NCBI RefSeq assembly: GCF_001746835.1
Contig: NZ_CP016094.1
Span: forward strand, 2,232,001-2,296,000
Source: Lacunisphaera limnophila
GTDB lineage: Bacteria; Verrucomicrobiota; Verrucomicrobiia; Opitutales; Opitutaceae
DNA: 64,000 nt
Direction: 5' to 3'
The position numbers and the translations under genes were made by a program. Positions 1 through 64,000 of this stretch are shown here, one piece after another. The notes under the pieces were generated by a model, which did not search any database, was not told the origin of the DNA, and saw only the letters and a list, made by a program, of their open reading frames with translations. Positions within the stretch are counted from its first letter, which is position 1. Every line of letters starts with the position of its first letter.

Positions 1-2
1 CC

Positions 3-2615
3 GACCGGGTTGCGGTCGCTCCGGCATTGCTGGAACGGCATGGGGCGGCGCTGCGCACATACCTGGCCCAGTTGCCGGGGGCGGATCGGACCGCCGTGGA
101 AGCGGTGACACAGGCCGTGCTGAGGGAGATCCAGGAACAGAAGGATCTGGAGGAGGATCCGCTGGTGTGGCTTTTCGCCCGGGGCCGGCAGCAGCTGACC
201 GGGACGGGTCATCGCGGTGACGGCATGCTGGCGCAGACAGACGAGGCGGCGGAAGCGGATGATCCGGCGGAGGACGGGCGGGTGGCGGTGCACCGGGTGT
301 TTGCGCGGCTGACGAGCAAGCAGCAGGAGGCGTTGCGGTTGAAATTCCAATTTGGGTTCAACGCCGAGGAGACGGCCCGCATCACGGGACTGTCTCCGGC
401 CGGGGCGAGTGGTTTGTTGCATCATGCGATCGAGCGGGTGGTGGCGGCGACGGCGGCGGGGCGGTCCAAGGCGTCGTCGGTGATCCGCGATCCCCGGATC
501 ACCGCTTATGCGTTGGAGGAGATGGGGCCCGACGAGAAGCAGGCCTTTGTGGCGAGCGTGGCCGACGGCAAGGCGCTGCTGACCGGCACCGAGGCGATCC
601 GGCAGGCCGGGCGGCAGCTGAGGCAGATTTTGGAATCCGGCGAGCCGCTGCCGAAGCGGCGCCGCCGGCGCAAAGGCGGAGCGGGCTTTCGCTTGGGCCT
701 CACCGCGCTCGTTGTCGTGGGGTTGGCCGCGCTCGGGTGGTATTTTATCGCGCGCTCGCGGGCTCCCGGACGGGGAGAAGCGACCGAGGGTACCGGGCCG
801 GGGTCGGCCGGGCTCCAAGCGTCGGCAGGGAAGGAGCGGGCAGCCGGTGGCGGGCCGGTCGGAGCCGGCGGTCAAGGAGTGGTGGCGCGGACCGCGCCGG
901 GTCGAAACCTGCGACCGGGGGAGGCGGAGTGGGAAAGGAAAGCCTTTGGTCACGGCAACGGGCAGGCGGCGGGTGCAACGGGCGGAGCCAGTGCGGCGTT
1001 GCCCGGAGGCGGCATGGGCGGGGCGGAGGCGGGCGGGGGGGGAGGTCTCCGGAGTCCCGGTGCCCCGACGGGGGCACTCGGCACCGACGAGGCCGCCTTG
1101 GCGCAGGGAGAATATAGCGATGATGAAACGGCACCGACGAACGGCCGCGCGGAGGCCACGTTAAAGGCGGACCCGGCGGCACTGGCCGCAGAAGCAATGG
1201 ACGAGCCGGCGGATGCCGGGCCGGTCCAGGCGGCGAAGGTAGCGCGGTCCGCGCCGCCTCGAACCGCTGCGCGGCAACCGGGGGAGACGCCGGCGGCACC
1301 GGCCGAACCGGGAGAGGGGAAGGAGGAGGCGATGCGATCCCAGGCGAAGGCCGCGCCTGGGCCCGGGATCGGGGGTATGCGAAAGCGGCTCGCGGACAAA
1401 GAATGGCCGAAGACGGAAGAGATCCACCTCGCCGAGATGGTGCGGCAGGGACCGCCGGAGCCGCCGCGGCCGGAGGTGGCCGCGGCGGAGGAACCGTTGA
1501 CGGCCCAGGTGGAAGTGGCGCCCTCGCCTTGGACGCCCGGGCGATCGATCGTGCGGGTCTCAGTCCGGGCGAAGCCGGTCACGCCGCCGGCGCGCACGCC
1601 GGTAAACCTGGTGCTGGCGATCGATGTGTCGGAATCGATGCGCGGGCCGAACCGGCTGCCGCTGCTGCAGGAAGGCATGCGGCTGCTGGCGGAGCGGCTG
1701 CGTCCGGATGATCGCGTCGCGGTCGTGACTTATGCGGGGCAAGCGATCGAGGTGTTGCCGAGCCAGCCGTTGGGCGCGCAGGCGCGCGAACTGCGCGGCA
1801 GCTTGAACGGGCTGACGGCGGCGGGGCGCACGAACGGTTATGCCGGGCTCGAACTCGCCTACGACGTGGCCCGGCGGGCGCAAGCGGTGGGGGGGAAGAG
1901 TGTCGTGCTGCTTTGCACGGACGGAAATTTCAACCTGGGGGAAACGGACGAGCGCGTGCTGGCGGCGCGGGCGGCGCGGGAGGCCGCGGGTGGGGTCACG
2001 CTGAGTGTGTTTGGCTTCGGGCGCAGCGATCGGAACGACCTGCGGCTGGAACTGTTGGCGCGCGAGGGCGGCGGGCGGAGTTGTTACGTGAACACGCGGG
2101 AGGAGGCGGAGCGCCTGCTCGCGGGGCAGGTGGACGGACTCCTGGAGCCGACGGCGACGGAGGTCGGCCTGCAAATCGACTTCAAATCGGAGATGGTGGG
2201 GCAGGCGAGGTCGCTCACGGAGGGCAATGCCGTCGAAGTGGCCGAGTTGCTGCCCGGCAGGCAGCTGGTCGCGCTGTATGAGGTCGATTTCAAGGGGGGG
2301 GCCGTTCCGGGGGCGGAGGCCTGGGCGGGGCTGCAGGTGGAGTATCGGGAGGCTGGCACCGGCCGGACACGACGGTTGGTCCGGGCGCTGGCAGAGGAGG
2401 TGCGGGAGTGGAGCCAGGCCGATGCCGGTTTCAAGCATGCCGTGGCGATGGCGGAGCTGGGACGCATCCTGCAGGATGGGGCGGCGGGGGCGGGGCCGGG
2501 GTTGGACCGCCTGGAATCCTGGGTGCGGGTCGAGTTGCCGGATGACGCCGGGGGTTATCGGCAGGAGTTGCTGGAGTTGGTGGCGGCGGCGCGAGAAGCG
2601 GCGGCGAGGAGGTAG
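3..2615 (+). CDS. Fused sigma-like / anti-sigma-like / VWA membrane protein (5' partial)
   Basis: The frame is already open at the window edge, so the true start lies upstream; the first start-like codon is TTG at 27. Counting from there, residues ~1-145 resemble the ECF sigma factor at 2785-3324, best in the region-4 helix-turn-helix (LRLKFQFGF, ARITGLS, ~103-125). Residues ~153-205 resemble the anti-sigma-like start of the 3376-5610 protein (DPRITAYALEEM versus DPRLTAYALDEM). A basic run (~212-218) and one membrane helix (~221-243) follow, then a long Gly/Ala/Pro-rich linker and a VWA domain with metal-site motifs DVSES (~533) and TDGN (~631). The region-2 part looks eroded, so activity as a sigma factor is doubtful. 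The DNA-binding part should be cytoplasmic and the VWA part periplasmic. Domain assignment rests on alignment by eye to the neighbouring genes. Confidence 0.85.
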   Translation, partial: DRVAVAPALLERHGAALRTYLAQLPGADRTAVEAVTQAVLREIQEQKDLEEDPLVWLFARGRQQLTGTGHRGDGMLAQTDEAAEADDPAEDGRVAVHRVFARLTSKQQEALRLKFQFGFNAEETARITGLSPAGASGLLHHAIERVVAATAAGRSKASSVIRDPRITAYALEEMGPDEKQAFVASVADGKALLTGTEAIRQAGRQLRQILESGEPLPKRRRRRKGGAGFRLGLTALVVVGLAALGWYFIARSRAPGRGEATEGTGPGSAGLQASAGKERAAGGGPVGAGGQGVVARTAPGRNLRPGEAEWERKAFGHGNGQAAGATGGASAALPGGGMGGAEAGGGGGLRSPGAPTGALGTDEAALAQGEYSDDETAPTNGRAEATLKADPAALAAEAMDEPADAGPVQAAKVARSAPPRTAARQPGETPAAPAEPGEGKEEAMRSQAKAAPGPGIGGMRKRLADKEWPKTEEIHLAEMVRQGPPEPPRPEVAAAEEPLTAQVEVAPSPWTPGRSIVRVSVRAKPVTPPARTPVNLVLAIDVSESMRGPNRLPLLQEGMRLLAERLRPDDRVAVVTYAGQAIEVLPSQPLGAQARELRGSLNGLTAAGRTNGYAGLELAYDVARRAQAVGGKSVVLLCTDGNFNLGETDERVLAARAAREAAGGVTLSVFGFGRSDRNDLRLELLAREGGGRSCYVNTREEAERLLAGQVDGLLEPTATEVGLQIDFKSEMVGQARSLTEGNAVEVAELLPGRQLVALYEVDFKGGAVPGAEAWAGLQVEYREAGTGRTRRLVRALAEEVREWSQADAGFKHAVAMAELGRILQDGAAGAGPGLDRLESWVRVELPDDAGGYRQELLELVAAAREAAARR

Positions 2616-2644
2616 GGCGGGCGTTGGAGAGGGGAGGCGCTGAT

Positions 2645-2673
2645 CCAACCTGCGCGGCGCGCAGGTTCCACCC
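2645..2673. repeat. Palindromic repeat, AACCTG/CAGGTTCCACC family, terminator-like
   Basis: A perfect 9-base stem (2647-2655 with 2659-2667, loop GGC) ends in TTCCACCC. It lies 30 bases after the fused sigma/VWA gene and could act as its terminator, though no T-run follows. Related hairpins ending in GGTTCCACC occur at 29635-29662 and 50620-50682, so it is a dispersed repeat as well as a possible terminator. Confidence 0.6.
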
Positions 2674-2784
2674 AGCGGTCCAGGGCAATCGCGGCAAGGC
2701 CGGAGGGAGAATCGAGGGGGCGGGCAAATAATTGTGTCCATGGGCTAATAAACCGGGCATCCCTGCGTGACAGGAGCAGGTCGC

Positions 2785-3324
2785 GTGAACAACGAACCCC
2801 AACAGTCCGATGAAAGTCTTGATGCCAGCTCCCTCGTGCAGACGGCCGTGTCCCAACACCGGGCACCGCTGCTGCGCTACGCTACGCGCCTGCTCCGCGG
2901 CGACGCCGACCGGGCGCAGGATGTGGTGCAGGACACGTTTGTGCGTCTCATGGCGCAGCCGCCGGAACAGGTGGACGGGCATGTGGCGGAGTGGTTGTTC
3001 ACGGTTTGCCGCAACCGGGTCACGGATGTCCTCCGCAAGGAGGGTCGCATGAGCCTCTTTGCCGAAGGGCAGGTTGATCGCCTGATTGCGGCGGAGCCCC
3101 GGCCGGGCGCCGGCCTCGAGCGCGCCGAACAACACGCGGCGGTGCTAAAACTCATCGAGCAACTGCCCCACAACCAACAGGAAGTCGTCCGGCTGAAATT
3201 CCAGAACGGCTTCAGTTACCAGGAAATCAGCCGCATCACGTCGCTCTCGGTGACGAACGTCGGCTTCATCCTGCACACCGCCATCAAGCGCCTGCGCCAG
3301 GAGATGATCGCGCAGCCGGAATAA
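2785..3324 (+). CDS. ECF-type RNA polymerase sigma factor
   Basis: This 179-residue protein should direct RNA polymerase to a dedicated promoter set. It has a region-2-like segment (~20-75: DRAQDVVQDTFVRL, then EWLFTVCRNRVTDVLRK) and a region-4 helix-turn-helix (~120-165: QQEVVRLKFQNGFSYQEI, SRITSLS). I chose GTG at 2785 because AGGAG at 2772-2776 is spaced 8 bases from it; a GTG at 2767 would add six residues but has no ribosome binding site. The next gene, 51 bases downstream, begins with an anti-sigma-like segment and a membrane helix, so the two are probably a sigma/anti-sigma pair. The fused gene just upstream is a divergent one-chain version of the same pair. Confidence 0.9.
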   Translation: MNNEPQQSDESLDASSLVQTAVSQHRAPLLRYATRLLRGDADRAQDVVQDTFVRLMAQPPEQVDGHVAEWLFTVCRNRVTDVLRKEGRMSLFAEGQVDRLIAAEPRPGAGLERAEQHAAVLKLIEQLPHNQQEVVRLKFQNGFSYQEISRITSLSVTNVGFILHTAIKRLRQEMIAQPE

Positions 3325-3375
3325 TCCGCCTTCGCCAAGCCTACGGCGCGACAAGCCCCACGAAACCAGAAGCCC

Positions 3376-5610
3376 ATGAATACAGATCCAATTTTGCCGG
3401 ATGATCCGCGGCTCACCGCCTACGCCCTCGACGAGATGGCGGCGGATGAGCGGGTTGAATTTGAAAAACTGCTCAGTGCCGATCCGGCGGCCCGCCAGGC
3501 CGTGGAGGAGATCCGGGCGGCGGGCACGATGTTCGCGGCCGCGTTGGAGTCTGAGGCGGCGGGCCAGCCCGGTGCGGAAGCAAAGGCGGCCATCGTCGCC
3601 GGGGGAGATCCGCGGATGCTCGATGGCGGCGGGACGACGGCGGAACGGGTCAAGCGGGCGAAAGACCGTCTCAACCGGCCGATCCGGTTCCCGCAGTTTT
3701 ATTATGCGGTGAGCGGGCTCGCGGCGGCCTGCTTTGCGGTATTTTTTGTGATCTGGCAGCAGAAACAGCCGGAGCCCGTGCGGGCGAAGCAATACGTTGC
3801 GGTGGATTTGCCGGCGTTCAAGGCGACGGAGTTGGATGCCGCGGCGGCTGCGCCGGTGGCCGAGGCGCCGCCGGTTGTGACGATGGGTCGGGAGGTTCCG
3901 GCCTTCAAGGATGAGGCGCAGGTGGGTGGGGCGGTGGCCGACCTCTCCCTTGTGGCCCAGAGCGGGGTGCCGGTCGCCTTGGCCGAGACGCGGGAAGGGT
4001 CGCAGGCATTGGCCGCGACCACGGCAGGCTATGCCGCTCCGGCGCCTGCTCCGGTCGATAGTTACAACCAGTCCGCCGCGTTGTCGGGGTCCCGGTTTGT
4101 CGCCCGCCAACAGGAGATGGAGTCGGCGCGGCAGCCGGCCCTGGCGATGAAGCGTGCTATGGCGGTGGCACCGGCGCCGGCGTTCAACACCGAGGCATAC
4201 GGTCACCGGCAGGACAATGGGTATCAGCGGGTGGGGGATCATCCCTTGTCGACCTTCGCGGTGGACGTGGACACGGCGGCGTACGCCAATGTGCGCCGGT
4301 TCCTGGTCGGTGGGCAGCGTCCGCCGGCGGATGCGGTGCGGATCGAGGAGCTGATCAATTATTTCCCCTACGGTTATGCCCAGCCGACGGGCCGGGTGCC
4401 GTTCGCGGCGAACCTGGAAGTGGCGGCGGCGCCGTGGGCTCCGGCGCACCGGTTGGTGCGGATCGGGCTCAAGGGCCGTGAAGTCAGCGACGCCACGCGA
4501 CCGGCGGCCAACCTCGTGTTCCTGCTGGATGTGTCCGGCTCAATGCAGCAACCGAACAAGCTGCCGCTGGTGAAGCAGTCGCTGCGGCTGCTGGTGGGCA
4601 AGCTGCGGGCGGACGACCGCGTGGCCATCGCCGTTTATGCGGGTTCCTCGGGGTTGGCCCTACCCTCCACGCCGGTGTCGCGCCCGGCCGAGATCCTGGA
4701 GGCGATCGACCGATTGGAGGCGGGAGGCTCGACCAACGGCGCGCTCGGGATCCAGCTGGCCTACGACATCGCGAAGGCGAACTTCATCGCCGGCGGGGTG
4801 AACCGCGTGATCCTGGCGACGGACGGGGATTTCAATGTCGGGACGACGAGCGAAGGCGACCTCGTGCGGCTGGTGGAGGAGAAGGCGAAGAGCGGCGTGT
4901 TTCTCAGCGTGCTCGGCTTCGGCATGGGCAACCTGAAGGACGGCACGCTGGAGCAGATCGCGGACAAGGGGAACGGGAACTATGCGTACATCGACTCGCT
5001 GGCCGAGGCGAAGAAGGCGCTGGTCGAGCAGGCCGGTGGCACGCTGGTGACAATCGCGCAGGACGTGAAGATCCAGGTGGAGTTCAACCCGGCGCAGGTG
5101 GCGGCCTACCGGCTGATCGGTTATGAGAACCGGCTGCTGGCCAAGGAGGATTTCAACAACGACGCCGTGGATGCGGGCGAGATCGGCGCCGGGCACACGG
5201 TGACGGCCTTGTACGAGGTCGTGCCGGCGGGCGCGGAGCTGCCGGGCGTGGCGCCGGCCGTGGATGACCTCAAATATCAGCAGACGGAGAGCGGAGCACG
5301 GAAGGCGGGGGAGAGCGGCGAGTTGCTGACCGTGAAGTTGCGCTACAAGGAGCCGGCGGGGGCGGTGAGCAGCAAGGTGGAGTTCGTGCTCCGGGACACG
5401 GGGGCGCGCTTCGAGGATGCCAGTCAGGATTTCAAGTTCGCGGCGGCGGTGGCGGCCTTCGGGATGGTGCTGCGGGATTCACCGCACAAGGGGTCGCTGA
5501 CGCTGGCGGAAGTCGCGGCCTGGGGGCGGGCCGGCACGGGCAGTGACGCCGGCGGGTATCGCAGCGAGTTCCTCGGGCTGGTGGAGAGGGCGCAGGCGGT
5601 GGTGCAGTGA
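3376..5610 (+). CDS. Membrane VWA protein with anti-sigma-like N-terminus (YfbK-like)
   Basis: 744 residues. The first ~50 (DPRLTAYALDEMAADERVEF) look like the N-terminal segment of bacterial anti-sigma proteins but lack zinc-binding His/Cys residues. One membrane helix lies at ~108-132, then an Ala/Pro-rich linker, an N-terminal VWA-associated domain (~288-330, HPLSTFAVDVDTAAYANVRR), a VWA domain with DVSGSMQ (~385), GGSTNG and ATDGDFN (~481), and a C-terminal domain ending GGYRSEFLGLVERA. This matches the YfbK-type VWA architecture with an added anti-sigma-like head. Encoded 51 bases after the sigma factor, it probably senses something in the periplasm through the metal-dependent VWA fold and controls that sigma factor. 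That role is an inference; the ligand is unknown. Confidence 0.88.
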   Translation: MNTDPILPDDPRLTAYALDEMAADERVEFEKLLSADPAARQAVEEIRAAGTMFAAALESEAAGQPGAEAKAAIVAGGDPRMLDGGGTTAERVKRAKDRLNRPIRFPQFYYAVSGLAAACFAVFFVIWQQKQPEPVRAKQYVAVDLPAFKATELDAAAAAPVAEAPPVVTMGREVPAFKDEAQVGGAVADLSLVAQSGVPVALAETREGSQALAATTAGYAAPAPAPVDSYNQSAALSGSRFVARQQEMESARQPALAMKRAMAVAPAPAFNTEAYGHRQDNGYQRVGDHPLSTFAVDVDTAAYANVRRFLVGGQRPPADAVRIEELINYFPYGYAQPTGRVPFAANLEVAAAPWAPAHRLVRIGLKGREVSDATRPAANLVFLLDVSGSMQQPNKLPLVKQSLRLLVGKLRADDRVAIAVYAGSSGLALPSTPVSRPAEILEAIDRLEAGGSTNGALGIQLAYDIAKANFIAGGVNRVILATDGDFNVGTTSEGDLVRLVEEKAKSGVFLSVLGFGMGNLKDGTLEQIADKGNGNYAYIDSLAEAKKALVEQAGGTLVTIAQDVKIQVEFNPAQVAAYRLIGYENRLLAKEDFNNDAVDAGEIGAGHTVTALYEVVPAGAELPGVAPAVDDLKYQQTESGARKAGESGELLTVKLRYKEPAGAVSSKVEFVLRDTGARFEDASQDFKFAAAVAAFGMVLRDSPHKGSLTLAEVAAWGRAGTGSDAGGYRSEFLGLVERAQAVVQ

Positions 5611-5611
5611 A

Positions 5612-5719
5612 TGTAGGGCGGGATTTCCAAATCCCGCCACGAACAGGGACTGGCCTGCGCGCGCAGGCGGGGTTGCTTCGCCATCTCCGCCGAGCCTCCG
5701 TCGGCGACCCCGCCCTACA
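5612..5719. repeat. 108-base palindromic element with TGTAGGGCGGG ends
   Basis: The element starts TGTAGGGCGGGATTT with its inverted partner (AAATCCCGCC) at once behind it, and closes with CCCGCCCTACA at 5709-5719, so the outer ends are inverted repeats. Inside are further palindromes (CCTGCGCGCGCAGG). It fills the gap between two convergent genes and may serve as a bidirectional terminator. The same core occurs at 14244-14270 and 49336-49397. Confidence 0.75.
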
Positions 5720-5723
5720 AAAG

Positions 5724-8700
5724 TCAGGCGCGGCGTTTCCGCCAGACGGTCAGGCCGATGAAGCCGAGACCCAAGGCCAGCAGCGCGTAGGTGGAGGGCT
5801 CGGGCACGGGCTGGAAGGTGAGCTGAAGGAGATTGCCGTTCTGCTGCAAAACGAGGGTGTGGATGGGCAGGTCGGTGAAGAAGAGCGACGCATCGATGAT
5901 GAACTTGCTGGGATCGAATCCGACGATGCTGGAGGAAGTCGCATCGAAGAGAGTCCACGTATAGGAGCGGTTGCCGGACAGCCCGGTCAGGATACCGGCG
6001 GTGCCGTTCGCCTGCAGGGAGACGAGCTTGAGGGTGAAGCGGTTGTCCTCGTTGACGTTGGTGGTGAGCGGATCGTCGGCGGTGGTGCCGGCCGTGATGT
6101 GGAGGGTGGAGGGATTGGAGATAGTGACCAGATCGTAGTCCTGGGCGAGCGGGTCGGCGGTGTGAACATTCCACTCGAGCGTGCCGCCCGCGGCCAAGGT
6201 GAGGTCGGAGAAGTTGAGACGGCCGATGGGGTTGCCGGGGAGCCCGGGGGAAAGGGTGGTGCTGGTGCCGATGGTGGCGGTGTTGAAGTAGCCGCTGCCG
6301 GCCAGTTTGCCACTGGTGATAACGAGCGGGTTGCCGACGTAACCGCCGTCACTCACGGCGAGCGTGCCGCCATTGACCCAGATGGCGGGAGTGGAGTCCT
6401 CAATGTAGAAATCATCATTGATCACCACGGTGCCGTTGTTCACCTGGAGGCTCACTTCCATTTCGCCCACGGGCGTCGTGACATTCACGCCGTTGTGCAC
6501 GAACAGGCCGCCGTCAAGCAGATGGAGGGTGCCGGCGCCTTCCTTCACCAGACGGAGGCTGTCGGCGGGGGCATCGGAGCGGAACTCGCCATTGAACGAG
6601 CCGTTGTTGACTTGGTTGATCGTGAGGACGGTGTCCGCCTGGGTTGCCAGGAGCGCGGCGTAGTCACTGCTCTCATACTCATAATCTTCGCCGTTGCTGT
6701 ACAGGCCACCGAGCACGGGGGCCGCCGTTTCGAAGATGATCTCGAGGTCGTTGCTGTAGCCGAAGCCAATGGGGCCGGTGCCCGCAGCCGTGTTGTTGGC
6801 GAGCGTCAGGATTGTGTAATCACTGAGATAGATGCCACCGGAGAAACCGGTGTTATTGCCCGCCAGGGTGAGGGCGAGGGCGCCCTCGGTGTAGATTTCG
6901 CCCGTGCCGGTGAGGTTGCCGGTGAAGGTGAGGGCGGTCTCGTAACCAGCAATGTTCACATCGGCATTAAGCTGGAGGGCATTCGGGATGATGAGATTGC
7001 TGTAACCAGTGATTTGCGGACGGACATCATCGTCGCCGGCGGGCAGGGTGAGCTGGTGCGGCTGGACAATCAGCGCGCCGGTGCCGAGGGCGGTGGTCGG
7101 GTCGGTCCCCGGCGTGCCGTTGGACTGGCCGATGACCAATTCGCCGGCGTAGAGGGTGGTGGTGCCGCCGTACGTGTTGTTGCCCTTGAGCACGACGCGG
7201 GAGTATTCCTCTTTCGTGATATCCCCCATGGTGCCGAGGCTGGTCGGGTCGCCGATGTGGACGGAGTTGCCTGTTCCGGTGAGCGTGGTGTTGACCGTCA
7301 ATTCGCCGCCCTTGTAGGCGCCGAAGCGGTAGATGCTGCCTTGGGGCGTGATCGGGCCATCGAGGTGGGCCCGGGTGTGCGTGCCCAGATAGATGCCCGG
7401 AGAGGCATCGGTGAAGCCGGAGAGGTTGAGCGGAGAAGAGATCGTCACGTGCTCACTGGTGGCATCAAAGCCGATCATGCCGCGATCGGTGGTCGTCGCG
7501 AAGCGGTTGATGAAGTCTTGGGCGGGATTCGCGGATTCAAAGAGGCCGATGTAACCGCCATCGCCGAGGGTGAGGGCGCCGGTACCGGGGAGGGCATCGG
7601 CCGTGAACAGGGCGGCCGAGTGAGTGGCGGAGACGCCGCCGGTGAACGTGTTGCCCGCGCTGCTGAAACGGACGGACAGGGGGAGTTGTGCCGGCGAATC
7701 GAGGACGACGTTGCGTACGACCGGTCCGGCCGCATCGGTCAACGCGGACTGGACTTCGAGGAAGCCGCCGCCGCCGCCGAAGCGGTAGGTGTTGCCGAAG
7801 GGAGTGATCGTGGCGGCGGCATCAAGAACGGCGGCGGTGGCCGAGCCAATCCGCACGGTGCCATTGAGGCCGGCGAGGTTGATCGGGGTGCTGAACGTGG
7901 TCGCGAAGGAGGCGTTGGGATCGGAGTCGAAGCCGATGGACCCGGTCGAGGTCGGGTCGAGCTTGCCGAAGAAGGCCGCGACTTCGGTGTTGCTCGTGAT
8001 GCCGGCGTAGCCGAGCGAGCCGACCTTGATGGCGCCGGTGGCGGGGAGGGTGGTGCCATACATCGGGGAGTCGAAAATCAGGACGCCCTTGGTGACGTCG
8101 GTGCCCCCAGTCCAAGCGGTCGGGCCGTCGATGATGACGGCGCCGTCGGAATCGATGGTGAGTTTGCGGGCCCCGCCGCTTTCCCCGATGGCGCCGCTCA
8201 GGAATAGCGGCTCGCCGACGGAACGGATCGTCACATCCGTGGCCAGCGTGATCTCGGAATTGCCCTCGCCGTGGTACCCGAGACGCAGCTCCTCCTTGTT
8301 CTCGGTGGTGAGGGTGCCGTTGATGACGATGTCGTTATCGATCTGGATTTGGTCCGGGTCGTAGGAGTAGTAGTACGGGTCTGTGCCCACGAGGGTGCCG
8401 CCGTTCAGCGTCAGGGGGCCTTCGCCAAGGCCCCCGGCATAGGCCGCGTATCCGGTCACGACCAAGCGTCCTTGGTTGAGGGTCAGCCCGCCGGTCCAAT
8501 TGGAATAGCTGGTATCGAGCACCAGCGTGCCGGCCCCGGTCTTGGTGAGGGCATAGGCGCCGTTGGAGTAGTTCTCGCCGTTGAATCTCCAGTCGCTGAT
8601 CGTGCCTTCCACCACGAACGTGCCGCCTTGGATATTCCAGGTCTGGCTCGCGTGCAACTGGACCGCGTCCATCAGGTACGAGGGCACGTTGCCGGTCGGG

Positions 8701-9038
8701 GCGTAGACGATGCCGCCGGAGCCGAGATGGGTCGTGTCGTAGCTGCCGTGCAGTTCGAGGGAGCGCGTGATGCCCTCGATCTTCAGTTGATTCGCATAGA
8801 GTTCGTAGTAGCCGATGAACGCGCCCGAGCTCGAGGGACCGAAGACCAGCCGCGAATTGACGACATCCTCGACGGGGGGCACTGCGCCGTTGGCCCAGTT
8901 GTTCGGGGAGAGGAAATCGTAATAGTAATCATCATTCCGACCAATCCAAGTGTAGGTGATAAGTTGCGCGTGGAGGCTCCCCATCAGGGATAGGAGCAGC
9001 ACCACCGCAAAGGCGGAGGGTTGGAAGCGTCGGCTCAT
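5724..9038 (-). CDS. Secreted beta-helix (PATR-repeat) protein with PEP-CTERM sorting tail
   Basis: 1104 residues: a signal peptide (MSRRFQPSAFAVVLLLSLMG, cut near HAQ), then many strands of the autotransporter-associated beta-strand type (KTGAGTLVLD, KEGAGTLHLLDGG, GGLTLNQGRLVV). The extreme C-terminus is a PEP-CTERM signal: PVPEPSTY, a hydrophobic helix (ALLALGLGFIGLTVW) and the basic end RKRRA. There is no beta-barrel translocator domain, so this is not a classical type V autotransporter; PEP-CTERM proteins are exported and then processed or anchored by an exosortase. Probably an extracellular or surface matrix protein. The gene at 9174-12536 is a paralog in the same orientation. No partner enzyme is nearby. 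Confidence 0.9.
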   Translation of the reverse strand: MSRRFQPSAFAVVLLLSLMGSLHAQLITYTWIGRNDDYYYDFLSPNNWANGAVPPVEDVVNSRLVFGPSSSGAFIGYYELYANQLKIEGITRSLELHGSYDTTHLGSGGIVYAPTGNVPSYLMDAVQLHASQTWNIQGGTFVVEGTISDWRFNGENYSNGAYALTKTGAGTLVLDTSYSNWTGGLTLNQGRLVVTGYAAYAGGLGEGPLTLNGGTLVGTDPYYYSYDPDQIQIDNDIVINGTLTTENKEELRLGYHGEGNSEITLATDVTIRSVGEPLFLSGAIGESGGARKLTIDSDGAVIIDGPTAWTGGTDVTKGVLIFDSPMYGTTLPATGAIKVGSLGYAGITSNTEVAAFFGKLDPTSTGSIGFDSDPNASFATTFSTPINLAGLNGTVRIGSATAAVLDAAATITPFGNTYRFGGGGGFLEVQSALTDAAGPVVRNVVLDSPAQLPLSVRFSSAGNTFTGGVSATHSAALFTADALPGTGALTLGDGGYIGLFESANPAQDFINRFATTTDRGMIGFDATSEHVTISSPLNLSGFTDASPGIYLGTHTRAHLDGPITPQGSIYRFGAYKGGELTVNTTLTGTGNSVHIGDPTSLGTMGDITKEEYSRVVLKGNNTYGGTTTLYAGELVIGQSNGTPGTDPTTALGTGALIVQPHQLTLPAGDDDVRPQITGYSNLIIPNALQLNADVNIAGYETALTFTGNLTGTGEIYTEGALALTLAGNNTGFSGGIYLSDYTILTLANNTAAGTGPIGFGYSNDLEIIFETAAPVLGGLYSNGEDYEYESSDYAALLATQADTVLTINQVNNGSFNGEFRSDAPADSLRLVKEGAGTLHLLDGGLFVHNGVNVTTPVGEMEVSLQVNNGTVVINDDFYIEDSTPAIWVNGGTLAVSDGGYVGNPLVITSGKLAGSGYFNTATIGTSTTLSPGLPGNPIGRLNFSDLTLAAGGTLEWNVHTADPLAQDYDLVTISNPSTLHITAGTTADDPLTTNVNEDNRFTLKLVSLQANGTAGILTGLSGNRSYTWTLFDATSSSIVGFDPSKFIIDASLFFTDLPIHTLVLQQNGNLLQLTFQPVPEPSTYALLALGLGFIGLTVWRKRRA

Positions 9039-9124
9039 GGCACAGGGCTAGACCTGGTAGAGCCTGCACACAAACCCCAATTGCCAATCCTTGGCGCCGG
9101 CGCGGTGGGGTGCCTCACGGACTT

Positions 9125-9146
9125 GCCGGCACCCCTGGGGGCCGGC
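9125..9146 (-). terminator. Possible terminator hairpin after the 9174-12536 gene
   Basis: GCCGGC-A-CCCC-T-GGGG-GCCGGC can form a GC-rich hairpin, about 28 bases beyond the stop codon of the minus-strand gene ending at 9174. There is no T-run, so intrinsic termination is uncertain. The rest of the 135-base gap (9039-9173) shows no other clear feature. Confidence 0.35.
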
Positions 9147-9173
9147 GAAACCATCAGGCTGCGGATTACCCGA

Positions 9174-12100
9174 TCAGGTGCGGCGGTGAGACCGGATCGA
9201 CCTACGGCGATAACCCAATCCGACCAAGGACAAACCACACAGCATCAAGAGATAAGTGGAGGGCTCGGGGACGGGGGTGAAGCCGAGCATGATCTGGTTG
9301 CTTTGCCGGAAGACGGAGAAGGTGCCGGCATCGTTGCCGGTGAAGCCGTTGGCGGTGAAGAGGGAGGTATCCAGGGTGAAGGCGCTCGGGTCGAAGACGT
9401 CGGCGTTACCTGGGATGCTGAGGGAGTCGAAGCTGAAGAGCGTCCAGGCGTAGAGGCCGTGGTTGGGATCGATGCCGGTGAGCGCACCGCCGTTCACGCC
9501 AGCGAGGTTGAGCGAGATGATCTTGAGCGTGAACTTGGTGGACGGGGTTGCGTTGGTGGCATTGACGACCAGGGTGGTCGGGGTGCTGACATGGATCAGG
9601 TCATGGCCGCCGCTGGTGGCGGTGGGATCCTGGATCTGCCACTCATAGGCGCCGCCACTGTTGAGTTCCAGGTGCTCGAAATTGAGCAGGCCGACCTGGC
9701 TGGCGTTGGCCAGACCGGGGGACAGGATGGCGCCGGTGCCGATGGAGATGTTTGAGGAGAAAGCGCCGAAGCCGGCGAGCCGGCCTGAGACGACATCGAT
9801 CGGATTATATACCATGCTGTTGCCCTCGAAGGCGAGGGTGCCGCCGTTGATCTTCAGCGATACCGTGCTGGTCTCAAAGCCGACATTGTCCAGAACGAGA
9901 GTGCCTTCCTTGGCTTCGAGGACGTTGAAATTGGCGCCCTGGCCGTAGGAGTAGACGGTCGTGTCCTGGAGCCGGAGGGTACCCGTGCCTTCCTTCACGA
10001 AGACGCCGTTGACCCCGGGGGCACCGCTGTCGGCGCGGAGGTCGCCCGCGTAGGTGGAGTCAAAGTTCTGGATGATGCGCAGACGCGGGCTGTTGCTGCT
10101 GGTCAGCTCGATCTCGGCGTCGTTGGATTCGCTTGCGATGCCGTAGACGATGGGCGCGTCCGTACTGAATTTCACTGTGCCCGCTCCGCCGCCGGAGTTG
10201 TCGAAGTTGAGCCGGCCCGTGCCCAGGGCGGAGTTGCTGTCGGCCATGAGGGTGACGGCGTGGCTCAGGCGGGTGCCGCCGCTGTAGGTATTGTTGCCGG
10301 TGAGACGGAGGACGAAGTATTGGTCGCTTTCCTCGCCGACATCGAGCCCCCCGGGGCCGGTAATGGCACCGGTGAGGGCGAAGCTATGATCGCCGCCCAG
10401 CTCCGTTTCCGGGGCGTTGAGGACGATGGCATTGCTGATGATGAGATTCGGGGCGACGGCGCTGACGAAGGGGGCGGGGGTCTCGTTCCCATCGATTTCC
10501 TCCAGGGAATAAGTGACGGGTGCGATTGTCAGAGCGCCCTCGCCGAGGGCGTGCGTATGGTCGATGCCGATGGTGCCGTCGCCCGCGGCCTGGCCGACGA
10601 TCAGTTGCCCGCCGTAGAAGGTGGTGCCGCCGGCGAGGCCGCCGGCGTTGTTGCCCGAGACGAGCACAGTGGAAAATTCGCCGCGGGTGCGGTCCCCGAA
10701 GGCGCCGAGGGAGTCGGGGTGGCCGATGATCAACGCGTTGCCGGTGAGCGTGCCGGCCACCTCGAGGGCGCCGCCCTTGTAGGCGGCGAAGCGGTGCTTG
10801 CCATCGGCGTTGGCGGCAATCGTGCCGGTGAAGCGGACGCCCGGGCCGGAGATGTCGCCATTGAGGTCGTAGATCGCCGAGGCGGTGCCGAGGTAGCCAC
10901 CGCCGGTGAGACTGCCGAGGTTCACGCCCGTAAGACTGATGGCGCGGATGCTTTCGGCGCCCGTCGCGCCGTCGAAGCCGATGATGCCGGGTGTGGCGGA
11001 GCCGAAGCGGGCGAGATGGGTGTTGATGGCGGTGGCATCGGTGATGACATCCGGATCCTCGCTGCCGAGGTAGGCACCGGAATTGACCGTGAGGATGGCG
11101 GAGCCGGGCAGGGCGTCGTCGGCGAAGATCGCGCCAGAGTTGCCGACCGTGATGCCGGTGAAGGCGTTGCCGGTATTTGTGAAACGGACGGTGAGAGGCA
11201 GCAGGGCCGGGGAATCCAGGGTCACGGTGCTGCCGGAACTGGCGAGCGCCGAGTCCACCTGCAGCCAGCCGCCGCCGCCGCCGAAGAGGTAGTTGTTGTT
11301 TTTGGGCGTGATCGTGATGTTGCTCCCCAGGATGGCGGCAGTGGCCGAACCGATCCGGAGACCGGTGCCCAGACCGCTGACATCGATGGTTGAATTGTCG
11401 AAGGTATCGACGCTTGCCTGGACATCGGAATCAAAGCCGATGGTGCCGGTGGAGGAGGGGGTGATCAGGCTGACAAAGGCGGCGCTGCTGGCGACAGCAT
11501 CAACGCCGACGCCGACGTAGCCATCGGGGCCAACCGTGACCGAGCCCGGGGAGCCGGGGGCATTGCCCATGCCGCCGAAGATGAGGACGCCCTTGGTCAC
11601 CTCGGTGCCGCCGGTCCAGTTGCTGCCGCCGAAGAGGACGAGGCCGTTGGTGGAGTTGACGGTGAGCTTGTGGGCGCCGCTGATCGCTCCTTCGACATAG
11701 GTGTTTTCGCCCGCGGTGCGGAAGGTGGTGTCGGCGTTGAGCGTGATGTCGCCGGTGAGCACGAGCTCGGCCTTGTTCTTCGCGGCGAAGACGCCGTTGA
11801 GGGTGAAGTCATTCGCGATGGTGACGACATCGTCGCTGTCGCTGTTGTAGGCCCAGTCCAGCACCTCAAAGGTGGGGCGGGCGGCATTGTCGGGTCCGAC
11901 GGTCACCGTGCCGCTGCCCAAGGAGCCTGAAACGTAAGTATTCAAGCCCTCGCGATGCGGCCGCAGCACGATGGTGCCTTGGTTGAACTGCACGTTGCCC
12001 GACCAGGTGGCGTAGGTATTGTCGGGGGTGGGATCCAGGCGGCCGGCGCCGGTCTTGGTCAGGTTGCCGGTGCCGCCGAAGTAAGTGTTTTCCCGGAACT

Positions 12101-12536
12101 CGACGCTGACATCGGGTCCGATGTTCCAGGTCTGGTCCGCGTAGAGGTAGACATTTAGCCAGCCATCGAAGGCCAGATGGTCGCCCGACGACCCCGTGTA
12201 GGTCAGGCCGCCGCCGCCGATCTTGAAAGTGGATTCGCCGCCAGTGAAGTGATAATGGCCCGTGAAGGTGAGGCCGTAGGCCTGGCCGGAGGCATAGACC
12301 CACTGGCGGCTGCCCAGCGGGAAGATCAGCGATTCATTGGTGTTGGGATCACTATCAAGCAGGGAATTCAGCGAAGGGGCGACGGCCCCGACCCAGTTGC
12401 CCGGGGTGCTGAGGCTGCCGGGATTGAACACGTCGAATGTGGTGGAGCTCCACGTGAAAGTCTGGGTGACGGGAGGGGCCGGAAGTGAGATGACCAACGA
12501 CACGAAGCTAATGATTCCCAGAAGGCGCGCTTTCAT
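9174..12536 (-). CDS. Secreted beta-helix (PATR-repeat) protein with PEP-CTERM sorting tail, paralog
   Basis: 1120 residues. A signal peptide (MKARLLGIISFVSLVISLP) is followed by ~1000 residues of beta-strand repeats (KTGAGRLDPTPDNTYATW, KEGTGTLRLQDTTV, GGTRLSHAVTLMADS). The C-terminus reads PVPEPSTYLLMLCGLSLVGL, then basic YRRRSIRSHRRT: a PEP-CTERM signal with an unusually long basic end. It shares segment order with the 5724-9038 protein (for example VTKGVLIF, GTIGFDS/GSIGFDS, RFAAYKGGAL/RFGAYKGGEL and the RIGSATAA/ITP blocks), so the two arose by tandem duplication and diverged. Function inferred only as a surface or extracellular structural protein. Confidence 0.9.
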   Translation of the reverse strand: MKARLLGIISFVSLVISLPAPPVTQTFTWSSTTFDVFNPGSLSTPGNWVGAVAPSLNSLLDSDPNTNESLIFPLGSRQWVYASGQAYGLTFTGHYHFTGGESTFKIGGGGLTYTGSSGDHLAFDGWLNVYLYADQTWNIGPDVSVEFRENTYFGGTGNLTKTGAGRLDPTPDNTYATWSGNVQFNQGTIVLRPHREGLNTYVSGSLGSGTVTVGPDNAARPTFEVLDWAYNSDSDDVVTIANDFTLNGVFAAKNKAELVLTGDITLNADTTFRTAGENTYVEGAISGAHKLTVNSTNGLVLFGGSNWTGGTEVTKGVLIFGGMGNAPGSPGSVTVGPDGYVGVGVDAVASSAAFVSLITPSSTGTIGFDSDVQASVDTFDNSTIDVSGLGTGLRIGSATAAILGSNITITPKNNNYLFGGGGGWLQVDSALASSGSTVTLDSPALLPLTVRFTNTGNAFTGITVGNSGAIFADDALPGSAILTVNSGAYLGSEDPDVITDATAINTHLARFGSATPGIIGFDGATGAESIRAISLTGVNLGSLTGGGYLGTASAIYDLNGDISGPGVRFTGTIAANADGKHRFAAYKGGALEVAGTLTGNALIIGHPDSLGAFGDRTRGEFSTVLVSGNNAGGLAGGTTFYGGQLIVGQAAGDGTIGIDHTHALGEGALTIAPVTYSLEEIDGNETPAPFVSAVAPNLIISNAIVLNAPETELGGDHSFALTGAITGPGGLDVGEESDQYFVLRLTGNNTYSGGTRLSHAVTLMADSNSALGTGRLNFDNSGGGAGTVKFSTDAPIVYGIASESNDAEIELTSSNSPRLRIIQNFDSTYAGDLRADSGAPGVNGVFVKEGTGTLRLQDTTVYSYGQGANFNVLEAKEGTLVLDNVGFETSTVSLKINGGTLAFEGNSMVYNPIDVVSGRLAGFGAFSSNISIGTGAILSPGLANASQVGLLNFEHLELNSGGAYEWQIQDPTATSGGHDLIHVSTPTTLVVNATNATPSTKFTLKIISLNLAGVNGGALTGIDPNHGLYAWTLFSFDSLSIPGNADVFDPSAFTLDTSLFTANGFTGNDAGTFSVFRQSNQIMLGFTPVPEPSTYLLMLCGLSLVGLGYRRRSIRSHRRT

Positions 12537-12688
12537 CCCGATGTGCTATTGCAATATTTCTGCCGGAGCAAGGTCAGATCGGAGGGGATCGTCTTGGGCG
12601 CGAGGCCGGGGATTGAGGTCAACAAATACGGCAAGTCATTCTCAGTTGTGGGCTTGCCTTGGGTTGCGGGAGGTCCTGTGCTGTGGGC

Positions 12689-13180
12689 ATGGCTTTATTT
12701 GGACCCTTTGCCCAGGTACGAGACCAGATCAGGGACGTTCGTTTCACGGCGGCGATGGCCTATGCAGCTGAGATGCTGCGGCCGGGATCCGCCGCGCAAT
12801 CGCGTATCGGCCTAGTGGGGCTGGGGCAGACCGAGCGGATCGAGCTGGCGGCCGGGGCGTTTGCCTTGGACCAAGCCTATGAGCCCAAACAACGGCCGGA
12901 TGGTTTCTTTGAATCACATCGCCGCTATATCGACGTGCAGGTGATCGTGGCCGGAGAGGAGCTCATGGAGGTGGAGGATATTTCGCGCCTGACGGTGGCG
13001 CTGCCATACAATCCCGAGCGTGACTTCATCAAGTATGCGGACACGGCGGTGGCCTCGGTGCTGCGGATGCGGACGGGGGATGTGGCGATCTTTTATCCGG
13101 AGGACGGGCACATGCCCTCGCTTTATTGGCGCGGGTCCGGGCTGGTGCGGAAGACAGTGGTAAAGGTGCCGGTGGCGTGA
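12689..13180 (+). CDS. YhcH/YjgK/YiaL family protein
   Basis: 163 residues from ATG 12689; an in-frame upstream ATG at 12659 would add residues foreign to the family. The family signature is clear: FESHRRYIDVQVIVAGEE (~71-88) and late FYPEDGHMP and VVKVPVA. Members are small cupin-like proteins (EbgC/YiaL) linked to sugar metabolism, including sugar-acid epimerase or anomer-related roles; the exact reaction here cannot be told. The gene is divergent from the beta-helix gene and separated from rlmJ only by a repeat element. Confidence 0.85.
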   Translation: MALFGPFAQVRDQIRDVRFTAAMAYAAEMLRPGSAAQSRIGLVGLGQTERIELAAGAFALDQAYEPKQRPDGFFESHRRYIDVQVIVAGEELMEVEDISRLTVALPYNPERDFIKYADTAVASVLRMRTGDVAIFYPEDGHMPSLYWRGSGLVRKTVVKVPVA

Positions 13181-13202
13181 TTTTTTTGAACCAAGGCAGA
13201 TT

Positions 13203-13332
13203 GGCCGCAAAAAGCACAAAAAGCGCAAAAAACCTGAAGACCGAAAGCAGGGGTGCGGTTGCAGCGCGGGTGCGAAGTTCGTGCCTGTCGGCGTTTGATC
13301 GATCTTTTGTGCATTCTGTGCCTTTTGTGGCC
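13203..13332. repeat. 130-base element with 28-base imperfect inverted ends
   Basis: The left arm (13203-13230, beginning GGCCGCAAAAAGCACAAAAA) and right arm (13305-13332, ending GTGCCTTTTGTGGCC) are imperfect inverted repeats matching at about 23 of 28 positions, around an unrelated centre. It occupies essentially the whole gap between the YhcH gene and rlmJ. Single related arms lie at 19015-19045 and 29508-29538. The form is that of a small non-autonomous mobile element, but no target duplication is obvious. Confidence 0.7.
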
Positions 13333-13353
13333 AACCTGTTTAGGTAATCAGAC

Positions 13354-14235
13354 ATGAACTACCGCCATCATTACCACGCCGGGAACTATGCCGACGTGTT
13401 CAAGCATGTGCTGCTGCTGCAACTCATCCGCGCGATGCAGCGGAAGGAGAAGGGGTTTCTCTATCTCGACACGCATGCGGGGCGGGGCGGGTATGACCTG
13501 GCGGTGCCCTCGGTGCTGCCGGACGGGCGGGAGCGGGAGCCGGAGCATCCGGCGGGGATCGGGCGGCTGTGGGGGGCGCCGGCGGGATTGCCGGCGGCGA
13601 TCGGCGACTACCTGGGGCTGGTGCGGCGTTTCAATGAGCGAAAAGGCGCGAGCGAGCTCGCTGGCCCACAACTCTCGTTCTATCCGGGGTCACCGTGGAT
13701 CGCGCGGCTGCTGCTGCGGCCGCAGGACCGGATGACGCTGTGCGAGCTGCGGGCGGATGATGCCGAGGCGCTGGATTTCGATTTTGCCCGCGAGCCGGGC
13801 GTTAAGGTGCTGACGCTGGATGGTTACACCGGGCTGAAAGCCCAGCTGCCGCCGCCGGAAAAGCGCGCGTTGGTGCTCATCGACCCGCCGTTTGAGAGCA
13901 AACGGGAGTTTGCCGACATCCAGCGCGGCGTGGGGGAGGCCTTGCGGCGGCTGCCGGGGGCCGTGGTGGCGATCTGGTATCCGATCACGGAACGGGCGCG
14001 CACGGACGAGTTTCAGTATGCGCTCCGGGACCTGGCCGTGCCCGCGGTTTTCGCGGAGCTCACCATCGCGGGTGACGGTTCGGAGCTGCGCATGAAGGGC
14101 TGCGGCCTGCTCGTGCTCAATCCGCCGTGGCAGATCGAGACGGAATTCCGGGCGGTGCTGCCGGCGCTCGTGGAGCGGCTGCGCGTGGATGCCGGCGCGG
14201 GTGGGATTGTCCGCTGGCTGGTGCCGGAGAAGTGA
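13354..14235 (+). CDS. rlmJ: 23S rRNA (adenine-2030-N6)-methyltransferase RlmJ
   Basis: 293 residues. RlmJ methylates A2030 of 23S rRNA using S-adenosylmethionine. Family motifs are intact: MNYRHHYHAGNYADVFKHV at the start (which also fixes the ATG at 13354), LDTHAGRGGYDL, FYPGSPWIARLLLR, the catalytic-type motif IDPPFE (~175) and GLLVLNPPW near the end. It is about 13 residues longer than E. coli RlmJ. The extra residues include GASELAGP just before FYPGSP, where the DNA is a copy of a dispersed repeat (13645-13670), so a repeat appears to have been inserted in frame. Upstream is the 13203-13332 element, and downstream a hairpin repeat at 14244. Confidence 0.95.
   Translation: MNYRHHYHAGNYADVFKHVLLLQLIRAMQRKEKGFLYLDTHAGRGGYDLAVPSVLPDGREREPEHPAGIGRLWGAPAGLPAAIGDYLGLVRRFNERKGASELAGPQLSFYPGSPWIARLLLRPQDRMTLCELRADDAEALDFDFAREPGVKVLTLDGYTGLKAQLPPPEKRALVLIDPPFESKREFADIQRGVGEALRRLPGAVVAIWYPITERARTDEFQYALRDLAVPAVFAELTIAGDGSELRMKGCGLLVLNPPWQIETEFRAVLPALVERLRVDAGAGGIVRWLVPEK
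13645..13670. repeat. 26-base repeat inside rlmJ, also at 19065
   Basis: GGCGCG, a variable palindromic centre, then CTGGCCCACA. It matches 24 of 26 bases with 19065-19090, which sits directly before a NUDIX start codon. Here it is translated as GASELAGP within RlmJ. Confidence 0.7.
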
Positions 14236-14243
14236 GTGGGGAA

Positions 14244-14270
14244 GGCGGGGTTTGGAAACCCCGCCCTACA
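14244..14270. repeat. Hairpin repeat GGCGGGGTTT/AAACCCCGCC with CTACA end
   Basis: A perfect 10-base stem with a GG loop, followed by CTACA, 8 bases after the rlmJ stop. Same family as 5612-5719 and 49336-49397. It separates convergent genes and may terminate transcription from either side. Confidence 0.7.
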
Positions 14271-14278
14271 GCCAAGAC

Positions 14279-14485
14279 TCAGTCGCGGCGGGCGGAGAGC
14301 TGCGTGAGGCGGGTGGCGGTAAACGGCAGGGGATCGAAGGCGATCCTCGGGTTGGCCAGCGCCGGCGCCTTGAAGACGGGGCGGTTCCAGAGGATGTCGC
14401 GGTTGAGGGCCTGCCGCACGGACGCCAGCGCGCGGACCGCCGGGCGGGCGGAGGGCTGCAGGTGTTGGTGAGGGAAGTAGTTCAT
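14279..14485 (-). CDS. Small hypothetical protein (68 aa) downstream of hsp20
   Basis: I do not recognise this protein. It starts MNYFPHQHLQPSARPAVRAL and ends RLTQLSARRD; it is basic, with no membrane helix or cysteine motif. The frame extends upstream to 14596, but that extension has no sign of being coding. It follows the Hsp20 gene on the same strand after a 130-base gap that includes a GC-rich palindrome (~14550-14610). No good ribosome binding site is visible, so it may be spurious. Confidence 0.4.
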   Translation of the reverse strand: MNYFPHQHLQPSARPAVRALASVRQALNRDILWNRPVFKAPALANPRIAFDPLPFTATRLTQLSARRD

Positions 14486-14615
14486 GGGTTTGGTCGGTTG
14501 GTCAGAGCCGACTGAATTGAGAACCCGGCAGCGGGCAAAAAGTTCCGGGTTAAATCCCGGTGACGGAAAAATCCCGTGCGCCGGGTCGCGGCGCACGGGT
14601 GGGATTCACCGGGGG

Positions 14616-15011
14616 TCAGGCCACCTGGCGCTGGCGGGCGGGCGGAGCGGCGAGGGCCGTCCGCCGCTTCGGCAGCACGATGGTGAGCACGCCCTTGGCG
14701 ATGAAAGCGCGGAGGGAATCGAAGTCGTAGCCCGAGCCGAGGCGCAGGGTGAGCTGGTAGTCACGCTGGGCCGACTCAAGGTGGAGGGCCTGCCAGTTGA
14801 CGCGGACGTGCTGCGCCTTGCGGGCAGTGACGATCAGGTCGGTGCCCTGGGTGGTCAGCTCCACGCCGTTGGCGTCCACGCCGGGGACGTAGACGGCGAG
14901 CTTGAGCGACTGGGGCAGGTCCAGGCACTCGTAGTGAGGCGAGCGAAAGTCCGTCGCGGGTTTCGCGACAGGATATCTCTGGTGCTGGTTGCGATGGATG
15001 ATCGTATGCAT
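14616..15011 (-). CDS. Hsp20 / alpha-crystallin family small heat-shock protein
   Basis: 131 residues, usual for bacterial small heat-shock proteins, which hold unfolded proteins as ATP-independent cytoplasmic chaperones. The alpha-crystallin domain covers ~30-115: LKLAVYVPGVDANGVELTTQ matches the typical VDLPGV-type segment, and GVLTIVLPKR is the C-terminal G-V-L box (~106-115). A Pro/Ala-rich basic tail follows. No clear heat-shock promoter or ribosome binding site was found upstream. Confidence 0.85.
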   Translation of the reverse strand: MHTIIHRNQHQRYPVAKPATDFRSPHYECLDLPQSLKLAVYVPGVDANGVELTTQGTDLIVTARKAQHVRVNWQALHLESAQRDYQLTLRLGSGYDFDSLRAFIAKGVLTIVLPKRRTALAAPPARQRQVA

Positions 15012-15378
15012 GGGACGGAAAAATTGGGAATGCGGGTGCGGGCTCGTCGGTTTTCACCGGCGGGCTCCTGGAGGGTGGGCGATTTACCTTGGGTGGGTTT
15101 CGCGTCAGGCCAGGCAGCCCGGAACGGTATGTTTACGGCCCCAGATGGACACGCGGGCACACTGCTGCTGCGACTGGCGCAGGCCAAAGCACATGACGGC
15201 CTTCGTGAGCGAAGTGCCGGCATCGGTGCGTTTGACTGGAGTGGCGTTGGCCATGGAGATGAGAAGGATGATGCATGGAGACATCGGATCCTCAAGTGAC
15301 TTTTTAAGCGGGAAGCGTGCCAACCGTGTCATTCAGGGGAATCTTGCACCGGCACAGTTGGGGCGGCAGGGTGCCGGA
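15012..15378. other. 367-base gap upstream of hsp20 and the MazG-like gene
   Basis: Divergent promoter region for hsp20 (minus) and the MazG-like gene (plus). It holds no recognised gene. One possible small minus-strand frame (15105-15284) is listed separately. I found no convincing -35/-10 pair, CIRCE element or thermosensor hairpin by eye. Confidence 0.5.
15105..15284 (-). CDS. Possible small ORF (59 aa), weak
   Basis: It reads MSPCIILLISMANATPVKRT and ends RKHTVPGCLA. A weak GAGG lies 5 bases before the ATG at 15284. It has three cysteines, no recognised domain and no clear operon partner; hsp20 lies downstream on the same strand. Listed as a candidate only. Confidence 0.25.
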   Translation of the reverse strand: MSPCIILLISMANATPVKRTDAGTSLTKAVMCFGLRQSQQQCARVSIWGRKHTVPGCLA

Positions 15379-15753
15379 ATGAAATCGATGACCGATGAAA
15401 CCGCCACAGTCAGTGAGTTGCGCGAGCGGGTGCTGGCTTTTGCCCGGGAGCGCGAGTGGGTGCAGTTCCACACGCCCAAGAACCTGAGTATGGCGCTCGC
15501 CGCCGAGGCCGGGGAGCTGATGGAGCATTTTCTCTGGGCGGAGTCGCGGGACTCCGGGGCGGTCCTGGCGGACCCGAAGAAACGCAGTCAGATCGAGGAC
15601 GAGCTGGCCGACGTGGTGATCTATGCCCTGGAGTTTGCCAACATCGGGGGCATCGACCTGGCGAAGGCGATCGAAACCAAGCTCGCGCAGAACGCCGCGA
15701 AATACCCGGTGGAAAAAGCGCGGGGTCGGGCGGTGAAGTATACGGAGCTGTGA
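15379..15753 (+). CDS. MazG-like nucleotide pyrophosphohydrolase
   Basis: 124 residues from ATG 15379, with a weak AG-rich ribosome site ~8 bases before it; a longer upstream extension of the frame does not look coding. The all-alpha NTP pyrophosphohydrolase motifs are present: EAGELMEHFLW (~42-52) and EDELADVVIYAL (~75-86), the metal-binding ExxE and ExxD helices. Such enzymes hydrolyse non-canonical or surplus nucleoside triphosphates to the monophosphate, as housecleaning. The size fits the RS21-C6/MazG-like single-domain group. Confidence 0.9.
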   Translation: MKSMTDETATVSELRERVLAFAREREWVQFHTPKNLSMALAAEAGELMEHFLWAESRDSGAVLADPKKRSQIEDELADVVIYALEFANIGGIDLAKAIETKLAQNAAKYPVEKARGRAVKYTEL

Positions 15754-15817
15754 GGCGGACCGGCCCGTGGGCATTGCCCGTCGGGGCGTAAAGCCCCTCC
15801 CGCACTCAAGCCAGAGC

Positions 15818-16270
15818 CTACGATTTCCCGCCGAAGGTCACGAAGTCCTCGAGGTCGAGGAGGTCGACCCAGGAGCCGATGTCCTCGCGGCGCGGGCCGA
15901 TGGCGGTGTGGATCTGGTTGAAGTAGGCGCGGCCTTCCGCGGCGAGGGGCGGGCGGTTTTCCAGCCAAACGGACCACGCGGCGATCTCGCTCGGGGCGCG
16001 GCGGGGTTGGAGGTTGGCCAGGACGTAGGTCAGGAGGTCGTAGTCGCACTTGCCGGTCTTGACCTCGGCCAGGAAGGCCGCGGCCTCGAGGCCGGTGAAG
16101 GACCAGAAATGGGCGTCCATGGCGCAGTCGTAGTGGTAGTCGCCATTCGTGCCGGCGAGCGTGGCGCGGGCCTTGTCGATGAGGCGGGGCAGGTGGGCGA
16201 AGCCGCCGAGGCGCACGCGCGGGCTGCGGGGCGGATGTTGGGTGAGGTCGGGGGCGTGGTAGTTGATCAT
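15818..16270 (-). CDS. DUF5069 domain-containing protein
   Basis: 150 residues. The opening APDLTQHPPRSPRVRLGGF and the segment DKARATLAGTNGDYHYDC are the hallmark of DUF5069, a family common in Verrucomicrobiota and Planctomycetota with no established function. It is soluble, with no signal peptide. It ends 12 bases upstream of nothing shared on the plus strand but lies 12 bases downstream of the FmdB-like gene, so the two are probably co-transcribed. Confidence 0.85.
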   Translation of the reverse strand: MINYHAPDLTQHPPRSPRVRLGGFAHLPRLIDKARATLAGTNGDYHYDCAMDAHFWSFTGLEAAAFLAEVKTGKCDYDLLTYVLANLQPRRAPSEIAAWSVWLENRPPLAAEGRAYFNQIHTAIGPRREDIGSWVDLLDLEDFVTFGGKS

Positions 16271-16282
16271 AAATCGGGCCGG

Positions 16283-16540
16283 TCAGGAGGCCGGCAGGCG
16301 GGGGGAGCTGTGGCAGGCGCAGCCGGGGGAGCAGCCGGCGGGGGCGGCGGCCGCGGGTTTGAAGGAGGAGGCGCGGGGTTTGCTCAGGATGCCGTAGCCG
16401 CCGCTGATGACGCGGCGCACGGGTTCGCCCGTGTCGGGGTGGCGCGTCAGCGGGGCGTCTTTCATGCTCTGGACCACCTCAAACTGGCGCGGGGTATCCG
16501 CGGGCTGGCGGGGGACGGTCTCGTAGAGGTAGGTGGCCAT
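16283..16540 (-). CDS. FmdB-like small protein lacking zinc-ribbon cysteines
   Basis: 85 residues from ATG 16540. The N-terminal half (MATYLYETVP, FEVVQSMKDAPLTRHPDTGE, then VRRVISGG) matches the FmdB/CxxC_CXXC regulatory-protein family, but the paired CxxC motifs that normally bind zinc are absent from the core. The only cysteines are clustered at the end (CSPGCACH). The function of the family is unclear. It lies just upstream of the DUF5069 gene. Confidence 0.75.
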   Translation of the reverse strand: MATYLYETVPRQPADTPRQFEVVQSMKDAPLTRHPDTGEPVRRVISGGYGILSKPRASSFKPAAAAPAGCSPGCACHSSPRLPAS

Positions 16541-16550
16541 GGCGGGGAGA

Positions 16551-16640
16551 AGTAACAAGTGCCAAGGATCAAGTATCAAGACTCTCGTTTCGCAAGCGAG
16601 AGGCTCGTCTCTTGATCCTTGGAACCTGTTCCTTGTCACT
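16551..16640. repeat. 90-base nested palindrome with AAGGATCAAG arms
   Basis: The left arm (16551-16582: AGTAACAAG, CCAAGGATCAAG, TATCAAGAC) pairs imperfectly with the right arm (16608-16640: GTCTCTTGATCCTTGG, CTTGTCACT), around an inner hairpin CTCTCG...CGAGAG. It fills almost the whole gap between the MIF-like and FmdB-like genes. Confidence 0.7.
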
Positions 16641-16649
16641 TCCCTCGCT

Positions 16650-16994
16650 TCAGAACGTATCACCCTTCCAGCCCCACATGCCCTTGGGGACGGTGATGAA
16701 CTTCACGTAGACGCGGCTGGGCGGGATGCCGAGGTGCTCCTCGACGAGATTGCAGAGCGCCTCGCTGAGGCGGCGGGTTTTTCGGACGGGCAGGCCGATG
16801 GCCTTGAGTTCGAGGAAGGCGACCGGTTCGTCGCTCCCGGCGAACAGCATCGGGGTGTTGGGCTGGAGGGCGACCATCACGAGATCCTCGGGTTTATCGA
16901 GTTCCTCGGCGACGAGGGTCGAGGCGGTCCGCAGGACGGTGCGCTCGGCTTTTTTAGACAGGGGCAGGTTGGTTTGGATTTTGAGGAAAGGCAT
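16650..16994 (-). CDS. MIF-like tautomerase family protein
   Basis: 114 residues. The start is fixed by a strong AAGGAGG site 5 bases before the ATG at 16994. MPFLKI puts the catalytic-type proline at residue 2, as in the tautomerase superfamily. Length, ELKAIGL and the late segment PPSRVYVKFI fit the macrophage-migration-inhibitory-factor/phenylpyruvate tautomerase branch rather than the ~60-residue 4-oxalocrotonate type. The physiological substrate in bacteria is unknown. Confidence 0.8.
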   Translation of the reverse strand: MPFLKIQTNLPLSKKAERTVLRTASTLVAEELDKPEDLVMVALQPNTPMLFAGSDEPVAFLELKAIGLPVRKTRRLSEALCNLVEEHLGIPPSRVYVKFITVPKGMWGWKGDTF

Positions 16995-17057
16995 GACAGC
17001 CTCCTTTTCGAGGACGAGTTTGCCAGCGGAGGTGAGGGGTGTCACTACCCGAATCCG

Positions 17058-17420
17058 ATGAAAGCCTCCGTCTCGCTCGAGCGTCACTACGTGCTGCCCT
17101 GCTGCCTGCTGCTGCTGAACCTGTGTAATGAGATCATCGCCTACAAGGCGCGGCTGATTGGGGACGACCTGCTGCGCACGCTGTTCATCATGGGCATGGT
17201 GCTGTTCGGGGCCTCGCTGGTGGCGTTCGCGGTGGCGCCGGGGATCATCTGGCTGGTGCAATCGCTGCGGCGGACCAGCCGCACGGCGGCCGGCGGGTTG
17301 GGCGACGTGGCGTTTCTCACGGGGTTGGGGGCGGTGATCTTCTGGCTGTATTACCGCAACTACATCCACGGGACGGAGGCGATTCTGCTGCCGGGGTGGC
17401 GGAATCCGATCATTCACTGA
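17058..17420 (+). CDS. Small integral membrane protein, unknown function
   Basis: 120 residues. Hydrophobic helices lie at ~10-27, ~40-68 and ~83-97 (TLFIMGMVLFGASLVAFAVA; VAFLTGLGAVIFWLYY). Not recognised. It diverges from the MIF-like gene with 63 bases between them, and converges on gluQ across a strong hairpin repeat. The start ATG at 17058 leaves a usual-looking N-terminus (MKASVSLERHYVLPCC). Confidence 0.7.
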   Translation: MKASVSLERHYVLPCCLLLLNLCNEIIAYKARLIGDDLLRTLFIMGMVLFGASLVAFAVAPGIIWLVQSLRRTSRTAAGGLGDVAFLTGLGAVIFWLYYRNYIHGTEAILLPGWRNPIIH

Positions 17421-17421
17421 A

Positions 17422-17490
17422 GTGGAGCCCGGCCTCTGGACGGGTTTAAAAATTCACGCCCAAACACCCCGTCCGGAGGCCGGGGCCCAC
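17422..17490. terminator. Bidirectional terminator-like long inverted repeat
   Basis: The left arm GTGGAGCCCGGCCTCTGGAC and the right arm, whose reverse complement begins GTGGGCCCCGGCCTCCGGAC, form a long stem around an AT-richer loop (17446-17465). It lies exactly between the convergent membrane-protein and gluQ genes. A similar GTGGAGCCCGACCTC motif occurs, inverted, at 51913-51937, so it is also a repeat family. Confidence 0.7.
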
Positions 17491-17493
17491 CTG

Positions 17494-18324
17494 CTACCAG
17501 GCACCACGAATTTCGTGCGGATCGCGGCCTTGTTCGCGCAGCGTGCGCAGCGCCAAGGCGTCGTGGCGCTTGGCGAGGCGGCGGCCCTCGGCGTCGTTGA
17601 CCAGCGGGCAGTGATAAAAGGCCGGCGCCGGGTGGCCGAGGGCGCGGAAGAGCAGCAGCTGGCGGAAGGTGGATTTGATGAGGTCGGCGCCGCGCACGAC
17701 CTCGGTGATGGCCATCGCCGCATCGTCGACGACGCTGGCGAGCTGGTAGCTGGGGGTGTCGTCCTTGCGCCAGACGAGGAAGTCGCCGAAGTCGCGGCCG
17801 GCGGTGGCGTGTTGCGCGCCGCCGCGGCCGTCAAGGAAGGTGAGGGTTTCGCCGTCGGGGACGCGGAAGCGCCAGTTGACGGTGATCGGGTCGGTGAGCG
17901 GAGGCAACGGGGTGCCGGGGGCGGGGCGGAATTCGGGCGGGTAGAGAGGCTCGTCGTTTTCGTCGCCGTCATGCGGGGCACTGGCCGCGGCGAGCACGTC
18001 ACGCCGTGACCGGGTGCAGGGAAAGATGAGGCCGGCGGCGTGCAGGCGGGCGAGGGCGGCGCGGTAGCGGGGGAGGTGTTGGCTCTGGGTGACCATCGGC
18101 TCCGTCCAGGTGAGGCCGAACCAGCGCAGGTCTTCGACCATCGCGGACACGAACTCCGGCCGGCAGCGGGCGGTGTCGAGGTCGTCGTTGCGGAGAAGAA
18201 GCGTGCCGCGGGCGGCCTGGGCGCGTTGCTGGGCGGTCCAGAAGGTGCGGGCATGGCCGAGGTGCAGGAGGCCCGTGGGGGAGGGGGCCAGGCGGCCGCG
18301 ATAGTTGTATGCAGAATTTTCCAC
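17494..18324 (-). CDS. gluQ: Glutamyl-Q tRNA(Asp) synthetase
   Basis: 276 residues. GluQRS is a truncated glutamyl-tRNA synthetase that attaches glutamate to queuosine in tRNA(Asp). GRLAPSPTGLLHLGHA (~10-25) contains the HIGH-type motif, LRNDDLDT is family-typical, and RLAKRHDA (~252) is the KMSKS equivalent. There is no C-terminal anticodon-binding domain, as expected. The usual zinc-ligand cysteines are mostly missing (only FPCTRSRRD). The start is GTG at 18324, at the very edge of the 18323-18398 palindrome, with no visible ribosome site. Confidence 0.93.
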   Translation of the reverse strand: MENSAYNYRGRLAPSPTGLLHLGHARTFWTAQQRAQAARGTLLLRNDDLDTARCRPEFVSAMVEDLRWFGLTWTEPMVTQSQHLPRYRAALARLHAAGLIFPCTRSRRDVLAAASAPHDGDENDEPLYPPEFRPAPGTPLPPLTDPITVNWRFRVPDGETLTFLDGRGGAQHATAGRDFGDFLVWRKDDTPSYQLASVVDDAAMAITEVVRGADLIKSTFRQLLLFRALGHPAPAFYHCPLVNDAEGRRLAKRHDALALRTLREQGRDPHEIRGAW

Positions 18325-18398
18325 CGCTAATTTTCGCTAATCTGCGCTAATTTAAGCCGAGGCCAAATAATTAGCGTGAATTAGCGCAGATTAGCGGT
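18323..18398. repeat. 76-base AT-rich inverted repeat filling the gluQ/LOG divergent gap
   Basis: The left arm (18323-18353, ACCGCTAATTTTCGCTAATC...) and right arm (18369-18398, ending GCGCAGATTAGCGGT) are imperfect inverted repeats built from GCTAAT/ATTAGC units. The element spans nearly all of the 85-base space between two divergent genes, so their promoters must lie in it or overlap it. Confidence 0.75.
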
Positions 18399-18409
18399 TG
18401 AAAGAAGGT

Positions 18410-18991
18410 ATGTCCAAGTTGCTCTGCGTTTATTGTTCTTCCAGCGACCGGATTGACCCGAAATATGCCGCGGCGGCGGAGGAGCTGGGGCGCGAGCTGG
18501 TGGCGCGCGGGTGGGGACTTGTCTATGGGGGCGGGAAGACCGGCCTCATGGGGGCCGTGGCGCGAGGGACCAAGGCGGCGGGCGGGCGCGTGGTCGGCGT
18601 GATCCCGGAATTCATGAAGGCGCGGGAGCTGGCGTTCGACGCGGCGGACGAGCTGGTGACGGTCGTGACGATGCGGGAGCGCAAGCTGCTGATGGAGGCG
18701 CGGGCCGATGCGTTTGTGACGCTGCCCGGCGGCTGGGGCACACTGGAGGAGATTATGGAGATCCTCACGCTGCGGCAGCTCGACGTGGTGAAGAAGCCCT
18801 GCGTGTTCTACAACCAGGACGGGTTCTACGACGACCTCATCCGGTTTTTCGAGCGGATGCTGGCGGAGAATTTCTTCAAGCCGTCGAACATGGACCTGTT
18901 CCGCGTGGCGTCGTCGGTGCCGGACATCTTTGCGCAGATCGAGGCCGGGCGGGAGGCGAAAGCGGAGGCGAAGTGGTTTCAGACGACGTGA
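18410..18991 (+). CDS. LOG family protein (TIGR00730)
   Basis: 193 residues. It has the Rossmann-like fold and motif LPGGWGTLEE (~107-116) of the LOG family (PGGxGTxxE), plus GGGKTGLMGAVA and IPEFM. LOG-type enzymes cleave cytokinin riboside monophosphates or other nucleotides to the free base and ribose 5-phosphate; many bacterial members have uncertain substrates. The ATG at 18410 is preceded by GAAAGAAGG; a TTG at 18398 is the alternative. Divergent from gluQ. Confidence 0.9.
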   Translation: MSKLLCVYCSSSDRIDPKYAAAAEELGRELVARGWGLVYGGGKTGLMGAVARGTKAAGGRVVGVIPEFMKARELAFDAADELVTVVTMRERKLLMEARADAFVTLPGGWGTLEEIMEILTLRQLDVVKKPCVFYNQDGFYDDLIRFFERMLAENFFKPSNMDLFRVASSVPDIFAQIEAGREAKAEAKWFQTT

Positions 18992-19014
18992 GCCCTTAGT
19001 CCCCCGGAAGGAAT

Positions 19015-19045
19015 GGCCGCAAAAAGCACAATAAGCGCAAAAAAC
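19015..19045. repeat. Single arm of the GGCCGCAAAAAGCACA repeat family
   Basis: GGCCGCAAAAAGCACAATAA continuing into GCGCAAAAAAC. It differs by one base from the left arm of the 13203-13332 element over the shared stretch. It lies just after the LOG gene with no inverted partner nearby. Confidence 0.7.
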
Positions 19046-19064
19046 GGATGGGGATCCGCCAAGC

Positions 19065-19090
19065 GGCGCGCGCGAGCGCGCTGGCCCACA
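19065..19090. repeat. 26-base repeat abutting the NUDIX start codon
   Basis: GGCGCG...CTGGCCCACA, 24 of 26 bases identical to 13645-13670 inside rlmJ. Its last base is the A of the NUDIX ATG. Confidence 0.65.
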
Positions 19091-19635
19091 TGACAACTGC
19101 GGATATAATTGATTTACTGCGTCGGCATGAGGCGCGGGCCGAGGCGGGTGGGGAGGCGGCGATGCTGGCGGAGTTTGGGTCATTCATCGCGGCGCATCCG
19201 GATTGTTTGTGGCGGACGTGCCGGGACGGTCATCTGACGGCGTCGGCGTGGATCGTGGATGCGGGGCGGACGCGGACGCTGCTCACGCATCACCGGAAGC
19301 TGGACCGCTGGCTGCAGCTCGGCGGGCATGTGGACGGCGAGGCGGATCTGGCGGCGGCCGCGATGCGGGAGGCGCGGGAGGAGTCGGGGCTGACGCGGCT
19401 GCGGCTGGTGTCGCCGGAGATCTTTGATGTGGACCGTCACCGGATCCCGGCGCGCGGGACGGAACCGGAGCACTGGCATTTTGACGTGCGTTTCCTGATC
19501 GAGGCGGACCCGGCGGAGCCGCTGGGGATCAGCGAGGAGTCGAAGGATTTGGCGTGGGTGCGGTTGGAGGAGGTGACGGCGCGGAATCCGGGGGAGTCGC
19601 TGGCGCGGATGGTGAGGAAGATGCTGCCCGGGTGA
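19090..19635 (+). CDS. NUDIX hydrolase
   Basis: 181 residues from ATG 19090. An in-frame ATG at 19048 would add residues encoded by repeat DNA and is unlikely. The NUDIX box is complete: GGHVDGEADLAAAAMREARE then ESGL (~76-100), matching Gx5Ex7REUxEExGU. NUDIX enzymes hydrolyse nucleoside diphosphates linked to another moiety; the substrate cannot be read from sequence. Convergent with the batD-like gene, 38 bases apart. Confidence 0.9.
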   Translation: MTTADIIDLLRRHEARAEAGGEAAMLAEFGSFIAAHPDCLWRTCRDGHLTASAWIVDAGRTRTLLTHHRKLDRWLQLGGHVDGEADLAAAAMREAREESGLTRLRLVSPEIFDVDRHRIPARGTEPEHWHFDVRFLIEADPAEPLGISEESKDLAWVRLEEVTARNPGESLARMVRKMLPG

Positions 19636-19673
19636 TCGGCGAGGCGATAGGTGGGAGGGGGCTCGCCCCGACC

Positions 19674-22220
19674 CTACCGGTACAGCGCGATCAGGACCTC
19701 GTTGCGGACCCAACCGGATTGGCCGCCGGGAAAGGTGAGCTGGGTCCAGCCGAGGAAGGTCCGGCCGGCGACGGCGATGGAGCCGGCGGAGAGGGGGGAG
19801 GTTTTCTGCGTCGTGTCGACCTCGGTCGGGATGCTGCGCAGGGTGGTGGCCTGCCAGACAAAGACGGCGCCCGGTTGGGCGAGCGGGCCATAGGTATGGA
19901 GGCTGAAGGTGGCGGTGCCCGCGAGGACGATGGCCAGCAGGGTGGCGGTCAGGGCGGAGGGTTTGCCCCAGGCGCCGATCATTTTGTAGCCTTGCAGCAA
20001 CAGCACAATGAGCGCGAGGGCCAGCAGGAGCGAGGCGCCGGCGAGCGCGAGCTGCCATTCGCCGGGGGTGGCGGCGCGCGTCAGTTTGTAGCGACCTTCG
20101 CCGCGGGAAAGCTCGACCAGCTGGGGGTTGGCGAGGCCGGAGCGTTGCACGCCGAGATTCAAGTTCCAGCGCGTGGCATCGGAGCGTGAATTGAGGAGGA
20201 AGGCGCTGGTCGAATGCGCGGCCGCCTCGGCCCAGCGATCCTGCTGGGCGAGGGCGAGGGCGAGGTTGTGGCGGGCGGCCCAGTCGGTGGGGGCGGTGCT
20301 CACCGTGGCTTGCCAGGCTTGGGCGGCGGCGGGGAAGTCGCCGCGTTTGTAGGCTTCGGTGGCGGTTTCCGCTTTAGCCGAGGATGGGGCGAATAGGGCG
20401 GATAGGACGAATAGGGAAAAGAGGAAAGGAAGCAGGTTGCGGCCGGCGAATAGGCTGAAGGGGTTCCAGCCGGGGACCTGGACGGCTTGGAGGGCGGCGT
20501 CGGCGCGCATGGGCCAGTCGGTGGGGAGGGTGGCGTCGCGACCGTGGAGCGTGCGGTCGGCCTCGGACCAGAGGCGGACCCAGGCGTTGGCGGCGTCGGG
20601 CTTGGCGCGGGTGACGGCGGCCAGGAGCAGCGGGGTGCCGGGGGCGGCGTGGGGGATGGCGAAGAGCTGGGCCGTCTCTGCCTGCCAAACTCGGAGTAGC
20701 GAGTAGCGGGCAGCGGGTAGCGAGGAGGAATTTATTTCCTTCAGCGCGATGACCAGGGCGGCGCGGGCCTCGCGGCGTTGGCGCTGGGGGTCGAGGCGGC
20801 GGGAGCGCAGGGCAGCGAGCGTGAGCCAGAGTATCAGAGGACAGAGAACGGCGGACAGAAGACAGAGCCAGACCAGGGGACGGAGGGCGAGCGGGGCGAA
20901 GCCGGTGGCGGTTTGGTTGAGCGGATCGCGCGGGAGATTTTCGGGCGGCACGGGCGCGACCGCGGGAGGGAGATTGGGTGACGCGGTGGCCGGGGTGGTG
21001 GGCGTGAGGGAGAACTGGACCGGGGCGCCGGAGGAGGCGGGCGGGGTCACGGGGGCGGAGCCGGCGGTGATCGTCACGGTGACCGGTTCGCTGGCGATGG
21101 TTTGGTAGGTGCCGCTGCGGGGATCGAAGTAACTGAAGCGCACGGGCGGCAGCACGTAGTTGCCGGGGCGGGTGGGGACGAGCACAACGTCCTCGGTGAG
21201 CGAGCCCTCGAAGAGCGTGCCGTCCTTCATCACGCGCTTGGACTTGGGTTGGACGACCTGGAATTCGTTGGAGACCTCGCGCGAAGGCAGGCCGGTGAGG
21301 TCGGGCCAGTTGCCGGTGCCGGCCAGTTCGAGGGTCCAGGTGACGGGTTCGCCGACGGCGGCATTGAGCGGGACGACCTTGGAGGTGAAGGTGAAGGCGC
21401 CGACGGCGCCGGTGAAGCCGGCGGGGGCGAGGGGCAGGGCCTTGACGGTGAGGTCGAGGGATTTGGAATCAAGCTGGCGTTGCTCGACGTTGGGTTGGGT
21501 GAAAAGGCCGAAGCCGGTGGTGCCGACCATGAGGTTCACCATCTGGCTGACGGGATTGAGCGTGTAGGTGCCGGGCTGCTTGATCACGGCGCGGGTGGTC
21601 TGGGTGGCGACGACGTGGCGTTCGCCGCGGATGAGGGCCTCGGCGGGCTCGGGCTTGGTCCAGTCGTCGGCGAGGGCGGGGGTGCTGTCCCAGGTCACGT
21701 TGCTGCCGAGGGAATGGAAGTAGCGGCGCACCACATCGAGGTTGTAGGTGAGCGGGAAAACCTCGCCGGCCCAGACGGAGGGCTTCGGAGTCTCGAGGGA
21801 GGCGGAGGCGACGTCGGTGATGGACAGGCCGGAGTTGCCGACGGGGGCGTCGCCGACGGTGTAGCGGGCGGCGGCCACGCGCAAAGTGCCCTTGTCGGTC
21901 TTTACATCGAAGGCGGGGATGATGACCGGCGCGCGCTTGCCGGGGCGGACCGGGTACACGTAGGTGAAGGTCCGGGACATCTTGAAATTGACGATGCTGG
22001 TCTCGCTGCGCTGGGAGGGCCGGGCGAATTGCAGGCCGTCGACAGTGGGCAGGACGGGTTCGTCCTCGGGTTCGCAATCCTCGAAGATGAGGGAGAGCTG
22101 GCTAACCTGGTTGAAGCCGAGCTGGCCGCCGGGCGGGTCCCAGCGGACGGCTTGGGCGAAGAAACTTCCCGGGAGGACGAGAAAGAGAACGAGAAGGATA
22201 AAGTGGTGGGACTGACGCAT
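19674..22220 (-). CDS. batD: BatD-like membrane protein with BatE-like TPR/SH3 C-terminus
   Basis: 848 residues, last gene of the moxR-bat operon. After a signal peptide (MRQSHHFILLVLFLVLPGSF) comes a BatD-type beta-rich ectodomain (~22-400), a membrane helix (~450-472), a cytoplasmic stretch, and then a TPR-like segment (YKRGDFPAAAQAWQATV; HNLALALAQQDRWAEA, ~640-690). A second pair of helices (~745-790) and an SH3-like end (LGWTQLTFPGGQSGWVRNEV) follow. The latter half resembles BatE, so BatD and BatE seem fused. Two repeat-derived stretches are translated inside it: CLLSAVLCP in the first helix and LPAARYSLL at ~500. The ATG is 6 bases after the batB-like stop, so translation is probably coupled. 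Confidence 0.88.
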   Translation of the reverse strand: MRQSHHFILLVLFLVLPGSFFAQAVRWDPPGGQLGFNQVSQLSLIFEDCEPEDEPVLPTVDGLQFARPSQRSETSIVNFKMSRTFTYVYPVRPGKRAPVIIPAFDVKTDKGTLRVAAARYTVGDAPVGNSGLSITDVASASLETPKPSVWAGEVFPLTYNLDVVRRYFHSLGSNVTWDSTPALADDWTKPEPAEALIRGERHVVATQTTRAVIKQPGTYTLNPVSQMVNLMVGTTGFGLFTQPNVEQRQLDSKSLDLTVKALPLAPAGFTGAVGAFTFTSKVVPLNAAVGEPVTWTLELAGTGNWPDLTGLPSREVSNEFQVVQPKSKRVMKDGTLFEGSLTEDVVLVPTRPGNYVLPPVRFSYFDPRSGTYQTIASEPVTVTITAGSAPVTPPASSGAPVQFSLTPTTPATASPNLPPAVAPVPPENLPRDPLNQTATGFAPLALRPLVWLCLLSAVLCPLILWLTLAALRSRRLDPQRQRREARAALVIALKEINSSSLPAARYSLLRVWQAETAQLFAIPHAAPGTPLLLAAVTRAKPDAANAWVRLWSEADRTLHGRDATLPTDWPMRADAALQAVQVPGWNPFSLFAGRNLLPFLFSLFVLSALFAPSSAKAETATEAYKRGDFPAAAQAWQATVSTAPTDWAARHNLALALAQQDRWAEAAAHSTSAFLLNSRSDATRWNLNLGVQRSGLANPQLVELSRGEGRYKLTRAATPGEWQLALAGASLLLALALIVLLLQGYKMIGAWGKPSALTATLLAIVLAGTATFSLHTYGPLAQPGAVFVWQATTLRSIPTEVDTTQKTSPLSAGSIAVAGRTFLGWTQLTFPGGQSGWVRNEVLIALYR
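20693..20724. repeat. AGTAGCGAGTAGCGGG tandem repeat inside the batD-like gene
   Basis: AGTAGCGAGTAGCGGG followed by CAGCGGGTAGCGAG. Same unit as the intergenic block at 29058-29152. In the batD-like frame it reads LPAARYSLL. Confidence 0.7.
20835..20867. repeat. GAGGACAGAGAACGGCGGAC repeat inside the batD-like gene
   Basis: A degenerate tandem of GGACAGA/GGCGGACAGA units. Related blocks occur at 22957-22997 (batB-like) and 25652-25695 (DUF58). Here it encodes LLSAVLCP in a membrane helix. Confidence 0.6.
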
Positions 22221-22226
22221 GGAAAA

Positions 22227-24074
22227 TTACCAGTTCTTGCCCGGGGGCTTGGGCTTCGTGGGCTGCTGGCCCTGCATGAGTTGCTGGAGCTTGGCGGGAG
22301 AATCCTGGTTGCGGACCTGCTCGAGTTTTTGGAGCGGCATGGCGAGCTCGGGGTCGGCCTCCTCGGCCGACTTTTCTTCCTTCTGGCCGCCGACCTTCTG
22401 GGTACCGGGCTTGGGCGGGGGCGGCGGTGACGCCTTCTGTTCCTCGGCCTTCTGCTCTTGCTGGTCCTTCATGTCGCCGAAGGCATCCTGGTTCTGTTTC
22501 TGCTGCTCGTTTTTCTGGTCCTGTTGCTGCTTTTGCTCGTCCTGCTTTTGTTGATCGCTCTTCTGCTGATCTTGGGAGGACTGATCCTGTTTTTGCTCCT
22601 GATCCTTTTGCTGGTCCTGCTTCTGCTGCTCCTCGTTTTTTTCGTCCTGCTTCGGCTCGTCCTTTTTCTGCTCCTCGCGTTTGAGGAGGTCGGTGAGTTC
22701 CTGGCGCAGCTTGGGCCAGTCGGCGGCCTGGGCGTCGGTCTGCTCGCCGAGATCGACGGCCTGCAGGGCGTCGCGGATGACGCTTTCCTGCGGTGCTTGC
22801 TGGGCGGACTTCGCGCGCTGGCCGTAGGTGACGGTGGTCGTGGCGAGCTCCGCACAGTCCTTGGCGCTGAGGGTGGGTTGCGCGGCGAGGCGGGTGACGA
22901 GGGTGCTGAGGGGCTTGGCCAAGGTGTCGCCCGGGCTGGCGTCCTCGGCGGCACGCACGGAGGACGGAGGACTGAGGACGGAGGATAGAAGACAAAGGGC
23001 AGCCAGGGAGGCGGCGGCCGGTTTCTGGGCTTTGATGGTTGTTGATGGACCTTTGGTTTTGCCTAGCGGCAAGGCGCGTTCGCGCGGGCGGACGGGGAAC
23101 TCGGCCCAGAAGCTGCAGAGGAGGAAGAGCAGGCCGGGGGCGAGGAACCACTGGAAGCGTTCGACGAGGCGGGCGGTGTTTTTCTCGGAGAATTCGCCCT
23201 TTTTTCCGGCCTCGATCGTGGAGCTGAGGAGACCGGGAAGGTCCACCCAGGCGCTGGCGTCGGTGTAGGTACCGCCGGTGGACTGGGCGAGTTCCTGAAG
23301 CGTGGCGTTGTTGAGGCGGGACATGACGACGGCGCCGCGTTCGTCCTTCACAAGGCCACCGGCCTCGTCCGGGATGAAGGAACCCTGGGCGGTGCCGACG
23401 CCGAGGCCGATGACGCGGACGCCCTTGGCCTTGAGCGCGGGGGTGAGGCTTTTCCAGTCGTCGACGGTGCTCTCGCCGTCGCTGAGGATGATAAGGTAGC
23501 GGTCGGCGGTGGAGGTGCCGAAGGCGGCCATGGAGGCCTCGAGCATGGCTTGGTAGTTGGAGCCGCCCTCCGGGAGATAAGCGGGGTCGAGGGCGGGGAG
23601 GAACTCGCGCAGCACCTCGTAGTCGGAGCTGAGCGGGCTTTGGAGGAAGGCGGTGCCGGCGAAGAGCACGAGGCCGACACGCTCGCCCTTGAGCCCGTCG
23701 AGGAGGGACTGGATGAGGAGCTTGCTGCGGTCGAGGCGCGAAGGTTTCACGTCCTGCGCGAGCATGGAGCGCGAGAGGTCGACGGCGATGAGGACCTCGC
23801 GGGACTGGTCGAAGACTTGTTCCTCGATGACGCCCCACTGGGGGCGGGCGAGGGCGATGAGGCAGAGGGCGAGCCCGAACCAGAGCCAGAGGCGCGGGCG
23901 GTCCTCCGCCGTGGAGTGCTGGGCGCCGAGGGACACGGCGGTGGCGCCGGCCCACGCGCGGGCGATCTTGGGCCAGGAGGTCACGGCGCGGGTGACGTGG
24001 CGGGCCAGCTCCCAGGAAAACAGGAGGACGAGCGGCACGAGCAGCCAGAGGAGGTGGGGGGAGTGGAAGCTCAT
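22227..24074 (-). CDS. batB: BatB-like VWA membrane protein with low-complexity Gln/Lys tail
   Basis: 615 residues. The start ATG at 24074 overlaps the batA stop (ATGA). N-terminal helices (~5-22 and ~62-78) flank the usual Bat spacing. The VWA domain (~88-280) has DLSRSM (metal site) and LSDGES, and a further helix lies near 310-330. BatB proteins usually end there; this one continues for ~280 residues: a repeat-derived stretch (CLLSSVLSPPSSV, ~361), a helical part, and a very Gln/Lys/Asp-rich run (QQKQDQQKDQEQKQDQSSQD and onward), possibly a fused BatC-like part. Bat proteins form a membrane complex worked by a MoxR ATPase; their exact role (stress tolerance, metal insertion or protein maturation) is not settled. 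Confidence 0.9.
   Translation of the reverse strand: MSFHSPHLLWLLVPLVLLFSWELARHVTRAVTSWPKIARAWAGATAVSLGAQHSTAEDRPRLWLWFGLALCLIALARPQWGVIEEQVFDQSREVLIAVDLSRSMLAQDVKPSRLDRSKLLIQSLLDGLKGERVGLVLFAGTAFLQSPLSSDYEVLREFLPALDPAYLPEGGSNYQAMLEASMAAFGTSTADRYLIILSDGESTVDDWKSLTPALKAKGVRVIGLGVGTAQGSFIPDEAGGLVKDERGAVVMSRLNNATLQELAQSTGGTYTDASAWVDLPGLLSSTIEAGKKGEFSEKNTARLVERFQWFLAPGLLFLLCSFWAEFPVRPRERALPLGKTKGPSTTIKAQKPAAASLAALCLLSSVLSPPSSVRAAEDASPGDTLAKPLSTLVTRLAAQPTLSAKDCAELATTTVTYGQRAKSAQQAPQESVIRDALQAVDLGEQTDAQAADWPKLRQELTDLLKREEQKKDEPKQDEKNEEQQKQDQQKDQEQKQDQSSQDQQKSDQQKQDEQKQQQDQKNEQQKQNQDAFGDMKDQQEQKAEEQKASPPPPPKPGTQKVGGQKEEKSAEEADPELAMPLQKLEQVRNQDSPAKLQQLMQGQQPTKPKPPGKNW
22957..22997. repeat. ACGGAGGACGGAGGACTGAG tandem-like repeat inside the batB-like gene
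   Basis: Degenerate GGACGGA/GGACTGA units. Translated on the minus strand as LCLLSSVLSPPSSV. The same kind of DNA lies in the batD-like and DUF58 genes. Confidence 0.65.
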
Positions 24075-25147
24075 GGGGCGGCGGGGGCGCCGGCGGGCCG
24101 TGCGGGCGGAACGGGCGCGGGGCGGCGCTTCAAGCGCGGCAGCTGGGGCGGCAGGGCGAAGAGGGCGCCGAGGAAGAGGAGGGCGGCGCCGGGGATGGCG
24201 CACCAGTGGAAGAGCTCGGTGGTAAGCAGGTAGGATTTGGCCTGGAACTCGATCTTCTGGGCGGCGTCGATGGCGGCGAAGGCCTTCTCGGTGGTGTCGA
24301 CGTCGAAGGCGCGGAAGAACTTGCCGCCGGTGGATTCGGCCATGGTGCGGAGCTGGCCCTCGTCGAGGTCGGAGATGGCGCGGCGGTAGCCGATCTTGTT
24401 GCCGTTGTCGTCGAAGACCGGCATCGGCACGAGGCCGTCCCGGCCGGCGCCGATGGTGTAGACGGGGATGCCCCGGGCCTGGGCGATGGCGGTGGCCTGT
24501 TCGGGGGTGAGCACGCCGCGGTTGTTGGCGCCGTCGGTCATGAGGACAATGAAGGCGCCCTTGCGCTTGGTGTCGTCGGTGCGTTTGGCCTGCTCGAGAC
24601 GGGTGAGGGCGACGCCGAGGCCGTCGCCGATGGCGGTGCCGTCCTCGATCATGCCGAGCTTGAGGCGCTCGACCTGGCGCTCAAGCCAGGCGTGGTCAAA
24701 GGTGAGGGGCGCGAGGGTGTAGGCGCGGCCGGAAAAGACGATCATGCCGATGCGGTCGGAGGTGCGCTGCTTGATGAAGGCCTGGATGATGGGCTTGATG
24801 GCCTGGAGGCGGTTGATGCGGTCGCCGTCGCGCTCATAATCCTCGGCGAGCATCGAGCCGGACAGGTCGATCGCGAGCATGAGGTCGTAGCCCTGTTGTT
24901 TCACCTCGCGCTTGTCCTCGACGATCTGCGGGCGGGCCAGGGCGACGATGAGCAGGATGAGGCCGGTGGTGGCGAGGGTGGCGGGCCAGCGGGAGGTGGG
25001 GATGAGCGACGGCCGGTGCCACGCGGCGGCGTACGGCACCACGAGGACCGGCGCACCGCGCCGGCCGCGCACCCACATCAGGAACGGGAGGACGAGGAGG
25101 GCGAGGAGCCACCACGGGGAGTGGAGCGTGTAGTTCGTGAGGTTCAT
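24071..25147 (-). CDS. batA: BatA-like VWA membrane protein
   Basis: 358 residues. Helices at ~10-27 and ~58-74 flank the typical ARPQ motif (IVALARPQIVEDK). The VWA domain (~88-290) carries the complete metal site: DLSGSM, the T of DGTAIGDG, and MTDGANN. A third helix lies at ~313-335, followed by a Pro/Ala-rich tail. This is the usual BatA layout, with the VWA domain exposed to the periplasm. Its stop overlaps the batB-like start by four bases, so the two are coupled; upstream lies the DUF58 gene. Confidence 0.92.
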   Translation of the reverse strand: MNLTNYTLHSPWWLLALLVLPFLMWVRGRRGAPVLVVPYAAAWHRPSLIPTSRWPATLATTGLILLIVALARPQIVEDKREVKQQGYDLMLAIDLSGSMLAEDYERDGDRINRLQAIKPIIQAFIKQRTSDRIGMIVFSGRAYTLAPLTFDHAWLERQVERLKLGMIEDGTAIGDGLGVALTRLEQAKRTDDTKRKGAFIVLMTDGANNRGVLTPEQATAIAQARGIPVYTIGAGRDGLVPMPVFDDNGNKIGYRRAISDLDEGQLRTMAESTGGKFFRAFDVDTTEKAFAAIDAAQKIEFQAKSYLLTTELFHWCAIPGAALLFLGALFALPPQLPRLKRRPAPVPPARPAGAPAAP

Positions 25148-25156
25148 GCCACGGCG

Positions 25157-25233
25157 AGGTGGAGCGGCTTGCGCTCAAGATGCTTGCAGGACACGCGACG
25201 AGGCCAGCGCGTTGAGGGCAACGCGCTCCACCT
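25157..25233. repeat. 77-base element with AGGTGGAGCG inverted ends
   Basis: The ends AGGTGGAGCG (25157-25166) and CGCTCCACCT (25224-25233) are exact inverted repeats. An inner hairpin is AGCGCGTTGAGGGCAACGCG followed by CTCCACC (25206-25232). It fills the DUF58/batA gap. The same 27-base core, with one mismatch, is found inside the signal region of the gene at 47520. Confidence 0.75.
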
Positions 25234-25262
25234 TGGGACTTGAGGTGTTCTCGACATCGTCA

Positions 25263-26189
25263 TCACCGGCGGTGGCCCGCGGCCATGCGGGCGTGGAAGA
25301 AGCGGACGAGGGCCTCGAGGCGTTCCTGGTCAGGGCGGACGGTGAGGCGGCTCAGCGGGTTGGGAAAGAGGCTGCGAAAGGCGGCGTCGCGCTGGGCGAC
25401 CCAATCCGCGTGGGCGGCCTGTTGGGCGGAGGAGGCGCCGTTGAGGTTGACGAGGCGGCCGGCGACGGGGTCGTAGGTGGTCAGGATGCGGCCGGCGGGC
25501 AGCTCGCGGTCCCAGGGATCCTCGACGCGGAAGCCCATGGTCTGGTAGCGGCGGGAGAGGACGGTCCAGCCCTCGGGCTCGATGCGCGGCGGGAAATCAC
25601 CGAGCCAGATCAGGATGCTGTGGCGGGGGGCGGCCTTGGCTAAAAGTCTCCAGGGGACAAAGCCGGAAGGAGGAGGGCTGACGGCGGAGGACAGCGCGGG
25701 GGCGGGCTGGCCGAGGAGTTGGGCGGCGGCGTGCAGGATCTGGCCGCGGCCCCGGACGGGTTCCTTGATCGTGTAGCCGGCGGGGGAGGCGTGGAGGAAG
25801 CCCACGCGGTCCCGGTTGACGGCACCGAGCATCATGACCAGGCCGGCGAGTTCGAGCAGGGCCTCGCGCTTGGACTGGGCGCCGGAGCCGAACTGGAGGC
25901 TGACGCTGTCCTCGAAGAGCAGGAGGAGGGAGACCTCGCGTTCCTCGATGAACTTCTTGCGGTAGGGTTCGCCGAGGCGGGCGGTGACGTTCCAGTCGAT
26001 GTCGCGGATGTCGTCGCCGAAGGTGTATTTGACGACCTGGTCGAACTCCATGCCGCGACCGCGGAAGGCGGAGCGGTATTCGCCGCTGAGCACGTTCTCG
26101 ACCGCATGGCGCACGCGCCACTCGAGCTGCTTCAACAGCGCGAGCTGGGAAGTGACGAGATTGGTGTGCTCTGAGACGGGAGAGGGCAT
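25263..26189 (-). CDS. DUF58 domain-containing protein (MoxR/Bat operon)
   Basis: 308 residues, soluble. The DUF58 signature DDIRDIDWNVTARLGEPYRK followed by FIEERE (~55-80) is clear, and LLFEDSVSLQFGS begins the VWA-like part. DUF58 proteins pair with MoxR ATPases. Its position between moxR and batA is the canonical order. A repeat-derived stretch (SSAVSPPPSGFVPW, ~165-180) is inserted in the middle. The 115-base gap after it holds the 25157 repeat. Confidence 0.93.
   Translation of the reverse strand: MPSPVSEHTNLVTSQLALLKQLEWRVRHAVENVLSGEYRSAFRGRGMEFDQVVKYTFGDDIRDIDWNVTARLGEPYRKKFIEEREVSLLLLFEDSVSLQFGSGAQSKREALLELAGLVMMLGAVNRDRVGFLHASPAGYTIKEPVRGRGQILHAAAQLLGQPAPALSSAVSPPPSGFVPWRLLAKAAPRHSILIWLGDFPPRIEPEGWTVLSRRYQTMGFRVEDPWDRELPAGRILTTYDPVAGRLVNLNGASSAQQAAHADWVAQRDAAFRSLFPNPLSRLTVRPDQERLEALVRFFHARMAAGHRR
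25652..25695. repeat. GGACAAAGCCGGAAGGAGGA repeat inside the DUF58 gene
   Basis: Degenerate copy of the GGACGGAGGA-type repeat (see 22957-22997), ending GACGGCGGAGGACAGC. Translated as part of SSAVSPPPSGFVPW. Confidence 0.5.
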
Positions 26190-26195
26190 TTTTAA

Positions 26196-26296
26196 ATCGT
26201 TCTCTTAATCATAATCTTTCTCGTTCGCTCGGGCCCCGATTGGTTCGTTGCGGAAAAGCTGGGGAGAACGATTGCGATTAAGAGAATGAGAACGAT
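26196..26296. repeat. 100-base imperfect palindrome filling the moxR/DUF58 gap
   Basis: The left arm (26196-26225: ATCGTTCTCTTAATC...TTTCTCGTT) pairs with the right arm (26264-26296: GAGAACGATTGCGATTAAGAG...GAGAACGAT) around a GC-rich centre. It takes up almost all of the gap, and its last base is part of the moxR stop codon. Confidence 0.7.
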
Positions 26297-27270
26297 CAAA
26301 CCTTCGCCGGTACGGGCGTGCGGATGAGGACCTGGTCGAGGACCTTGTCGGTGGAGAGGCCCTCGGCCTCGGCCTCGTAGGTGAGGCCGACGCGGTGGCG
26401 GAGGGCGTCGTGGAAGATTTCCTGGACGAGGGCGGGGGAGAGGTAGTCGGCGCCGCGGAGCCAGGCGAGGGCGCGGCCGGCCTGGAAGAGGGCGAGGGAG
26501 GCACGGGGGGAGGCGCCGAAGTTGAGCAGGCGGCGGGCGTTGCCGGTGCCCTCGGCCTGGGCGGCGAGGTCGCGGGAACTGCGGACGAGCGCGAGGATGT
26601 AGGCCTGCACGGCGGGGGCGACGTGGATCTGGTCGACCTGGCTGCGGAGCTCGAGGAGTTCCTCGCCGCTGGTGACGGCCTTGAGGACAGGGGACTTGGT
26701 GACCTGGCCCCAGCGCTCCATCATGAGGGATTCCTCGGCGGCCGAGGGATAATCGACGAGGAGCTTGAAGAGGAAGCGGTCGGTCTGGGCCTCGGGGAGC
26801 GGGTAGGTGCCCTCCTGCTCGACCGGATTCTGGGTGGCCATTACGAAGAAAGGCTTCGGGAGGATGTGGGAGTTGCCCCCGATGGTGACCTGGCGTTCCT
26901 GCATGGCCTCGAGGAGGGCGGACTGGACCTTGGCAGGGGCGCGGTTGATTTCGTCGGCGAGGACGAGGTTGGCGAAGATCGGGCCCTTGTGCGTGGCGAA
27001 GCCGCCGTCCTTGGGGGAGAAGATCATGGTGCCCACGACATCGCTGGGGAGGAGGTCGGGGGTGAACTGGATGCGCTCGAACTGGACGCCCAGGGCGGTG
27101 CCGAGGGACTTGATGAGCAGGGTCTTGGCGAGACCGGGCATGCCCTCGAGGAGGACGTGGCCGTTGGCCAGGAGGGCGACGAGCATGCGTTCGATGACGG
27201 CATCCTGGCCGATGACGGCCTGACCGATTTCATCGCGGAGTTTTTGGGACCAGGTGGGACCGGTGATCAT
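26296..27270 (-). CDS. MoxR-family AAA+ ATPase
   Basis: 324 residues. Walker A GMPGLAKT (~43-50), Walker B LVLADEINRAPAK (~107-119), sensor-type motifs MATQNP and LPEAQTDRF, and the C-terminal lid. First gene of the moxR-DUF58-batA-batB-batD operon on the minus strand. MoxR ATPases act as chaperone-like motors on VWA proteins. The 197-base leader upstream (27271-27467) is strongly purine-biased on the plus strand next to the start; no promoter could be picked out. Confidence 0.95.
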   Translation of the reverse strand: MITGPTWSQKLRDEIGQAVIGQDAVIERMLVALLANGHVLLEGMPGLAKTLLIKSLGTALGVQFERIQFTPDLLPSDVVGTMIFSPKDGGFATHKGPIFANLVLADEINRAPAKVQSALLEAMQERQVTIGGNSHILPKPFFVMATQNPVEQEGTYPLPEAQTDRFLFKLLVDYPSAAEESLMMERWGQVTKSPVLKAVTSGEELLELRSQVDQIHVAPAVQAYILALVRSSRDLAAQAEGTGNARRLLNFGASPRASLALFQAGRALAWLRGADYLSPALVQEIFHDALRHRVGLTYEAEAEGLSTDKVLDQVLIRTPVPAKV

Positions 27271-27467
27271 AGGGGGAGGGTGAAGGTGGGAGTAAAAGTG
27301 AGGGGGAGGGGGACCCGGTTAAAGAGCAAGTTTGGGCGCAACCCGGAGGGAAAGTGAAGGGGGTGGGTCTGAGAGTGACAAGAGCTGATCCTAGGCGGGA
27401 AGCGGGCGGGGGACAGGCGGACGTTTGACTCCATGGACGGACGGGGGTTTCGTGCGGGCTCTGACTT

Positions 27468-27875
27468 ATGGCTGATTTTCCGGATATCGTGGAAGCGTCG
27501 CTGCGGGCGCGATTTGTCTCCTTGCGGGTAAAGCCTGACGAGGTCGAGGAGTGTTTCATCCGCGGGGCGGGGGCCGGCGGGCAGAAGATCAACAAGACCT
27601 CGTCGACGGTGCGGTTGCGGCACCTGCCCACCGGGGTCGAGGTGCGCTGTCAGCGAGAACGCAACCAGTCGGTCAACCGGCTGCTGGCGTGGACGGATCT
27701 GGCGGAAAAGCTGGAATGGCGCAAAGCCGAGACGGTCAACCACCAGCAGGCGGCGCGCGAGCTGGTGCGGCGGCAGAAGCGGCAGAAATCCCGCGGGCAG
27801 AAGGCGCGCATGATCGAGGGCAAGAAGCACCGGGCGAAGATCAAGGCGACGCGCGGGCGGGGGAGGGAGGAGTAA
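27468..27875 (+). CDS. Release-factor-like peptidyl-tRNA hydrolase domain protein (GGQ, ArfB-like)
   Basis: 135 residues with a class-I release factor catalytic domain: RGAGAGGQKINKTSSTVRL carries the GGQ loop that triggers peptidyl-tRNA hydrolysis (~36-40). There are no codon-recognition domains. The C-terminus is a highly basic tail (RRQKRQKSRGQKARMIEGKK), as in ArfB/YaeJ, which enters the empty mRNA channel of stalled ribosomes. It could be a ribosome-rescue factor; it could also be the RF-H type, which needs a partner RtcB not seen here. Convergent with the next gene by 14 bases. Confidence 0.88.
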   Translation: MADFPDIVEASLRARFVSLRVKPDEVEECFIRGAGAGGQKINKTSSTVRLRHLPTGVEVRCQRERNQSVNRLLAWTDLAEKLEWRKAETVNHQQAARELVRRQKRQKSRGQKARMIEGKKHRAKIKATRGRGREE

Positions 27876-27889
27876 GGCGGCCGGCCGGC

Positions 27890-28168
27890 TCAGCGGAAAA
27901 AGCCGGTGGTCGCCAGCAGCAGGCCCAGCCAGATCGTCGCGCTAGCGTAGCGGGGGAGGAATTTTTCCAGGTGGCGGTCGATGGCGTCGGGTTGGCCGGG
28001 GGCGGATGGGTCGGCGGGGGTGGCGTCGAGGAGCTCGTGGTGCCGGCGGTTGGCCTGGGAGCGGGCGCTGCTGCGGGCGATGCCGCGCATGACGAAGCCG
28101 GCGATGATCAGGCACACGCCGAGGGGGAGGAGGACCGCGCGGCGGGTGAGGAGATCGAGAAAATCCAT
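27890..28168 (-). CDS. Small membrane protein, unknown function
   Basis: 92 residues from ATG 28168 (MDFLDLLTRRAVLLPLGVCL). Two helices lie at ~10-28 and ~75-91 (ATIWLGLLLATTGFFR), with a polar middle. Not recognised. It follows the MOSC gene on the same strand after 58 bases that contain a GGCGGGGC-type hairpin. Confidence 0.6.
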   Translation of the reverse strand: MDFLDLLTRRAVLLPLGVCLIIAGFVMRGIARSSARSQANRRHHELLDATPADPSAPGQPDAIDRHLEKFLPRYASATIWLGLLLATTGFFR

Positions 28169-28226
28169 GGGGCAGGCAGGGGCGAGGGCGGGGCTTGCGG
28201 GGTGGGGGCACCCCGCCTCCATGGGA

Positions 28227-29048
28227 TCAGAGGGGCATGACGGCGTCGCCGAGGCGGATGGTGCCGAGCTTGGTCTCGTGGATCAGGTTCACGCCGAAGT
28301 TCACGTCGGAGGGATCGGTCGCGTCGCGCCGGAAGGTAGCGAGGGTTTTCAGCGGTTCCTTGCCCAGGCGTTCGCCGGTGAGCTGGTCGGTGGTCGTCAT
28401 GATACAGCGGGCGCACGGGCCGCCGTTGCGCAAGACAGTGTCGCCGATGCGCACGCGGGTCCAGGTGTCCTCTGCGAAGGCGGCGCAGCCGTCGATCACG
28501 AGGTTGGGGCGGAAGCGGTCCATCGTGACGGGTTCGCCGTGGTTTTCCTGGATGCGGTCGTTGAGGTGGGCGAGGGAGCCCTCGCTGAGGGCGAGCAGGG
28601 GGTAGGCGTCGGCGAAGGAGACGACGTCGCCGGGCCGCGCGGTGGCCTTGATGATCGGACGGGAGAAGGCCGGGCCGATGCGGACGAGGTGGCAGGTTTG
28701 GCCGAGCGCGGTGCTGAGCCAGGCGGCGGCGACGGGACCGCAATCCTCGGCCTGGAGGCCCTCGCTTTTCCAGATGCTGACGAGGCGTACGGGGGCGTGC
28801 GGGTCGGGGGCGGTAGGCACGACGATCTGGCCGGCTCCGTCGGCGGAGAGGGTCATCGTGCCGGCGGAGAGCCGGGCGGTGATCAGCGCCATGCGGGGGA
28901 CGGTGCGCTGGGTGAGGAATTTGCCAGTGGGGTCGACGACGAGGAAGCGGCGGTCACCCACGAAGCCGAGGGCGTCGAGCTCGACTGCCGGCACGGCGCA
29001 GCCGCGCAGGGATTTCACGGGGTAGAGGAAGAGGCCGGCGACGTGCAT
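28227..29048 (-). CDS. MOSC domain-containing protein (YcbX-like)
   Basis: 273 residues. The N-terminal MOSC beta-barrel opens LFLYPVKSLRGCAVPAVELD, followed by the typical GDRRFLVVD. The MOSC domain proper includes RFRPNLVIDG and the conserved cysteine segment GGPCARCIMTTTD (~205-217), the likely molybdenum-cofactor sulfur ligand. Homologs such as YcbX reduce N-hydroxylated base analogues. No [2Fe-2S] domain is fused here, so electrons must come from a separate partner. Confidence 0.92.
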   Translation of the reverse strand: MHVAGLFLYPVKSLRGCAVPAVELDALGFVGDRRFLVVDPTGKFLTQRTVPRMALITARLSAGTMTLSADGAGQIVVPTAPDPHAPVRLVSIWKSEGLQAEDCGPVAAAWLSTALGQTCHLVRIGPAFSRPIIKATARPGDVVSFADAYPLLALSEGSLAHLNDRIQENHGEPVTMDRFRPNLVIDGCAAFAEDTWTRVRIGDTVLRNGGPCARCIMTTTDQLTGERLGKEPLKTLATFRRDATDPSDVNFGVNLIHETKLGTIRLGDAVMPL

Positions 29049-29057
29049 GGGCGAACT

Positions 29058-29152
29058 GAGTAGCGAGTAGCGGGTAGGGCGGAGCGAGTAGAAAGGCAGG
29101 AGCGGTGGCTTGGTCTTGGAAAGCTCGCTACCCGCTACTCACTACCCGCTAC
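29058..29152. repeat. AGTAGCGAGTAGCGGGTAG tandem/inverted block
   Basis: Direct units at 29058-29077 and inverted units at 29122-29152 (CTCGCTACCCGCTACTCACT...) around a unique centre. The right half runs into the coding end of the 29135-29497 gene and supplies its last four residues and stop codon. The same unit lies inside the batD-like gene (20693-20724). Confidence 0.7.
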
Positions 29153-29497
29153 TTTCCTGGTGTAGTTCACCAAGTAGAGCTCGGGGTCTTCGCCGGTGTG
29201 GAATTTCTCGGGGCGGGCGCCGCCGAGGCCGTAGCAGATGGAGAGGGCTTCGCCGGCAAATTTGAAAATCCCGGGGATGGTCTTGCCGGCGTTTGGGCCG
29301 TCGACGCCATGCAGGCTGAGGTGGCCGTCGGCGTCGATCGTGTAGGTGCCGCGGTCGGCGGTGTGGCCGCCGAAGCGGACGGCGTACTGTCCGGCCGTCA
29401 GCTCGATCTCCATTTTTTCGAGCATCATTTTCGGCGCCTCCTCGCCGCCGAGTTCGGCGTAGAGGGGCTGCCAGATGCCTTCGAGGGAGTGGTTCAT
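29135..29497 (-). CDS. TIGR03067-like small domain protein
   Basis: 120 residues from ATG 29497 (MNHSLEGIWQPLYAELGGEE); upstream in-frame residues are encoded by repeat DNA. The lipocalin-like layout (LEGIWQPLYAE, MEIELTAGQYAVRFGG, GTYTIDADGHLSL, IPGIFKFAGEALSICYGL) matches the TIGR03067 family, common in Planctomycetota and Verrucomicrobiota, with unknown function. No signal peptide. The last residues (AGSE) and the stop are encoded by the adjacent repeat. Confidence 0.7.
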   Translation of the reverse strand: MNHSLEGIWQPLYAELGGEEAPKMMLEKMEIELTAGQYAVRFGGHTADRGTYTIDADGHLSLHGVDGPNAGKTIPGIFKFAGEALSICYGLGGARPEKFHTGEDPELYLVNYTRKVAGSE

Positions 29498-29507
29498 GGG
29501 GAAGATT

Positions 29508-29538
29508 GGCCACGAAAAGGCACGAGAAGTCACGAAAA
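29508..29538. repeat. Diverged arm of the GGCC(G/A)CAAAAAGCAC repeat family
   Basis: GGCCACGAAAAGGCACGAGA continuing into AGTCACGAAAA; same rhythm as 13203-13230. It sits just before the 29135-29497 start codon (on the minus strand). Confidence 0.5.
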
Positions 29539-29634
29539 GAAAAACCACGGCGGGTTGCCGCGGTTCCACCCAAGGCGGGAGAGTGAGGCGGTCCGCAGGG
29601 ACGCGGACCCTCCAGGATTAAGTCTGGGATGAAG

Positions 29635-29662
29635 CCAACCGGCGCGGAGCGCGGGTTCCACC
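29635..29662. repeat. Hairpin of the AACC...GGTTCCACC family
   Basis: CCAACCGGCGCGGAGCGCGG then GTTCCACC, next to a second hairpin GGTCCGCAGGGACGCGGACC at 29590-29609. It lies directly after the rmuC stop and may terminate it. Compare 2645-2673 and 50620-50682. Confidence 0.6.
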
Positions 29663-29665
29663 GGT

Positions 29666-30958
29666 TTAGGCGCGCTTGAGGACGTCGCGGGGGGTGGTCT
29701 CGACGGGGGCGGGTTCGGTGAGTTCCTTGGCGCCCTTGGCGCCGAGCTCGTTGAACTTGCGGGCGCCGGGGAGGACGGTGGACTCGAAGGAGCCGACGGC
29801 GGAGTTGTAGGCCTTGCTGGCGGTCTCGAGGCCGCGGCCGACCTTGTCGAGGTTGTCGGCGAAGCCGGCGATGCGGTCGTAGAGCGTGCGGCCGAGGTCG
29901 GCGATGACCTGGGCGTTCTTCGAGATATCCTCCTGGCGCCAGCCGTAGGCGGCGGCCTTGAGGAGGGCGATGAGGGTGGCGGGGGTGGCGAGCAGGACCT
30001 TCTTCGCGATGGCGCGGTCGATGAGGGAGGGGTCGCCCTGGAGGGCGCCGGAGAGGAACTGGTCGCCGGGGAGGAAGAGGACGACGAACTCGGGGGAGGG
30101 TTGGAACTGTTCCCAGTAGTTCTTCGCGCCGAGGGCGTCGATGTGGTTGCGGACCTTGGTGGCGTGCTCGGCGAGCTTGGCGGTGCGGACGGTGTCGTCG
30201 GAAGCGTTCACGGCCTCGCGGTAGGCGTCGTTGGGGGCCTTGGCGTCGACGACGATCTGCTGGCCGCCCGGGAGACGGACGATAAGGTCGGGGCGGAAGC
30301 CGCCCGTGGACTGCTGCTCCGTGAAGTCGCAGTAGCTGGACATGCCGGAGAGCTCGACGACGCGGCGGAGCTGGAGTTCGCCCCAGGTGCCGGCGGTGGT
30401 GGTGGAGCGGAGGGCGGTGGTGAGCTTGGCGGCCTCGGCCTGGAGGGAGACCTGGGCGGTGCCGAGGGATTTCAACTGCTCGGAGAGCTGGCCGTAGGCG
30501 GAGGCGCGGGCCTTCTCGATCTCGCCGATCTTGGCGTCGACCTTCTCGAGCGATTCCTTGAGGGGCTTGACCAGCGAGTCGATGGCCTGCTGGCGCTTGC
30601 CGAGCTCGTCGGCGGACTGCTGGTGGAGCTTGCCGAAGGACTCGCGGGCGAGCTTGAGGAACTCGTCGGTGTTCTTGCTCAGGGCGTCGGCGGACAGGGC
30701 CTTGAACGACGTGGTGAGGCGCTCGTGGGCGTCGGTGAGGGCGGCGATCTTCTCGGCGGCGGCGGCGCGCTCGCCGGCGAGGGCGGACTCGATTTGAGAT
30801 TTGAGGGCTGAGATTTCAGCGAGGCTGGCGCGGGTGGTGGCGAGGTCGGCCTCGAGGAGCCGGGCGCGCTCGGCGGTGGCGGCGGCGCGGGACTGGGCGA
30901 TGAACCAGCCGAGGGCGGCGCCGACGAGGAGGGTGAGGACAATAAAAAGGATATCCAT
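29666..30958 (-). CDS. rmuC: DNA recombination protein RmuC
   Basis: 430 residues. An N-terminal membrane anchor (MDILFIVLTLLVGAALGWFI) is followed by a long coiled coil (~25-170), then the nuclease-like RmuC domain (~185-375) with GTWGELQLRRVVELSGM, FRPDLIVRLPGGQQIVVDAK and the PD-(D/E)xK-like DAKAP. RmuC limits inversions at short inverted repeats. That is notable in a genome so rich in palindromes, although rmuC is widespread. Confidence 0.95.
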   Translation of the reverse strand: MDILFIVLTLLVGAALGWFIAQSRAAATAERARLLEADLATTRASLAEISALKSQIESALAGERAAAAEKIAALTDAHERLTTSFKALSADALSKNTDEFLKLARESFGKLHQQSADELGKRQQAIDSLVKPLKESLEKVDAKIGEIEKARASAYGQLSEQLKSLGTAQVSLQAEAAKLTTALRSTTTAGTWGELQLRRVVELSGMSSYCDFTEQQSTGGFRPDLIVRLPGGQQIVVDAKAPNDAYREAVNASDDTVRTAKLAEHATKVRNHIDALGAKNYWEQFQPSPEFVVLFLPGDQFLSGALQGDPSLIDRAIAKKVLLATPATLIALLKAAAYGWRQEDISKNAQVIADLGRTLYDRIAGFADNLDKVGRGLETASKAYNSAVGSFESTVLPGARKFNELGAKGAKELTEPAPVETTPRDVLKRA

Positions 30959-31043
30959 CCAGCCGGCACGTTAGCCGCAGGTCCGCAGGTGTCGAGCATC
31001 GGCCGGACTTGCCTCATCCCCCTCAACCCGGCACGGTGCAGGC

Positions 31044-31337
31044 ATGACCGGCGAGGAGACGATCGTGGCATTTTCGGCGGCGGCAGCCCTGATTCCCTTG
31101 GGCTTGGGCTTATTTTTCGCCGGGCGGCTGCGCTCGGCGAGTTATGGCTGGCTGCTCGTTCTATGTGCCGTGCTTTGCGGAATCAGCATTCACAGTTTCT
31201 ACGAAATGCTGGTGCTAAACGTCTATCCGGTGGTGATGCCGCTGGTGCTTTATTCCTTCGGGTGGCTCGGAGCGTCCATCATCACGGGCAAGGGCTACCT
31301 CCGCTGGCGACGGCAGCAAAGGGAGAAAGGGGCGTAG
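31044..31337 (+). CDS. Small three-helix membrane protein, unknown function
   Basis: 97 residues. Helices lie at ~8-26, ~34-51 and ~60-77 (WLLVLCAVLCGISIHSF; VMPLVLYSFGWLGASI), with a basic end (RWRRQQREKGA). Not recognised. Divergent from rmuC (85 bases) and convergent with the kinase gene ending at 31364. Confidence 0.65.
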   Translation: MTGEETIVAFSAAAALIPLGLGLFFAGRLRSASYGWLLVLCAVLCGISIHSFYEMLVLNVYPVVMPLVLYSFGWLGASIITGKGYLRWRRQQREKGA

Positions 31338-31363
31338 CAGGAAGCCGCCGCCGGGTCGATGGC

Positions 31364-33208
31364 TCAGGCCCGGAGGGAGCCGAGGGAGATCTGGATGTCG
31401 GTGCCCTTGAGACCGGGGCCGGCCTGGAGGGTGCCGCCGTGGAGGCGGAGGATCTCGCGGGCGAGGAACACGGAGAGGCGGCCCTGGTTGGGGGTGGAGC
31501 CGGCGGCGGGGAGGGGGAGGGTGCCGTCGAGTTCGAGGCGCTTGCCCTCGATGGTGATGACGGCCTGGCGCTGGGCGCCGGTGCCGACGGCGCGCAGGGT
31601 GAGGATGAGGTGCGAGAGGCCCTCGTCGGGGCGGTTGGCGGAGATGGCGTCGAGCAGGGCGCCGAAGGCGAACTTGACGAGGCCGGCGTCGAGTTGGAGG
31701 ACGAGTTGTTCCTCGACGAAGCGGGTGGTGAGGGAGCGCTCGGTGGCGAGCTCGCTGAGCAGCAGGTTGAGGTTGACGGCCTTGGCGGTGGGGGCGGCGA
31801 GTTCGCTGAGCAGTGTGGCGTGTTCGTTGAGGAGCTTGAGCTTGGCGATCTCGGAGGTGAGGGCGACGTCGCGGGCGAGGGAAACGCCGCTGATGGCCGG
31901 CGTGCTCTCGTTGCCGGCCGGCGGGGAACCCATAGGCGGGTTGCTGCCGCGGCCGAGGAGCTGGACGAAGGTGACGAGGGAGACGAGCGGGTTGGAGAGC
32001 TCGTGGCTGAGGGTGAGGCCGAGGTTGCGGAAGAGCTCGCGGCGGTGCTGCTCGAGGAGGGCGGCGATGCGCTCGATCTCGGGGGCGGATTCCTCCCAAA
32101 CGGTCCACACGCCGTCGATCTCGGGGACGGGGCCGGCGGTGATGCGGAAGCGGTAGGGGAGACGGGGGGGCTGGGTGACGGTCTTCTGCGTGTGCAGGGC
32201 CTCGCTGGCGACGGCGCGGACCTCGACGGGCAACTCGGTGGTGGAGAGCTCGGCGCGGGTGAGGAGGCGGGAGCCGGAGAGGTACTTGGCGCGGAGCGTG
32301 GCCGTGGTGAGGGACTGGTTGTAGTCCTCGAGCGAGGCGCAGCGCTCGAGGCAGCGCTCCAGGAGGCGGCCGTGCAGCACGGCGCGGAACTTGTCGGTCT
32401 CGCGGTAGGGCGCGCCGTCGGCGCGCGGGCCGAGGGCCATCCAGCCGAGGAGCTGGCCGTGGGTGTGGAGCGGGATGATGAAGCGGGCGCCCCAGCCGAC
32501 CATCTGCTGGCGGATGGGGGCGTCGAGAGCGGGGTCATCGATGCCGGCCCACTGGTTGAGGTCGAGGGCGGCGGGGTGTTCCTCGAGCCAGAGGACGAGG
32601 GGGTGGGCGGCCTCGCAGCGGTGGGATTCGTCGTCGGAGACAAAGCCGTCGAACTGACGGAAGAAATAAAGGACCTTGCCGGAGCGGAGATTATAGCGGG
32701 CGGCGCGGCGGAACTCGTCGAGCAGGCGGGGCCGGTCGTCGAGGTGGGCGAGGGCGCTCTCGAGGAATTCCCAGGACTCGACGGCGTCGGCGGCGGGGGC
32801 GGTGACCTCGCGCGGGAAGGGGGTTTCGCTGCGGCGCGTGCGCTCGAGCGCGGACTGCAGCTGGGAGTTCTTGTCGGCGATTTCCTCGAGGAGGCTCACG
32901 CATTCACCGAGGCGGGTGCGGCTTTCCTCGTAGCTGAGGAAGAGGCGGGCGGCGCGGTTCTGCCGGGCCTGTTCAAAGGGGTGGCTGTGGGGTTCGCCGA
33001 CGAGGATGACGAGGGTGCCGTGGCCGGTGCTGAGGCGGGCGCGCGGGTCGTTGAGGTCGGAGACCCAGACGCGGGCGCCGGGGCGGAGCAGTTCGCGCTG
33101 GAGGTCGGAGGGGCGGGCGAAGACGGCGGGTTCGCGGGGGGCGAGAAGCTTTTTCCATGCGGCCTCGAGGCCGGGATCTGAGGTGGTCAGGATAAGGGTG
33201 GCGGGCAT
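31364..33208 (-). CDS. Degenerate histidine-kinase-like protein
   Basis: 614 residues, soluble, from ATG 33208, which overlaps the upstream kinase gene by 22 bases. The N-terminal ~100 residues look like an eroded receiver-type fold, then a short coiled coil, a GAF-like middle (~150-330), and a dimerisation/phosphoacceptor helix with an intact H-box (LSHELSNPLVSLV, ~405). The ATP-binding part is abnormal: the N-box asparagine position reads GALLDAISAN, and no DxGxG motif is found. A G-box-like end remains (LAREILRLHGGTLQ). It may be a phosphotransfer or regulatory pseudokinase for the neighbouring kinase; this is an inference. Confidence 0.8.
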   Translation of the reverse strand: MPATLILTTSDPGLEAAWKKLLAPREPAVFARPSDLQRELLRPGARVWVSDLNDPRARLSTGHGTLVILVGEPHSHPFEQARQNRAARLFLSYEESRTRLGECVSLLEEIADKNSQLQSALERTRRSETPFPREVTAPAADAVESWEFLESALAHLDDRPRLLDEFRRAARYNLRSGKVLYFFRQFDGFVSDDESHRCEAAHPLVLWLEEHPAALDLNQWAGIDDPALDAPIRQQMVGWGARFIIPLHTHGQLLGWMALGPRADGAPYRETDKFRAVLHGRLLERCLERCASLEDYNQSLTTATLRAKYLSGSRLLTRAELSTTELPVEVRAVASEALHTQKTVTQPPRLPYRFRITAGPVPEIDGVWTVWEESAPEIERIAALLEQHRRELFRNLGLTLSHELSNPLVSLVTFVQLLGRGSNPPMGSPPAGNESTPAISGVSLARDVALTSEIAKLKLLNEHATLLSELAAPTAKAVNLNLLLSELATERSLTTRFVEEQLVLQLDAGLVKFAFGALLDAISANRPDEGLSHLILTLRAVGTGAQRQAVITIEGKRLELDGTLPLPAAGSTPNQGRLSVFLAREILRLHGGTLQAGPGLKGTDIQISLGSLRA

Positions 33209-35217
33209 GGAAAAGTGATGCGGAAAGTGGCTCCGGGCTTGCCGACGTCGGGGACGATGATGGTTGCGCGGTGCTCGTGCAAGATATCTGCGCACACAGC
33301 AAGTCCCAGGCCCATGCCCTTGGTCTTGGTGGAGACGAAGGGGTGGAAAAGGCGCGAGCGTTGTTCGGGCGGGATGCCGGGACCGTTGTCGCTCACCTCG
33401 AGAATGACGCTGCCATTGGGGGAATTGCGGGAGCGGAGCAGGACGCGGCGGGGGTCGTCCTGGGTCTCGAGCGCCTGAAAAGCATTGATTAAAAGATTTA
33501 TCAAAACCTGCCGGATGGCGGCGCCGTCGGCCCAGATGGTGTCGGCGGCGGCGTTCAGCTCGGAGCCCATGGTCACGCGGGCCTCGGTGGCGCGGGTGAG
33601 CATGAGGTCGGTGGTTTCCTGCATGATGCCATGCAGGGAGACGCGTTCCAGCTGGTGGCGGCGGGGGTTGGAGAGATCGAGGAGTTGCTGGGTGAGGTTG
33701 TCGATGCGGTCGACCTCGGCGGGGATGAGGAGGCTGAAGCGGCGGCGGAACTCGGGGTCGTCGAAGCGGGATGGCAGGAGGTGGGAGAACGTCTTGATCG
33801 AGACGAGCGGGTTGCGGATCTCGTGGGCGAGGCTGGCACCGATGAGGCCGATGGTGGCGAGCTGTTCGGACTGGCGGGCCTGGAGGGAGAGGCGGGAGCG
33901 AGCGAGGATGTTGTCGAGGAACTCGGCGATTTCCTGAACCTGCTGGACCTCGGGGTAGGTGAAGGGGCGCTGGTTGGTCTTCACGCCGAGGGCGAGGAGG
34001 AGGGAGGGGTTGGCGCTGCCGCGGGGGGCGGAGACGATGACGCCGAGGTTGAACTCGGTGAGGAAGTGGCGGAGGTCCACGAGGCCGGGCTCCGGGCGCA
34101 GGCGCTGGAGGCTCTCGGGCGTGCTCCAGCCCTTCTGGCAGAGGGCGGTGTAGGCGGTGCGGTCCTTGCCGAACTCGATGTCGCCGGAGACGAAGACCTC
34201 GCCGCTGTCGAAGAGCAGGACGGCGTAGTCGGATTGACAGGAGGTGCGGAGGAGGCCCTCGAACGACGCGACGAGGCGGTTCGGGTCGGGTTCGCGGCGG
34301 GCGAGGTCGAGGGCGGTTTGCCGCACGGCCGCGGTGTTCTGCCAGGGGCTGAGGCTGAGCCAGTCGCGGGTGCGGTGGTCGAGCCAGAAAACAAAGGTGC
34401 CGCAGAGAGCGACGCTCAGCATGAGACTTGCGGTGACGGGGAGGGAGTCGCCCAGCAGGCGCCACACGGCATACGTGCTGACCGTGAGCGCGACAAGCAG
34501 AGCGAAGCGCTGTCCGATCGAAAGGAAGACCTGACGGGCATCGAACACGCGGTGGATGGTAACGCCCCAGGCGGTGAGGCCATAGAAGGCCAGGATGATC
34601 AACGGAGTGCTCCGGGATAGGGCCCGTAGATCGAATAAGTTGCCGGCAGCGGTTACCAGAACAGCAACCAGACCCGCGACGCCTGCATTAAGGATCAGGA
34701 ATTGAATTTCCAAGCGGCAGATGCCCGTCTGGACCTGCCACTGCCGGTAGGTTTGGTAGATGAGCAAAAGATAGAGGGCGAGACTCGTGATGCTATAGAC
34801 CAAATAGGCCGTACCCCGGGAGCGATTCTCGGCCTCCGCCGCCTGCACGACGAAGGAGTCGGCATAACATAGCATGGCCAATATGCAGCAGACGACCAGC
34901 CACCCCAGCACGCCTTTGCTGAACCGGCGTTCATGAAAGGGGGAGGACAGAATCGACTCCTTCATAAGCCAGATGCTGGCTGGGAAAAACGCGCCCACGG
35001 CGGAGGCCGCGCGGATCCAAGGAACCGGACTGATGGCGGCACCGGCTTCCGCCTGGAGGCCGGCGCGCATGGCCATGTAGACACAGCAGAGCCAACCGGT
35101 GTTGATCAGGGAAAACGCAAAGAAGGCCTTGTTCGTATTGCGCGGGGGATTCGCCCAGAGGACGGTGCTCCCGATCACCAGCGTCAGGATGGCGGCGGTG
35201 AGGATCAGCGGGGGCAT
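33187..35217 (-). CDS. Membrane sensor histidine kinase
   Basis: 676 residues. The first ~290 hold seven to nine membrane helices resembling the 7TM-type kinase sensor region. A GAF-like domain follows (~305-430), then the HisKA H-box LAHEIRNPLVSIKTFSHLL (~463-481), and a complete ATPase domain (LINLLINAFQAL, DNGPGIP, KGMGLGLAVC). It is the active-looking partner of the degenerate kinase encoded just downstream. Its start overlaps the ketosynthase-like gene by 13 bases and its end overlaps the next gene by 22 bases, so all three are one tightly coupled operon. No response regulator is in the operon; the nearest receiver domain is at 37500-38645. Confidence 0.92.
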   Translation of the reverse strand: MPPLILTAAILTLVIGSTVLWANPPRNTNKAFFAFSLINTGWLCCVYMAMRAGLQAEAGAAISPVPWIRAASAVGAFFPASIWLMKESILSSPFHERRFSKGVLGWLVVCCILAMLCYADSFVVQAAEAENRSRGTAYLVYSITSLALYLLLIYQTYRQWQVQTGICRLEIQFLILNAGVAGLVAVLVTAAGNLFDLRALSRSTPLIILAFYGLTAWGVTIHRVFDARQVFLSIGQRFALLVALTVSTYAVWRLLGDSLPVTASLMLSVALCGTFVFWLDHRTRDWLSLSPWQNTAAVRQTALDLARREPDPNRLVASFEGLLRTSCQSDYAVLLFDSGEVFVSGDIEFGKDRTAYTALCQKGWSTPESLQRLRPEPGLVDLRHFLTEFNLGVIVSAPRGSANPSLLLALGVKTNQRPFTYPEVQQVQEIAEFLDNILARSRLSLQARQSEQLATIGLIGASLAHEIRNPLVSIKTFSHLLPSRFDDPEFRRRFSLLIPAEVDRIDNLTQQLLDLSNPRRHQLERVSLHGIMQETTDLMLTRATEARVTMGSELNAAADTIWADGAAIRQVLINLLINAFQALETQDDPRRVLLRSRNSPNGSVILEVSDNGPGIPPEQRSRLFHPFVSTKTKGMGLGLAVCADILHEHRATIIVPDVGKPGATFRITFPCPPPLS

Positions 35218-36416
35218 AGCCTTTCAATGACGATCACGGCGTTGCTGCCGGCCATGCCGTGGGCGTTGACGATGGCCACATTGGCGCCGAGGTAGCGCGG
35301 GCGGGACGAAAGATTCAAGGGGCAGTGCGGATCGGGCGTTTCCCAATTTACCGTGGGGGGCAGGAGACTATGGCGGAGGCTGAGCGCGGTGCTGGCAGCT
35401 TGGATGGGGCCTGAAGCAGCGAGGGCGGTGCCAATCATGCCTTTGATCGACGTCACCGGAATCTCCGGGAGCTTGTCCTGGAAAACCCGGCGCATGGCGG
35501 TCGCCTCGTTGTTGTCGATCACCCGGTGGCCGGGGCCCCACGCGCAGATGTAGTCTACCTCGTCGGGGCGGCGGCCGGCATTCGCCAACGCGATGCGCGC
35601 CGCCTCGCCTATGCCTTCTCCGGCGAGGCCGTTGGCGTCGTTGGCGTACCCGTAACCCGTGATCCATGCATAGGCCGGGCGCGGGCTGTCCTCCGGTTCC
35701 AAGATGAGCATGGCGGCGCCTTCGCCGATGACACCGGTGGAGCGCCAGAGATCAAAGGGCCGGCAGGCTTTTTCGGGGTTTTCCAAACCCACGGGACTCA
35801 GTTCCGCGGCGTTGAACTCGACCATCGGGTGGTAGGTGAGGGGGCATTCCGTGCCGCCGGTGATCGCGAGGTTGGATTGGCCCGTGGCCACGAGTTCGGC
35901 GGCCTGCCCCACGGCGTCCAGGCCGGAGCAGCAGGAGCTTTGGAGGGAAAACATGCGGGCGGCCGGGCCGATAAACTCGGAGATGGTGCCGGGGATCTTG
36001 ACCAGGGAGGTTTCGTACAGGTTTCGCGCCATGGCATAGCGCGGGCCCTTCTTCTGGACGATGTGGATTTCGCGGCTGATCCGGTCGAAATCCATCAGGG
36101 AGGTTCCGGTCACCACGACCGGGTTCAGCTCGTTGGCCTCGGCCGGGGTGAGGCCGGCATCGGCGGTCGCCAGGATGGCGGCGGCCAGGCCGAACTGCGT
36201 ATGGCGGGCGAGGCGGCGCGGGTCGAGTTCGGGCGCGTAGTTTTTGAGGTCAAAGTCGAGGATCTCCGCGCCGATGAAGGGCCCCGCCGTCTGGTCCAGC
36301 TGGCTCAGCAAGCGCACCCGGCTGACCGGATCGTTGATGCCGCGGAAAAACGCCTCGCGGCCGATGCCCGCGGGGGTGACCGGGCCGATGCCGGTGATCT
36401 TAACGCGGCGGCGCAT
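35205..36416 (-). CDS. Atypical beta-ketoacyl-ACP synthase family protein
   Basis: 403 residues, a full-length thiolase-fold condensing enzyme of the FabF type (MRRRVKITGIGPVTPAGIGR). The nucleophile segment SLQSSCCSGLDAVGQA keeps the cysteine (~159-160). The two catalytic histidines of FabF are not at their usual places: the HGTST site reads AWGPGHRVIDNNE, and the GHxxGAAG site reads SIKGMIGTALAASG, keeping only the lysine. It could still condense with a shifted histidine, or be a chain-length-factor-like partner. It heads an operon with two histidine kinases; no ACP or other lipid genes lie beside it. Confidence 0.85.
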   Translation of the reverse strand: MRRRVKITGIGPVTPAGIGREAFFRGINDPVSRVRLLSQLDQTAGPFIGAEILDFDLKNYAPELDPRRLARHTQFGLAAAILATADAGLTPAEANELNPVVVTGTSLMDFDRISREIHIVQKKGPRYAMARNLYETSLVKIPGTISEFIGPAARMFSLQSSCCSGLDAVGQAAELVATGQSNLAITGGTECPLTYHPMVEFNAAELSPVGLENPEKACRPFDLWRSTGVIGEGAAMLILEPEDSPRPAYAWITGYGYANDANGLAGEGIGEAARIALANAGRRPDEVDYICAWGPGHRVIDNNEATAMRRVFQDKLPEIPVTSIKGMIGTALAASGPIQAASTALSLRHSLLPPTVNWETPDPHCPLNLSSRPRYLGANVAIVNAHGMAGSNAVIVIERLCPR

Positions 36417-36573
36417 GGACGGAGTCGGTCGCGGGAGGCGGGATCACGGCGGATGAAGGAGAGGCGGGGGCGGGCGGAACAGGTTGGTGCGAGTCGGCGT
36501 GGCTGCGACCCTCGAAAAGTAGGCGGACATCCCCCGCGACGGCAAGCCCGGCGATGCAAAAGAGATTTGCGCC

Positions 36574-37488
36574 ATGACGCGCCGCCCGTCCCAATCCCGC
36601 GGCATGACCGCTGATGATTTTCAGGATCGCATCGTGGCCTGGGCGCGGCGCCAGCCCGACGTGGAGGCGCTGGTGCTGGCGGGCTCGCGGGCGGTGGCGG
36701 GGGCGGCGGATGGCTATTCGGATTGGGATTTTCATCTCATCACCACCGCGCCGGCGCGGTTTGCGCACACGCGCTGGCTGGGCGAGATTGCGCCATGCTG
36801 GTGCGCGCATGCCGCCCGCACGCCGCGTGGGGTGATCAAGGTCAGCGCCGTGTTCGAGCAGGGCTGGGAGGCGGATTTTGTCCCGCTGGCCGCGTGGCAG
36901 ATGAAACTGGTTTATTGGGCCATGCGTTTTCCGGACAAGGCGGACCTGATGCCCGGCCGGTTGCGGCGCGGCATCCGGGAGACACGCGCCTTCATGCTGG
37001 GCACCGGCCACCGGCTGTTGGTGGGGTCGCCGGCGTGGGAGCGGCGGTTCGCGGCGCTGCAGCAGCCTTGGACTGATCCGGGGTTCACGCGGGAGGAGTT
37101 TGCCGGCCACGTCGGGGCCTTCTGGCAGAAATCCGTCTGGGTCTGCAAAAAAATCGCCCGGCCCGAACCGCGGTCCGCCATGCACTGGTTGCACGGCTTG
37201 GTAACCGAGCACGTCTACGCGCTGCTGGCGGAAGAGGCGCGGCTGGCGGGCCGCGTGGCGCGGCCGGAGGCGCGCAAGGCCGAGCAGTGGCTGGACGCGC
37301 GGCGGCAGGCGCAGACGGCGTTCGAGACCGGGGCGGATGCGCGCACGCTGGCGCGCGCCTTGCTTGCCGCGATCACGCTTTTCGAGGAAGTCTCCCAGAG
37401 TGTGGCCACGACCCGCGGGTTCGCCCGACCGGACGATGCGGCGGTGGCGGCGTGGCTGCGGACGGAGCTGGGCAAGCTCACGGGCTGA
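36574..37488 (+). CDS. Nucleotidyltransferase-fold protein, unknown substrate
   Basis: 304 residues. LVLAGSRAVAGAADGYSDWD followed by FHLI (~30-53) is the GS...DxD signature of polymerase-beta-type nucleotidyltransferases, as in aminoglycoside adenylyltransferases. The rest is helical. ATG at 36574 is used; an internal ATG at 36604 (MTADDFQD) is a plausible alternative, as neither has a clear ribosome site. Divergent from the ketosynthase-like gene by 157 bases and convergent with the receiver-kinase gene. A resistance role is not implied; the substrate is unknown. Confidence 0.75.
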   Translation: MTRRPSQSRGMTADDFQDRIVAWARRQPDVEALVLAGSRAVAGAADGYSDWDFHLITTAPARFAHTRWLGEIAPCWCAHAARTPRGVIKVSAVFEQGWEADFVPLAAWQMKLVYWAMRFPDKADLMPGRLRRGIRETRAFMLGTGHRLLVGSPAWERRFAALQQPWTDPGFTREEFAGHVGAFWQKSVWVCKKIARPEPRSAMHWLHGLVTEHVYALLAEEARLAGRVARPEARKAEQWLDARRQAQTAFETGADARTLARALLAAITLFEEVSQSVATTRGFARPDDAAVAAWLRTELGKLTG

Positions 37489-37499
37489 GCTGGGGGCGC

Positions 37500-38645
37500 T
37501 CAGGTGGCCGCGGGGGGGAAGGTCAGGGTGAAGACGGTGCCGCCGCCGGGGCGGGCGGCGACGCGGATCTCGCCGCGGTGGGCGGCGACAATGTGTCGGC
37601 AGATGGTCATGCCGAGGCCGGTGCCGTGCGCCTTGGTGGACTCGACCGGCTTCTTGAGGATGCTCTCCATGATCTCGGGGGGGAGGCCGGTGCCGTTGTC
37701 GGCGATGGTGAGGACGACGCGGCCGTCGGCCCGCGTCACGGCGACGTTGACCTGGGAGGCGCCGGCCTCGAGGGCGTTCTTCACGAGGTTCTGCAGCAGG
37801 CGGACGATCTCGAAGCGGATGCCGTTGATGTTGGTCTCCGGGGTGCCGCTGACCTCGACGCGGTTGGTGCCGAAGAAGAGCACGCCCTTGGTGTCCGTGG
37901 CGGTGGCGAACAGGTCCACGACATCGACCTCGCCGGCGTGGCGGGTGGTCTGCCGCCAGGACTCGGCGAGGTGGAGGCAGAAGGAAGAGCACTTCTCGAG
38001 GGTCTCGGCGTAATGCACGATGCGGCCGATGGCGGGGCCGCCCGGCGGCAGCTGGCGGACTTCGTCGAGCAGCATGTTGGTGTAGCCGATGGCGACGACG
38101 AGGGGGTTGCAGATGTCGTGGACCATCTCCGCGGCGGCCTGGTTGAAGCCGGTGTTCATCTGCTGTTTCTTCTGCTCGGTCTTCACCGACTCGTACATGC
38201 CCTCGAGCTGGCGGAGCATGCCGGCGCGCTTCTTGCGCTCGATGCCCTCGGCGACGTGGCGACGCACGGACTGCTGGAGCACGTCCACGTCGAAGGGCTT
38301 CTTGAGATATTCGTTGGCGCCGAGGCTGATGGCGGCCTGGGCGGTGGCGAGGGCGCCGTAGCCCGTCATCATGATGATGGAGACCTCGGGATCGATCTTG
38401 CGCATGGCCTCGAGGCCCTGGATGCCGTTCTTCTGGGGCATGCGGATGTCCATGATCACGCAGGCGAACGAGGCGGCGCCGAGCTGGGTGAGGCCGTGGT
38501 CCACGCGGTCGACGGCCACGACATCAAACTCGTCCTGCAGGAGGTAGCTGATGCTCTCGCGCGGTCCGAGCTCGTCATCGACCACCAGGACTTTCGGGCG
38601 CTTGGAGACCGGGGTCGGCAGGACGGAGGGGGCGGCTTCGGACAT
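37500..38645 (-). CDS. Receiver - histidine kinase hybrid
   Basis: 381 residues from ATG 38645. The N-terminal receiver domain is complete: KVLVVDDE, phospho-acceptor MDIRMPQKNG (~61), MTGYGA and KKPFD. It is joined by a helical linker to an H-box (VHDICNPLVVAIGYTNML, ~173-190) and an ATPase domain (LLQNLVKNALEAG, DNGTGLP, GTGLGMTICRHI). No membrane segment. This receiver-first order suggests a cytoplasmic relay, perhaps receiving phosphate from the membrane kinase at 33187-35217, which lacks a receiver. The gene diverges from the TonB receptor gene, so the operator at 38770 might also affect it. Confidence 0.92.
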   Translation of the reverse strand: MSEAAPSVLPTPVSKRPKVLVVDDELGPRESISYLLQDEFDVVAVDRVDHGLTQLGAASFACVIMDIRMPQKNGIQGLEAMRKIDPEVSIIMMTGYGALATAQAAISLGANEYLKKPFDVDVLQQSVRRHVAEGIERKKRAGMLRQLEGMYESVKTEQKKQQMNTGFNQAAAEMVHDICNPLVVAIGYTNMLLDEVRQLPPGGPAIGRIVHYAETLEKCSSFCLHLAESWRQTTRHAGEVDVVDLFATATDTKGVLFFGTNRVEVSGTPETNINGIRFEIVRLLQNLVKNALEAGASQVNVAVTRADGRVVLTIADNGTGLPPEIMESILKKPVESTKAHGTGLGMTICRHIVAAHRGEIRVAARPGGGTVFTLTFPPAAT

Positions 38646-38769
38646 GGGAGGAGTTGCAACGGACGCTGGATGGCGCAAACCGATTTGGCAATCCGAAGCT
38701 GATTGCCGGGGTCCGCCCCGCCGGCGCCGCGCAAAAAAACCGGTGCGGGCTTGGTTCCGGGTGCGGTCT

Positions 38770-38784
38770 TCGCAACGTTTGCAG
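38770..38784. promoter_or_regulatory. Putative LacI-family operator upstream of the TonB receptor
   Basis: GCAACGTTTGCAG (38772-38784) is the exact reverse complement of the 13 bases at 49444-49456 upstream of the LacI gene. It lies 101 bases before the receptor ATG and 125 bases before the divergent receiver-kinase ATG. The near-palindrome with a central ACGTT is typical of LacI-family sites. Confidence 0.65.
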
Positions 38785-38885
38785 AGGCCGGAGGTAGCGC
38801 CGCGGGCCCCGGGCGCTATCACTCGCCCCGTTGGCCCCTTCTGAAACCCCTAACGTGCAGCCAAGCGTCTGCGTCTCCCCTCCCC

Positions 38886-41800
38886 ATGAATCCGATTGAA
38901 TCGCTCCGGACCGTCGCCGGTCACCCCATCGCGCTGCCGCGAACCCGCCAGGGTTCGTCGCGCCGCTTGCTTCCCTCCTTCCTGTTCGCCGCGGCTTTCG
39001 CGGCCTCGTCCGTCCACGGGCAGACCGCGGCCGCGGACGCCGCACCCGCCAAGGAGGAGGAAGAGATTCTCGTCCTCACCCCGTTTGAAGTCACCTCCGG
39101 TGGCGAGAACGAGGGCTACACCGCCGCCACCACGCTGGCGGGCAACCGCCTCAACACCGAGTTGCGGGACATCGGCAGCGCAGTCACCGTCGTCACCAAG
39201 GAGTTTCTCCAGGACGTCGGCGCCACCGACAACGCCTCCCTGCTGCAATACACCACCGGCACCGAGGTCGGCGGCCTGCGCGGCAACTTCGCAGGCGCCG
39301 GCGACGCCGCCCAGCTCAACGAGGACACCGTCCGCCCGAACGACAACACCCGCGTGCGCGGCCTCGCGGCGGCGGACAACACCCGCGACTTCTTCCGCTC
39401 CGACGTGCCGTGGGATTCCTACAACGTTGACCGCGTGGACCTGCAGCGCGGCGCCAACTCCATCCTGTTCGGCCAGGGCAGCCCGGCCGGCATCATCAAC
39501 ACCGGCCTGAAGACCGCCCAGTTCCGCAATTTCGGGACTGCCGAGGTCCGCGTCGACAACTACGGCAGCACGCGCGGCACGCTCGATATCAACCGGGTGC
39601 TCCTGCCCCGCGAGCTCGCCCTCCGCGTCGCGGTGCTGGCCGAGGATGAGAAATACCGGCAGAAGCCCGCGTTCTCCGATGACCGCCGCCTGTATGCCGC
39701 CCTGCGCTACGAGCCGAAGTCCCTCAACCGCGACGGCCTGCTCACATCGCTCAAGGCCAACTTCGAGGCCGGCACGATTGACAGCAATAACCCGCGCATG
39801 CTGCCGCCGTCCGATGCCATCACGCCGTGGTTCACCAACCTGAACCAGGCGACCTACAACCAGTATGCGGCCTTCGACCACCTTTCCGGCCGGCCCAACC
39901 ACGGCCAGTTCCGCGTGAACCTCGCCTCCACCGGCGCACGCAATCCCGCCTATCAGCACAACATCGGCACATTCGGCTTCCCGTCCGGCCGCGCCGGCCC
40001 GACGGTGTTCATGTCCGGCGGCAACCAAAGCATGATGGTGACCGACGTCATCGGCGCCTTCGTGAGCGGCGGCCTCGGCTCGGATGGCAGCGTCGATGGC
40101 GGCATCGCGGCCCTGCCCGACAACGGCTGGGTCTCCCTCCAGGGCACCGCCCAGTCGGCGATCAACAACGGCGAGGCCTACTCCAAGGCGGGTCTGTGGA
40201 AGAACAACCTGCTGACCGACGCCTCGGTCTTCGATTTCTACAACCGCCTCATCGATGGTGATTCCAAACGGGAATGGCAGGATTTCAACGTCCTCAACCT
40301 GAGTGCCTCGCAGACCTACTTTCACAACCGGGCCGGCATCTCGCTGGACTACTCCCGCGAGGGCTATGAGAACGGCCAGAAGGCCGTGCTTCCGGGCGAT
40401 GTGCGCCTGCAGGTCGATCCGATGGCGGTCTATGGCGATGGCTCACCCGACGCCGGCCTCGCGGTTGGCGGCGAGCCGTTCTCGAACGGCACCAAGAACC
40501 CGAACGTCGGCCGCGCCTTCGTCTCGTCCAATAACGCCTGGGGCAACCGCTCCCTCGACACGGATCGCGAGGCCCTGCGCGCCACCGCCTTCGTGCAGCA
40601 CGACTTCAAGGACAAGGACAACGGCTGGTTCCGCCGCGTCCTCGGCCTCCACACCCTCACGGCCCTCGCCGGCCGCGAGACCGCCAAGAGCGACTCCCGC
40701 TCCTGGCAGCGTTACGGCATCTTCGATAATGCCTACTACAACCTCTCAGGCCGCCCGGACCAGCGTTTCAACGGTGCCCTGGTTCCGGCCCAGGTCATTT
40801 ACCTCGGCGATTCGCTCCTTGGCCGCTCCCTCTCGGGCGCGAACCTGCCGTCAATCAGCGGCAGCACCACCATCACCAGCGGTTCGGTCCGCTACTTCAA
40901 TCCCACCTGGAACTCCAGCGTCAGCCCCGGGGCGGCGTGGCAGAACGGCTTCTATCTGCCCGGTGATCCCAACCGCAACTCGACCCAGGCGGAGAACCCG
41001 GCGAACTACGTCGGTTGGACCACCACCCAGCTTAACATCGTGGATGCCGAGGCCTCGGCCGCGAACCGCGACCGCCTGACCACGCATGCCGCGCTCGACA
41101 AGGCGCAGACCGAGTCGCAGGCCTTCGTCTGGCAAGGCAAGTGGCTGGACAACGCCCTCGTGAGCACCATCGGCTGGCGCAAGGATATCGCCGAGTCCTG
41201 GGCGTTTGACATGTCGCCCAACGATTTCCCGGTGAGCCAGGACCGGGGCGCGGTGAATCTCAGCCCCACTTACTACAAGCTGCCGACCGTCGGCCAGCGC
41301 GTCGAGGTGCAGTCCCGGTCCTACAGCCTCGTGGCGCACCTCACCGACCTGCCGTTCCTGCGCGGGGTGACCGAGAAGCTGCCGGTGAATGTGAGCGTGT
41401 ATTACAACCGCTCGACCAACTTCAAGCCCGACGCCAGTCGCGTCGACATCTACGGCGAGCCGCTCGCGGCCCCTGCCGGCAAGACCATCGACCAGGGCAT
41501 CCGCGTCGAGACCAAGGACGGCCGCTACGCGCTCCGCGTGAACCGCTACGAGACGAGCAACTCCAACGCGAACAGCACGCAGATCAACGCCGCCTCCATC
41601 GGCAATTGGATGCAGCTTACGCAGAACTTCGCCAACGTCTTCCAGTATAACATCCGCCCCTGGGGCTACGACGCCACCGCGCCGGGCCAGACCGCCAACG
41701 CCACCGACGTCTTCGACGGCGCCGCCGGAATCTGGGAGCCGATGCGCTACAACTTCCACCTGTTTGCCAACCGTCCGCTGCAGCCGGGTGAGATTCTCTC

Positions 41801-42677
41801 GCCTGACGGGAGCTGGATCGTGTCGCCGCCCCTCGAAGGCCGGGTGCTCGACGCCGTGCGCACATTCCAGCGCGCCGTCGATCCGCGTTTCTGGACGGCT
41901 TGGCGCATCAATACCTTCGGCAACTTCGGTCCGTCCACCAGCGAGGTGACCTATAGCGTGCCGACCGGCTTCGCCGTCACGGAGGACAACGTCTCCAAGG
42001 GTTGGGAAATCGAGCTGAGCGCCCAACCGACCCAGAACTGGCGTCTCCTCCTCAACGCCAGCAAGACCGACGCCCGCCGCACCAACATCGGCAACGAGAA
42101 CATGCGTGAGTTCATGGACCTCGTCGCCGCGTCGCTGGTCGCCCCCGAGGGCGTCCGTCGCCTCCACCACTACTGGGGCACGCAGGACGTCGTCACCGCC
42201 GGCAAGAACTGGTTCGACGGCGAGGGTCTCGTCGGCGCGCCGGGCAGCGAGTGGCGCCTGGCCCAGCTCGTCGAGAACACCACAGTGCCCGAGATGCGCG
42301 AGTGGCGCGTCAACCTGATCTCGAACTACGAGTTCACCGAAGGCCTCCTTAAGGGCCTCAACGTCGGTGGCGGCCTGCGCTACCAGAGCAGCGTCATCCT
42401 AGGCTACCCGCCGATGGGCAACCCGAACGACCCGACCACGGTCGAGTATGACTTCGCGAAGCCCTACCGCGGCCCCGTCGAGACCAACATCGACCTGTGG
42501 GTGGGCTACACTCGCCGGCTGTCCGAGAAATTGAACTGGCGCATCCAGCTCAACGTCCGGGATGCCTTCCAGAACAAGGGCCTCATCCCGATCACCTACC
42601 AGCCCAACGGCACGGTGGCAGCCTACCGCATCGTCTCGGGCCAGTCGTTCAGCCTCAGCAACACGTTCGAATTCTGA
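38886..42677 (+). CDS. TonB-dependent receptor (carbohydrate-type, Opitutaceae)
   Basis: 1263 residues from ATG 38886; the open frame upstream to 38703 does not look coding. A signal peptide (hydrophobic LLPSFLFAAAFAASSVHGQ, ~28-46) leads to a TonB-box-like stretch (ILVLTPFEVTSG), the plug domain (TLAGNRLNTELRDIGSAVTV; VDRVDLQRGANSILFGQGSP) and a 22-strand-type barrel ending in aromatic F (SFSLSNTFEF). Outer-membrane receptor that takes up large ligands with energy from TonB. Its place upstream of the sugar genes and its shared operator with the LacI regulator suggest an oligosaccharide ligand. A strong hairpin follows the stop. Confidence 0.95.
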   Translation: MNPIESLRTVAGHPIALPRTRQGSSRRLLPSFLFAAAFAASSVHGQTAAADAAPAKEEEEILVLTPFEVTSGGENEGYTAATTLAGNRLNTELRDIGSAVTVVTKEFLQDVGATDNASLLQYTTGTEVGGLRGNFAGAGDAAQLNEDTVRPNDNTRVRGLAAADNTRDFFRSDVPWDSYNVDRVDLQRGANSILFGQGSPAGIINTGLKTAQFRNFGTAEVRVDNYGSTRGTLDINRVLLPRELALRVAVLAEDEKYRQKPAFSDDRRLYAALRYEPKSLNRDGLLTSLKANFEAGTIDSNNPRMLPPSDAITPWFTNLNQATYNQYAAFDHLSGRPNHGQFRVNLASTGARNPAYQHNIGTFGFPSGRAGPTVFMSGGNQSMMVTDVIGAFVSGGLGSDGSVDGGIAALPDNGWVSLQGTAQSAINNGEAYSKAGLWKNNLLTDASVFDFYNRLIDGDSKREWQDFNVLNLSASQTYFHNRAGISLDYSREGYENGQKAVLPGDVRLQVDPMAVYGDGSPDAGLAVGGEPFSNGTKNPNVGRAFVSSNNAWGNRSLDTDREALRATAFVQHDFKDKDNGWFRRVLGLHTLTALAGRETAKSDSRSWQRYGIFDNAYYNLSGRPDQRFNGALVPAQVIYLGDSLLGRSLSGANLPSISGSTTITSGSVRYFNPTWNSSVSPGAAWQNGFYLPGDPNRNSTQAENPANYVGWTTTQLNIVDAEASAANRDRLTTHAALDKAQTESQAFVWQGKWLDNALVSTIGWRKDIAESWAFDMSPNDFPVSQDRGAVNLSPTYYKLPTVGQRVEVQSRSYSLVAHLTDLPFLRGVTEKLPVNVSVYYNRSTNFKPDASRVDIYGEPLAAPAGKTIDQGIRVETKDGRYALRVNRYETSNSNANSTQINAASIGNWMQLTQNFANVFQYNIRPWGYDATAPGQTANATDVFDGAAGIWEPMRYNFHLFANRPLQPGEILSPDGSWIVSPPLEGRVLDAVRTFQRAVDPRFWTAWRINTFGNFGPSTSEVTYSVPTGFAVTEDNVSKGWEIELSAQPTQNWRLLLNASKTDARRTNIGNENMREFMDLVAASLVAPEGVRRLHHYWGTQDVVTAGKNWFDGEGLVGAPGSEWRLAQLVENTTVPEMREWRVNLISNYEFTEGLLKGLNVGGGLRYQSSVILGYPPMGNPNDPTTVEYDFAKPYRGPVETNIDLWVGYTRRLSEKLNWRIQLNVRDAFQNKGLIPITYQPNGTVAAYRIVSGQSFSLSNTFEF

Positions 42678-42680
42678 TCC

Positions 42681-42713
42681 CGCCCCGCGGTCCGCGCTTA
42701 GGACCGCGGGGCG
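42681..42713 (+). terminator. Hairpin terminator after the TonB receptor
   Basis: A perfect 13-base stem (CGCCCCGCGGTCC with GGACCGCGGGGCG) around a 7-base loop, starting 4 bases after the stop. There is no T-run, but the stem is very stable. It probably separates the receptor transcript from the downstream sugar operon, or reduces read-through. Confidence 0.7.
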
Positions 42714-42737
42714 CGGCCCGGTCGGATTCCGGCCGGG

Positions 42738-42807
42738 GTGGGCGGCCGGCTTGCTGGCGCCACACGAACGCCAAGGCGTTCGTGGCGTAAGCAAGCTTAC
42801 CGCCCAC
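42738..42807. repeat. 70-base nested palindrome upstream of the phosphoglucomutase gene
   Basis: Outer arms GTGGGCGG...GCTTGCT and AGCAAGCTTACCGCCCAC enclose a perfect inner hairpin CACGAACGCC/GGCGTTCGTG (42762-42783). Another intergenic repeat of the kind found throughout the window. Confidence 0.65.
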
Positions 42808-42840
42808 TCCGAGGCCGCGGAATTTACTTCAACGTCCGAC

Positions 42841-43671
42841 ATGACCCTTCTCGTGAATTCTCCCTCCTCTGTTCGCTCGTCCGAGACTGCCGCTGCGCCA
42901 GCGGGGTGGGCCTTCGACGCCGTCATCTTCGACATGGATGGCGTCATCACGGACACGGCGTCGGTGCACTCGCGGGCGTGGAAACACATGTTTGATGAGC
43001 ATCTCGCCCGGCGCGCGCAGCAGCACGGGACGCCCTTCCGGGCATTCTCCCACGAGCGCGACTACCGCACCTACGTCGACGGCAAACCCCGCTACCAGGG
43101 CGTGGCGGCGTTCCTCGCCGCGCGCGGCATTGCGCTGCCCTGGGGCCACCCGGCGGACCCGGCCGGCGCCGAGACCGTCTGCGGGCTGGGCAACCGGAAG
43201 AATGTCCTGTTCAACGAAATCATCGGGAATGACGGCGTGCGGGTCTATGATTCCTCCCTGCGGCTGATCCGCGCCCTGCTCGGCCGGGGCCTGCAGGTTG
43301 GCCTCGCCACCTCGAGCCGGAACTCCGCCCTCATCCTGGGGCGGACGCCGGCCGCCGCGTTTTTCGGCACGATTGTCGACGGGCTCGTCTCGGAGCGGCT
43401 CGGCCTGAAGGGCAAGCCCGCCCCGGATATTTTCACGACCGCCAGCGCCAACCTCGGTGTGCCCTGCGCCCGCGCCGTCGTGGTGGAGGATGCGGTTTCC
43501 GGCGTGCAGGCCGGCGCCGCGGGTGGCTTCGGCCTGGTCGTGGGGATCGCGCGCGAGGGCAACGCGGAAGAATTGCGCGAAAACGGTGCGGACATGGTTG
43601 TCCACGACCTCGCGGAGGTCAGTATGGAGGAGATCAACCGGCGCATCCGCCTCAAAGGCGCCGCCGCGTGA
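42841..43671 (+). CDS. pgmB: Beta-phosphoglucomutase family HAD hydrolase
   Basis: 276 residues from ATG 42841; the open frame continues upstream into repeat DNA that is not coding. FDMDGVITDTASVHSRAWKH (~30-49) holds the nucleophile aspartate and the acid/base aspartate two residues on. DYRTYVDGKPRYQGVAAFL is the cap typical of beta-phosphoglucomutases that accompany GH65 enzymes; LATSSRN and KPAPDIF are the remaining HAD motifs. It should convert beta-glucose 1-phosphate, the GH65 product, to glucose 6-phosphate. Its stop overlaps the transporter GTG by four bases. Confidence 0.9.
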   Translation: MTLLVNSPSSVRSSETAAAPAGWAFDAVIFDMDGVITDTASVHSRAWKHMFDEHLARRAQQHGTPFRAFSHERDYRTYVDGKPRYQGVAAFLAARGIALPWGHPADPAGAETVCGLGNRKNVLFNEIIGNDGVRVYDSSLRLIRALLGRGLQVGLATSSRNSALILGRTPAAAFFGTIVDGLVSERLGLKGKPAPDIFTTASANLGVPCARAVVVEDAVSGVQAGAAGGFGLVVGIAREGNAEELRENGADMVVHDLAEVSMEEINRRIRLKGAAA

Positions 43672-45200
43672 TCGCCCCAAATACCCCCCCGATGACATCC
43701 CTGCAAAAACCCCGCCTGAATTTCTGGCAGCTCTGGAACATGAGCTTCGGCTATGTCGGCATCCAGTTCGGCTTCGCGCTCCAGAACGCGAACGTGAGCC
43801 GCATCTTCGAGACGCTCGGCGCGAGCGTGGACGCGATCCCGATCCTGTGGATCGCGGGCCCCGTCACCGGCCTCGTGGTCCAGCCCATCGTGGGCTACCT
43901 GAGCGACAAGACCTGGAACCGGCTCGGCCGGCGCAAACCCTACTTCCTCATCGGTGCCATCAGCGCCTCGCTCGCGCTGCTGGTGATGCCCAATTCCCCC
44001 GCGCTGTGGTTCGCGGCCGGCATGCTCTGGATCATGGACGCGGCGATCAACCTGACAATGGAGCCGATGCGCGCCTTCGTCGGCGACATGCTGCCCGACG
44101 ATCAGCGCACGACCGGCTTCGCGGTCCAGACCTTCTTCATAGGCGCCAGCTCGGTCATCGGGTCGCTCCTGCCGTGGCTCCTGACCAACGTGTTCAACGT
44201 GGCCAACACCGCGCCGGCCGGGCAGGTGCCCGACTCGGTCAAGTGGTCGTTCTATCTCGGCGGCATCGTTTACCTCGGCGCCGTGCTGTGGACCATCATC
44301 CGGACGAAGGAATACTCGCCGGAGCAGCAGCGTGCCTTCCACGGCGAGGCGGAGAGCGCGGAGCCCGAGGGCGAGCCGGCGTTCACGCTCAACCCCGGCC
44401 GCTATTACGGCCTCGGCACGGGCTTCGTGCTCGCCGGCCTGGTAGGCAGCCTGGTCGTGCACCAGTTCGCCTGGGACAAGGGCCTCTACATTCTCTCCTT
44501 CGGCCTGAGCGGCTACGGCCTGCTGCAGATCGTCGCCGCCTGGCGCTACAACGCCGGCCGCAAGCGCGGGCTGGTGGAACTCATGCACGACCTGAACAAC
44601 ATGCCCGGCCCGATGAAGCAGCTGTCGCTGGCCCAGATGTTCACGTGGTTCGCGCTGTTTGCGTTCTTCATCTACGCCACCACCGCCGTCACGAGCCACC
44701 ACTTCGGCAGCACCGATCCGCGCAGCGACGCCTACAACCAGGGCGCCAACTGGGTGGGCGTGCTGATGGCGGTCTGGAACGGCGTGGCCGCGCTCGCGGC
44801 GTTTGCGCTGCCCGTGCTGGCGCGGCGCACCAGCCGCGTGCTGACCCACGTCGTCTGTCTCGTGGTCGGCGGGCTGGGCCTGGGCTCCATGTATTTCGTG
44901 CGGGATCCCCTGTGGCTCATCGCCTCGATGACCGCCTTCGGCCTCGCCTGGGCAAGCCTGCTCACGATGCCCTACGCGATCCTGAGCAGCGTGGTGCCCT
45001 ACCGGAAGATGGGCGTCTACATGGGCATGTTCAATTTCTTCATCGTCATCCCCCAGATCATCGCCGCCGCCCTGCTGGGCCTGCTGGTCCGCACCGTGTT
45101 CGACGGCCACGCCGTGAACGCGCTCCTGCTCGGCGGCGTCTCCATGATCATCGCCGCCGGGCTCATGCTCCGCGTGCGGGACGAGCGGGGGGCCGGCTGA
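43668..45200 (+). CDS. GPH-type sugar:cation symporter (MFS)
   Basis: 510 residues, about 12 membrane helices, no signal peptide. NRLGRRKPYFLIGAI (~84-98) is the cytoplasmic loop typical of GPH/SLC45-like disaccharide symporters, and WIMDAAINLTMEPMRAFVGD matches maltose/sucrose-type relatives. The start may be GTG 43668, overlapping the previous stop, or ATG 43692 (MTSLQKPRLN), which fits the family N-terminus better. It probably imports the disaccharide across the inner membrane for the GH65 phosphorylase encoded 7 bases downstream. Confidence 0.9.
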   Translation: MIAPNTPPMTSLQKPRLNFWQLWNMSFGYVGIQFGFALQNANVSRIFETLGASVDAIPILWIAGPVTGLVVQPIVGYLSDKTWNRLGRRKPYFLIGAISASLALLVMPNSPALWFAAGMLWIMDAAINLTMEPMRAFVGDMLPDDQRTTGFAVQTFFIGASSVIGSLLPWLLTNVFNVANTAPAGQVPDSVKWSFYLGGIVYLGAVLWTIIRTKEYSPEQQRAFHGEAESAEPEGEPAFTLNPGRYYGLGTGFVLAGLVGSLVVHQFAWDKGLYILSFGLSGYGLLQIVAAWRYNAGRKRGLVELMHDLNNMPGPMKQLSLAQMFTWFALFAFFIYATTAVTSHHFGSTDPRSDAYNQGANWVGVLMAVWNGVAALAAFALPVLARRTSRVLTHVVCLVVGGLGLGSMYFVRDPLWLIASMTAFGLAWASLLTMPYAILSSVVPYRKMGVYMGMFNFFIVIPQIIAAALLGLLVRTVFDGHAVNALLLGGVSMIIAAGLMLRVRDERGAG

Positions 45201-45207
45201 CTTTAAA

Positions 45208-47523
45208 ATGCAACACCTCTGGGAAATCAGCACCACGGAATGTGCCGGCGGCAAGGAAAGCATCCTGCGCCGGGGCAACGTCTATCAGATCGCGAACGGC
45301 TACATGGGCTATCGCGGCACGCTGGACGAGTCCGGTCCCGAGGAAGCGGTGGGCATCACGCTGGCGGGCCTCTTCGACCAGGTGGGCGCGGCGTGGCGCG
45401 AGCCCGTCAACGCGCCGAACGGCGGGTTCACCCGCGTGGCGGTCGACGGCGCGGAGCTGGCCGCGCCCGGCCCCGCGGTGGCGTCGCACCGCCAGACCCT
45501 GAAGTTCGCCGACGCGCTGTTCGAGCGCGAGACGGTCTTCATGGCCGGGGGCAAGCAAGTCACGCTCGCCTCGTCGCGGTTCCTGAGCGCCGCCCGGCCC
45601 AACCTCGGGGTCATCCGGTTCACGGTGACCTGCGACCAGGACGCCGACCTCACGATCCGGACCGGCATCGATGCCAACATCTGGGACCTGAACGGCCCGC
45701 ACCTGCGCGGCCTCGCGGCCGGCCGGCGGGGCGACGTGCTCACGGTCGAGGGCCGGACGCACGAGGCGGGCAAGCCGGTGGCCGTGGCGGAGGTCGTGAC
45801 CGCGGACCTCGGGGCCGAGGACCATCTGAACGAGCAGAATCGCAGCCTGCGCGTGTTCCGGCTGCGCGCCCGGGCCGGCCAGCCCTGCACCCTGGTGAAG
45901 TATTTCGCGGTGTTCACCGGCCATGACCGCGTGACCGCCCCGATCGCTGCGGCGGTCGAGGCCGTGCAGGCCGCGCGCCGGCTGGGTTACGCGGGCTGCC
46001 TCGCGCAGCACGACGCCGAGTGGCAGCGCCGCTGGGCGCGGGGCGACGTGGTCATCGCGGGCGACGAGGCGGCGCAGCTGGCGCTGCGCTACAGCATCCT
46101 GCAGCTGCTCATGGTCGCGCCGGTGGATGGCAGCGCCAACTCCATCCCGGCCCGCGCGCTCTCGGGGCAGGTCTACAAGGGCGCGGTCTTCTGGGACACG
46201 GAGATGTTCATGTTCCCGTTCTTCCTCCATGCGTACCCGGAGAAGGCGATGGAGCTGCTGCGCTACCGCATCCGCACGCTCGACGGTGCGCGCCGCAAGG
46301 CCGCCACGGAGGGCCCGGGCTACCGCGGGGCCTTCTACGCGTGGGAGAGCCAGGACAGCGGCGACGACGCCTGCACGTATTTCAACATCGGCGACCCGAT
46401 CACGGGCCGGGAGCTCCGCACGCATTTCCGCGACAAGCAGGTGCACATCAGCGGCGACGTGGCCATCGCGCTGTGGGAGTATTTCAAGGTCACGGGGGAC
46501 GACACCCTGCTGGTCCAGGGCGGGGCGGAGGTCATCCTCGAGTGCGCCCGGTTCTACTACTCGTATGCGCACTTCAAGAAGGACCGCGGCCGCTTCGAGA
46601 TCCTGGATGTGATCGGGCCCGACGAATACCACGAGCGCGTCAACAACAACGCCTTCACGAACATGGTGGTGCGCGAGACCTTCGCGATCGCCAGCGCCAC
46701 GGTCGAGCACCTCCGCCAGCGGCACCCCGCGGTGCTCGCGGCCCTGCTGGAGAAAATCGGGATCGCGGGCGAGCTGGCGGGCTTCGCCGACGCCGCCGCC
46801 CGGCTCTATGTCCCGGCCCCCGACGGCGCGACCGGCGTGATCGAGCAGTTCGACGGCTATTTCAAGCTGCGCGACGCCACCGTCGAGGAACTGAGGACCA
46901 AGATGGTCCACCCCAACGAATACCTCGGGGCGGGGCAGGGCCTCGCCGTGCCGACCAAGATCATCAAGCAGGCCGACGTGGTGATGATGCTCAACCTCTT
47001 CAAGGCCCGCTTCCCGGCCGCGATCAAGCAGGCGAACTGGCAGTATTACGAGCCGCGCACGGAGCACGGTTCCAGCCTCAGCGCCTGCGCCTACGCGCTC
47101 GTGGCCACGGAATTCGGCGACCTGGATTTCGCCTACCAGTATTTTCTTAAGACCGCGCAGATCGACCTCCTGGCCAGCTACAAGGTCTACGTGGGTACGA
47201 TCTTCATGGGCGGTTCACACCCGGCCGCCAACGGCGGGGCCTGGATGACGGCCGTGCTCGGCTTCGGCGGCGTGCAGGTGGAGAGCGACCGCGTCACCAT
47301 CAACCCGCGCCTCTACCGGAAATGGCAGGCCCTGGAATTCGGCCTCGAATTCAAGGGCGACCGTTTCCGGATCCGCATCACGCCGGCCGCCGTCACCCTC
47401 ACGCCCGACCGGCTCAACCGTGGCCACCCGGTCTTCGTGATCGCCGGCGAGACCGTGACCTGCGCTCCCGGCGAGCCGGTGACGGTTGACGTCGCCGAGG
47501 TCGCCAATTCCAAAGCATCATGA
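45208..47523 (+). CDS. GH65 family disaccharide phosphorylase
   Basis: 771 residues, normal for GH65, cytoplasmic. The N-terminal beta-sandwich (LRRGNVYQIANGYMGYRG) is followed by the (alpha/alpha)6 barrel. DVIGPDEYHERVNNNAFTN (~466-484) contains the catalytic acid glutamate. HGSSLSACAYAL (~620) matches the phosphate-binding loop, so it is probably a phosphorylase rather than a hydrolase. GH65 members split alpha-linked glucose disaccharides (maltose, trehalose, kojibiose, nigerose) into beta-glucose 1-phosphate and glucose. The GH87-like gene next door suggests nigerose, but sequence alone does not decide. The stop overlaps the next ATG. Confidence 0.93.
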   Translation: MQHLWEISTTECAGGKESILRRGNVYQIANGYMGYRGTLDESGPEEAVGITLAGLFDQVGAAWREPVNAPNGGFTRVAVDGAELAAPGPAVASHRQTLKFADALFERETVFMAGGKQVTLASSRFLSAARPNLGVIRFTVTCDQDADLTIRTGIDANIWDLNGPHLRGLAAGRRGDVLTVEGRTHEAGKPVAVAEVVTADLGAEDHLNEQNRSLRVFRLRARAGQPCTLVKYFAVFTGHDRVTAPIAAAVEAVQAARRLGYAGCLAQHDAEWQRRWARGDVVIAGDEAAQLALRYSILQLLMVAPVDGSANSIPARALSGQVYKGAVFWDTEMFMFPFFLHAYPEKAMELLRYRIRTLDGARRKAATEGPGYRGAFYAWESQDSGDDACTYFNIGDPITGRELRTHFRDKQVHISGDVAIALWEYFKVTGDDTLLVQGGAEVILECARFYYSYAHFKKDRGRFEILDVIGPDEYHERVNNNAFTNMVVRETFAIASATVEHLRQRHPAVLAALLEKIGIAGELAGFADAAARLYVPAPDGATGVIEQFDGYFKLRDATVEELRTKMVHPNEYLGAGQGLAVPTKIIKQADVVMMLNLFKARFPAAIKQANWQYYEPRTEHGSSLSACAYALVATEFGDLDFAYQYFLKTAQIDLLASYKVYVGTIFMGGSHPAANGGAWMTAVLGFGGVQVESDRVTINPRLYRKWQALEFGLEFKGDRFRIRITPAAVTLTPDRLNRGHPVFVIAGETVTCAPGEPVTVDVAEVANSKAS

Positions 47524-49328
47524 AACCGATTCCGTATGTTGGAGCCTGCTTGCAGGCGATGGTGGAATGTGCGGCCCCCAGCGCGTTGGGGGCAACGCGC
47601 TCCACCGCGAGTTTGATTCTCCTACTGCTGTGCGCCGTTGGACTCACCGCCACCGTCACCGCCAGCCCGATCGGCGCGGATCTGCCGTGGACCACGGTGG
47701 AGGCCGAGGCCATGAGCGGCACCGGCACGCTCGTTGGGCCGGTCTATGCGCCGCATCGCGTGGAGACGGAGGCGTCCGGCCAGCAGGCCGTGCAAGTCGC
47801 CCGCGCCGGGGGCCATGTCGAGTTCGCGGCTCCCCTCGCGGCCAATGCCCTCGTGCTCCGTTACCACCTGCCCGACGCCCCCGCGGGTGGCGGCACTGAC
47901 ACAGCGCTCCGCCTGCTGGTCAACGGCCGCTTCATCCGGGAGCTGGCGCTGACCTCGCGGAACATGTGGCTCTACGGAAACTACCCGTTTTCCAACGACC
48001 CGGCGCAGGGCAAGCCGCGGAATTTCTACGACGAGCTGCGCGTGAAGAACCTGGAGATTGGCCGGGGTGATGTCGTGCGCCTCGAGAAGGCGGCCGACGA
48101 CGGCATCGCCTGTGTCCTCGACCTCGTGGACCTCGAACTCGTGCCGGCCCCGCTGGCCCGGCCCGCCGGCTCGCAGTCGTTGCTCGATTTCGGCGCGCGG
48201 GGCGACGGCGTGGCCGACGACACCGCGGCCCTGCTCCAGGGTGTCGCCGCCGTGGCGAAGGACGGCGGCACGTTGTGGGTGCCGCCCGGCGACTACAAGA
48301 TCACCGGCGACATCATCGTGCCGTCCGCGGTCACGATCCAGGGTGCGGGCATGTGGCACACGACCTTCGCGGGGGACGAGGCGCTCTACGCGCAGGCGGG
48401 CCGGCGCGTGCGGTTCAAGCTGACCGGCACCGGCATGCGGCTCGCGGATTTCGCGATCTTCGGCCACCTCAACTACCGCAATGACCAGGAGCCCAACGAC
48501 GGCATCGTCGGCGCCGGTTGCACCGACGCCGTGGTGTCCCGGATCTGGATCGAGCACACCAAGGCGGGCGTGTGGGTCTACAATGGCGTGAACCTCCTCA
48601 TCGAGGGCTGCCGCTTCCGCAACCTGCTCGCCGACGGCGTCAACTTCTGCGTCGGGACGAGCCGCGCCGTGGTGGACAACTGCACCGCGCGCGGCACGGG
48701 CGACGATTGTTTCGCCGTGTGGCCCGCACCGTCGGACCAGGGCTTTGACGAGCGGGCGGGAAAGCCCGGCCACAATGTGATCCGGCGCTCGACCGGCCAG
48801 CTCACGTTCCTGGCCAACGGCGCCTCGCTCTACGGCGGCGCCGACAACCGCATCGAGGACTGCCTGTTCACCGACATCGCCACCGGTTGCGGCATTTTGG
48901 TCAGCACGACCTTCCCGACCGCCGACGAGGCGGGGAAGGTGGACAACAACTTCAGCGGCACGACGGTGGTGCGGAACAACCGGCTGGTGCGCTGCGGCGG
49001 TTACGACCACTCATGGGCTTGGCGCGGGTCGCTCCAGATCTGCATGGACCGCCGCAGCATCGCGGGGCTGCAGGTCAGCGGGCTAGAGATCCGCGACAGC
49101 ATTTCCGACGGCATCACGGTCGTCGGCCCCGGCCGCGCGAAAGGACAGGGGACCTTGTCCGCCGCGGTGCTGGAGGATGTGAAGGTGAGCGGCTCCGGCC
49201 TCGGCGCCCCCGGCCGCCCCGACCTGTTCATCCGCGAGGACGCCGGCGGCAGCCTGAGCCTGATCCGGGCGCAGGTGCCGTCCGTGCGCAACGAGTCCAA
49301 GGATTTCGAGATCAAGATGACGGATTGA
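47520..49328 (+). CDS. Secreted GH87-like alpha-1,3-glucanase (CBM35-like + beta-helix)
   Basis: 602 residues. The ATG overlaps the GH65 stop (ATGA). The N-terminal region is odd: ~25 residues encoded by repeat DNA (VGACLQAMVECAAPSALGAT) precede the hydrophobic signal core (LILLLLCAVGLTATVTA, ~32-48). A CBM35-like module follows (PWTTVEAEAM; SRNMWLYGNYPFSND, ~55-220), then a pectate-lyase-type beta-helix (FGARGDGVADDTAALLQGV; ITIQGAGMW-like VTIQGAGMWHTTF). ARGTGDDCFAVW (~392-403) has the adjacent aspartates expected of GH87 enzymes. This layout matches mycodextranase/alpha-1,3-glucanase relatives. It should release nigero-oligosaccharides outside the inner membrane; the family call rests on recognition by eye. 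Confidence 0.8.
   Translation: MKPIPYVGACLQAMVECAAPSALGATRSTASLILLLLCAVGLTATVTASPIGADLPWTTVEAEAMSGTGTLVGPVYAPHRVETEASGQQAVQVARAGGHVEFAAPLAANALVLRYHLPDAPAGGGTDTALRLLVNGRFIRELALTSRNMWLYGNYPFSNDPAQGKPRNFYDELRVKNLEIGRGDVVRLEKAADDGIACVLDLVDLELVPAPLARPAGSQSLLDFGARGDGVADDTAALLQGVAAVAKDGGTLWVPPGDYKITGDIIVPSAVTIQGAGMWHTTFAGDEALYAQAGRRVRFKLTGTGMRLADFAIFGHLNYRNDQEPNDGIVGAGCTDAVVSRIWIEHTKAGVWVYNGVNLLIEGCRFRNLLADGVNFCVGTSRAVVDNCTARGTGDDCFAVWPAPSDQGFDERAGKPGHNVIRRSTGQLTFLANGASLYGGADNRIEDCLFTDIATGCGILVSTTFPTADEAGKVDNNFSGTTVVRNNRLVRCGGYDHSWAWRGSLQICMDRRSIAGLQVSGLEIRDSISDGITVVGPGRAKGQGTLSAAVLEDVKVSGSGLGAPGRPDLFIREDAGGSLSLIRAQVPSVRNESKDFEIKMTD
47537..47606. repeat. Palindromic repeat inserted in the GH87-like signal region
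   Basis: Contains GGAGCCTGCTTGCAGGCGAT and then AGCGCGTTGGGGGCAACGCG with CTCCACC (47580-47606). The latter matches 25206-25232 at 26 of 27 bases. Here the whole element is read in frame. Confidence 0.75.
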
Positions 49329-49335
49329 ACCGGAG

Positions 49336-49397
49336 GGCGGGATCTCCGAACCCCGCCTTCGCCTGATACCGGCGGGATTTGGAAATCCCGCCCTACA
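49336..49397. repeat. Double hairpin of the GGCGGGATTT/AAATCCCGCC family
   Basis: GGCGGGATCTCCGAACCCCG and, at 49371-49397, GGCGGGATTTGGAAATCCCG with CCCTACA. It follows the GH87-like stop and may end the sugar operon transcript. Same family as 5612-5719 and 14244-14270. Confidence 0.75.
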
Positions 49398-49443
49398 TCC
49401 GATCCGCGGGGATAGCCGCGCTTTAACCAGCCAATAACACCTA

Positions 49444-49458
49444 CTGCAAACGTTGCAG
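49444..49458. promoter_or_regulatory. Putative LacI-family operator (autoregulatory)
   Basis: CTGCAAACGTTGCAG: two perfect 6-base inverted arms around ACG, 51 bases before the LacI ATG. The first 13 bases recur exactly, inverted, at 38772-38784 upstream of the TonB receptor gene. Confidence 0.7.
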
Positions 49459-49509
49459 GAAGGGGTCCCCGGGCTTGACCGGGTCGCGGGCCGGGCGCAC
49501 TAGTATTCC

Positions 49510-50586
49510 ATGCTTTCCATTACCCCCCACGGGAAAGTGACCCTGCAGGACGTCGCGGCCAAAGCCGGCGTTTCCATTTCCACGGCCTCGCGTTGCCTGA
49601 CGCGGGCCGTGGGTGTTTCCAAGTCGAGCGAGACACGCGTGCTGTCCGCCGTCGAGTCGCTCGGTTATCGCTACAATCCCCTGCTCGGCGAGGTGATGCG
49701 CTCGACGCGCCGCGGCGCGCCCAACCACCACCTCGGCACGCTGGCGTACATCACGCCCTACGACGACGTGCAGGAATGGCGGGACACGCCCACGCTCTGC
49801 CGCCATTGGTCGGCCGCGCGGGACCAGGCCGCGCTGTTCGGGTTCGGGGTGACGGAGTTTGCCATGACCTCGCGCGGCATGACGGGCCGCCGCCTCGGCG
49901 AGATTCTGAAGGCCCGGGGCATCACGGGCATCCTGCTGGCCGCCTTCCCAAAGGATCCCTTCGAGCTGGTGCTGCCGTGGGAGCATTTTGCGACGGTGCC
50001 GGTGGGACACATGGTGCAGGACCCGCAGCTCGACTGCGTGGTGAGCGACCACACGCAGGCGGTGTTGCTGGCGGGCCGGGTGCTCGCCACGCAAGGCTAC
50101 CGCCGCATCGGCCTCGCGATCGAGAGCTACCAGAATTCCATTACGAACCACGGGTGGGCGAACGGCTACGCGGCCCTGCCCGCCGAGAACAGCGCCGTGG
50201 CCGCGATCCCGCCCTTCCTGCCGGAGAAGCTCGCCCCCGGCGCCTTCGTGGCGTGGGTGCGCGCGCACCGGGTGGACTGCGTGCTGACGCTCTCGACCTT
50301 CCGCAACCAGCCCAACCGCATGCGGGAATGGCTGGCGGAGGCTGGCATGAATTGTCCGCGGGACATCGGCCTGGTGTCGCTGGACGTCACGCCCGCGACC
50401 GGCACCTGGGCCGGCATCGACCAGAATTCCGACGAGATCGGCAAGGCCGCCGTGGACCTGGTCCTGTCGAAGGTCCGGGCCGGCGAGCGCGGGATCCCGA
50501 AGGTCCGCCGCAGCCTGCTGGTCCACTGCCAGTGGCGTGAGGGGAACACGGTCCGCGCGGTCGCAGGAGAGAAGGCCTGCGCCTGA
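49510..50586 (+). CDS. LacI family transcriptional regulator
   Basis: 358 residues. The N-terminal LacI helix-turn-helix and hinge are standard: VTLQDVAAKAGVSISTASRC, then LSAVESLGYRYNPL (~9-57). The effector-binding domain follows (~65-345), with VSLDVTPATGTWAGIDQN near the end. No ribosome binding site is visible before ATG 49510. It probably represses the TonB receptor and sugar operon through the shared palindrome at 38770 and 49444, with a sugar as inducer; this is inferred from position and the shared site. Confidence 0.92.
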   Translation: MLSITPHGKVTLQDVAAKAGVSISTASRCLTRAVGVSKSSETRVLSAVESLGYRYNPLLGEVMRSTRRGAPNHHLGTLAYITPYDDVQEWRDTPTLCRHWSAARDQAALFGFGVTEFAMTSRGMTGRRLGEILKARGITGILLAAFPKDPFELVLPWEHFATVPVGHMVQDPQLDCVVSDHTQAVLLAGRVLATQGYRRIGLAIESYQNSITNHGWANGYAALPAENSAVAAIPPFLPEKLAPGAFVAWVRAHRVDCVLTLSTFRNQPNRMREWLAEAGMNCPRDIGLVSLDVTPATGTWAGIDQNSDEIGKAAVDLVLSKVRAGERGIPKVRRSLLVHCQWREGNTVRAVAGEKACA

Positions 50587-50619
50587 GGCGGGCTTGGCTC
50601 ATGGCGCGGGGCTGCAGGC

Positions 50620-50682
50620 GATCCAACCTGCCCGACCTGTCGTCCGTGGTCTCGGCGTAGGATGAAGGTCAGGTTCCACCTT
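50620..50682. repeat. Extended AACCTG...CAGGTTCCACC repeat
   Basis: ATCCAACCTG at the left and CAGGTTCCACCTT at the right enclose ~40 bases with their own short palindromes. Related to 2645-2673 but with a longer centre. It lies between the convergent LacI and ABC genes and could terminate both. Confidence 0.6.
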
Positions 50683-50726
50683 GATCCGGGGCCGGTGTTT
50701 GCGCGGCGGCGCGAGACCATCCTGGC

Positions 50727-51755
50727 CTACGGGGTGCTCGGGACGGGCACGGCGGTCACGCCGCGGGTGAAGAGTTCGCTGATGATATCCTCGAGGGGGA
50801 CGTCCTGAATCGTGATATCGTCGACCGGGCCCTGGGCGAGGATCTGGGAGCAGACCTCGGTGACGTGGGCGCTGGGGACGTGGAGGAGGATCTCGCCGTC
50901 CTCGCCGACCTTGGCCTCGCCGTGGGCGGGTTTCCAGCCGGGGCCGAAGGGGGCGGGGGTCCCTTCGACGATGCTCAAGGCGGCCCTGGGCCGGAATTTG
51001 ATGATGCGCTGGCCGGCGCCGGCGCCGGCGATGCGGTCGAGGTCGCCGTCGTAGATCTTCTTGCCGTGGTCGATGACGATCACGCGCTCACAGAGCGAGG
51101 TGATGTCGGCCATGTAGTGGCTCGTGAGCAGGATCGTCGTCTTGTGGCGGCGGTTGTAGCTGCGCAGGAACTCGCGCACGGCCTTCTGCGAGATGACGTC
51201 GAGGCCGATGGTGGGCTCGTCGAGGAAGAGCACGCGCGGGCGGTGGAGCAGGGCGGCGATCAGCTCCATCTTCATGCGCTCGCCGAGGGAGAGTTCGCGG
51301 ACCTGCACGTTGAGCTTGGGGCCGACGCCGAGCAGGGTGACGAGCTCGTCGAGCGTCTCCTTGAACGGGCCGGGCGGCAGGCCGTAGATGGCGCGGATGA
51401 GGGTGAAGGATTCCTGGGCAGGCAGGTCCCACCAGAGCTGGTTTTTCTGGCCGAGCACGAGGGCGAAGAGGCGGCGGTAGGCGTTTTCGCGCTTGGAGGG
51501 ATCGAAGCCGGCGACCCGGGCCGAGCCGGAGGTCGGGTAGATGAGGCCCGAAAGCATCTTGAGCGTGGTGGTCTTGCCCGCGCCGTTGGGGCCGAGGAAG
51601 CCGACGAACTCACCCTCCTTGATCGAGAAGCTGATATTGTCGGCCGCGCGGGTCTCCTCAAACTCCCGGTGGAAGAGGCCCTTCACGCCGCCCCAGAAGC
51701 CGGGCTGCTTCTTGTAGGTGCGGAAGACGCGGGTCAGATTTTCGACTTCGATCAT
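50727..51755 (-). CDS. ABC transporter ATP-binding protein (ABC-2 type export)
   Basis: 342 residues from ATG 51755 (MIEVENLTRVFRTYKKQPGF). Walker A GPNGAGKT (~55-62), signature LSLGERMKME in place of the usual LSGGQ, Walker B VLFLDEPTIGLD, and the switch histidine in TSHY. The N-terminal insertion (GVKGLFHREFEETRAADN) and the C-terminal ~90-residue extension match the subfamily that works with ABC-2 permeases, such as the NatA/Rbb-like exporters. No permease gene lies beside it, so its partner must be elsewhere. Confidence 0.9.
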   Translation of the reverse strand: MIEVENLTRVFRTYKKQPGFWGGVKGLFHREFEETRAADNISFSIKEGEFVGFLGPNGAGKTTTLKMLSGLIYPTSGSARVAGFDPSKRENAYRRLFALVLGQKNQLWWDLPAQESFTLIRAIYGLPPGPFKETLDELVTLLGVGPKLNVQVRELSLGERMKMELIAALLHRPRVLFLDEPTIGLDVISQKAVREFLRSYNRRHKTTILLTSHYMADITSLCERVIVIDHGKKIYDGDLDRIAGAGAGQRIIKFRPRAALSIVEGTPAPFGPGWKPAHGEAKVGEDGEILLHVPSAHVTEVCSQILAQGPVDDITIQDVPLEDIISELFTRGVTAVPVPSTP

Positions 51756-51840
51756 GGAAGGGCGGAGGATGCACAAAGGCACGGCGGTGGCAAAGATTTG
51801 CTGCGGTCGGCCAGGGCCTGAGGATGTAGCCTGACCTTCC

Positions 51841-51937
51841 TCCTGCGCCGGAGGCGTCGGACGCCAGGCCGCGCAGGTTGGATTCGCCGAAGCCTGCAGG
51901 GTGCAGGCCGAAGCCCGATCGGAGGTCGGGCTCCACC
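51841..51937. repeat. Cluster of short hairpins in the ABC/glycosyltransferase gap
   Basis: Three hairpins in a row: GCCGGAGGCGTCGGACGCC (51848-51866), GCCTGCAGGGTGCAGGC (51892-51908) and GCCCGATCGGAGGTCGGGC (51913-51931), the last followed by TCCACCTT. They occupy much of the 258-base divergent gap; the rest shows nothing clear. Confidence 0.6.
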
Positions 51938-52013
51938 TTGACGCCCCGGCATTTTTGGTGCGTGCTCGCCGTCGGCCCCGCCCGGGGATCCGGCCTCCGA
52001 CTCCCCCTCACCC

Positions 52014-52937
52014 ATGTCCCAAACGCCCGCGCCCGCCCGCGTCTCCCGCCTGGATTTTATCCGGGAGAATTACTACCGGGTGGCGGCGAGCGGACTCATC
52101 CCGGCGGGTTTCTACCAGCCGGAATTGCCGCGGCCGGACCAGTTGCCGGGGCGGACCGGTAGGCTGACCTTGGAAGTGGTGAGCCATTGCTGGAACTACG
52201 CGCATTTGCAGGCCTACCAGCTCAGTTCGCTGGTGCTGCACCCGCCGACGGCGATCGACGTGCGGATGACGGTCTATCACTGCCCGGAGGACCGGAAGAC
52301 GGTGCGGCTGCTGGAGCATTTCGCCGGACGGCAGGTGCCGGGTGTGACCTGGGACTGGCGGCCGCTGGAGCGGAACCGGCTCCTGCGCCGGGCCATCGGG
52401 CGCAACGCGGCGGCGAAGGCGACGCGGGCCGACTGGATCTGGTTCACGGATTGCGATCTGTTGTTCCTCGACGGTTGCCTCGACACGCTGGCGGCGCGCC
52501 TGCAGGGCCGGCGGGACCGGCTGCTTTATCCCCAGGTGGAGCATTGCACGCGCATGCTCCGGGAGGACGACCCGGTGCTGCTGGCGGCGGCGGACGAGCC
52601 GGGGTTGGTGCAGATCGATCCGGCGCAGTTCGAGCCGTTTGGGATCAAAAAGGCCGTGGGGCCGCTGCAGATCGTGCATGGCGACATCGCCCGGCTCGCC
52701 GGCTATTGCGATGCCATCGCCTACTACCGGGAGCCGGTGGAGCACTGGCGGAAGACTTATGAGGACCGGACCTTCCGGTGGCTGCTGCGCACCCAAGGTG
52801 TGCCGATCGAGGTGCCCGGCGTTTACCGGATCAAGCACCTCCACAAGGGGCGCTACCAGGAGGGTGGCATGAAGCGCATCCGGCGCAGCCTGCGGCAGCT
52901 GCAGGCGGCGGTTTTTGGTCGTGCCAAGGGGCGGTGA
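52014..52937 (+). CDS. Glycosyltransferase (GT-A fold, family 2-like)
   Basis: 307 residues, soluble, with basic ends. WIWFTDCDLLFLDGCLDTL (~141-159) has the DxD-type motif (DCD) that binds the metal and nucleotide-sugar in GT-A enzymes; the preceding LTLEVVSHCWNY starts the Rossmann-like half. The donor and acceptor are unknown. It is followed on the same strand by an FkbM methyltransferase and a Kdo kinase, so a role in lipopolysaccharide or other surface glycan assembly is likely. Confidence 0.82.
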   Translation: MSQTPAPARVSRLDFIRENYYRVAASGLIPAGFYQPELPRPDQLPGRTGRLTLEVVSHCWNYAHLQAYQLSSLVLHPPTAIDVRMTVYHCPEDRKTVRLLEHFAGRQVPGVTWDWRPLERNRLLRRAIGRNAAAKATRADWIWFTDCDLLFLDGCLDTLAARLQGRRDRLLYPQVEHCTRMLREDDPVLLAAADEPGLVQIDPAQFEPFGIKKAVGPLQIVHGDIARLAGYCDAIAYYREPVEHWRKTYEDRTFRWLLRTQGVPIEVPGVYRIKHLHKGRYQEGGMKRIRRSLRQLQAAVFGRAKGR

Positions 52938-52946
52938 CCGAGACAG

Positions 52947-52980
52947 TGAGAGACCTGAAACCAAAGACCTGAGACCTTAA
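52947..52980. repeat. Short direct repeats GAGACCTGA / GACCTGAGACC
   Basis: GAGAGACCTGAAACCAAAGA followed by CCTGAGACCTTAAA: near-direct repeats of ~9 bases between the glycosyltransferase and FkbM genes. Nothing else is seen in this 73-base gap. Confidence 0.35.
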
Positions 52981-53010
52981 ATCCAGACCCGGACCTTTTC
53001 TTCATTCTTC

Positions 53011-53823
53011 ATGACATCCGACCCTACCACACCTTCCCGTCCCGCTGCGCCTGGCTTGGGCGCGAGGCTCACCGTCGAGGCGGGCTTCCTCTGGAGCCGT
53101 CTGTTGGGTCGGCCCTACCAGCTGACGACGGTGTTGTTCGGCTGTCCGGTGGTGCTGGGGATCGAGGCGCGGCGCGAGATCACCCGGGCCTATGGCTTCG
53201 AGCTCGAGGCGGCGCTCATGCAGCGGCTGCTCGACCACGTGCGGCCGGGTGACACGGTCTATGACGTCGGCGCCAACATCGGCCTGATCAGCATGATCCT
53301 GGCGCTGCATCCGGCCGGTCGCGGCTGCCGCGTGCACAGCTTCGAGCCGGAGCCGCGCAATTTTGGCGAGCTGGCCCGCAACATCGGCCTGAACGGCGTG
53401 CAGGACCGCGTGACCCCGCACCAGGTGGCGCTAGGCCGCTCCGAGGGTGAGGCCGCGCTGTTCGTGCGCGGCAGCACGGGGGACGGCCGTCACTCCATCG
53501 CCGAGACCAAGGGCGCGGAGGGCAGCATCAGCGTGAAGCTCTCGACCGCGACGACCTTTGCGCAGACCACCGGCCAGCCGCCCGACGTCATCAAGATCGA
53601 CATCGAGGGCGCGGAGGGCGAGATGCTCGCCGGCGCCGAAGGCCTGATCGCCACGGGCCGGCCGCGGGAGATCATCATGGAGGTCCACAACAAGGGCGGC
53701 CGCGACCTCATGCCCGACGGCACGACCATCGACGCCTGGCTGAAGGCGCGGGGCTATGTACTCGCGTGGGAGCAGCACCGCCGCTCCGGCGTGCACCGGC
53801 ATTACCAGCGCGCGGGCCGCTGA
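53011..53823 (+). CDS. FkbM family methyltransferase
   Basis: 270 residues. The S-adenosylmethionine motif I is VYDVGANIGLISM (~83-95), followed by FEPEPRNF and the FkbM-typical PDVIKIDIEGAEGEMLAG (~191-208). FkbM enzymes O-methylate sugars or polyketides; beside a glycosyltransferase and a Kdo kinase, a surface sugar is the likely substrate. No membrane segment. The start ATG at 53011 leaves ~75 residues before the core domain, which is within family range. Confidence 0.9.
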   Translation: MTSDPTTPSRPAAPGLGARLTVEAGFLWSRLLGRPYQLTTVLFGCPVVLGIEARREITRAYGFELEAALMQRLLDHVRPGDTVYDVGANIGLISMILALHPAGRGCRVHSFEPEPRNFGELARNIGLNGVQDRVTPHQVALGRSEGEAALFVRGSTGDGRHSIAETKGAEGSISVKLSTATTFAQTTGQPPDVIKIDIEGAEGEMLAGAEGLIATGRPREIIMEVHNKGGRDLMPDGTTIDAWLKARGYVLAWEQHRRSGVHRHYQRAGR

Positions 53824-53854
53824 TCCGCGGGCGCACGGACCAACCACCCCGAGC

Positions 53855-54568
53855 ATGCCGCGCGACGTCCAACTGCTCTTTGACCGCGCGGCGACGCCAG
53901 GGATCACGGCGGATCATTTCGAGCCGGAATGGCTGCAGCGTCAGCAACTCGTCGTCGACACCGCGAAAGGGCGGGGAACGGTTTATTTTTTCCGCGCCGG
54001 CCCGGCGGTGTGGGTGCTGCGCCGCTACCGGCGCGGCGGGTGGATGGGGCGCGTCAATCGCGACGCCTATTGGTGGCAGGGGCTCGAGCAGACGAGGCCG
54101 TGGCGGGAGTGGCGGTTGCTGGCCGAGCTGCGCGCGAAGGGCCTGCCGGTGCCGCGGCCGATCGCGGCGCGAGTGACGCGCAGCGGGCTGGTTTACCACG
54201 GCGATTTGATCACGGAGCGCATCGAGGGGGCGACGCCGCTTGGCGCGTTGCTGGCGGCCGGGGCCTTGCCCCGGGAGGAGTGGGGCAAGGTCGGGGCATT
54301 GCTGGCGCGTTTCCAGGCGGAGGGCGTGCGGCACGACGACATCAATGTGAGCAACGTCCTGCGCGACGGGCGCGGCGCGTATCACCTGATCGATTTCGAC
54401 AAGGCGCTGATCGCGCCGCCGGGCGCGTGGCAGGAGCGGAACCTCGCGCGTTTCCGACGCTCGATCGAGAAGCTGCAGCGGCGCCAACCGGCGGTCGGGT
54501 TCACGGCGGCCGACTGGGCGGCGGTGCGCGCCGGCTACCAGACGGGCGCGGCGGCGGGAGGCCGGTGA
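53855..54568 (+). CDS. kdkA: 3-deoxy-D-manno-octulosonic acid kinase (KdkA-like)
   Basis: 237 residues from ATG 53855. A protein-kinase-like fold of the lipopolysaccharide kinase group: VWVLRRYRRGGWMGRVNRDA is the hallmark of KdkA, the catalytic loop is VRHDDINVSNVL (~157-168, HxDxxxxN), and the metal motif is LIDFDKA (~178). KdkA phosphorylates Kdo at O-4 on lipid A precursors at the inner membrane. It follows the FkbM gene by 31 bases, consistent with an outer-membrane glycolipid operon. Confidence 0.9.
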   Translation: MPRDVQLLFDRAATPGITADHFEPEWLQRQQLVVDTAKGRGTVYFFRAGPAVWVLRRYRRGGWMGRVNRDAYWWQGLEQTRPWREWRLLAELRAKGLPVPRPIAARVTRSGLVYHGDLITERIEGATPLGALLAAGALPREEWGKVGALLARFQAEGVRHDDINVSNVLRDGRGAYHLIDFDKALIAPPGAWQERNLARFRRSIEKLQRRQPAVGFTAADWAAVRAGYQTGAAAGGR

Positions 54569-54621
54569 AAGGGGCGGGGAATATCCCTGCATTTGGTAAG
54601 GGTCTTGCTTAGGATCGCACC

Positions 54622-55398
54622 ATGCCCGCCTCCACGCCTGCTCCCACGCTGATCCTGAGTGCCATGCCGTCGGAGATCCGGCTGATCCAGGCCCACATCA
54701 AGCGACCCAAAACCGGCCGGCTGGCCTGTTTCCCGTATGTCACCGGCGTGCTCCGGGGCCGGCGGGTCGTGACTACCGTCACGGGGGTCGGCGTGACCAA
54801 CGCGGCCATGGTGACCGCGCTCTTCATCCGGGAATTTAAGCCGGCGGAGGTGCTCGTGTCGGGCACGGGCTCGCGCTTCAACCCGCGCATCGAGACCGGC
54901 GACACCATCATCTCGACCAAGACGATCCATCACGCGGCCGGCAGCCTGACCCAGGAAGGCATGGTCTACCGCAAGGTCCGGGGACCGCTGCCCGGGCAGA
55001 TGACGCACTGGTACTACAAGCCCGACCCGCGCCTGTTGAAATTGGCGAAGGCGTCGATCAAAGGCTACACGGCGGAGCCGGTCACGGCCAACGGCCGCAC
55101 CTACGTGCCGCGCGTGCTGACAGGTGTGGTGACGGCCAGCGATCTGTTTGGCGTGTCGGACGAGAAGATCGCCGACATGAAAAAGAAACTGAACCCGGAC
55201 ATCATGGAAATGGAGAGCGCGGCCATCGCGCAGGTGTGCACGCAGCTGGGTGTGCCGCACCTCGTCTTCCGCGCCGGCAGCAATCGCACGCAGTCGAATC
55301 CCGGCAACGACTACCGGTTGCTCGGGCAGAAAGCGGCGCACGCCGCGGCGCGGTGGACGGTTTATTTCACGGGGTGTTTGGCGGAGGCCCGCGCATGA
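54622..55398 (+). CDS. MTA/SAH nucleosidase-like purine phosphorylase-superfamily protein
   Basis: 258 residues. The fold motifs match 5'-methylthioadenosine/S-adenosylhomocysteine nucleosidases: AMPSEIRLIQ near the start (glutamate at the E12 position of E. coli MTAN), TGVGVTNAA, and the ribose-binding MEMESAAIAQVC (~194-205). The base-recognition loop reads RAGSNRTQSNPG, so the catalytic aspartate of MTAN is replaced by asparagine. In purine nucleoside phosphorylases an asparagine at the equivalent place favours 6-oxopurines, so the substrate may be inosine- or guanosine-like. First gene of the purine operon; it overlaps the permease by four bases. Confidence 0.82.
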   Translation: MPASTPAPTLILSAMPSEIRLIQAHIKRPKTGRLACFPYVTGVLRGRRVVTTVTGVGVTNAAMVTALFIREFKPAEVLVSGTGSRFNPRIETGDTIISTKTIHHAAGSLTQEGMVYRKVRGPLPGQMTHWYYKPDPRLLKLAKASIKGYTAEPVTANGRTYVPRVLTGVVTASDLFGVSDEKIADMKKKLNPDIMEMESAAIAQVCTQLGVPHLVFRAGSNRTQSNPGNDYRLLGQKAAHAAARWTVYFTGCLAEARA

Positions 55399-57002
55399 AG
55401 TGGTTCTCCCGCGGGGACGGCGAGGGATTCGTCGTCGCGTTCATCAACAACCTGGTGCAGTTGCTCATCCTCGCGCCGCTGTGCACCGGGGTGCTCGGAT
55501 TCTCGCCGGAGCTGATCTACGGGCGCATCCTGCCGGGCGTCGCGATCTCGTTCCTTGTCGGCAATATCTTCTATGCGTGGCAGGCGATGCAGCTGGCGAA
55601 GCGCGAAGGCCGCACCGACGTCACCGCGCTGCCCTACGGTATCAGCACGCCGGGGCTGTTCGCGCATGTGTTTCTCGTGATGCTCCCAGCGAAACAGCTG
55701 GCCCTCGCGCAGGGCATGGCGGACCCCGAGCGCTTCGCCTGGCACGCCGGGCTCGTGGCCTGTTTCCTTGGGGGCCTCCTGGAATTCGGCTGCTCGTTCT
55801 TCGCGGAAAAGATCCGCAAGCACACGCCGCCAGCGGCGATGCTGGCGACCCTCGGTGGGGTGGGGCTGGGCTTCCTCGGGCTGTCCTTCCTCTTCCAGGC
55901 CTTTGCCGCGCCGGTGGTCGGGCTGGTGATGCTGGTGCTCGTCTTCATCGTTTTCTTTGGCCGGATGAAATTCCGCGGGGGGCTGCCGGCGACGGTCGTG
56001 ATCCTCGCGGTGGGCACGGCGCTGGCGTGGGCCACAGGGCTGGCCCCGGTGGGCGGTCCGGACGCGCGGCCGCTGGCGCACCTGCAGGTCTATTGGCCGG
56101 TGCCGGTGCTGGGCGAACTCTGGGCGGCGTTCTCCGGGGGGCATATCCTGGCCTACCTCTCGGTCGTGATCCCGATCGGGCTGCTGGGCGTGCTCGCCTC
56201 GCTGCAGAACATCGAGTCGGCCGCCGCGGCCGGGGACAATTATCCGGCGACACCCAGCCTGGTGGTCAGCGGCCTGGGCACGCTGGCAGCGGCATGCTTC
56301 GGGTCGCCCTTCCCGACCTCAATCTACATCGGGCACCCGGCGTGGAAAAAGCTCGGGGCCCGGGCGGGTTATTCGGCGTTGAACGGCATCTTCATCACGC
56401 TCGTCTGCCTGACCGGCTCAATGGCGGCGCTGACCTGGCTGATCCCGGCCGAGGCGGGCATCGCGATCATCTTCTGGATCGGGACGATCATCGCGGCCCA
56501 GGCCTTTGAGGTGACGGAGCAGAAATATTACCCGGCCGTCATCATCGGCCTGTTTCCCGCCCTGGCGGCCTGGGTGATGCTGATCGTGAAGACCACGGTC
56601 GGGGCCGGCGGGGCGACGCTGGACGCGGCGCTGGTGGCAAATGCGCATGCGGCGGGCGCCTACCTCGGGGGCGGCTTCGCCCTGGAACAGGGTTTTCTGT
56701 ATTCGGCCATGATCTGGGCGGCCGTGGTGGTGGCCATCGTGGACCGGGCGTGGCTGCGGGCGGCCGGTTGGTGCGCCATCGGCGCGGGGCTGGCGCTGGC
56801 GGGGCTGATGCATTCCTACGCCCTGACCGGACGCGACACGGTCATCGACCTGCCGCTCCTGTCCTGGCTGACCGGACAATGGACGCCCGGCCGGTCCCTG
56901 TTCCCGGCCGGCGCGGCCGCAGCCGGTTATGCGCTGGCGGCGGTGATTTTTCTGCTGGCCAAGTTCATCCTGGTGCCGCGGGCTGAGGACGAAGTCGCCT
57001 GA
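55395..57002 (+). CDS. NCS2 family nucleobase permease (AzgA-like)
   Basis: 535 residues, about 12-14 membrane helices. The NCS2-typical early segment reads FINNLVQLLILAPLCTGVLG, with TALPYGISTPGLFAH, and then SLQNIESAAAAGDNYP, a substrate-site region of the adenine/guanine/hypoxanthine (AzgA) branch. The ATG overlaps the nucleosidase stop (ATGA), and the deaminase follows 5 bases later, so it is firmly in the purine operon. It probably imports purine bases such as guanine, hypoxanthine or 8-oxoguanine. Confidence 0.88.
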   Translation: MKWFSRGDGEGFVVAFINNLVQLLILAPLCTGVLGFSPELIYGRILPGVAISFLVGNIFYAWQAMQLAKREGRTDVTALPYGISTPGLFAHVFLVMLPAKQLALAQGMADPERFAWHAGLVACFLGGLLEFGCSFFAEKIRKHTPPAAMLATLGGVGLGFLGLSFLFQAFAAPVVGLVMLVLVFIVFFGRMKFRGGLPATVVILAVGTALAWATGLAPVGGPDARPLAHLQVYWPVPVLGELWAAFSGGHILAYLSVVIPIGLLGVLASLQNIESAAAAGDNYPATPSLVVSGLGTLAAACFGSPFPTSIYIGHPAWKKLGARAGYSALNGIFITLVCLTGSMAALTWLIPAEAGIAIIFWIGTIIAAQAFEVTEQKYYPAVIIGLFPALAAWVMLIVKTTVGAGGATLDAALVANAHAAGAYLGGGFALEQGFLYSAMIWAAVVVAIVDRAWLRAAGWCAIGAGLALAGLMHSYALTGRDTVIDLPLLSWLTGQWTPGRSLFPAGAAAAGYALAAVIFLLAKFILVPRAEDEVA

Positions 57003-57007
57003 ATCCC

Positions 57008-58360
57008 ATGCCTACGCTGCTCGTCAAGAACATCGGTTATCTCGTCACCCTGGATGCGGCCCGCACCGTGTTGCGGGATGCATGGTTGCTCGCGGAGGAC
57101 GGGTTTGTCACGGCCACCGGCACGGGGCTTCCGCCCGCAGTGGCTGGGGCCGAGGTGCTGGATGCGCGGGGCGGCATCGCGACGCCGGGGCTGGTGAACA
57201 CGCACCACCATTTCTACCAGACGATGGCCCGCGCCTACACGCCGGGCAACAACCTGCCGCTGCTGCCCTGGCTGGCGCACATGAACAAGCTCTGGCGGCC
57301 GTTCACGGCCGACGACCTGCACCTCGCCTCGAAGCTGGCGATGGCGGAGATGATGCTCACGGGCTGCACGACCACCTCGGACCACCACTATGTCGTGCCC
57401 GCGGGCAGCGGGGACAATTTTGCCGCGCAGTTTCGGGCGGCGGAGGAACTGGGTGTGCGGTTTCACTGTGCGCGCGGCAGCATGGACGTGCCGTCGAAGC
57501 TGATCGGCGACTGGGCGATCCAGACGGCGGAGGAGATCATGGCGGATGTCGTCCGCTTGCACCGGGATTTCCACGATCCGAAACCGGGCAGCTTCCGGCA
57601 GGTCTTCCTCGCGCCCTGTGCGGCGACCTCGTGCAGTGGCGAACTGTTGAAGCTCTCGGCCGCTTACGCGCGCGAGCACGGACTCGGGCTGCACAGCCAT
57701 TGCGGCGAGACGGTGGACGAGGATGTGTTCTCGCGGGAGAAGTTCGGGCGCCGGCCGGTTGAGTATTTCGCCGACTGCGGCTGGGATTTCGAGGGCGTGT
57801 GGTATGCGCACGGAATCCATTTCACGGATGAGGAGGTGGCGTGGCTCGGGGCACGGAAGATCGGCGTCAGTCACTGCCCGTACGCCAACATGCGCCTCGG
57901 GTCCGGCATCTGCCGGGTTACCGACCTGCAGCGGGCCGGCGCCAAGGTGGGGATCGGGGTGGATGGCAGCGCCTCGAACGATTCCGGCCACGTGTTGGGC
58001 GAGCTGCGTCAGGCGCTCATGCTGTGCCGCGTGAAGTACGGCGCGGAGGCGATGTCGGTGATGGATGCGCTGGCGATCGGCACCTCCGGCGGCGCCGCGA
58101 TTCTGCGGCGGCCGGACCTTGGTTCGCTGGCACCGGGCAAATGCGCCGATCTGGCGATCTGGCCGGCCGTCGATCTGTTTTCCAGCGGCTGCGAGAATCC
58201 GGTGGACGCGCTGTTGCTGTGTTATGCGCGCCAGGTGGACAGCCTGGTGGTCGGCGGCCGGGTGCGGATAACGCAGGGGCGATTCACGGATCTCGACCTC
58301 GACGGCCTGATCGCCCGGCACCATGCGCGGGCGCGGCAGATCCACGCCGCGCTCGGCTGA
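57008..58360 (+). CDS. 8-oxoguanine deaminase (amidohydrolase)
   Basis: 450 residues, normal for the group. The metal site begins at NTHHHFYQTMARAYTP (~63-78), the HxH pattern specific to 8-oxoguanine deaminases, and continues with LHSHCGET, AHGIHF and GVDGSASNDSGHVLGE. The C-terminal strand GGRVRITQGRF closes the amidohydrolase beta-sandwich. The enzyme converts 8-oxoguanine to urate and ammonia. The related branch acting on chlorinated triazines is less likely given the operon. Confidence 0.9.
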   Translation: MPTLLVKNIGYLVTLDAARTVLRDAWLLAEDGFVTATGTGLPPAVAGAEVLDARGGIATPGLVNTHHHFYQTMARAYTPGNNLPLLPWLAHMNKLWRPFTADDLHLASKLAMAEMMLTGCTTTSDHHYVVPAGSGDNFAAQFRAAEELGVRFHCARGSMDVPSKLIGDWAIQTAEEIMADVVRLHRDFHDPKPGSFRQVFLAPCAATSCSGELLKLSAAYAREHGLGLHSHCGETVDEDVFSREKFGRRPVEYFADCGWDFEGVWYAHGIHFTDEEVAWLGARKIGVSHCPYANMRLGSGICRVTDLQRAGAKVGIGVDGSASNDSGHVLGELRQALMLCRVKYGAEAMSVMDALAIGTSGGAAILRRPDLGSLAPGKCADLAIWPAVDLFSSGCENPVDALLLCYARQVDSLVVGGRVRITQGRFTDLDLDGLIARHHARARQIHAALG

Positions 58361-58367
58361 ACGACTC

Positions 58368-59363
58368 ATGGACCCCACGCTCCCCTTCATCGACCTGCAC
58401 CGCCACCTGGACGGCAACGTGCGCCTGCAGACCATCCTCGACCTCGGCCGGCAGCACAACATCCGCCTGCCCGGCGACACGCTTGAGACCCTGCGCCCGC
58501 ACGTGCAGGTGGAAGGGGTGATGCCCGATTTGGTGACGTGGCTCAACAAGCTGCACTGGATGATCGCCGTCCTCGGCGATTATGACGCCTGCCGCCGCAT
58601 CGCGCGGGAGAACGTCGAGGACGCGCACGCCGAGGGGATCGATTACCTCGAGCTGCGGTTCAGCCCGTATTTCATGGCCGGCCCGAACGGGTTGGACCCG
58701 GTCAAGGTGGTCGAGGCGGTGGTGGCCGGCATCGCGGAGGGGCGGGCGCAGACGGGCCTGCCGGTGAAGCTGATCGGCATCCTGAGCCGCACCTTCGGAG
58801 CGGAGGCCTGCCGGATCGAACTGGAGGCACTGCTGACCCAGCGGGAGCACCTGGTCGCGCTCGACCTCGCAGGTGATGAGAAAAATTTCCCGGCGGAGCT
58901 GTTCATCGAACACTTCAAACGCGGCCGGGATGCGGGCTGGGCAATCACGGTGCATGCGGGCGAGGCCGGAGGTGCGGCGAGCGTGTGGGCGGCCGTGCAG
59001 CAGCTCGGGGCCACGCGCATCGGGCACGGCATCCGGGCGATTGACGATCCCCGCCTGCTGGAGCACCTGCGGGCGCAGCGGATCGGGCTGGAGATCAACC
59101 TCACGAGCAACGTGCAGACCAACACGGTACCGAGCTTCGGGGCACACCCGATGAAGCCGTTCCTTGCCCACGGGCTGCTGGCCACGATCAACACCGACGA
59201 CCCGGTGATCAGCGGGATTGATCTCCGGCATGAATACCGGGTCGCCGCGCCGGCGGCCGGGCTCACCGCCGCGGAGATTGCGCAGGCGCAGCGGAACGCG
59301 CTGGAGATTTCGTACCTGACGTCGGAGGAGAGGGCGGTGCTACGGGCGAAGAAGACCGCCTGA
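58368..59363 (+). CDS. add: Adenosine deaminase family protein
   Basis: 331 residues from ATG 58368, 7 bases after the previous stop. All metal and catalytic motifs are present: DLHRHLDGNV (~10-19), the acid/base segment VHAGEAGG (~201-208), RIGHGIRA and NTDDPVISG (~279-287). Length and motif order match bacterial adenosine deaminase, which turns adenosine into inosine. Last gene of the plus-strand purine operon; convergent with surE 25 bases away. Confidence 0.92.
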   Translation: MDPTLPFIDLHRHLDGNVRLQTILDLGRQHNIRLPGDTLETLRPHVQVEGVMPDLVTWLNKLHWMIAVLGDYDACRRIARENVEDAHAEGIDYLELRFSPYFMAGPNGLDPVKVVEAVVAGIAEGRAQTGLPVKLIGILSRTFGAEACRIELEALLTQREHLVALDLAGDEKNFPAELFIEHFKRGRDAGWAITVHAGEAGGAASVWAAVQQLGATRIGHGIRAIDDPRLLEHLRAQRIGLEINLTSNVQTNTVPSFGAHPMKPFLAHGLLATINTDDPVISGIDLRHEYRVAAPAAGLTAAEIAQAQRNALEISYLTSEERAVLRAKKTA

Positions 59364-59388
59364 GATCCCCCCGCCGGGTTAAGATCCG

Positions 59389-60195
59389 TCAGCTGTGACC
59401 CAGTTTCCGGTAGTCGAGGACGGTGTGGCTGATCGCGCCGGCCTCGAGGCACTTCAAATCAGTGAGGGGCTCCGGGGGAGAAACGTCTTCGCCTTCCGTC
59501 CAGATCAGCTGATGGCGGCCCTGGTCATCCGCGGGCGTGAACAGGCCGGGTACGAAGAAATGCGCAGGCACCGTCCGCCGGAGCTCGCTGTCGGGCCGGC
59601 ACGGGTGGGGGAAGTTGACGTTGTGGACGGTGAAGCTGCGGGGCGGGGTGGTGGCGAGCAGCTCCGTCGCCAGGCGGGCGGCGTGGGTGGCCGAGATCCG
59701 GAGGGTGGCCAGCAGTTCCCCCTCCGGCACGCTGCCGTGCTCCTTGAGCCGGTAGTAGGTTTCCTCGGAGACGTCTTGGGAGAGCGCCATCGCCGGCAGG
59801 CCGTGCAGGGCGCCCTCCCAGGCGCCCGCGACCGTGCCGCTGGCGATGATGAAGGCGAGGGTGCAGTTGAAGCCGACGTTGATGCCGCTGACGACCCCTT
59901 CGACGCACGTGGTTTGCTCAGGGCCCGTGGCGTCCTGTTTCGGCAGGAGGTGGGCGAGCGCGATGTTGACGCAGTCGGAGGGGGTGCCGTCGACGATCCA
60001 GGTCGGGCAGCCGAAGCCGCGGTCGACGGCGGCGGATTTGACCGGGCGGCCGCGGGTCTTGGAGGCGCCGGTCCAGCTTTGCTCGCTGGCCGGGGCGACA
60101 ACGAAGAGCTCATGGCCGGCGGCTTTCAGGGCGAAGATGAGTTCGTGGAGGAAGACGGAGTTGATGCCGTCATCGTTGGTGACCAGGAGGCGCAT
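59389..60195 (-). CDS. surE: 5'/3'-nucleotidase SurE
   Basis: 268 residues from ATG 60195 (MRLLVTNDDGINSVFLHEL). The metal-binding NDDG at 7-10 and the family motifs SGINVGFN (~124) and ASGTVAGAWEGALHGLPAMA (~138) are intact. SurE removes phosphate from nucleoside monophosphates, feeding the purine salvage genes that converge on it from the other strand. The open frame upstream to 60294 is unlikely to be coding. Confidence 0.93.
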   Translation of the reverse strand: MRLLVTNDDGINSVFLHELIFALKAAGHELFVVAPASEQSWTGASKTRGRPVKSAAVDRGFGCPTWIVDGTPSDCVNIALAHLLPKQDATGPEQTTCVEGVVSGINVGFNCTLAFIIASGTVAGAWEGALHGLPAMALSQDVSEETYYRLKEHGSVPEGELLATLRISATHAARLATELLATTPPRSFTVHNVNFPHPCRPDSELRRTVPAHFFVPGLFTPADDQGRHQLIWTEGEDVSPPEPLTDLKCLEAGAISHTVLDYRKLGHS

Positions 60196-60308
60196 GCGGA
60201 AGGCGAGGAAAACCCCGAAGCCGGGGAAATGAAAGCGGGAATTATGTGCAATAGGATGACCGGGATCGTGTTTGCGAAATCCAGGGAACGACACAGGATG
60301 CGCGACCC

Positions 60309-61307
60309 ATGCGAACCCCTGCCTGTTGGAAACCCCTGACCCTGTTGCTGGCCAGCTGGCTGGTCCTTGCCCCGGCCCACGCGGCTGATGAAAGCGGCGT
60401 GCTCACGTCCGTTTACGGCAAAACCGACAGTGGCTACAAACGCAAGAAGGGCCCGGACGGCAAATGGGTGCGGGAGTATTACGCCCTGACCAACGGCGGG
60501 CCCGCCGAGGGCACGATCCAGGACAACGCGCAGGAAAAGGTGCGGTTCGTCGCGCTGGCCACCGTGCTGGCCGAACACCTGGCGCGGCAGGGCTACTTTC
60601 CGGCCACCGATAAGGACAAGGTCGACCTGCTGGTCGTCGTGAACTGGGGGCGCACCACGCCCCTCACGGACGGCGCGGCCCGGAGCGGCACCGACAACGT
60701 GCTCGCGGCCATGAACAATTTGAGCAACCTGGGTCCGGCGGTACCGCCGACGATCGTGAGCCCCACCGATGCCGCCTCGGCGCCCGAGGCGGAGGTGAAT
60801 CTCACCGGCAGCGCCGAGGACATGCAGCGGCAGGCGGCGCAGAGCCAGTTGGAGTCGGCGTTGATGACTCAGGGCATGTTCAACCGTTCCCGCGACCAGG
60901 CGAACGACAAGAACGCCTTCCTGCTGGGCTATGCCGGCGATCTCAACAAAACCGATGGAATCCAGCGCATGATCGGTGGCGGCGGCAAGTTCGACGAGCT
61001 GATGGCGGACATCGAGGAACCCCGGTATTACGTCATCCTCACGGCCTACGACTTCAAGCGGACCGTGCGCGAGAAGAAGCCCAAGGTGCAGTGGGTGACC
61101 CGCATGAGCATGCGGGCCCCCGGCAACAGTTTCGCCGAGCAGGCCGCCGCCATGGTGGCTTATGCATCCTCGCGCTTCGGGCAGAACACCGACGGCCTCG
61201 ACCGTCGGGTCACGCCGGAGTACAAGGTGAACCTGGAGGATATCCGCTTCCTCGGGGTGGCGGATCCGGCGGCCGCCAAGTCGGCGGGGCCGGCGGAAAA
61301 AAAGTGA
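60309..61307 (+). CDS. Secreted protein of unknown function
   Basis: 332 residues with a clear signal peptide (LTLLLASWLVLAPAHAAD, cut near residue 25), so probably periplasmic or exported. The mature part has a charged start (GYKRKKGPDGKWVREYYAL), a middle containing VDLLVVVNWGRTTPL, and a last third with PRYYVILTAYDFK and VTRMSMRAPGNSFAEQAAAM. I do not recognise a named domain. No cysteines remain in the mature part. Divergent from surE by 113 bases; no operon partner is clear. The 231-base gap after it (61308-61538) shows no recognised feature. Confidence 0.7.
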   Translation: MRTPACWKPLTLLLASWLVLAPAHAADESGVLTSVYGKTDSGYKRKKGPDGKWVREYYALTNGGPAEGTIQDNAQEKVRFVALATVLAEHLARQGYFPATDKDKVDLLVVVNWGRTTPLTDGAARSGTDNVLAAMNNLSNLGPAVPPTIVSPTDAASAPEAEVNLTGSAEDMQRQAAQSQLESALMTQGMFNRSRDQANDKNAFLLGYAGDLNKTDGIQRMIGGGGKFDELMADIEEPRYYVILTAYDFKRTVREKKPKVQWVTRMSMRAPGNSFAEQAAAMVAYASSRFGQNTDGLDRRVTPEYKVNLEDIRFLGVADPAAAKSAGPAEKK

Positions 61308-61538
61308 GGCAGCCGGGCCCGCGCGGTGCGCTGGCCGGCGGTCTCACAAGCGGTGCGTAGTGCTGGGCAAGATGCACGGAGTGCAGCCGGGCCGGGGCGG
61401 GTATCCTCGGCTCATGGCACGCGACGTCCCGTCATTCTCCATCAAATTCGCACCCCGCCAGGTGGTCGTCAGGGTATGGTCCGGGTGTGTTTGGGTGATT
61501 GGAGCGCCGGGCGCGCGTGCCGCCACTTCGACCCGCCC

Positions 61539-63047
61539 ATGAAACCTATCCTGTTCAACAACACCGTCCTGCGCGACGGCCACCAATCGCTGGCCGCGAC
61601 CCGCATGACGACGGCGCAGATGCTGCCGGCCGCCAAAATCCTCGACGGCATGGGCTTTGCCGGGCTCGAGACCTGGGGGGGCGCCACCATTGATGCCTGC
61701 CTGCGTTTCCTGGGGGAAAATCCCTTCGACCGGCTCCGGGCGCTGAAGCAGGCCGCCCCGCGCACCCCGCAGATCATGCTGCTGCGCGGGCAGAACATCG
61801 TGCAATACACCTCGTTTCCCGACGACGTGGTCGAGGCCTTCGTGCGCGCCAACGCGGCGGCGGGCCAGGACATCTTCCGCATCTTCGACGCGCTGAACGA
61901 CACGCGCAACCTCGTGACCGCCATCAAAACGGTGAAGGCCTGCGGCAAGCATGCGCGGGGCGAGATCTGCTACACCACCAGCCCGGTGCACACGATCGAC
62001 GCCTTCGTGCGCATGGGCCGGGAGCTGCGCGAGCTCGGCTGCGATTCGATCGGCATCAAGGACATGTCGGGCGTCATCGCGCCCCGCGTGGCCGCCGAGA
62101 TGGTGACGCAGCTGCGGGCGAAAGTGGGGCTGCCCATCACGCTGCACACGCATGACACGGCCGGGCTCGGCGCGGCCGCTTACATGGCGGCGATCGATGC
62201 CGGGGTTGATGCCGTGGAGACTTCCATCACGCCATTCGCCAACGGCACGGCGCAGCCCGACACGGTGCGCATGATCGCCCTGCTGGAGAACCACCCGCGC
62301 CGGCCCGATTTTGACACGGCCAAGCTGCACCAGCTGCGCCAGTACTTCACCGGCGTGTACCAGGAACTGGGCAAGTTCACCTCGACGGACAACGAGCGCG
62401 TCGACAGCGACACGCTCTGCTACCAGGTGCCGGGCGGCATGCTCTCGAATTTCCGCAACCAGCTCAAGGAGCAGGGCATGAGCGACAAGTTCGACCAGGT
62501 GATGCTGGAGATCCCCTTTGTGCGCGCCAGCCTTGGCTGGATCCCGCTGGTCACGCCGACGTCCCAGATCGTCGGCACCCAGGCGATGATGAACGTGAAG
62601 TTCGGCCGCTGGAAGACCATCGTGCCCGCCGCGGCCGACATTGCATTGAACAAGTATGGGCGGCCGCCGGGCCGCGTTTCGCCGGAGCTGCTCAAACTGA
62701 TCGCCGAGCGGACCGGCCAGCAGCCGATCGAGGGCCGGCCGGCCGATGCGCTGGCTCCGCGCATGGCCAAGCTCCGGGCCGAGTTGGCGGAGAAGAAGCT
62801 GCCGACCAACGACGAGGCCTGCGTGTTGCACGCCATGTTCCCGCAGGAATTCGCCAAGCTGCACGCCCCCGCGCCCGCGCCGACGCCGGCGCCCGCCGCG
62901 CCGGTCACGCTCTCGGCCCCGGCCGCCACCCCCGCGGCCCCGGCCGCCTCCCCGCGTCCCGGCGCCCTGGCGGCGGGTCCCAATCATTTCTTCATCACGA
63001 TCGGATCCGACCGCCATGAGGTCCGCGTCGAGGATGTCTCTGTCTGA
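61539..63047 (+). CDS. Carboxyltransferase subunit (OadA/PycB/transcarboxylase 5S-like), no biotin domain
   Basis: 502 residues from ATG 61539. The HMGL-like barrel opens with NNTVLRDGHQSLAATRM. TSPVHTIDAF and GIKDMSGVIAPR (carbamylated-type lysine site, ~170) are followed by the metal motif LHTHDTAGLG (~200), and YQVPGGMLSNFRNQL begins the conserved carboxylase domain. An Ala/Pro linker leads to a short end (FFITIGSDRHEVRVEDVSV) where the biotinyl domain with its AMKM lysine would begin, but the protein stops. The biotin carrier must be separate. It lies 2 bases before the methylmalonyl-CoA mutase gene, so it probably carboxylates or decarboxylates in the propionate/succinate pathway. Confidence 0.88.
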   Translation: MKPILFNNTVLRDGHQSLAATRMTTAQMLPAAKILDGMGFAGLETWGGATIDACLRFLGENPFDRLRALKQAAPRTPQIMLLRGQNIVQYTSFPDDVVEAFVRANAAAGQDIFRIFDALNDTRNLVTAIKTVKACGKHARGEICYTTSPVHTIDAFVRMGRELRELGCDSIGIKDMSGVIAPRVAAEMVTQLRAKVGLPITLHTHDTAGLGAAAYMAAIDAGVDAVETSITPFANGTAQPDTVRMIALLENHPRRPDFDTAKLHQLRQYFTGVYQELGKFTSTDNERVDSDTLCYQVPGGMLSNFRNQLKEQGMSDKFDQVMLEIPFVRASLGWIPLVTPTSQIVGTQAMMNVKFGRWKTIVPAAADIALNKYGRPPGRVSPELLKLIAERTGQQPIEGRPADALAPRMAKLRAELAEKKLPTNDEACVLHAMFPQEFAKLHAPAPAPTPAPAAPVTLSAPAATPAAPAASPRPGALAAGPNHFFITIGSDRHEVRVEDVSV

Positions 63048-63049
63048 CC

Positions 63050-64000
63050 ATGAAAAACACCACCACGACCCCCTTGTTTGCCGAATTTCCGCCGCCTGCG
63101 CCCACCGATTGGCGCCGGCTCGCCGAAGAATCGCTCGAGGGCGCGCCCTTTGACAAGAAACTCGTCACGCGCACGCCCGAGGGCATCGATCTGCAACCCA
63201 TCTACACCCGAGCCGATGCAGGTTATGCCGCCGGGGAGTGGCCGGGTCTGCCGCCGTTCGGCCGCGGGGCCGACGCGCTCGGGGCGCGGGCGCAGAGCTG
63301 GCGGGTCTGCCAGGAACTGCCCTACGGCGTGCCGGAGGAGTTCAATGCCGCCCTGCTGATGGATCTCAACCGCGGCCAGAACGCGGTGAACCTGATTTTC
63401 GACATCGCCACGCGCCTCGGGTTGGACCCGCAGGAGGCGCGGCCGGGTGAGGTCGGGGGCTGCGGGCTCTCGCTGGCCACGCTCGATGATCTGGTGCGCG
63501 CCCTGCGCGGCGTGGATCTCGCGGCGGTGCCGGTCTATGCCCCCGCCGGGGTCTCGGCCTTGCCGATCACCGCGATGTTCGTCGCCGCCCTCGCCGAACA
63601 GGGCAAGCCGGCCTCCGTGTTGCACGGCGGCATCCTGTCTGACCCCTATTCGGAATGGCTCGGCGGCGGCGTGCTGCCCTGCCAGCTGGCGTCCGCGTTT
63701 GATGACATGGCGGCGGTCACGGACTGGGCGGCGCGCTCGGGCTCGGCCCTGCGTACCGTCGGCGTGGCAGCGAACCACTGGGCGGATGCCGGCGGGTCCG
63801 CCGTGCACGAGCTGGCCTTCGGGCTGGCGACGGGGGTGGACTACCTGCGGGCGCTCGGGGACCGCCACATCACGGCGGGTCGCGCGGCGCCGCGCTTCCT
63901 CTTCACCTTCTCGAGCGGCTCCCATTTCTTCATGGAGGTCGCGAAGTTCCGGGCCGCGCGCCTGCTCTGGGCGCGGGCGGTCACCGCGGCCGGGGCCCCG
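63050..64000 (+). CDS. mutA: Methylmalonyl-CoA mutase small subunit (3' partial)
   Basis: The gene runs off the window after 317 codons. The start MKNTTTTPLFAEFPPPAPTD is followed by WRRLAEESLEGAPFDKKLVT, the typical mutase opening, then TPEGIDLQPIYTRAD and barrel segments such as SRSG-type FTFSSGSHFFMEVAKFRAAR. Divergence in the barrel and the order (carboxyltransferase, then mutase) suggest the small, non-cobalamin-binding subunit MutA, with mutB expected next. The heterodimer interconverts succinyl-CoA and methylmalonyl-CoA. Whether it is the small or large subunit cannot be fully settled without the C-terminus. Confidence 0.85.
   Translation, partial: MKNTTTTPLFAEFPPPAPTDWRRLAEESLEGAPFDKKLVTRTPEGIDLQPIYTRADAGYAAGEWPGLPPFGRGADALGARAQSWRVCQELPYGVPEEFNAALLMDLNRGQNAVNLIFDIATRLGLDPQEARPGEVGGCGLSLATLDDLVRALRGVDLAAVPVYAPAGVSALPITAMFVAALAEQGKPASVLHGGILSDPYSEWLGGGVLPCQLASAFDDMAAVTDWAARSGSALRTVGVAANHWADAGGSAVHELAFGLATGVDYLRALGDRHITAGRAAPRFLFTFSSGSHFFMEVAKFRAARLLWARAVTAAGAP

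Follow-up and report, generated by a model that had tools for sequence, protein, structure and literature searches.

Our analysis suggests that the first gene of a 64,000-nucleotide stretch of the Lacunisphaera limnophila chromosome (the window) encodes a sigma mimic, bound to the membrane, with a regulatory role toward the intact sigma/anti-sigma pair next to it. The reading that we favor, with a probability of roughly 45%, is that of a membrane-anchored pseudo-sigma, a fused paralog of that pair, whose sigma part, once uncapped, would compete for the neighboring anti-sigma and so free the working sigma. Sigma-like, anti-sigma-like, membrane-helix and extracytoplasmic parts share a single frame in this gene, an arrangement seen in 16 genomes.

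One chain carries the parts of the adjacent sigma/anti-sigma pair

The fused gene (positions 1 to 2615, + strand) encodes 879 amino acids, with its stop codon at 2613 to 2615 and its probable start outside the window, at window position -24. The window truncates the start of the open reading frame (3 to 2615, +), and the frame continues upstream on the chromosome to a likely in-frame GTG start, directly preceded by AAGGGGGG (genome position C1:2231976, 24 bases upstream of the first base of the window). The initial annotation had assigned sigma-like, anti-sigma-like, membrane-helix and VWA parts to this one open reading frame, and the frame was confirmed. A sigma2-like part (residues 14 to 82; 15 to 221, +) was delimited by alignment to the split sigma of the adjacent pair, by residue counts and by AlphaFold2 helices at residues 14 to 31, 38 to 54 and 62 to 75. 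It is followed by a sigma4 domain (residues 101 to 160; 276 to 455, +), supported by a Pfam Sigma70_r4_2 match (E = 2.1e-8, residues 103 to 153) and by AlphaFold2 helices over residues 101 to 160. The expectation that the N terminus would match sigma-70 profiles therefore held for region 4 and failed for region 2: Sigma70_r2 was not reported for this chain at E ≤ 10 with Pfam, and its sigma2-like part is detectable only via alignment with the split sigma. The anti-sigma-like segment of three helices (residues 172 to 222; 489 to 641, +) was recognized from its alignment to the N terminus of the split anti-sigma and from AlphaFold2 helices at residues 173 to 221. No Pfam family matched it at cut-off, no curated anti-sigma model of Pfam or NCBIfam was listed for the chain, and its homology runs through the split protein, whose own anti-sigma-like start matches the NCBIfam antisigma model at 7.3e-8, below that family's cut-off.

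A membrane helix preceded by basic residues (residues 236 to 261; 681 to 758, +) was identified by hydropathy and as an AlphaFold2 helix. It is the single hydrophobic helix of the chain, with 8 lysine or arginine residues in the 20 positions before it and 3 in the 20 after. The five fused proteins of the window's genus each have one hydrophobic helix, with K/R commoner before than after it, and because of this excess the sigma side should be cytosolic. The helix leads into a variable Gly/Pro/Ala-rich spacer, presumably periplasmic (residues 263 to 455; 762 to 1340, +), with a dN/dS of about 0.5 and low identity (mean of 24% over residues 257 to 455 among four fused orthologs). Beyond it lie the VWA domain (residues 544 to 706; 1605 to 2093, +; Pfam VWA_2 7.5e-14 and VWA 1.2e-11) and the second half of a YfbK C-terminal domain (residues 782 to 873; 2319 to 2594, +; Pfam YfbK_C 3.6e-7, profile positions 91 to 182 of 184); the Pfam matches to vWF_A and YfbK_C cover only parts of these models. 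The VWA domain contains DVSES (residues 550 to 554), T619 and D649, and this combination of DxSxS, T and D, which we take to be the MIDAS metal-site motif of VWA domains, is intact in all 15 aligned fused chains.

Two genes directly downstream encode the same parts as separate proteins, as had been proposed for positions 2785 to 5610. These are an intact ECF sigma factor (2785 to 3324, +, its frame open from 2767; Pfam region 2, 2e-11, and region 4, 2.5e-11) and an anti-sigma/membrane/VWA protein of 744 amino acids (3376 to 5610, +; Pfam YfbK_C 2.6e-72, vWF_A 5.5e-36, and VWA). The fused chain is collinear with these two neighbors throughout, from the sigma2-like part and sigma4 through anti-sigma-like helices 1 to 3, the membrane helix and the spacer to the VWA domain and the C-terminal part; apart from the spacer, each of these parts shows homology. 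Helix 1 of its anti-sigma segment is identical to that of the neighbor at 10 of 12 positions. The matching sequence initially noted in each part was thus borne out by collinear alignment, except that the split sigma reads VRLKFQNGF and not LRLKFQNGF. Where the forms differ is that the fused one is a single chain, has lost the region-2.2 motif and diverges faster.

Comparison of upstream regions within the genus (13 sought, with that of G004 missing) indicated that the split sigma start at 2785 is the conserved one. It also revealed that positions 2733 to 2754 (+), ahead of the split sigma gene, form a conserved block, TGTGTCCA..CTAATAAACC; TGTGTCCA occurs in 10 and CTAA[TG]AAA in all of the 12 regions extracted. 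A common ECF promoter for the fused and split genes is not claimed, as their conserved upstream blocks differ. Nor do we claim that the sigma and anti-sigma genes of the split form tend to share a reading frame: in 7 of 13 genus pairs they do, separated by a single stop, and at least 7 would arise with a probability of 0.10 at an expectation of 1/3.

The fused gene occurs in two genera, beside the split pair

One-frame fused genes were found in 16 genomes of two genera, both placed in the Opitutaceae by NCBI, so that the fusion is not private to the window's genome. They comprise 5 of the 21 genomes searched in the window's genus, the other 16 showing none, and 11 of the 13 searched in a second genus (that of G278), where G293 has a partial fused copy at a contig end and no fused gene was seen in G300. 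The fused gene appeared only in the window's own genome in an order-level sample of 103 genomes and in three genomes (G000, G268, G278) of a phylum-level sample of 194, absences that are not proof because scoring was limited to a few top candidates in each genome; with at most 9 candidates at order level, 4 at phylum level and 24 in the second genus, fused genes may be missed. A scan of named genomes yielded four loci, namely one split pair labeled Akkermansia and three fused homologs, two of them labeled Lacunisphaera sp. and Oleiharenicola sp.; these three are contigs of G026, G006 and G011 and were counted once. A sequencing error or missed stop was rejected as an explanation, given one open frame in 16 genomes, including assemblies of 1 and 2 contigs (G000 and G019, respectively). 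Related genomes, which might have shown a stop codon at the junction, have the fused frame without one.

In all 14 genomes in which the downstream genes could be checked, split sigma and anti-sigma genes lie downstream of the fused gene on the same strand; in G026 and G299 the contig stops short of this region. Split genes also adjoin the partial copy of G293. Nine genus genomes lacking the fused gene have an OppA-like gene (-) followed by the sigma and anti-sigma/VWA genes (+), and in G000, G006 and G011 the fused gene sits between OppA and sigma. A sigma gene and the beginning of an anti-sigma gene come directly after the fused gene in six further genomes (G298, G291, G294, G301, G297 and G292), and the pair lies downstream by about 2.3 kb in G295 and about 10 kb in G296. 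A gene cluster separates the fused gene from the pair, about 9.4 kb apart, in G019 and, within the second genus, in G278 and G268; we take its members to be RDD-, zinc-ribbon-, DUF4129-, DUF4350- and SpoIIM-like. The split pair itself is often found without the fused gene.

The sigma-like part has lost the region-2.2 motif and kept sigma4

Residues were counted in 15 fused chains (all except the partial G293 copy and G299) and 16 split sigma rows, a subset of the split sigmas. All 16 split sigmas carry the region-2.2 motif D..Q[DE].F, and none of the 15 fused chains does (D kept in 0, Q in 1, F in 0). In region 2.4, D87 is kept in 1 and R90 in 9 of the 15 fused chains; W76 and L77 are each kept in 12, F78 in all 15, and the sigma4 residues Q137, E139 and L143 in every chain. 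R177, at the end of the sigma4 recognition helix, is kept in none, and the mean charge of this helix is lower in the five fused members of the window's genus. A Pfam scan of 14 fused chains (all but G019 and G299) placed sigma region 4 above the cut-off in 9, including the window's, with no sigma4 match in G268; Sigma70_r2 stayed below the cut-off in all 14, two of which matched it weakly at E values of 0.019 and 0.04. PhyR_sigma-like models matched 4 of the 10 second-genus chains at E values of 0.01 to 0.04, below the cut-off, and none of the other four chains scanned. Three chains, those of G278, G268 and G296, have a shorter, diverged anti-sigma helix-1 region.

The excerpted text of PMC7406223 assigns binding of the clamp helices in the polymerase β′ subunit to regions 2.1 and 2.2. 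We take the function of region 2.2 from this text, since the open-access literature searched gave no match for the sigma70 residues Q406 and D403. By this criterion of sequence, the fused sigma-like part would have lost polymerase binding. In G294, whose version is the most sigma-like (43% identical to the split sigma of the window), region 2.4 is still close to normal and the region-2.2 motif is missing, a pattern that would be compatible with polymerase docking having been lost early. The initial annotation had offered a membrane-tethered transcription factor or a decoy; because the motif is lost in 15 of 15 chains, the former is disfavored, and the decoy fits better.

The sigma-like part is predicted to fold against its own anti-sigma segment

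AlphaFold2 modeled residues 1 to 262 of the fused chain with a pLDDT of 84 and a pTM of 0.76, from an alignment of 21 rows of which 16 were split sigmas, which favors a sigma fold. The sigma-like part is predicted to pack against its own anti-sigma segment in a closed intramolecular fold. Among the 50 Foldseek matches listed, none reached E = 0.001 for this predicted fold; target TM scores were 0.55 to 0.60 for 4cxf, 5uxx, 5wuq, 5wur and 2lfw, which are anti-sigma-bound ECF sigmas or the PhyR sigma-like domain (2lfw, with NepR), and 0.28 to 0.37 for polymerase-bound ECFs. Other anti-sigma complexes among these matches also scored low (1or7, 6in7 and 8z6g, 0.30 to 0.35; 4nqw, 0.44). PhyR-related structures in the same set were 2lfw, 9by5, 9cb6, 4qic, 4g97 and 5uxw. 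A viral fold search gave no match at E = 0.001.

As a control, the split sigma and anti-sigma were modeled as one chain, with the stop between them read through (pLDDT 77, pTM 0.33). The control showed no preference for the closed form; its last sigma2 helix was longer, and an additional helix preceded the membrane. The contrast between the two models is suggestive, being confounded by the more disordered linker and the different alignment of the control. No helix 4 was modeled in the anti-sigma segment of the window's fused copy, which is weak evidence because some split proteins of the genus lack the same stretch.

Fused genes form one branch and their sigma-like part is under purifying selection

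When 51 VWA regions were placed in a tree, a single branch supported at 100/100 set the 35 split sequences apart from the 16 fused ones. This tree was midpoint rooted and included the partial G293 copy; G299 (contig end) and the distant or long-branched L008, L057, L059 and L061 to L065 were also left out. Together with the collinear homology and the position upstream of the split pair, the branch supports the duplication and fusion proposed in the initial annotation; the direction of change between the two forms is one that we infer. An origin of the fused gene inside the window's genus fitted a first tree (which left out proteins under 600 amino acids and duplicate loci) and was dropped once the second genus proved to carry the gene and the later tree was available. 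The fusion is probably older than both genera, and the window's genus would have lost it many times; the gene may also have passed between the genera by transfer.

In four genomes with both forms, fused sequences diverge faster than split ones in nearly all comparisons, mostly 2- to 8-fold, with one cell at 20.8 and the anti-sigma part at 1.0- to 2.9-fold. For three close fused pairs, dN/dS was 0.06, 0.04 and 0.10 in sigma4; 0.08, 0.42 and 0.18 in sigma2; 0.10, 0.16 and 0.14 in the anti-sigma part; and 0.07, 0.05 and 0.21 in the VWA domain, compared with 0.50, 0.58 and 0.49 in the spacer (residues 263 to 455). These ratios indicate that the sigma-like part is under purifying selection, and it therefore does something.

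Discussion

Read as a membrane-anchored pseudo-sigma, the fused protein has a sigma part that lacks the region-2.2 motif of the polymerase-binding region and retains a sigma4 fold. At rest, this cytosolic sigma-like part would be capped by the protein's own anti-sigma segment. The closed state would loosen when the VWA/MIDAS domain, the likely sensor, responds to an event in the periplasm, upon which the sigma-like part would compete for the neighboring anti-sigma and the working sigma would be freed. The partner exchange, the sensing by the VWA domain and the direction of the effect are steps that we infer. In class I anti-sigmas, as the excerpts of PMC7406223 describe, sigma4 is the target of helix 1, and the face of sigma2 that binds polymerase is the target of helix 4. 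Of these elements, sigma4 is retained in the fused protein, as is helix 1 in most members, and the sigma2 motif is gone. Since the pair is always adjacent where this could be checked and helix 1 is so similar, partner exchange between the fused protein and the pair is expected, by analogy with that of PhyR with NepR and EcfG (PMC8103513, in excerpt). Because helix 4 binds the same, altered sigma2 face (PMC7406223, same excerpts), the mimic may also be partly without anti-sigma contact. We raise more tentatively the broader possibility of a transmembrane partner switch, in which a single-pass receptor holding a disabled sigma capped by its own anti-sigma segment would let a periplasmic VWA sensor control a separate pair by sigma mimicry, without a kinase.

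Among other explanations, the protein could be a second membrane-bound anti-sigma whose segment sequesters the neighboring sigma, with its own sigma-like part acting as an internal plug to control the availability of that segment. The purifying selection on the segment (dN/dS of 0.10 to 0.16), the near identity of helix 1 to that of the neighbor in the window's genome and the predicted closed fold would all suit such a protein, but helix 1 is degraded in three genomes and helix 4 was not modeled in the window's copy, although some split proteins also lack that stretch; we consider this rather unlikely. A membrane-held sigma freed by regulated proteolysis, as with IutY or in the model for ECF52, would have the VWA domain sense, proteases cut and the sigma join polymerase. 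The parts do follow the order of the published fusions (PMC8999054, as excerpted) and sigma4 is conserved, yet the loss of the region-2.2 motif in all 15 aligned chains, the near-complete loss of D87 and the Sigma70_r2 scores below cut-off in every scanned chain make this improbable.

Conservation of the sigma4 helix-turn-helix fold could instead point to a membrane-tethered regulator that binds DNA through sigma4 alone, e.g., as a competitor at -35 elements. This is quite improbable given that R177 is kept in no fused chain, that the recognition helix has a lower mean charge in five genus members and that the AlphaFold2 model closes sigma4 against the anti-sigma segment. The faster divergence of the fused forms and their absence from 16 of 21 genus genomes might be expected if the sigma-like part were a decaying relic and function resided in the VWA domain only; however, sigma4 has a dN/dS (0.04 to 0.10) as low as that of the VWA domain (0.05 to 0.21) and far below that of the spacer, and the sigma-like part is present in all 15 complete chains aligned, so that we regard decay as highly improbable.

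Both sigma/anti-sigma membrane fusion and sigma mimicry are already in print, the former in agreement with the initial remark that sigma/anti-sigma fusions are known elsewhere (PMC8999054). One-chain sigma/anti-sigma/membrane fusions described in the excerpted texts of PMC8999054 and PMC5826349 are IutY (ECF243), ECF48, ECF52 (SCO4117), ECF53 and some ECF36 members. Like the window's protein, these combine a sigma part, an anti-sigma part, a membrane helix and an extracytoplasmic part, and SCO4117 resembles it further in its proline-rich spacer and sensor-like domain. Unlike them, as far as those excerpts describe them, the window's protein has a VWA extracytoplasmic part and an unfused pair beside it; they act, or are expected to act, as sigma factors, whereas it lacks the region-2.2 motif. 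Among the matches listed from the open-access literature on anti-sigma factors, no title named a VWA-carrying sigma/anti-sigma fusion, and none of those listed matches reported such a fusion with its sigma2 altered and its working relative encoded alongside. PhyR is a sigma-mimic anti-anti-sigma of Alphaproteobacteria (PMC8103513, in excerpt), and sequence and modeling suggest that the fused protein resembles it in its sigma-like fold, its degenerate polymerase-binding region and the adjoining sigma/anti-sigma pair. PhyR, however, is joined to a receiver domain in that account, whereas the fused protein has an anti-sigma segment, a membrane helix and a VWA domain; no receiver domain was found in the fused chains, and Pfam PhyR models matched only below the cut-off.

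If the favored reading is true, sigma/anti-sigma fusion and sigma mimicry would be joined in one membrane receptor. The fused proteins would further provide a natural series of disabled sigmas beside working relatives, in which residues that serve polymerase and residues that serve the anti-sigma would become testable.

Upstream regions of the sigma and fused genes

The split sigma gene is preceded by a conserved block (window 2733-2754), in which the motif CTAA[TG]AAA was present in all 12 upstream regions extracted and TGTGTCCA in 10 of the 12. A distinct block, AGTTT...CGATA, precedes the fused gene in 5/5 members of the genus that carry it; a conserved upstream block was also located on L004, immediately upstream of position 9976.

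Gene order and variant split proteins

In one genome of the window's genus (G019) and two of a second genus of Opitutaceae (G278 and G268), a gene cluster separates the fused gene from the split pair (L067:5992-14401, L086:5200-13621 and L087:5142-13559). It includes RDD-, DUF4129-, DUF4350- and SpoIIM-like genes; this cluster was not at that place in G000, G006 and G011, which belong to the window's genus.

The split anti-sigma protein lacked the VWA core in two genomes, G199, from a different genus of the family (L089:4388-5854), and G012, from the window's genus (L019:238-1782), and in both chains the vWF_A part joins the YfbK_C part in frame. Within the periplasmic spacer of another split anti-sigma/VWA protein (L006:9387-11609), residues about 219-265 gave a weak, below-cut-off Pfam match to PF07715, the TonB-dependent receptor plug domain (E=8.4e-4).

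On the window's - strand, an adjoining pair of repeat-rich proteins of 1104 and 1120 aa is encoded at 5724-9038 and 9174-12536; both end in a PEP-CTERM-like signal.

A distant split sigma/anti-sigma-VWA pair was found at L008:2722-5487, on a contig titled Akkermansia muciniphila MAG, a label that may be incorrect. Its VWA region formed a long branch in the first tree.
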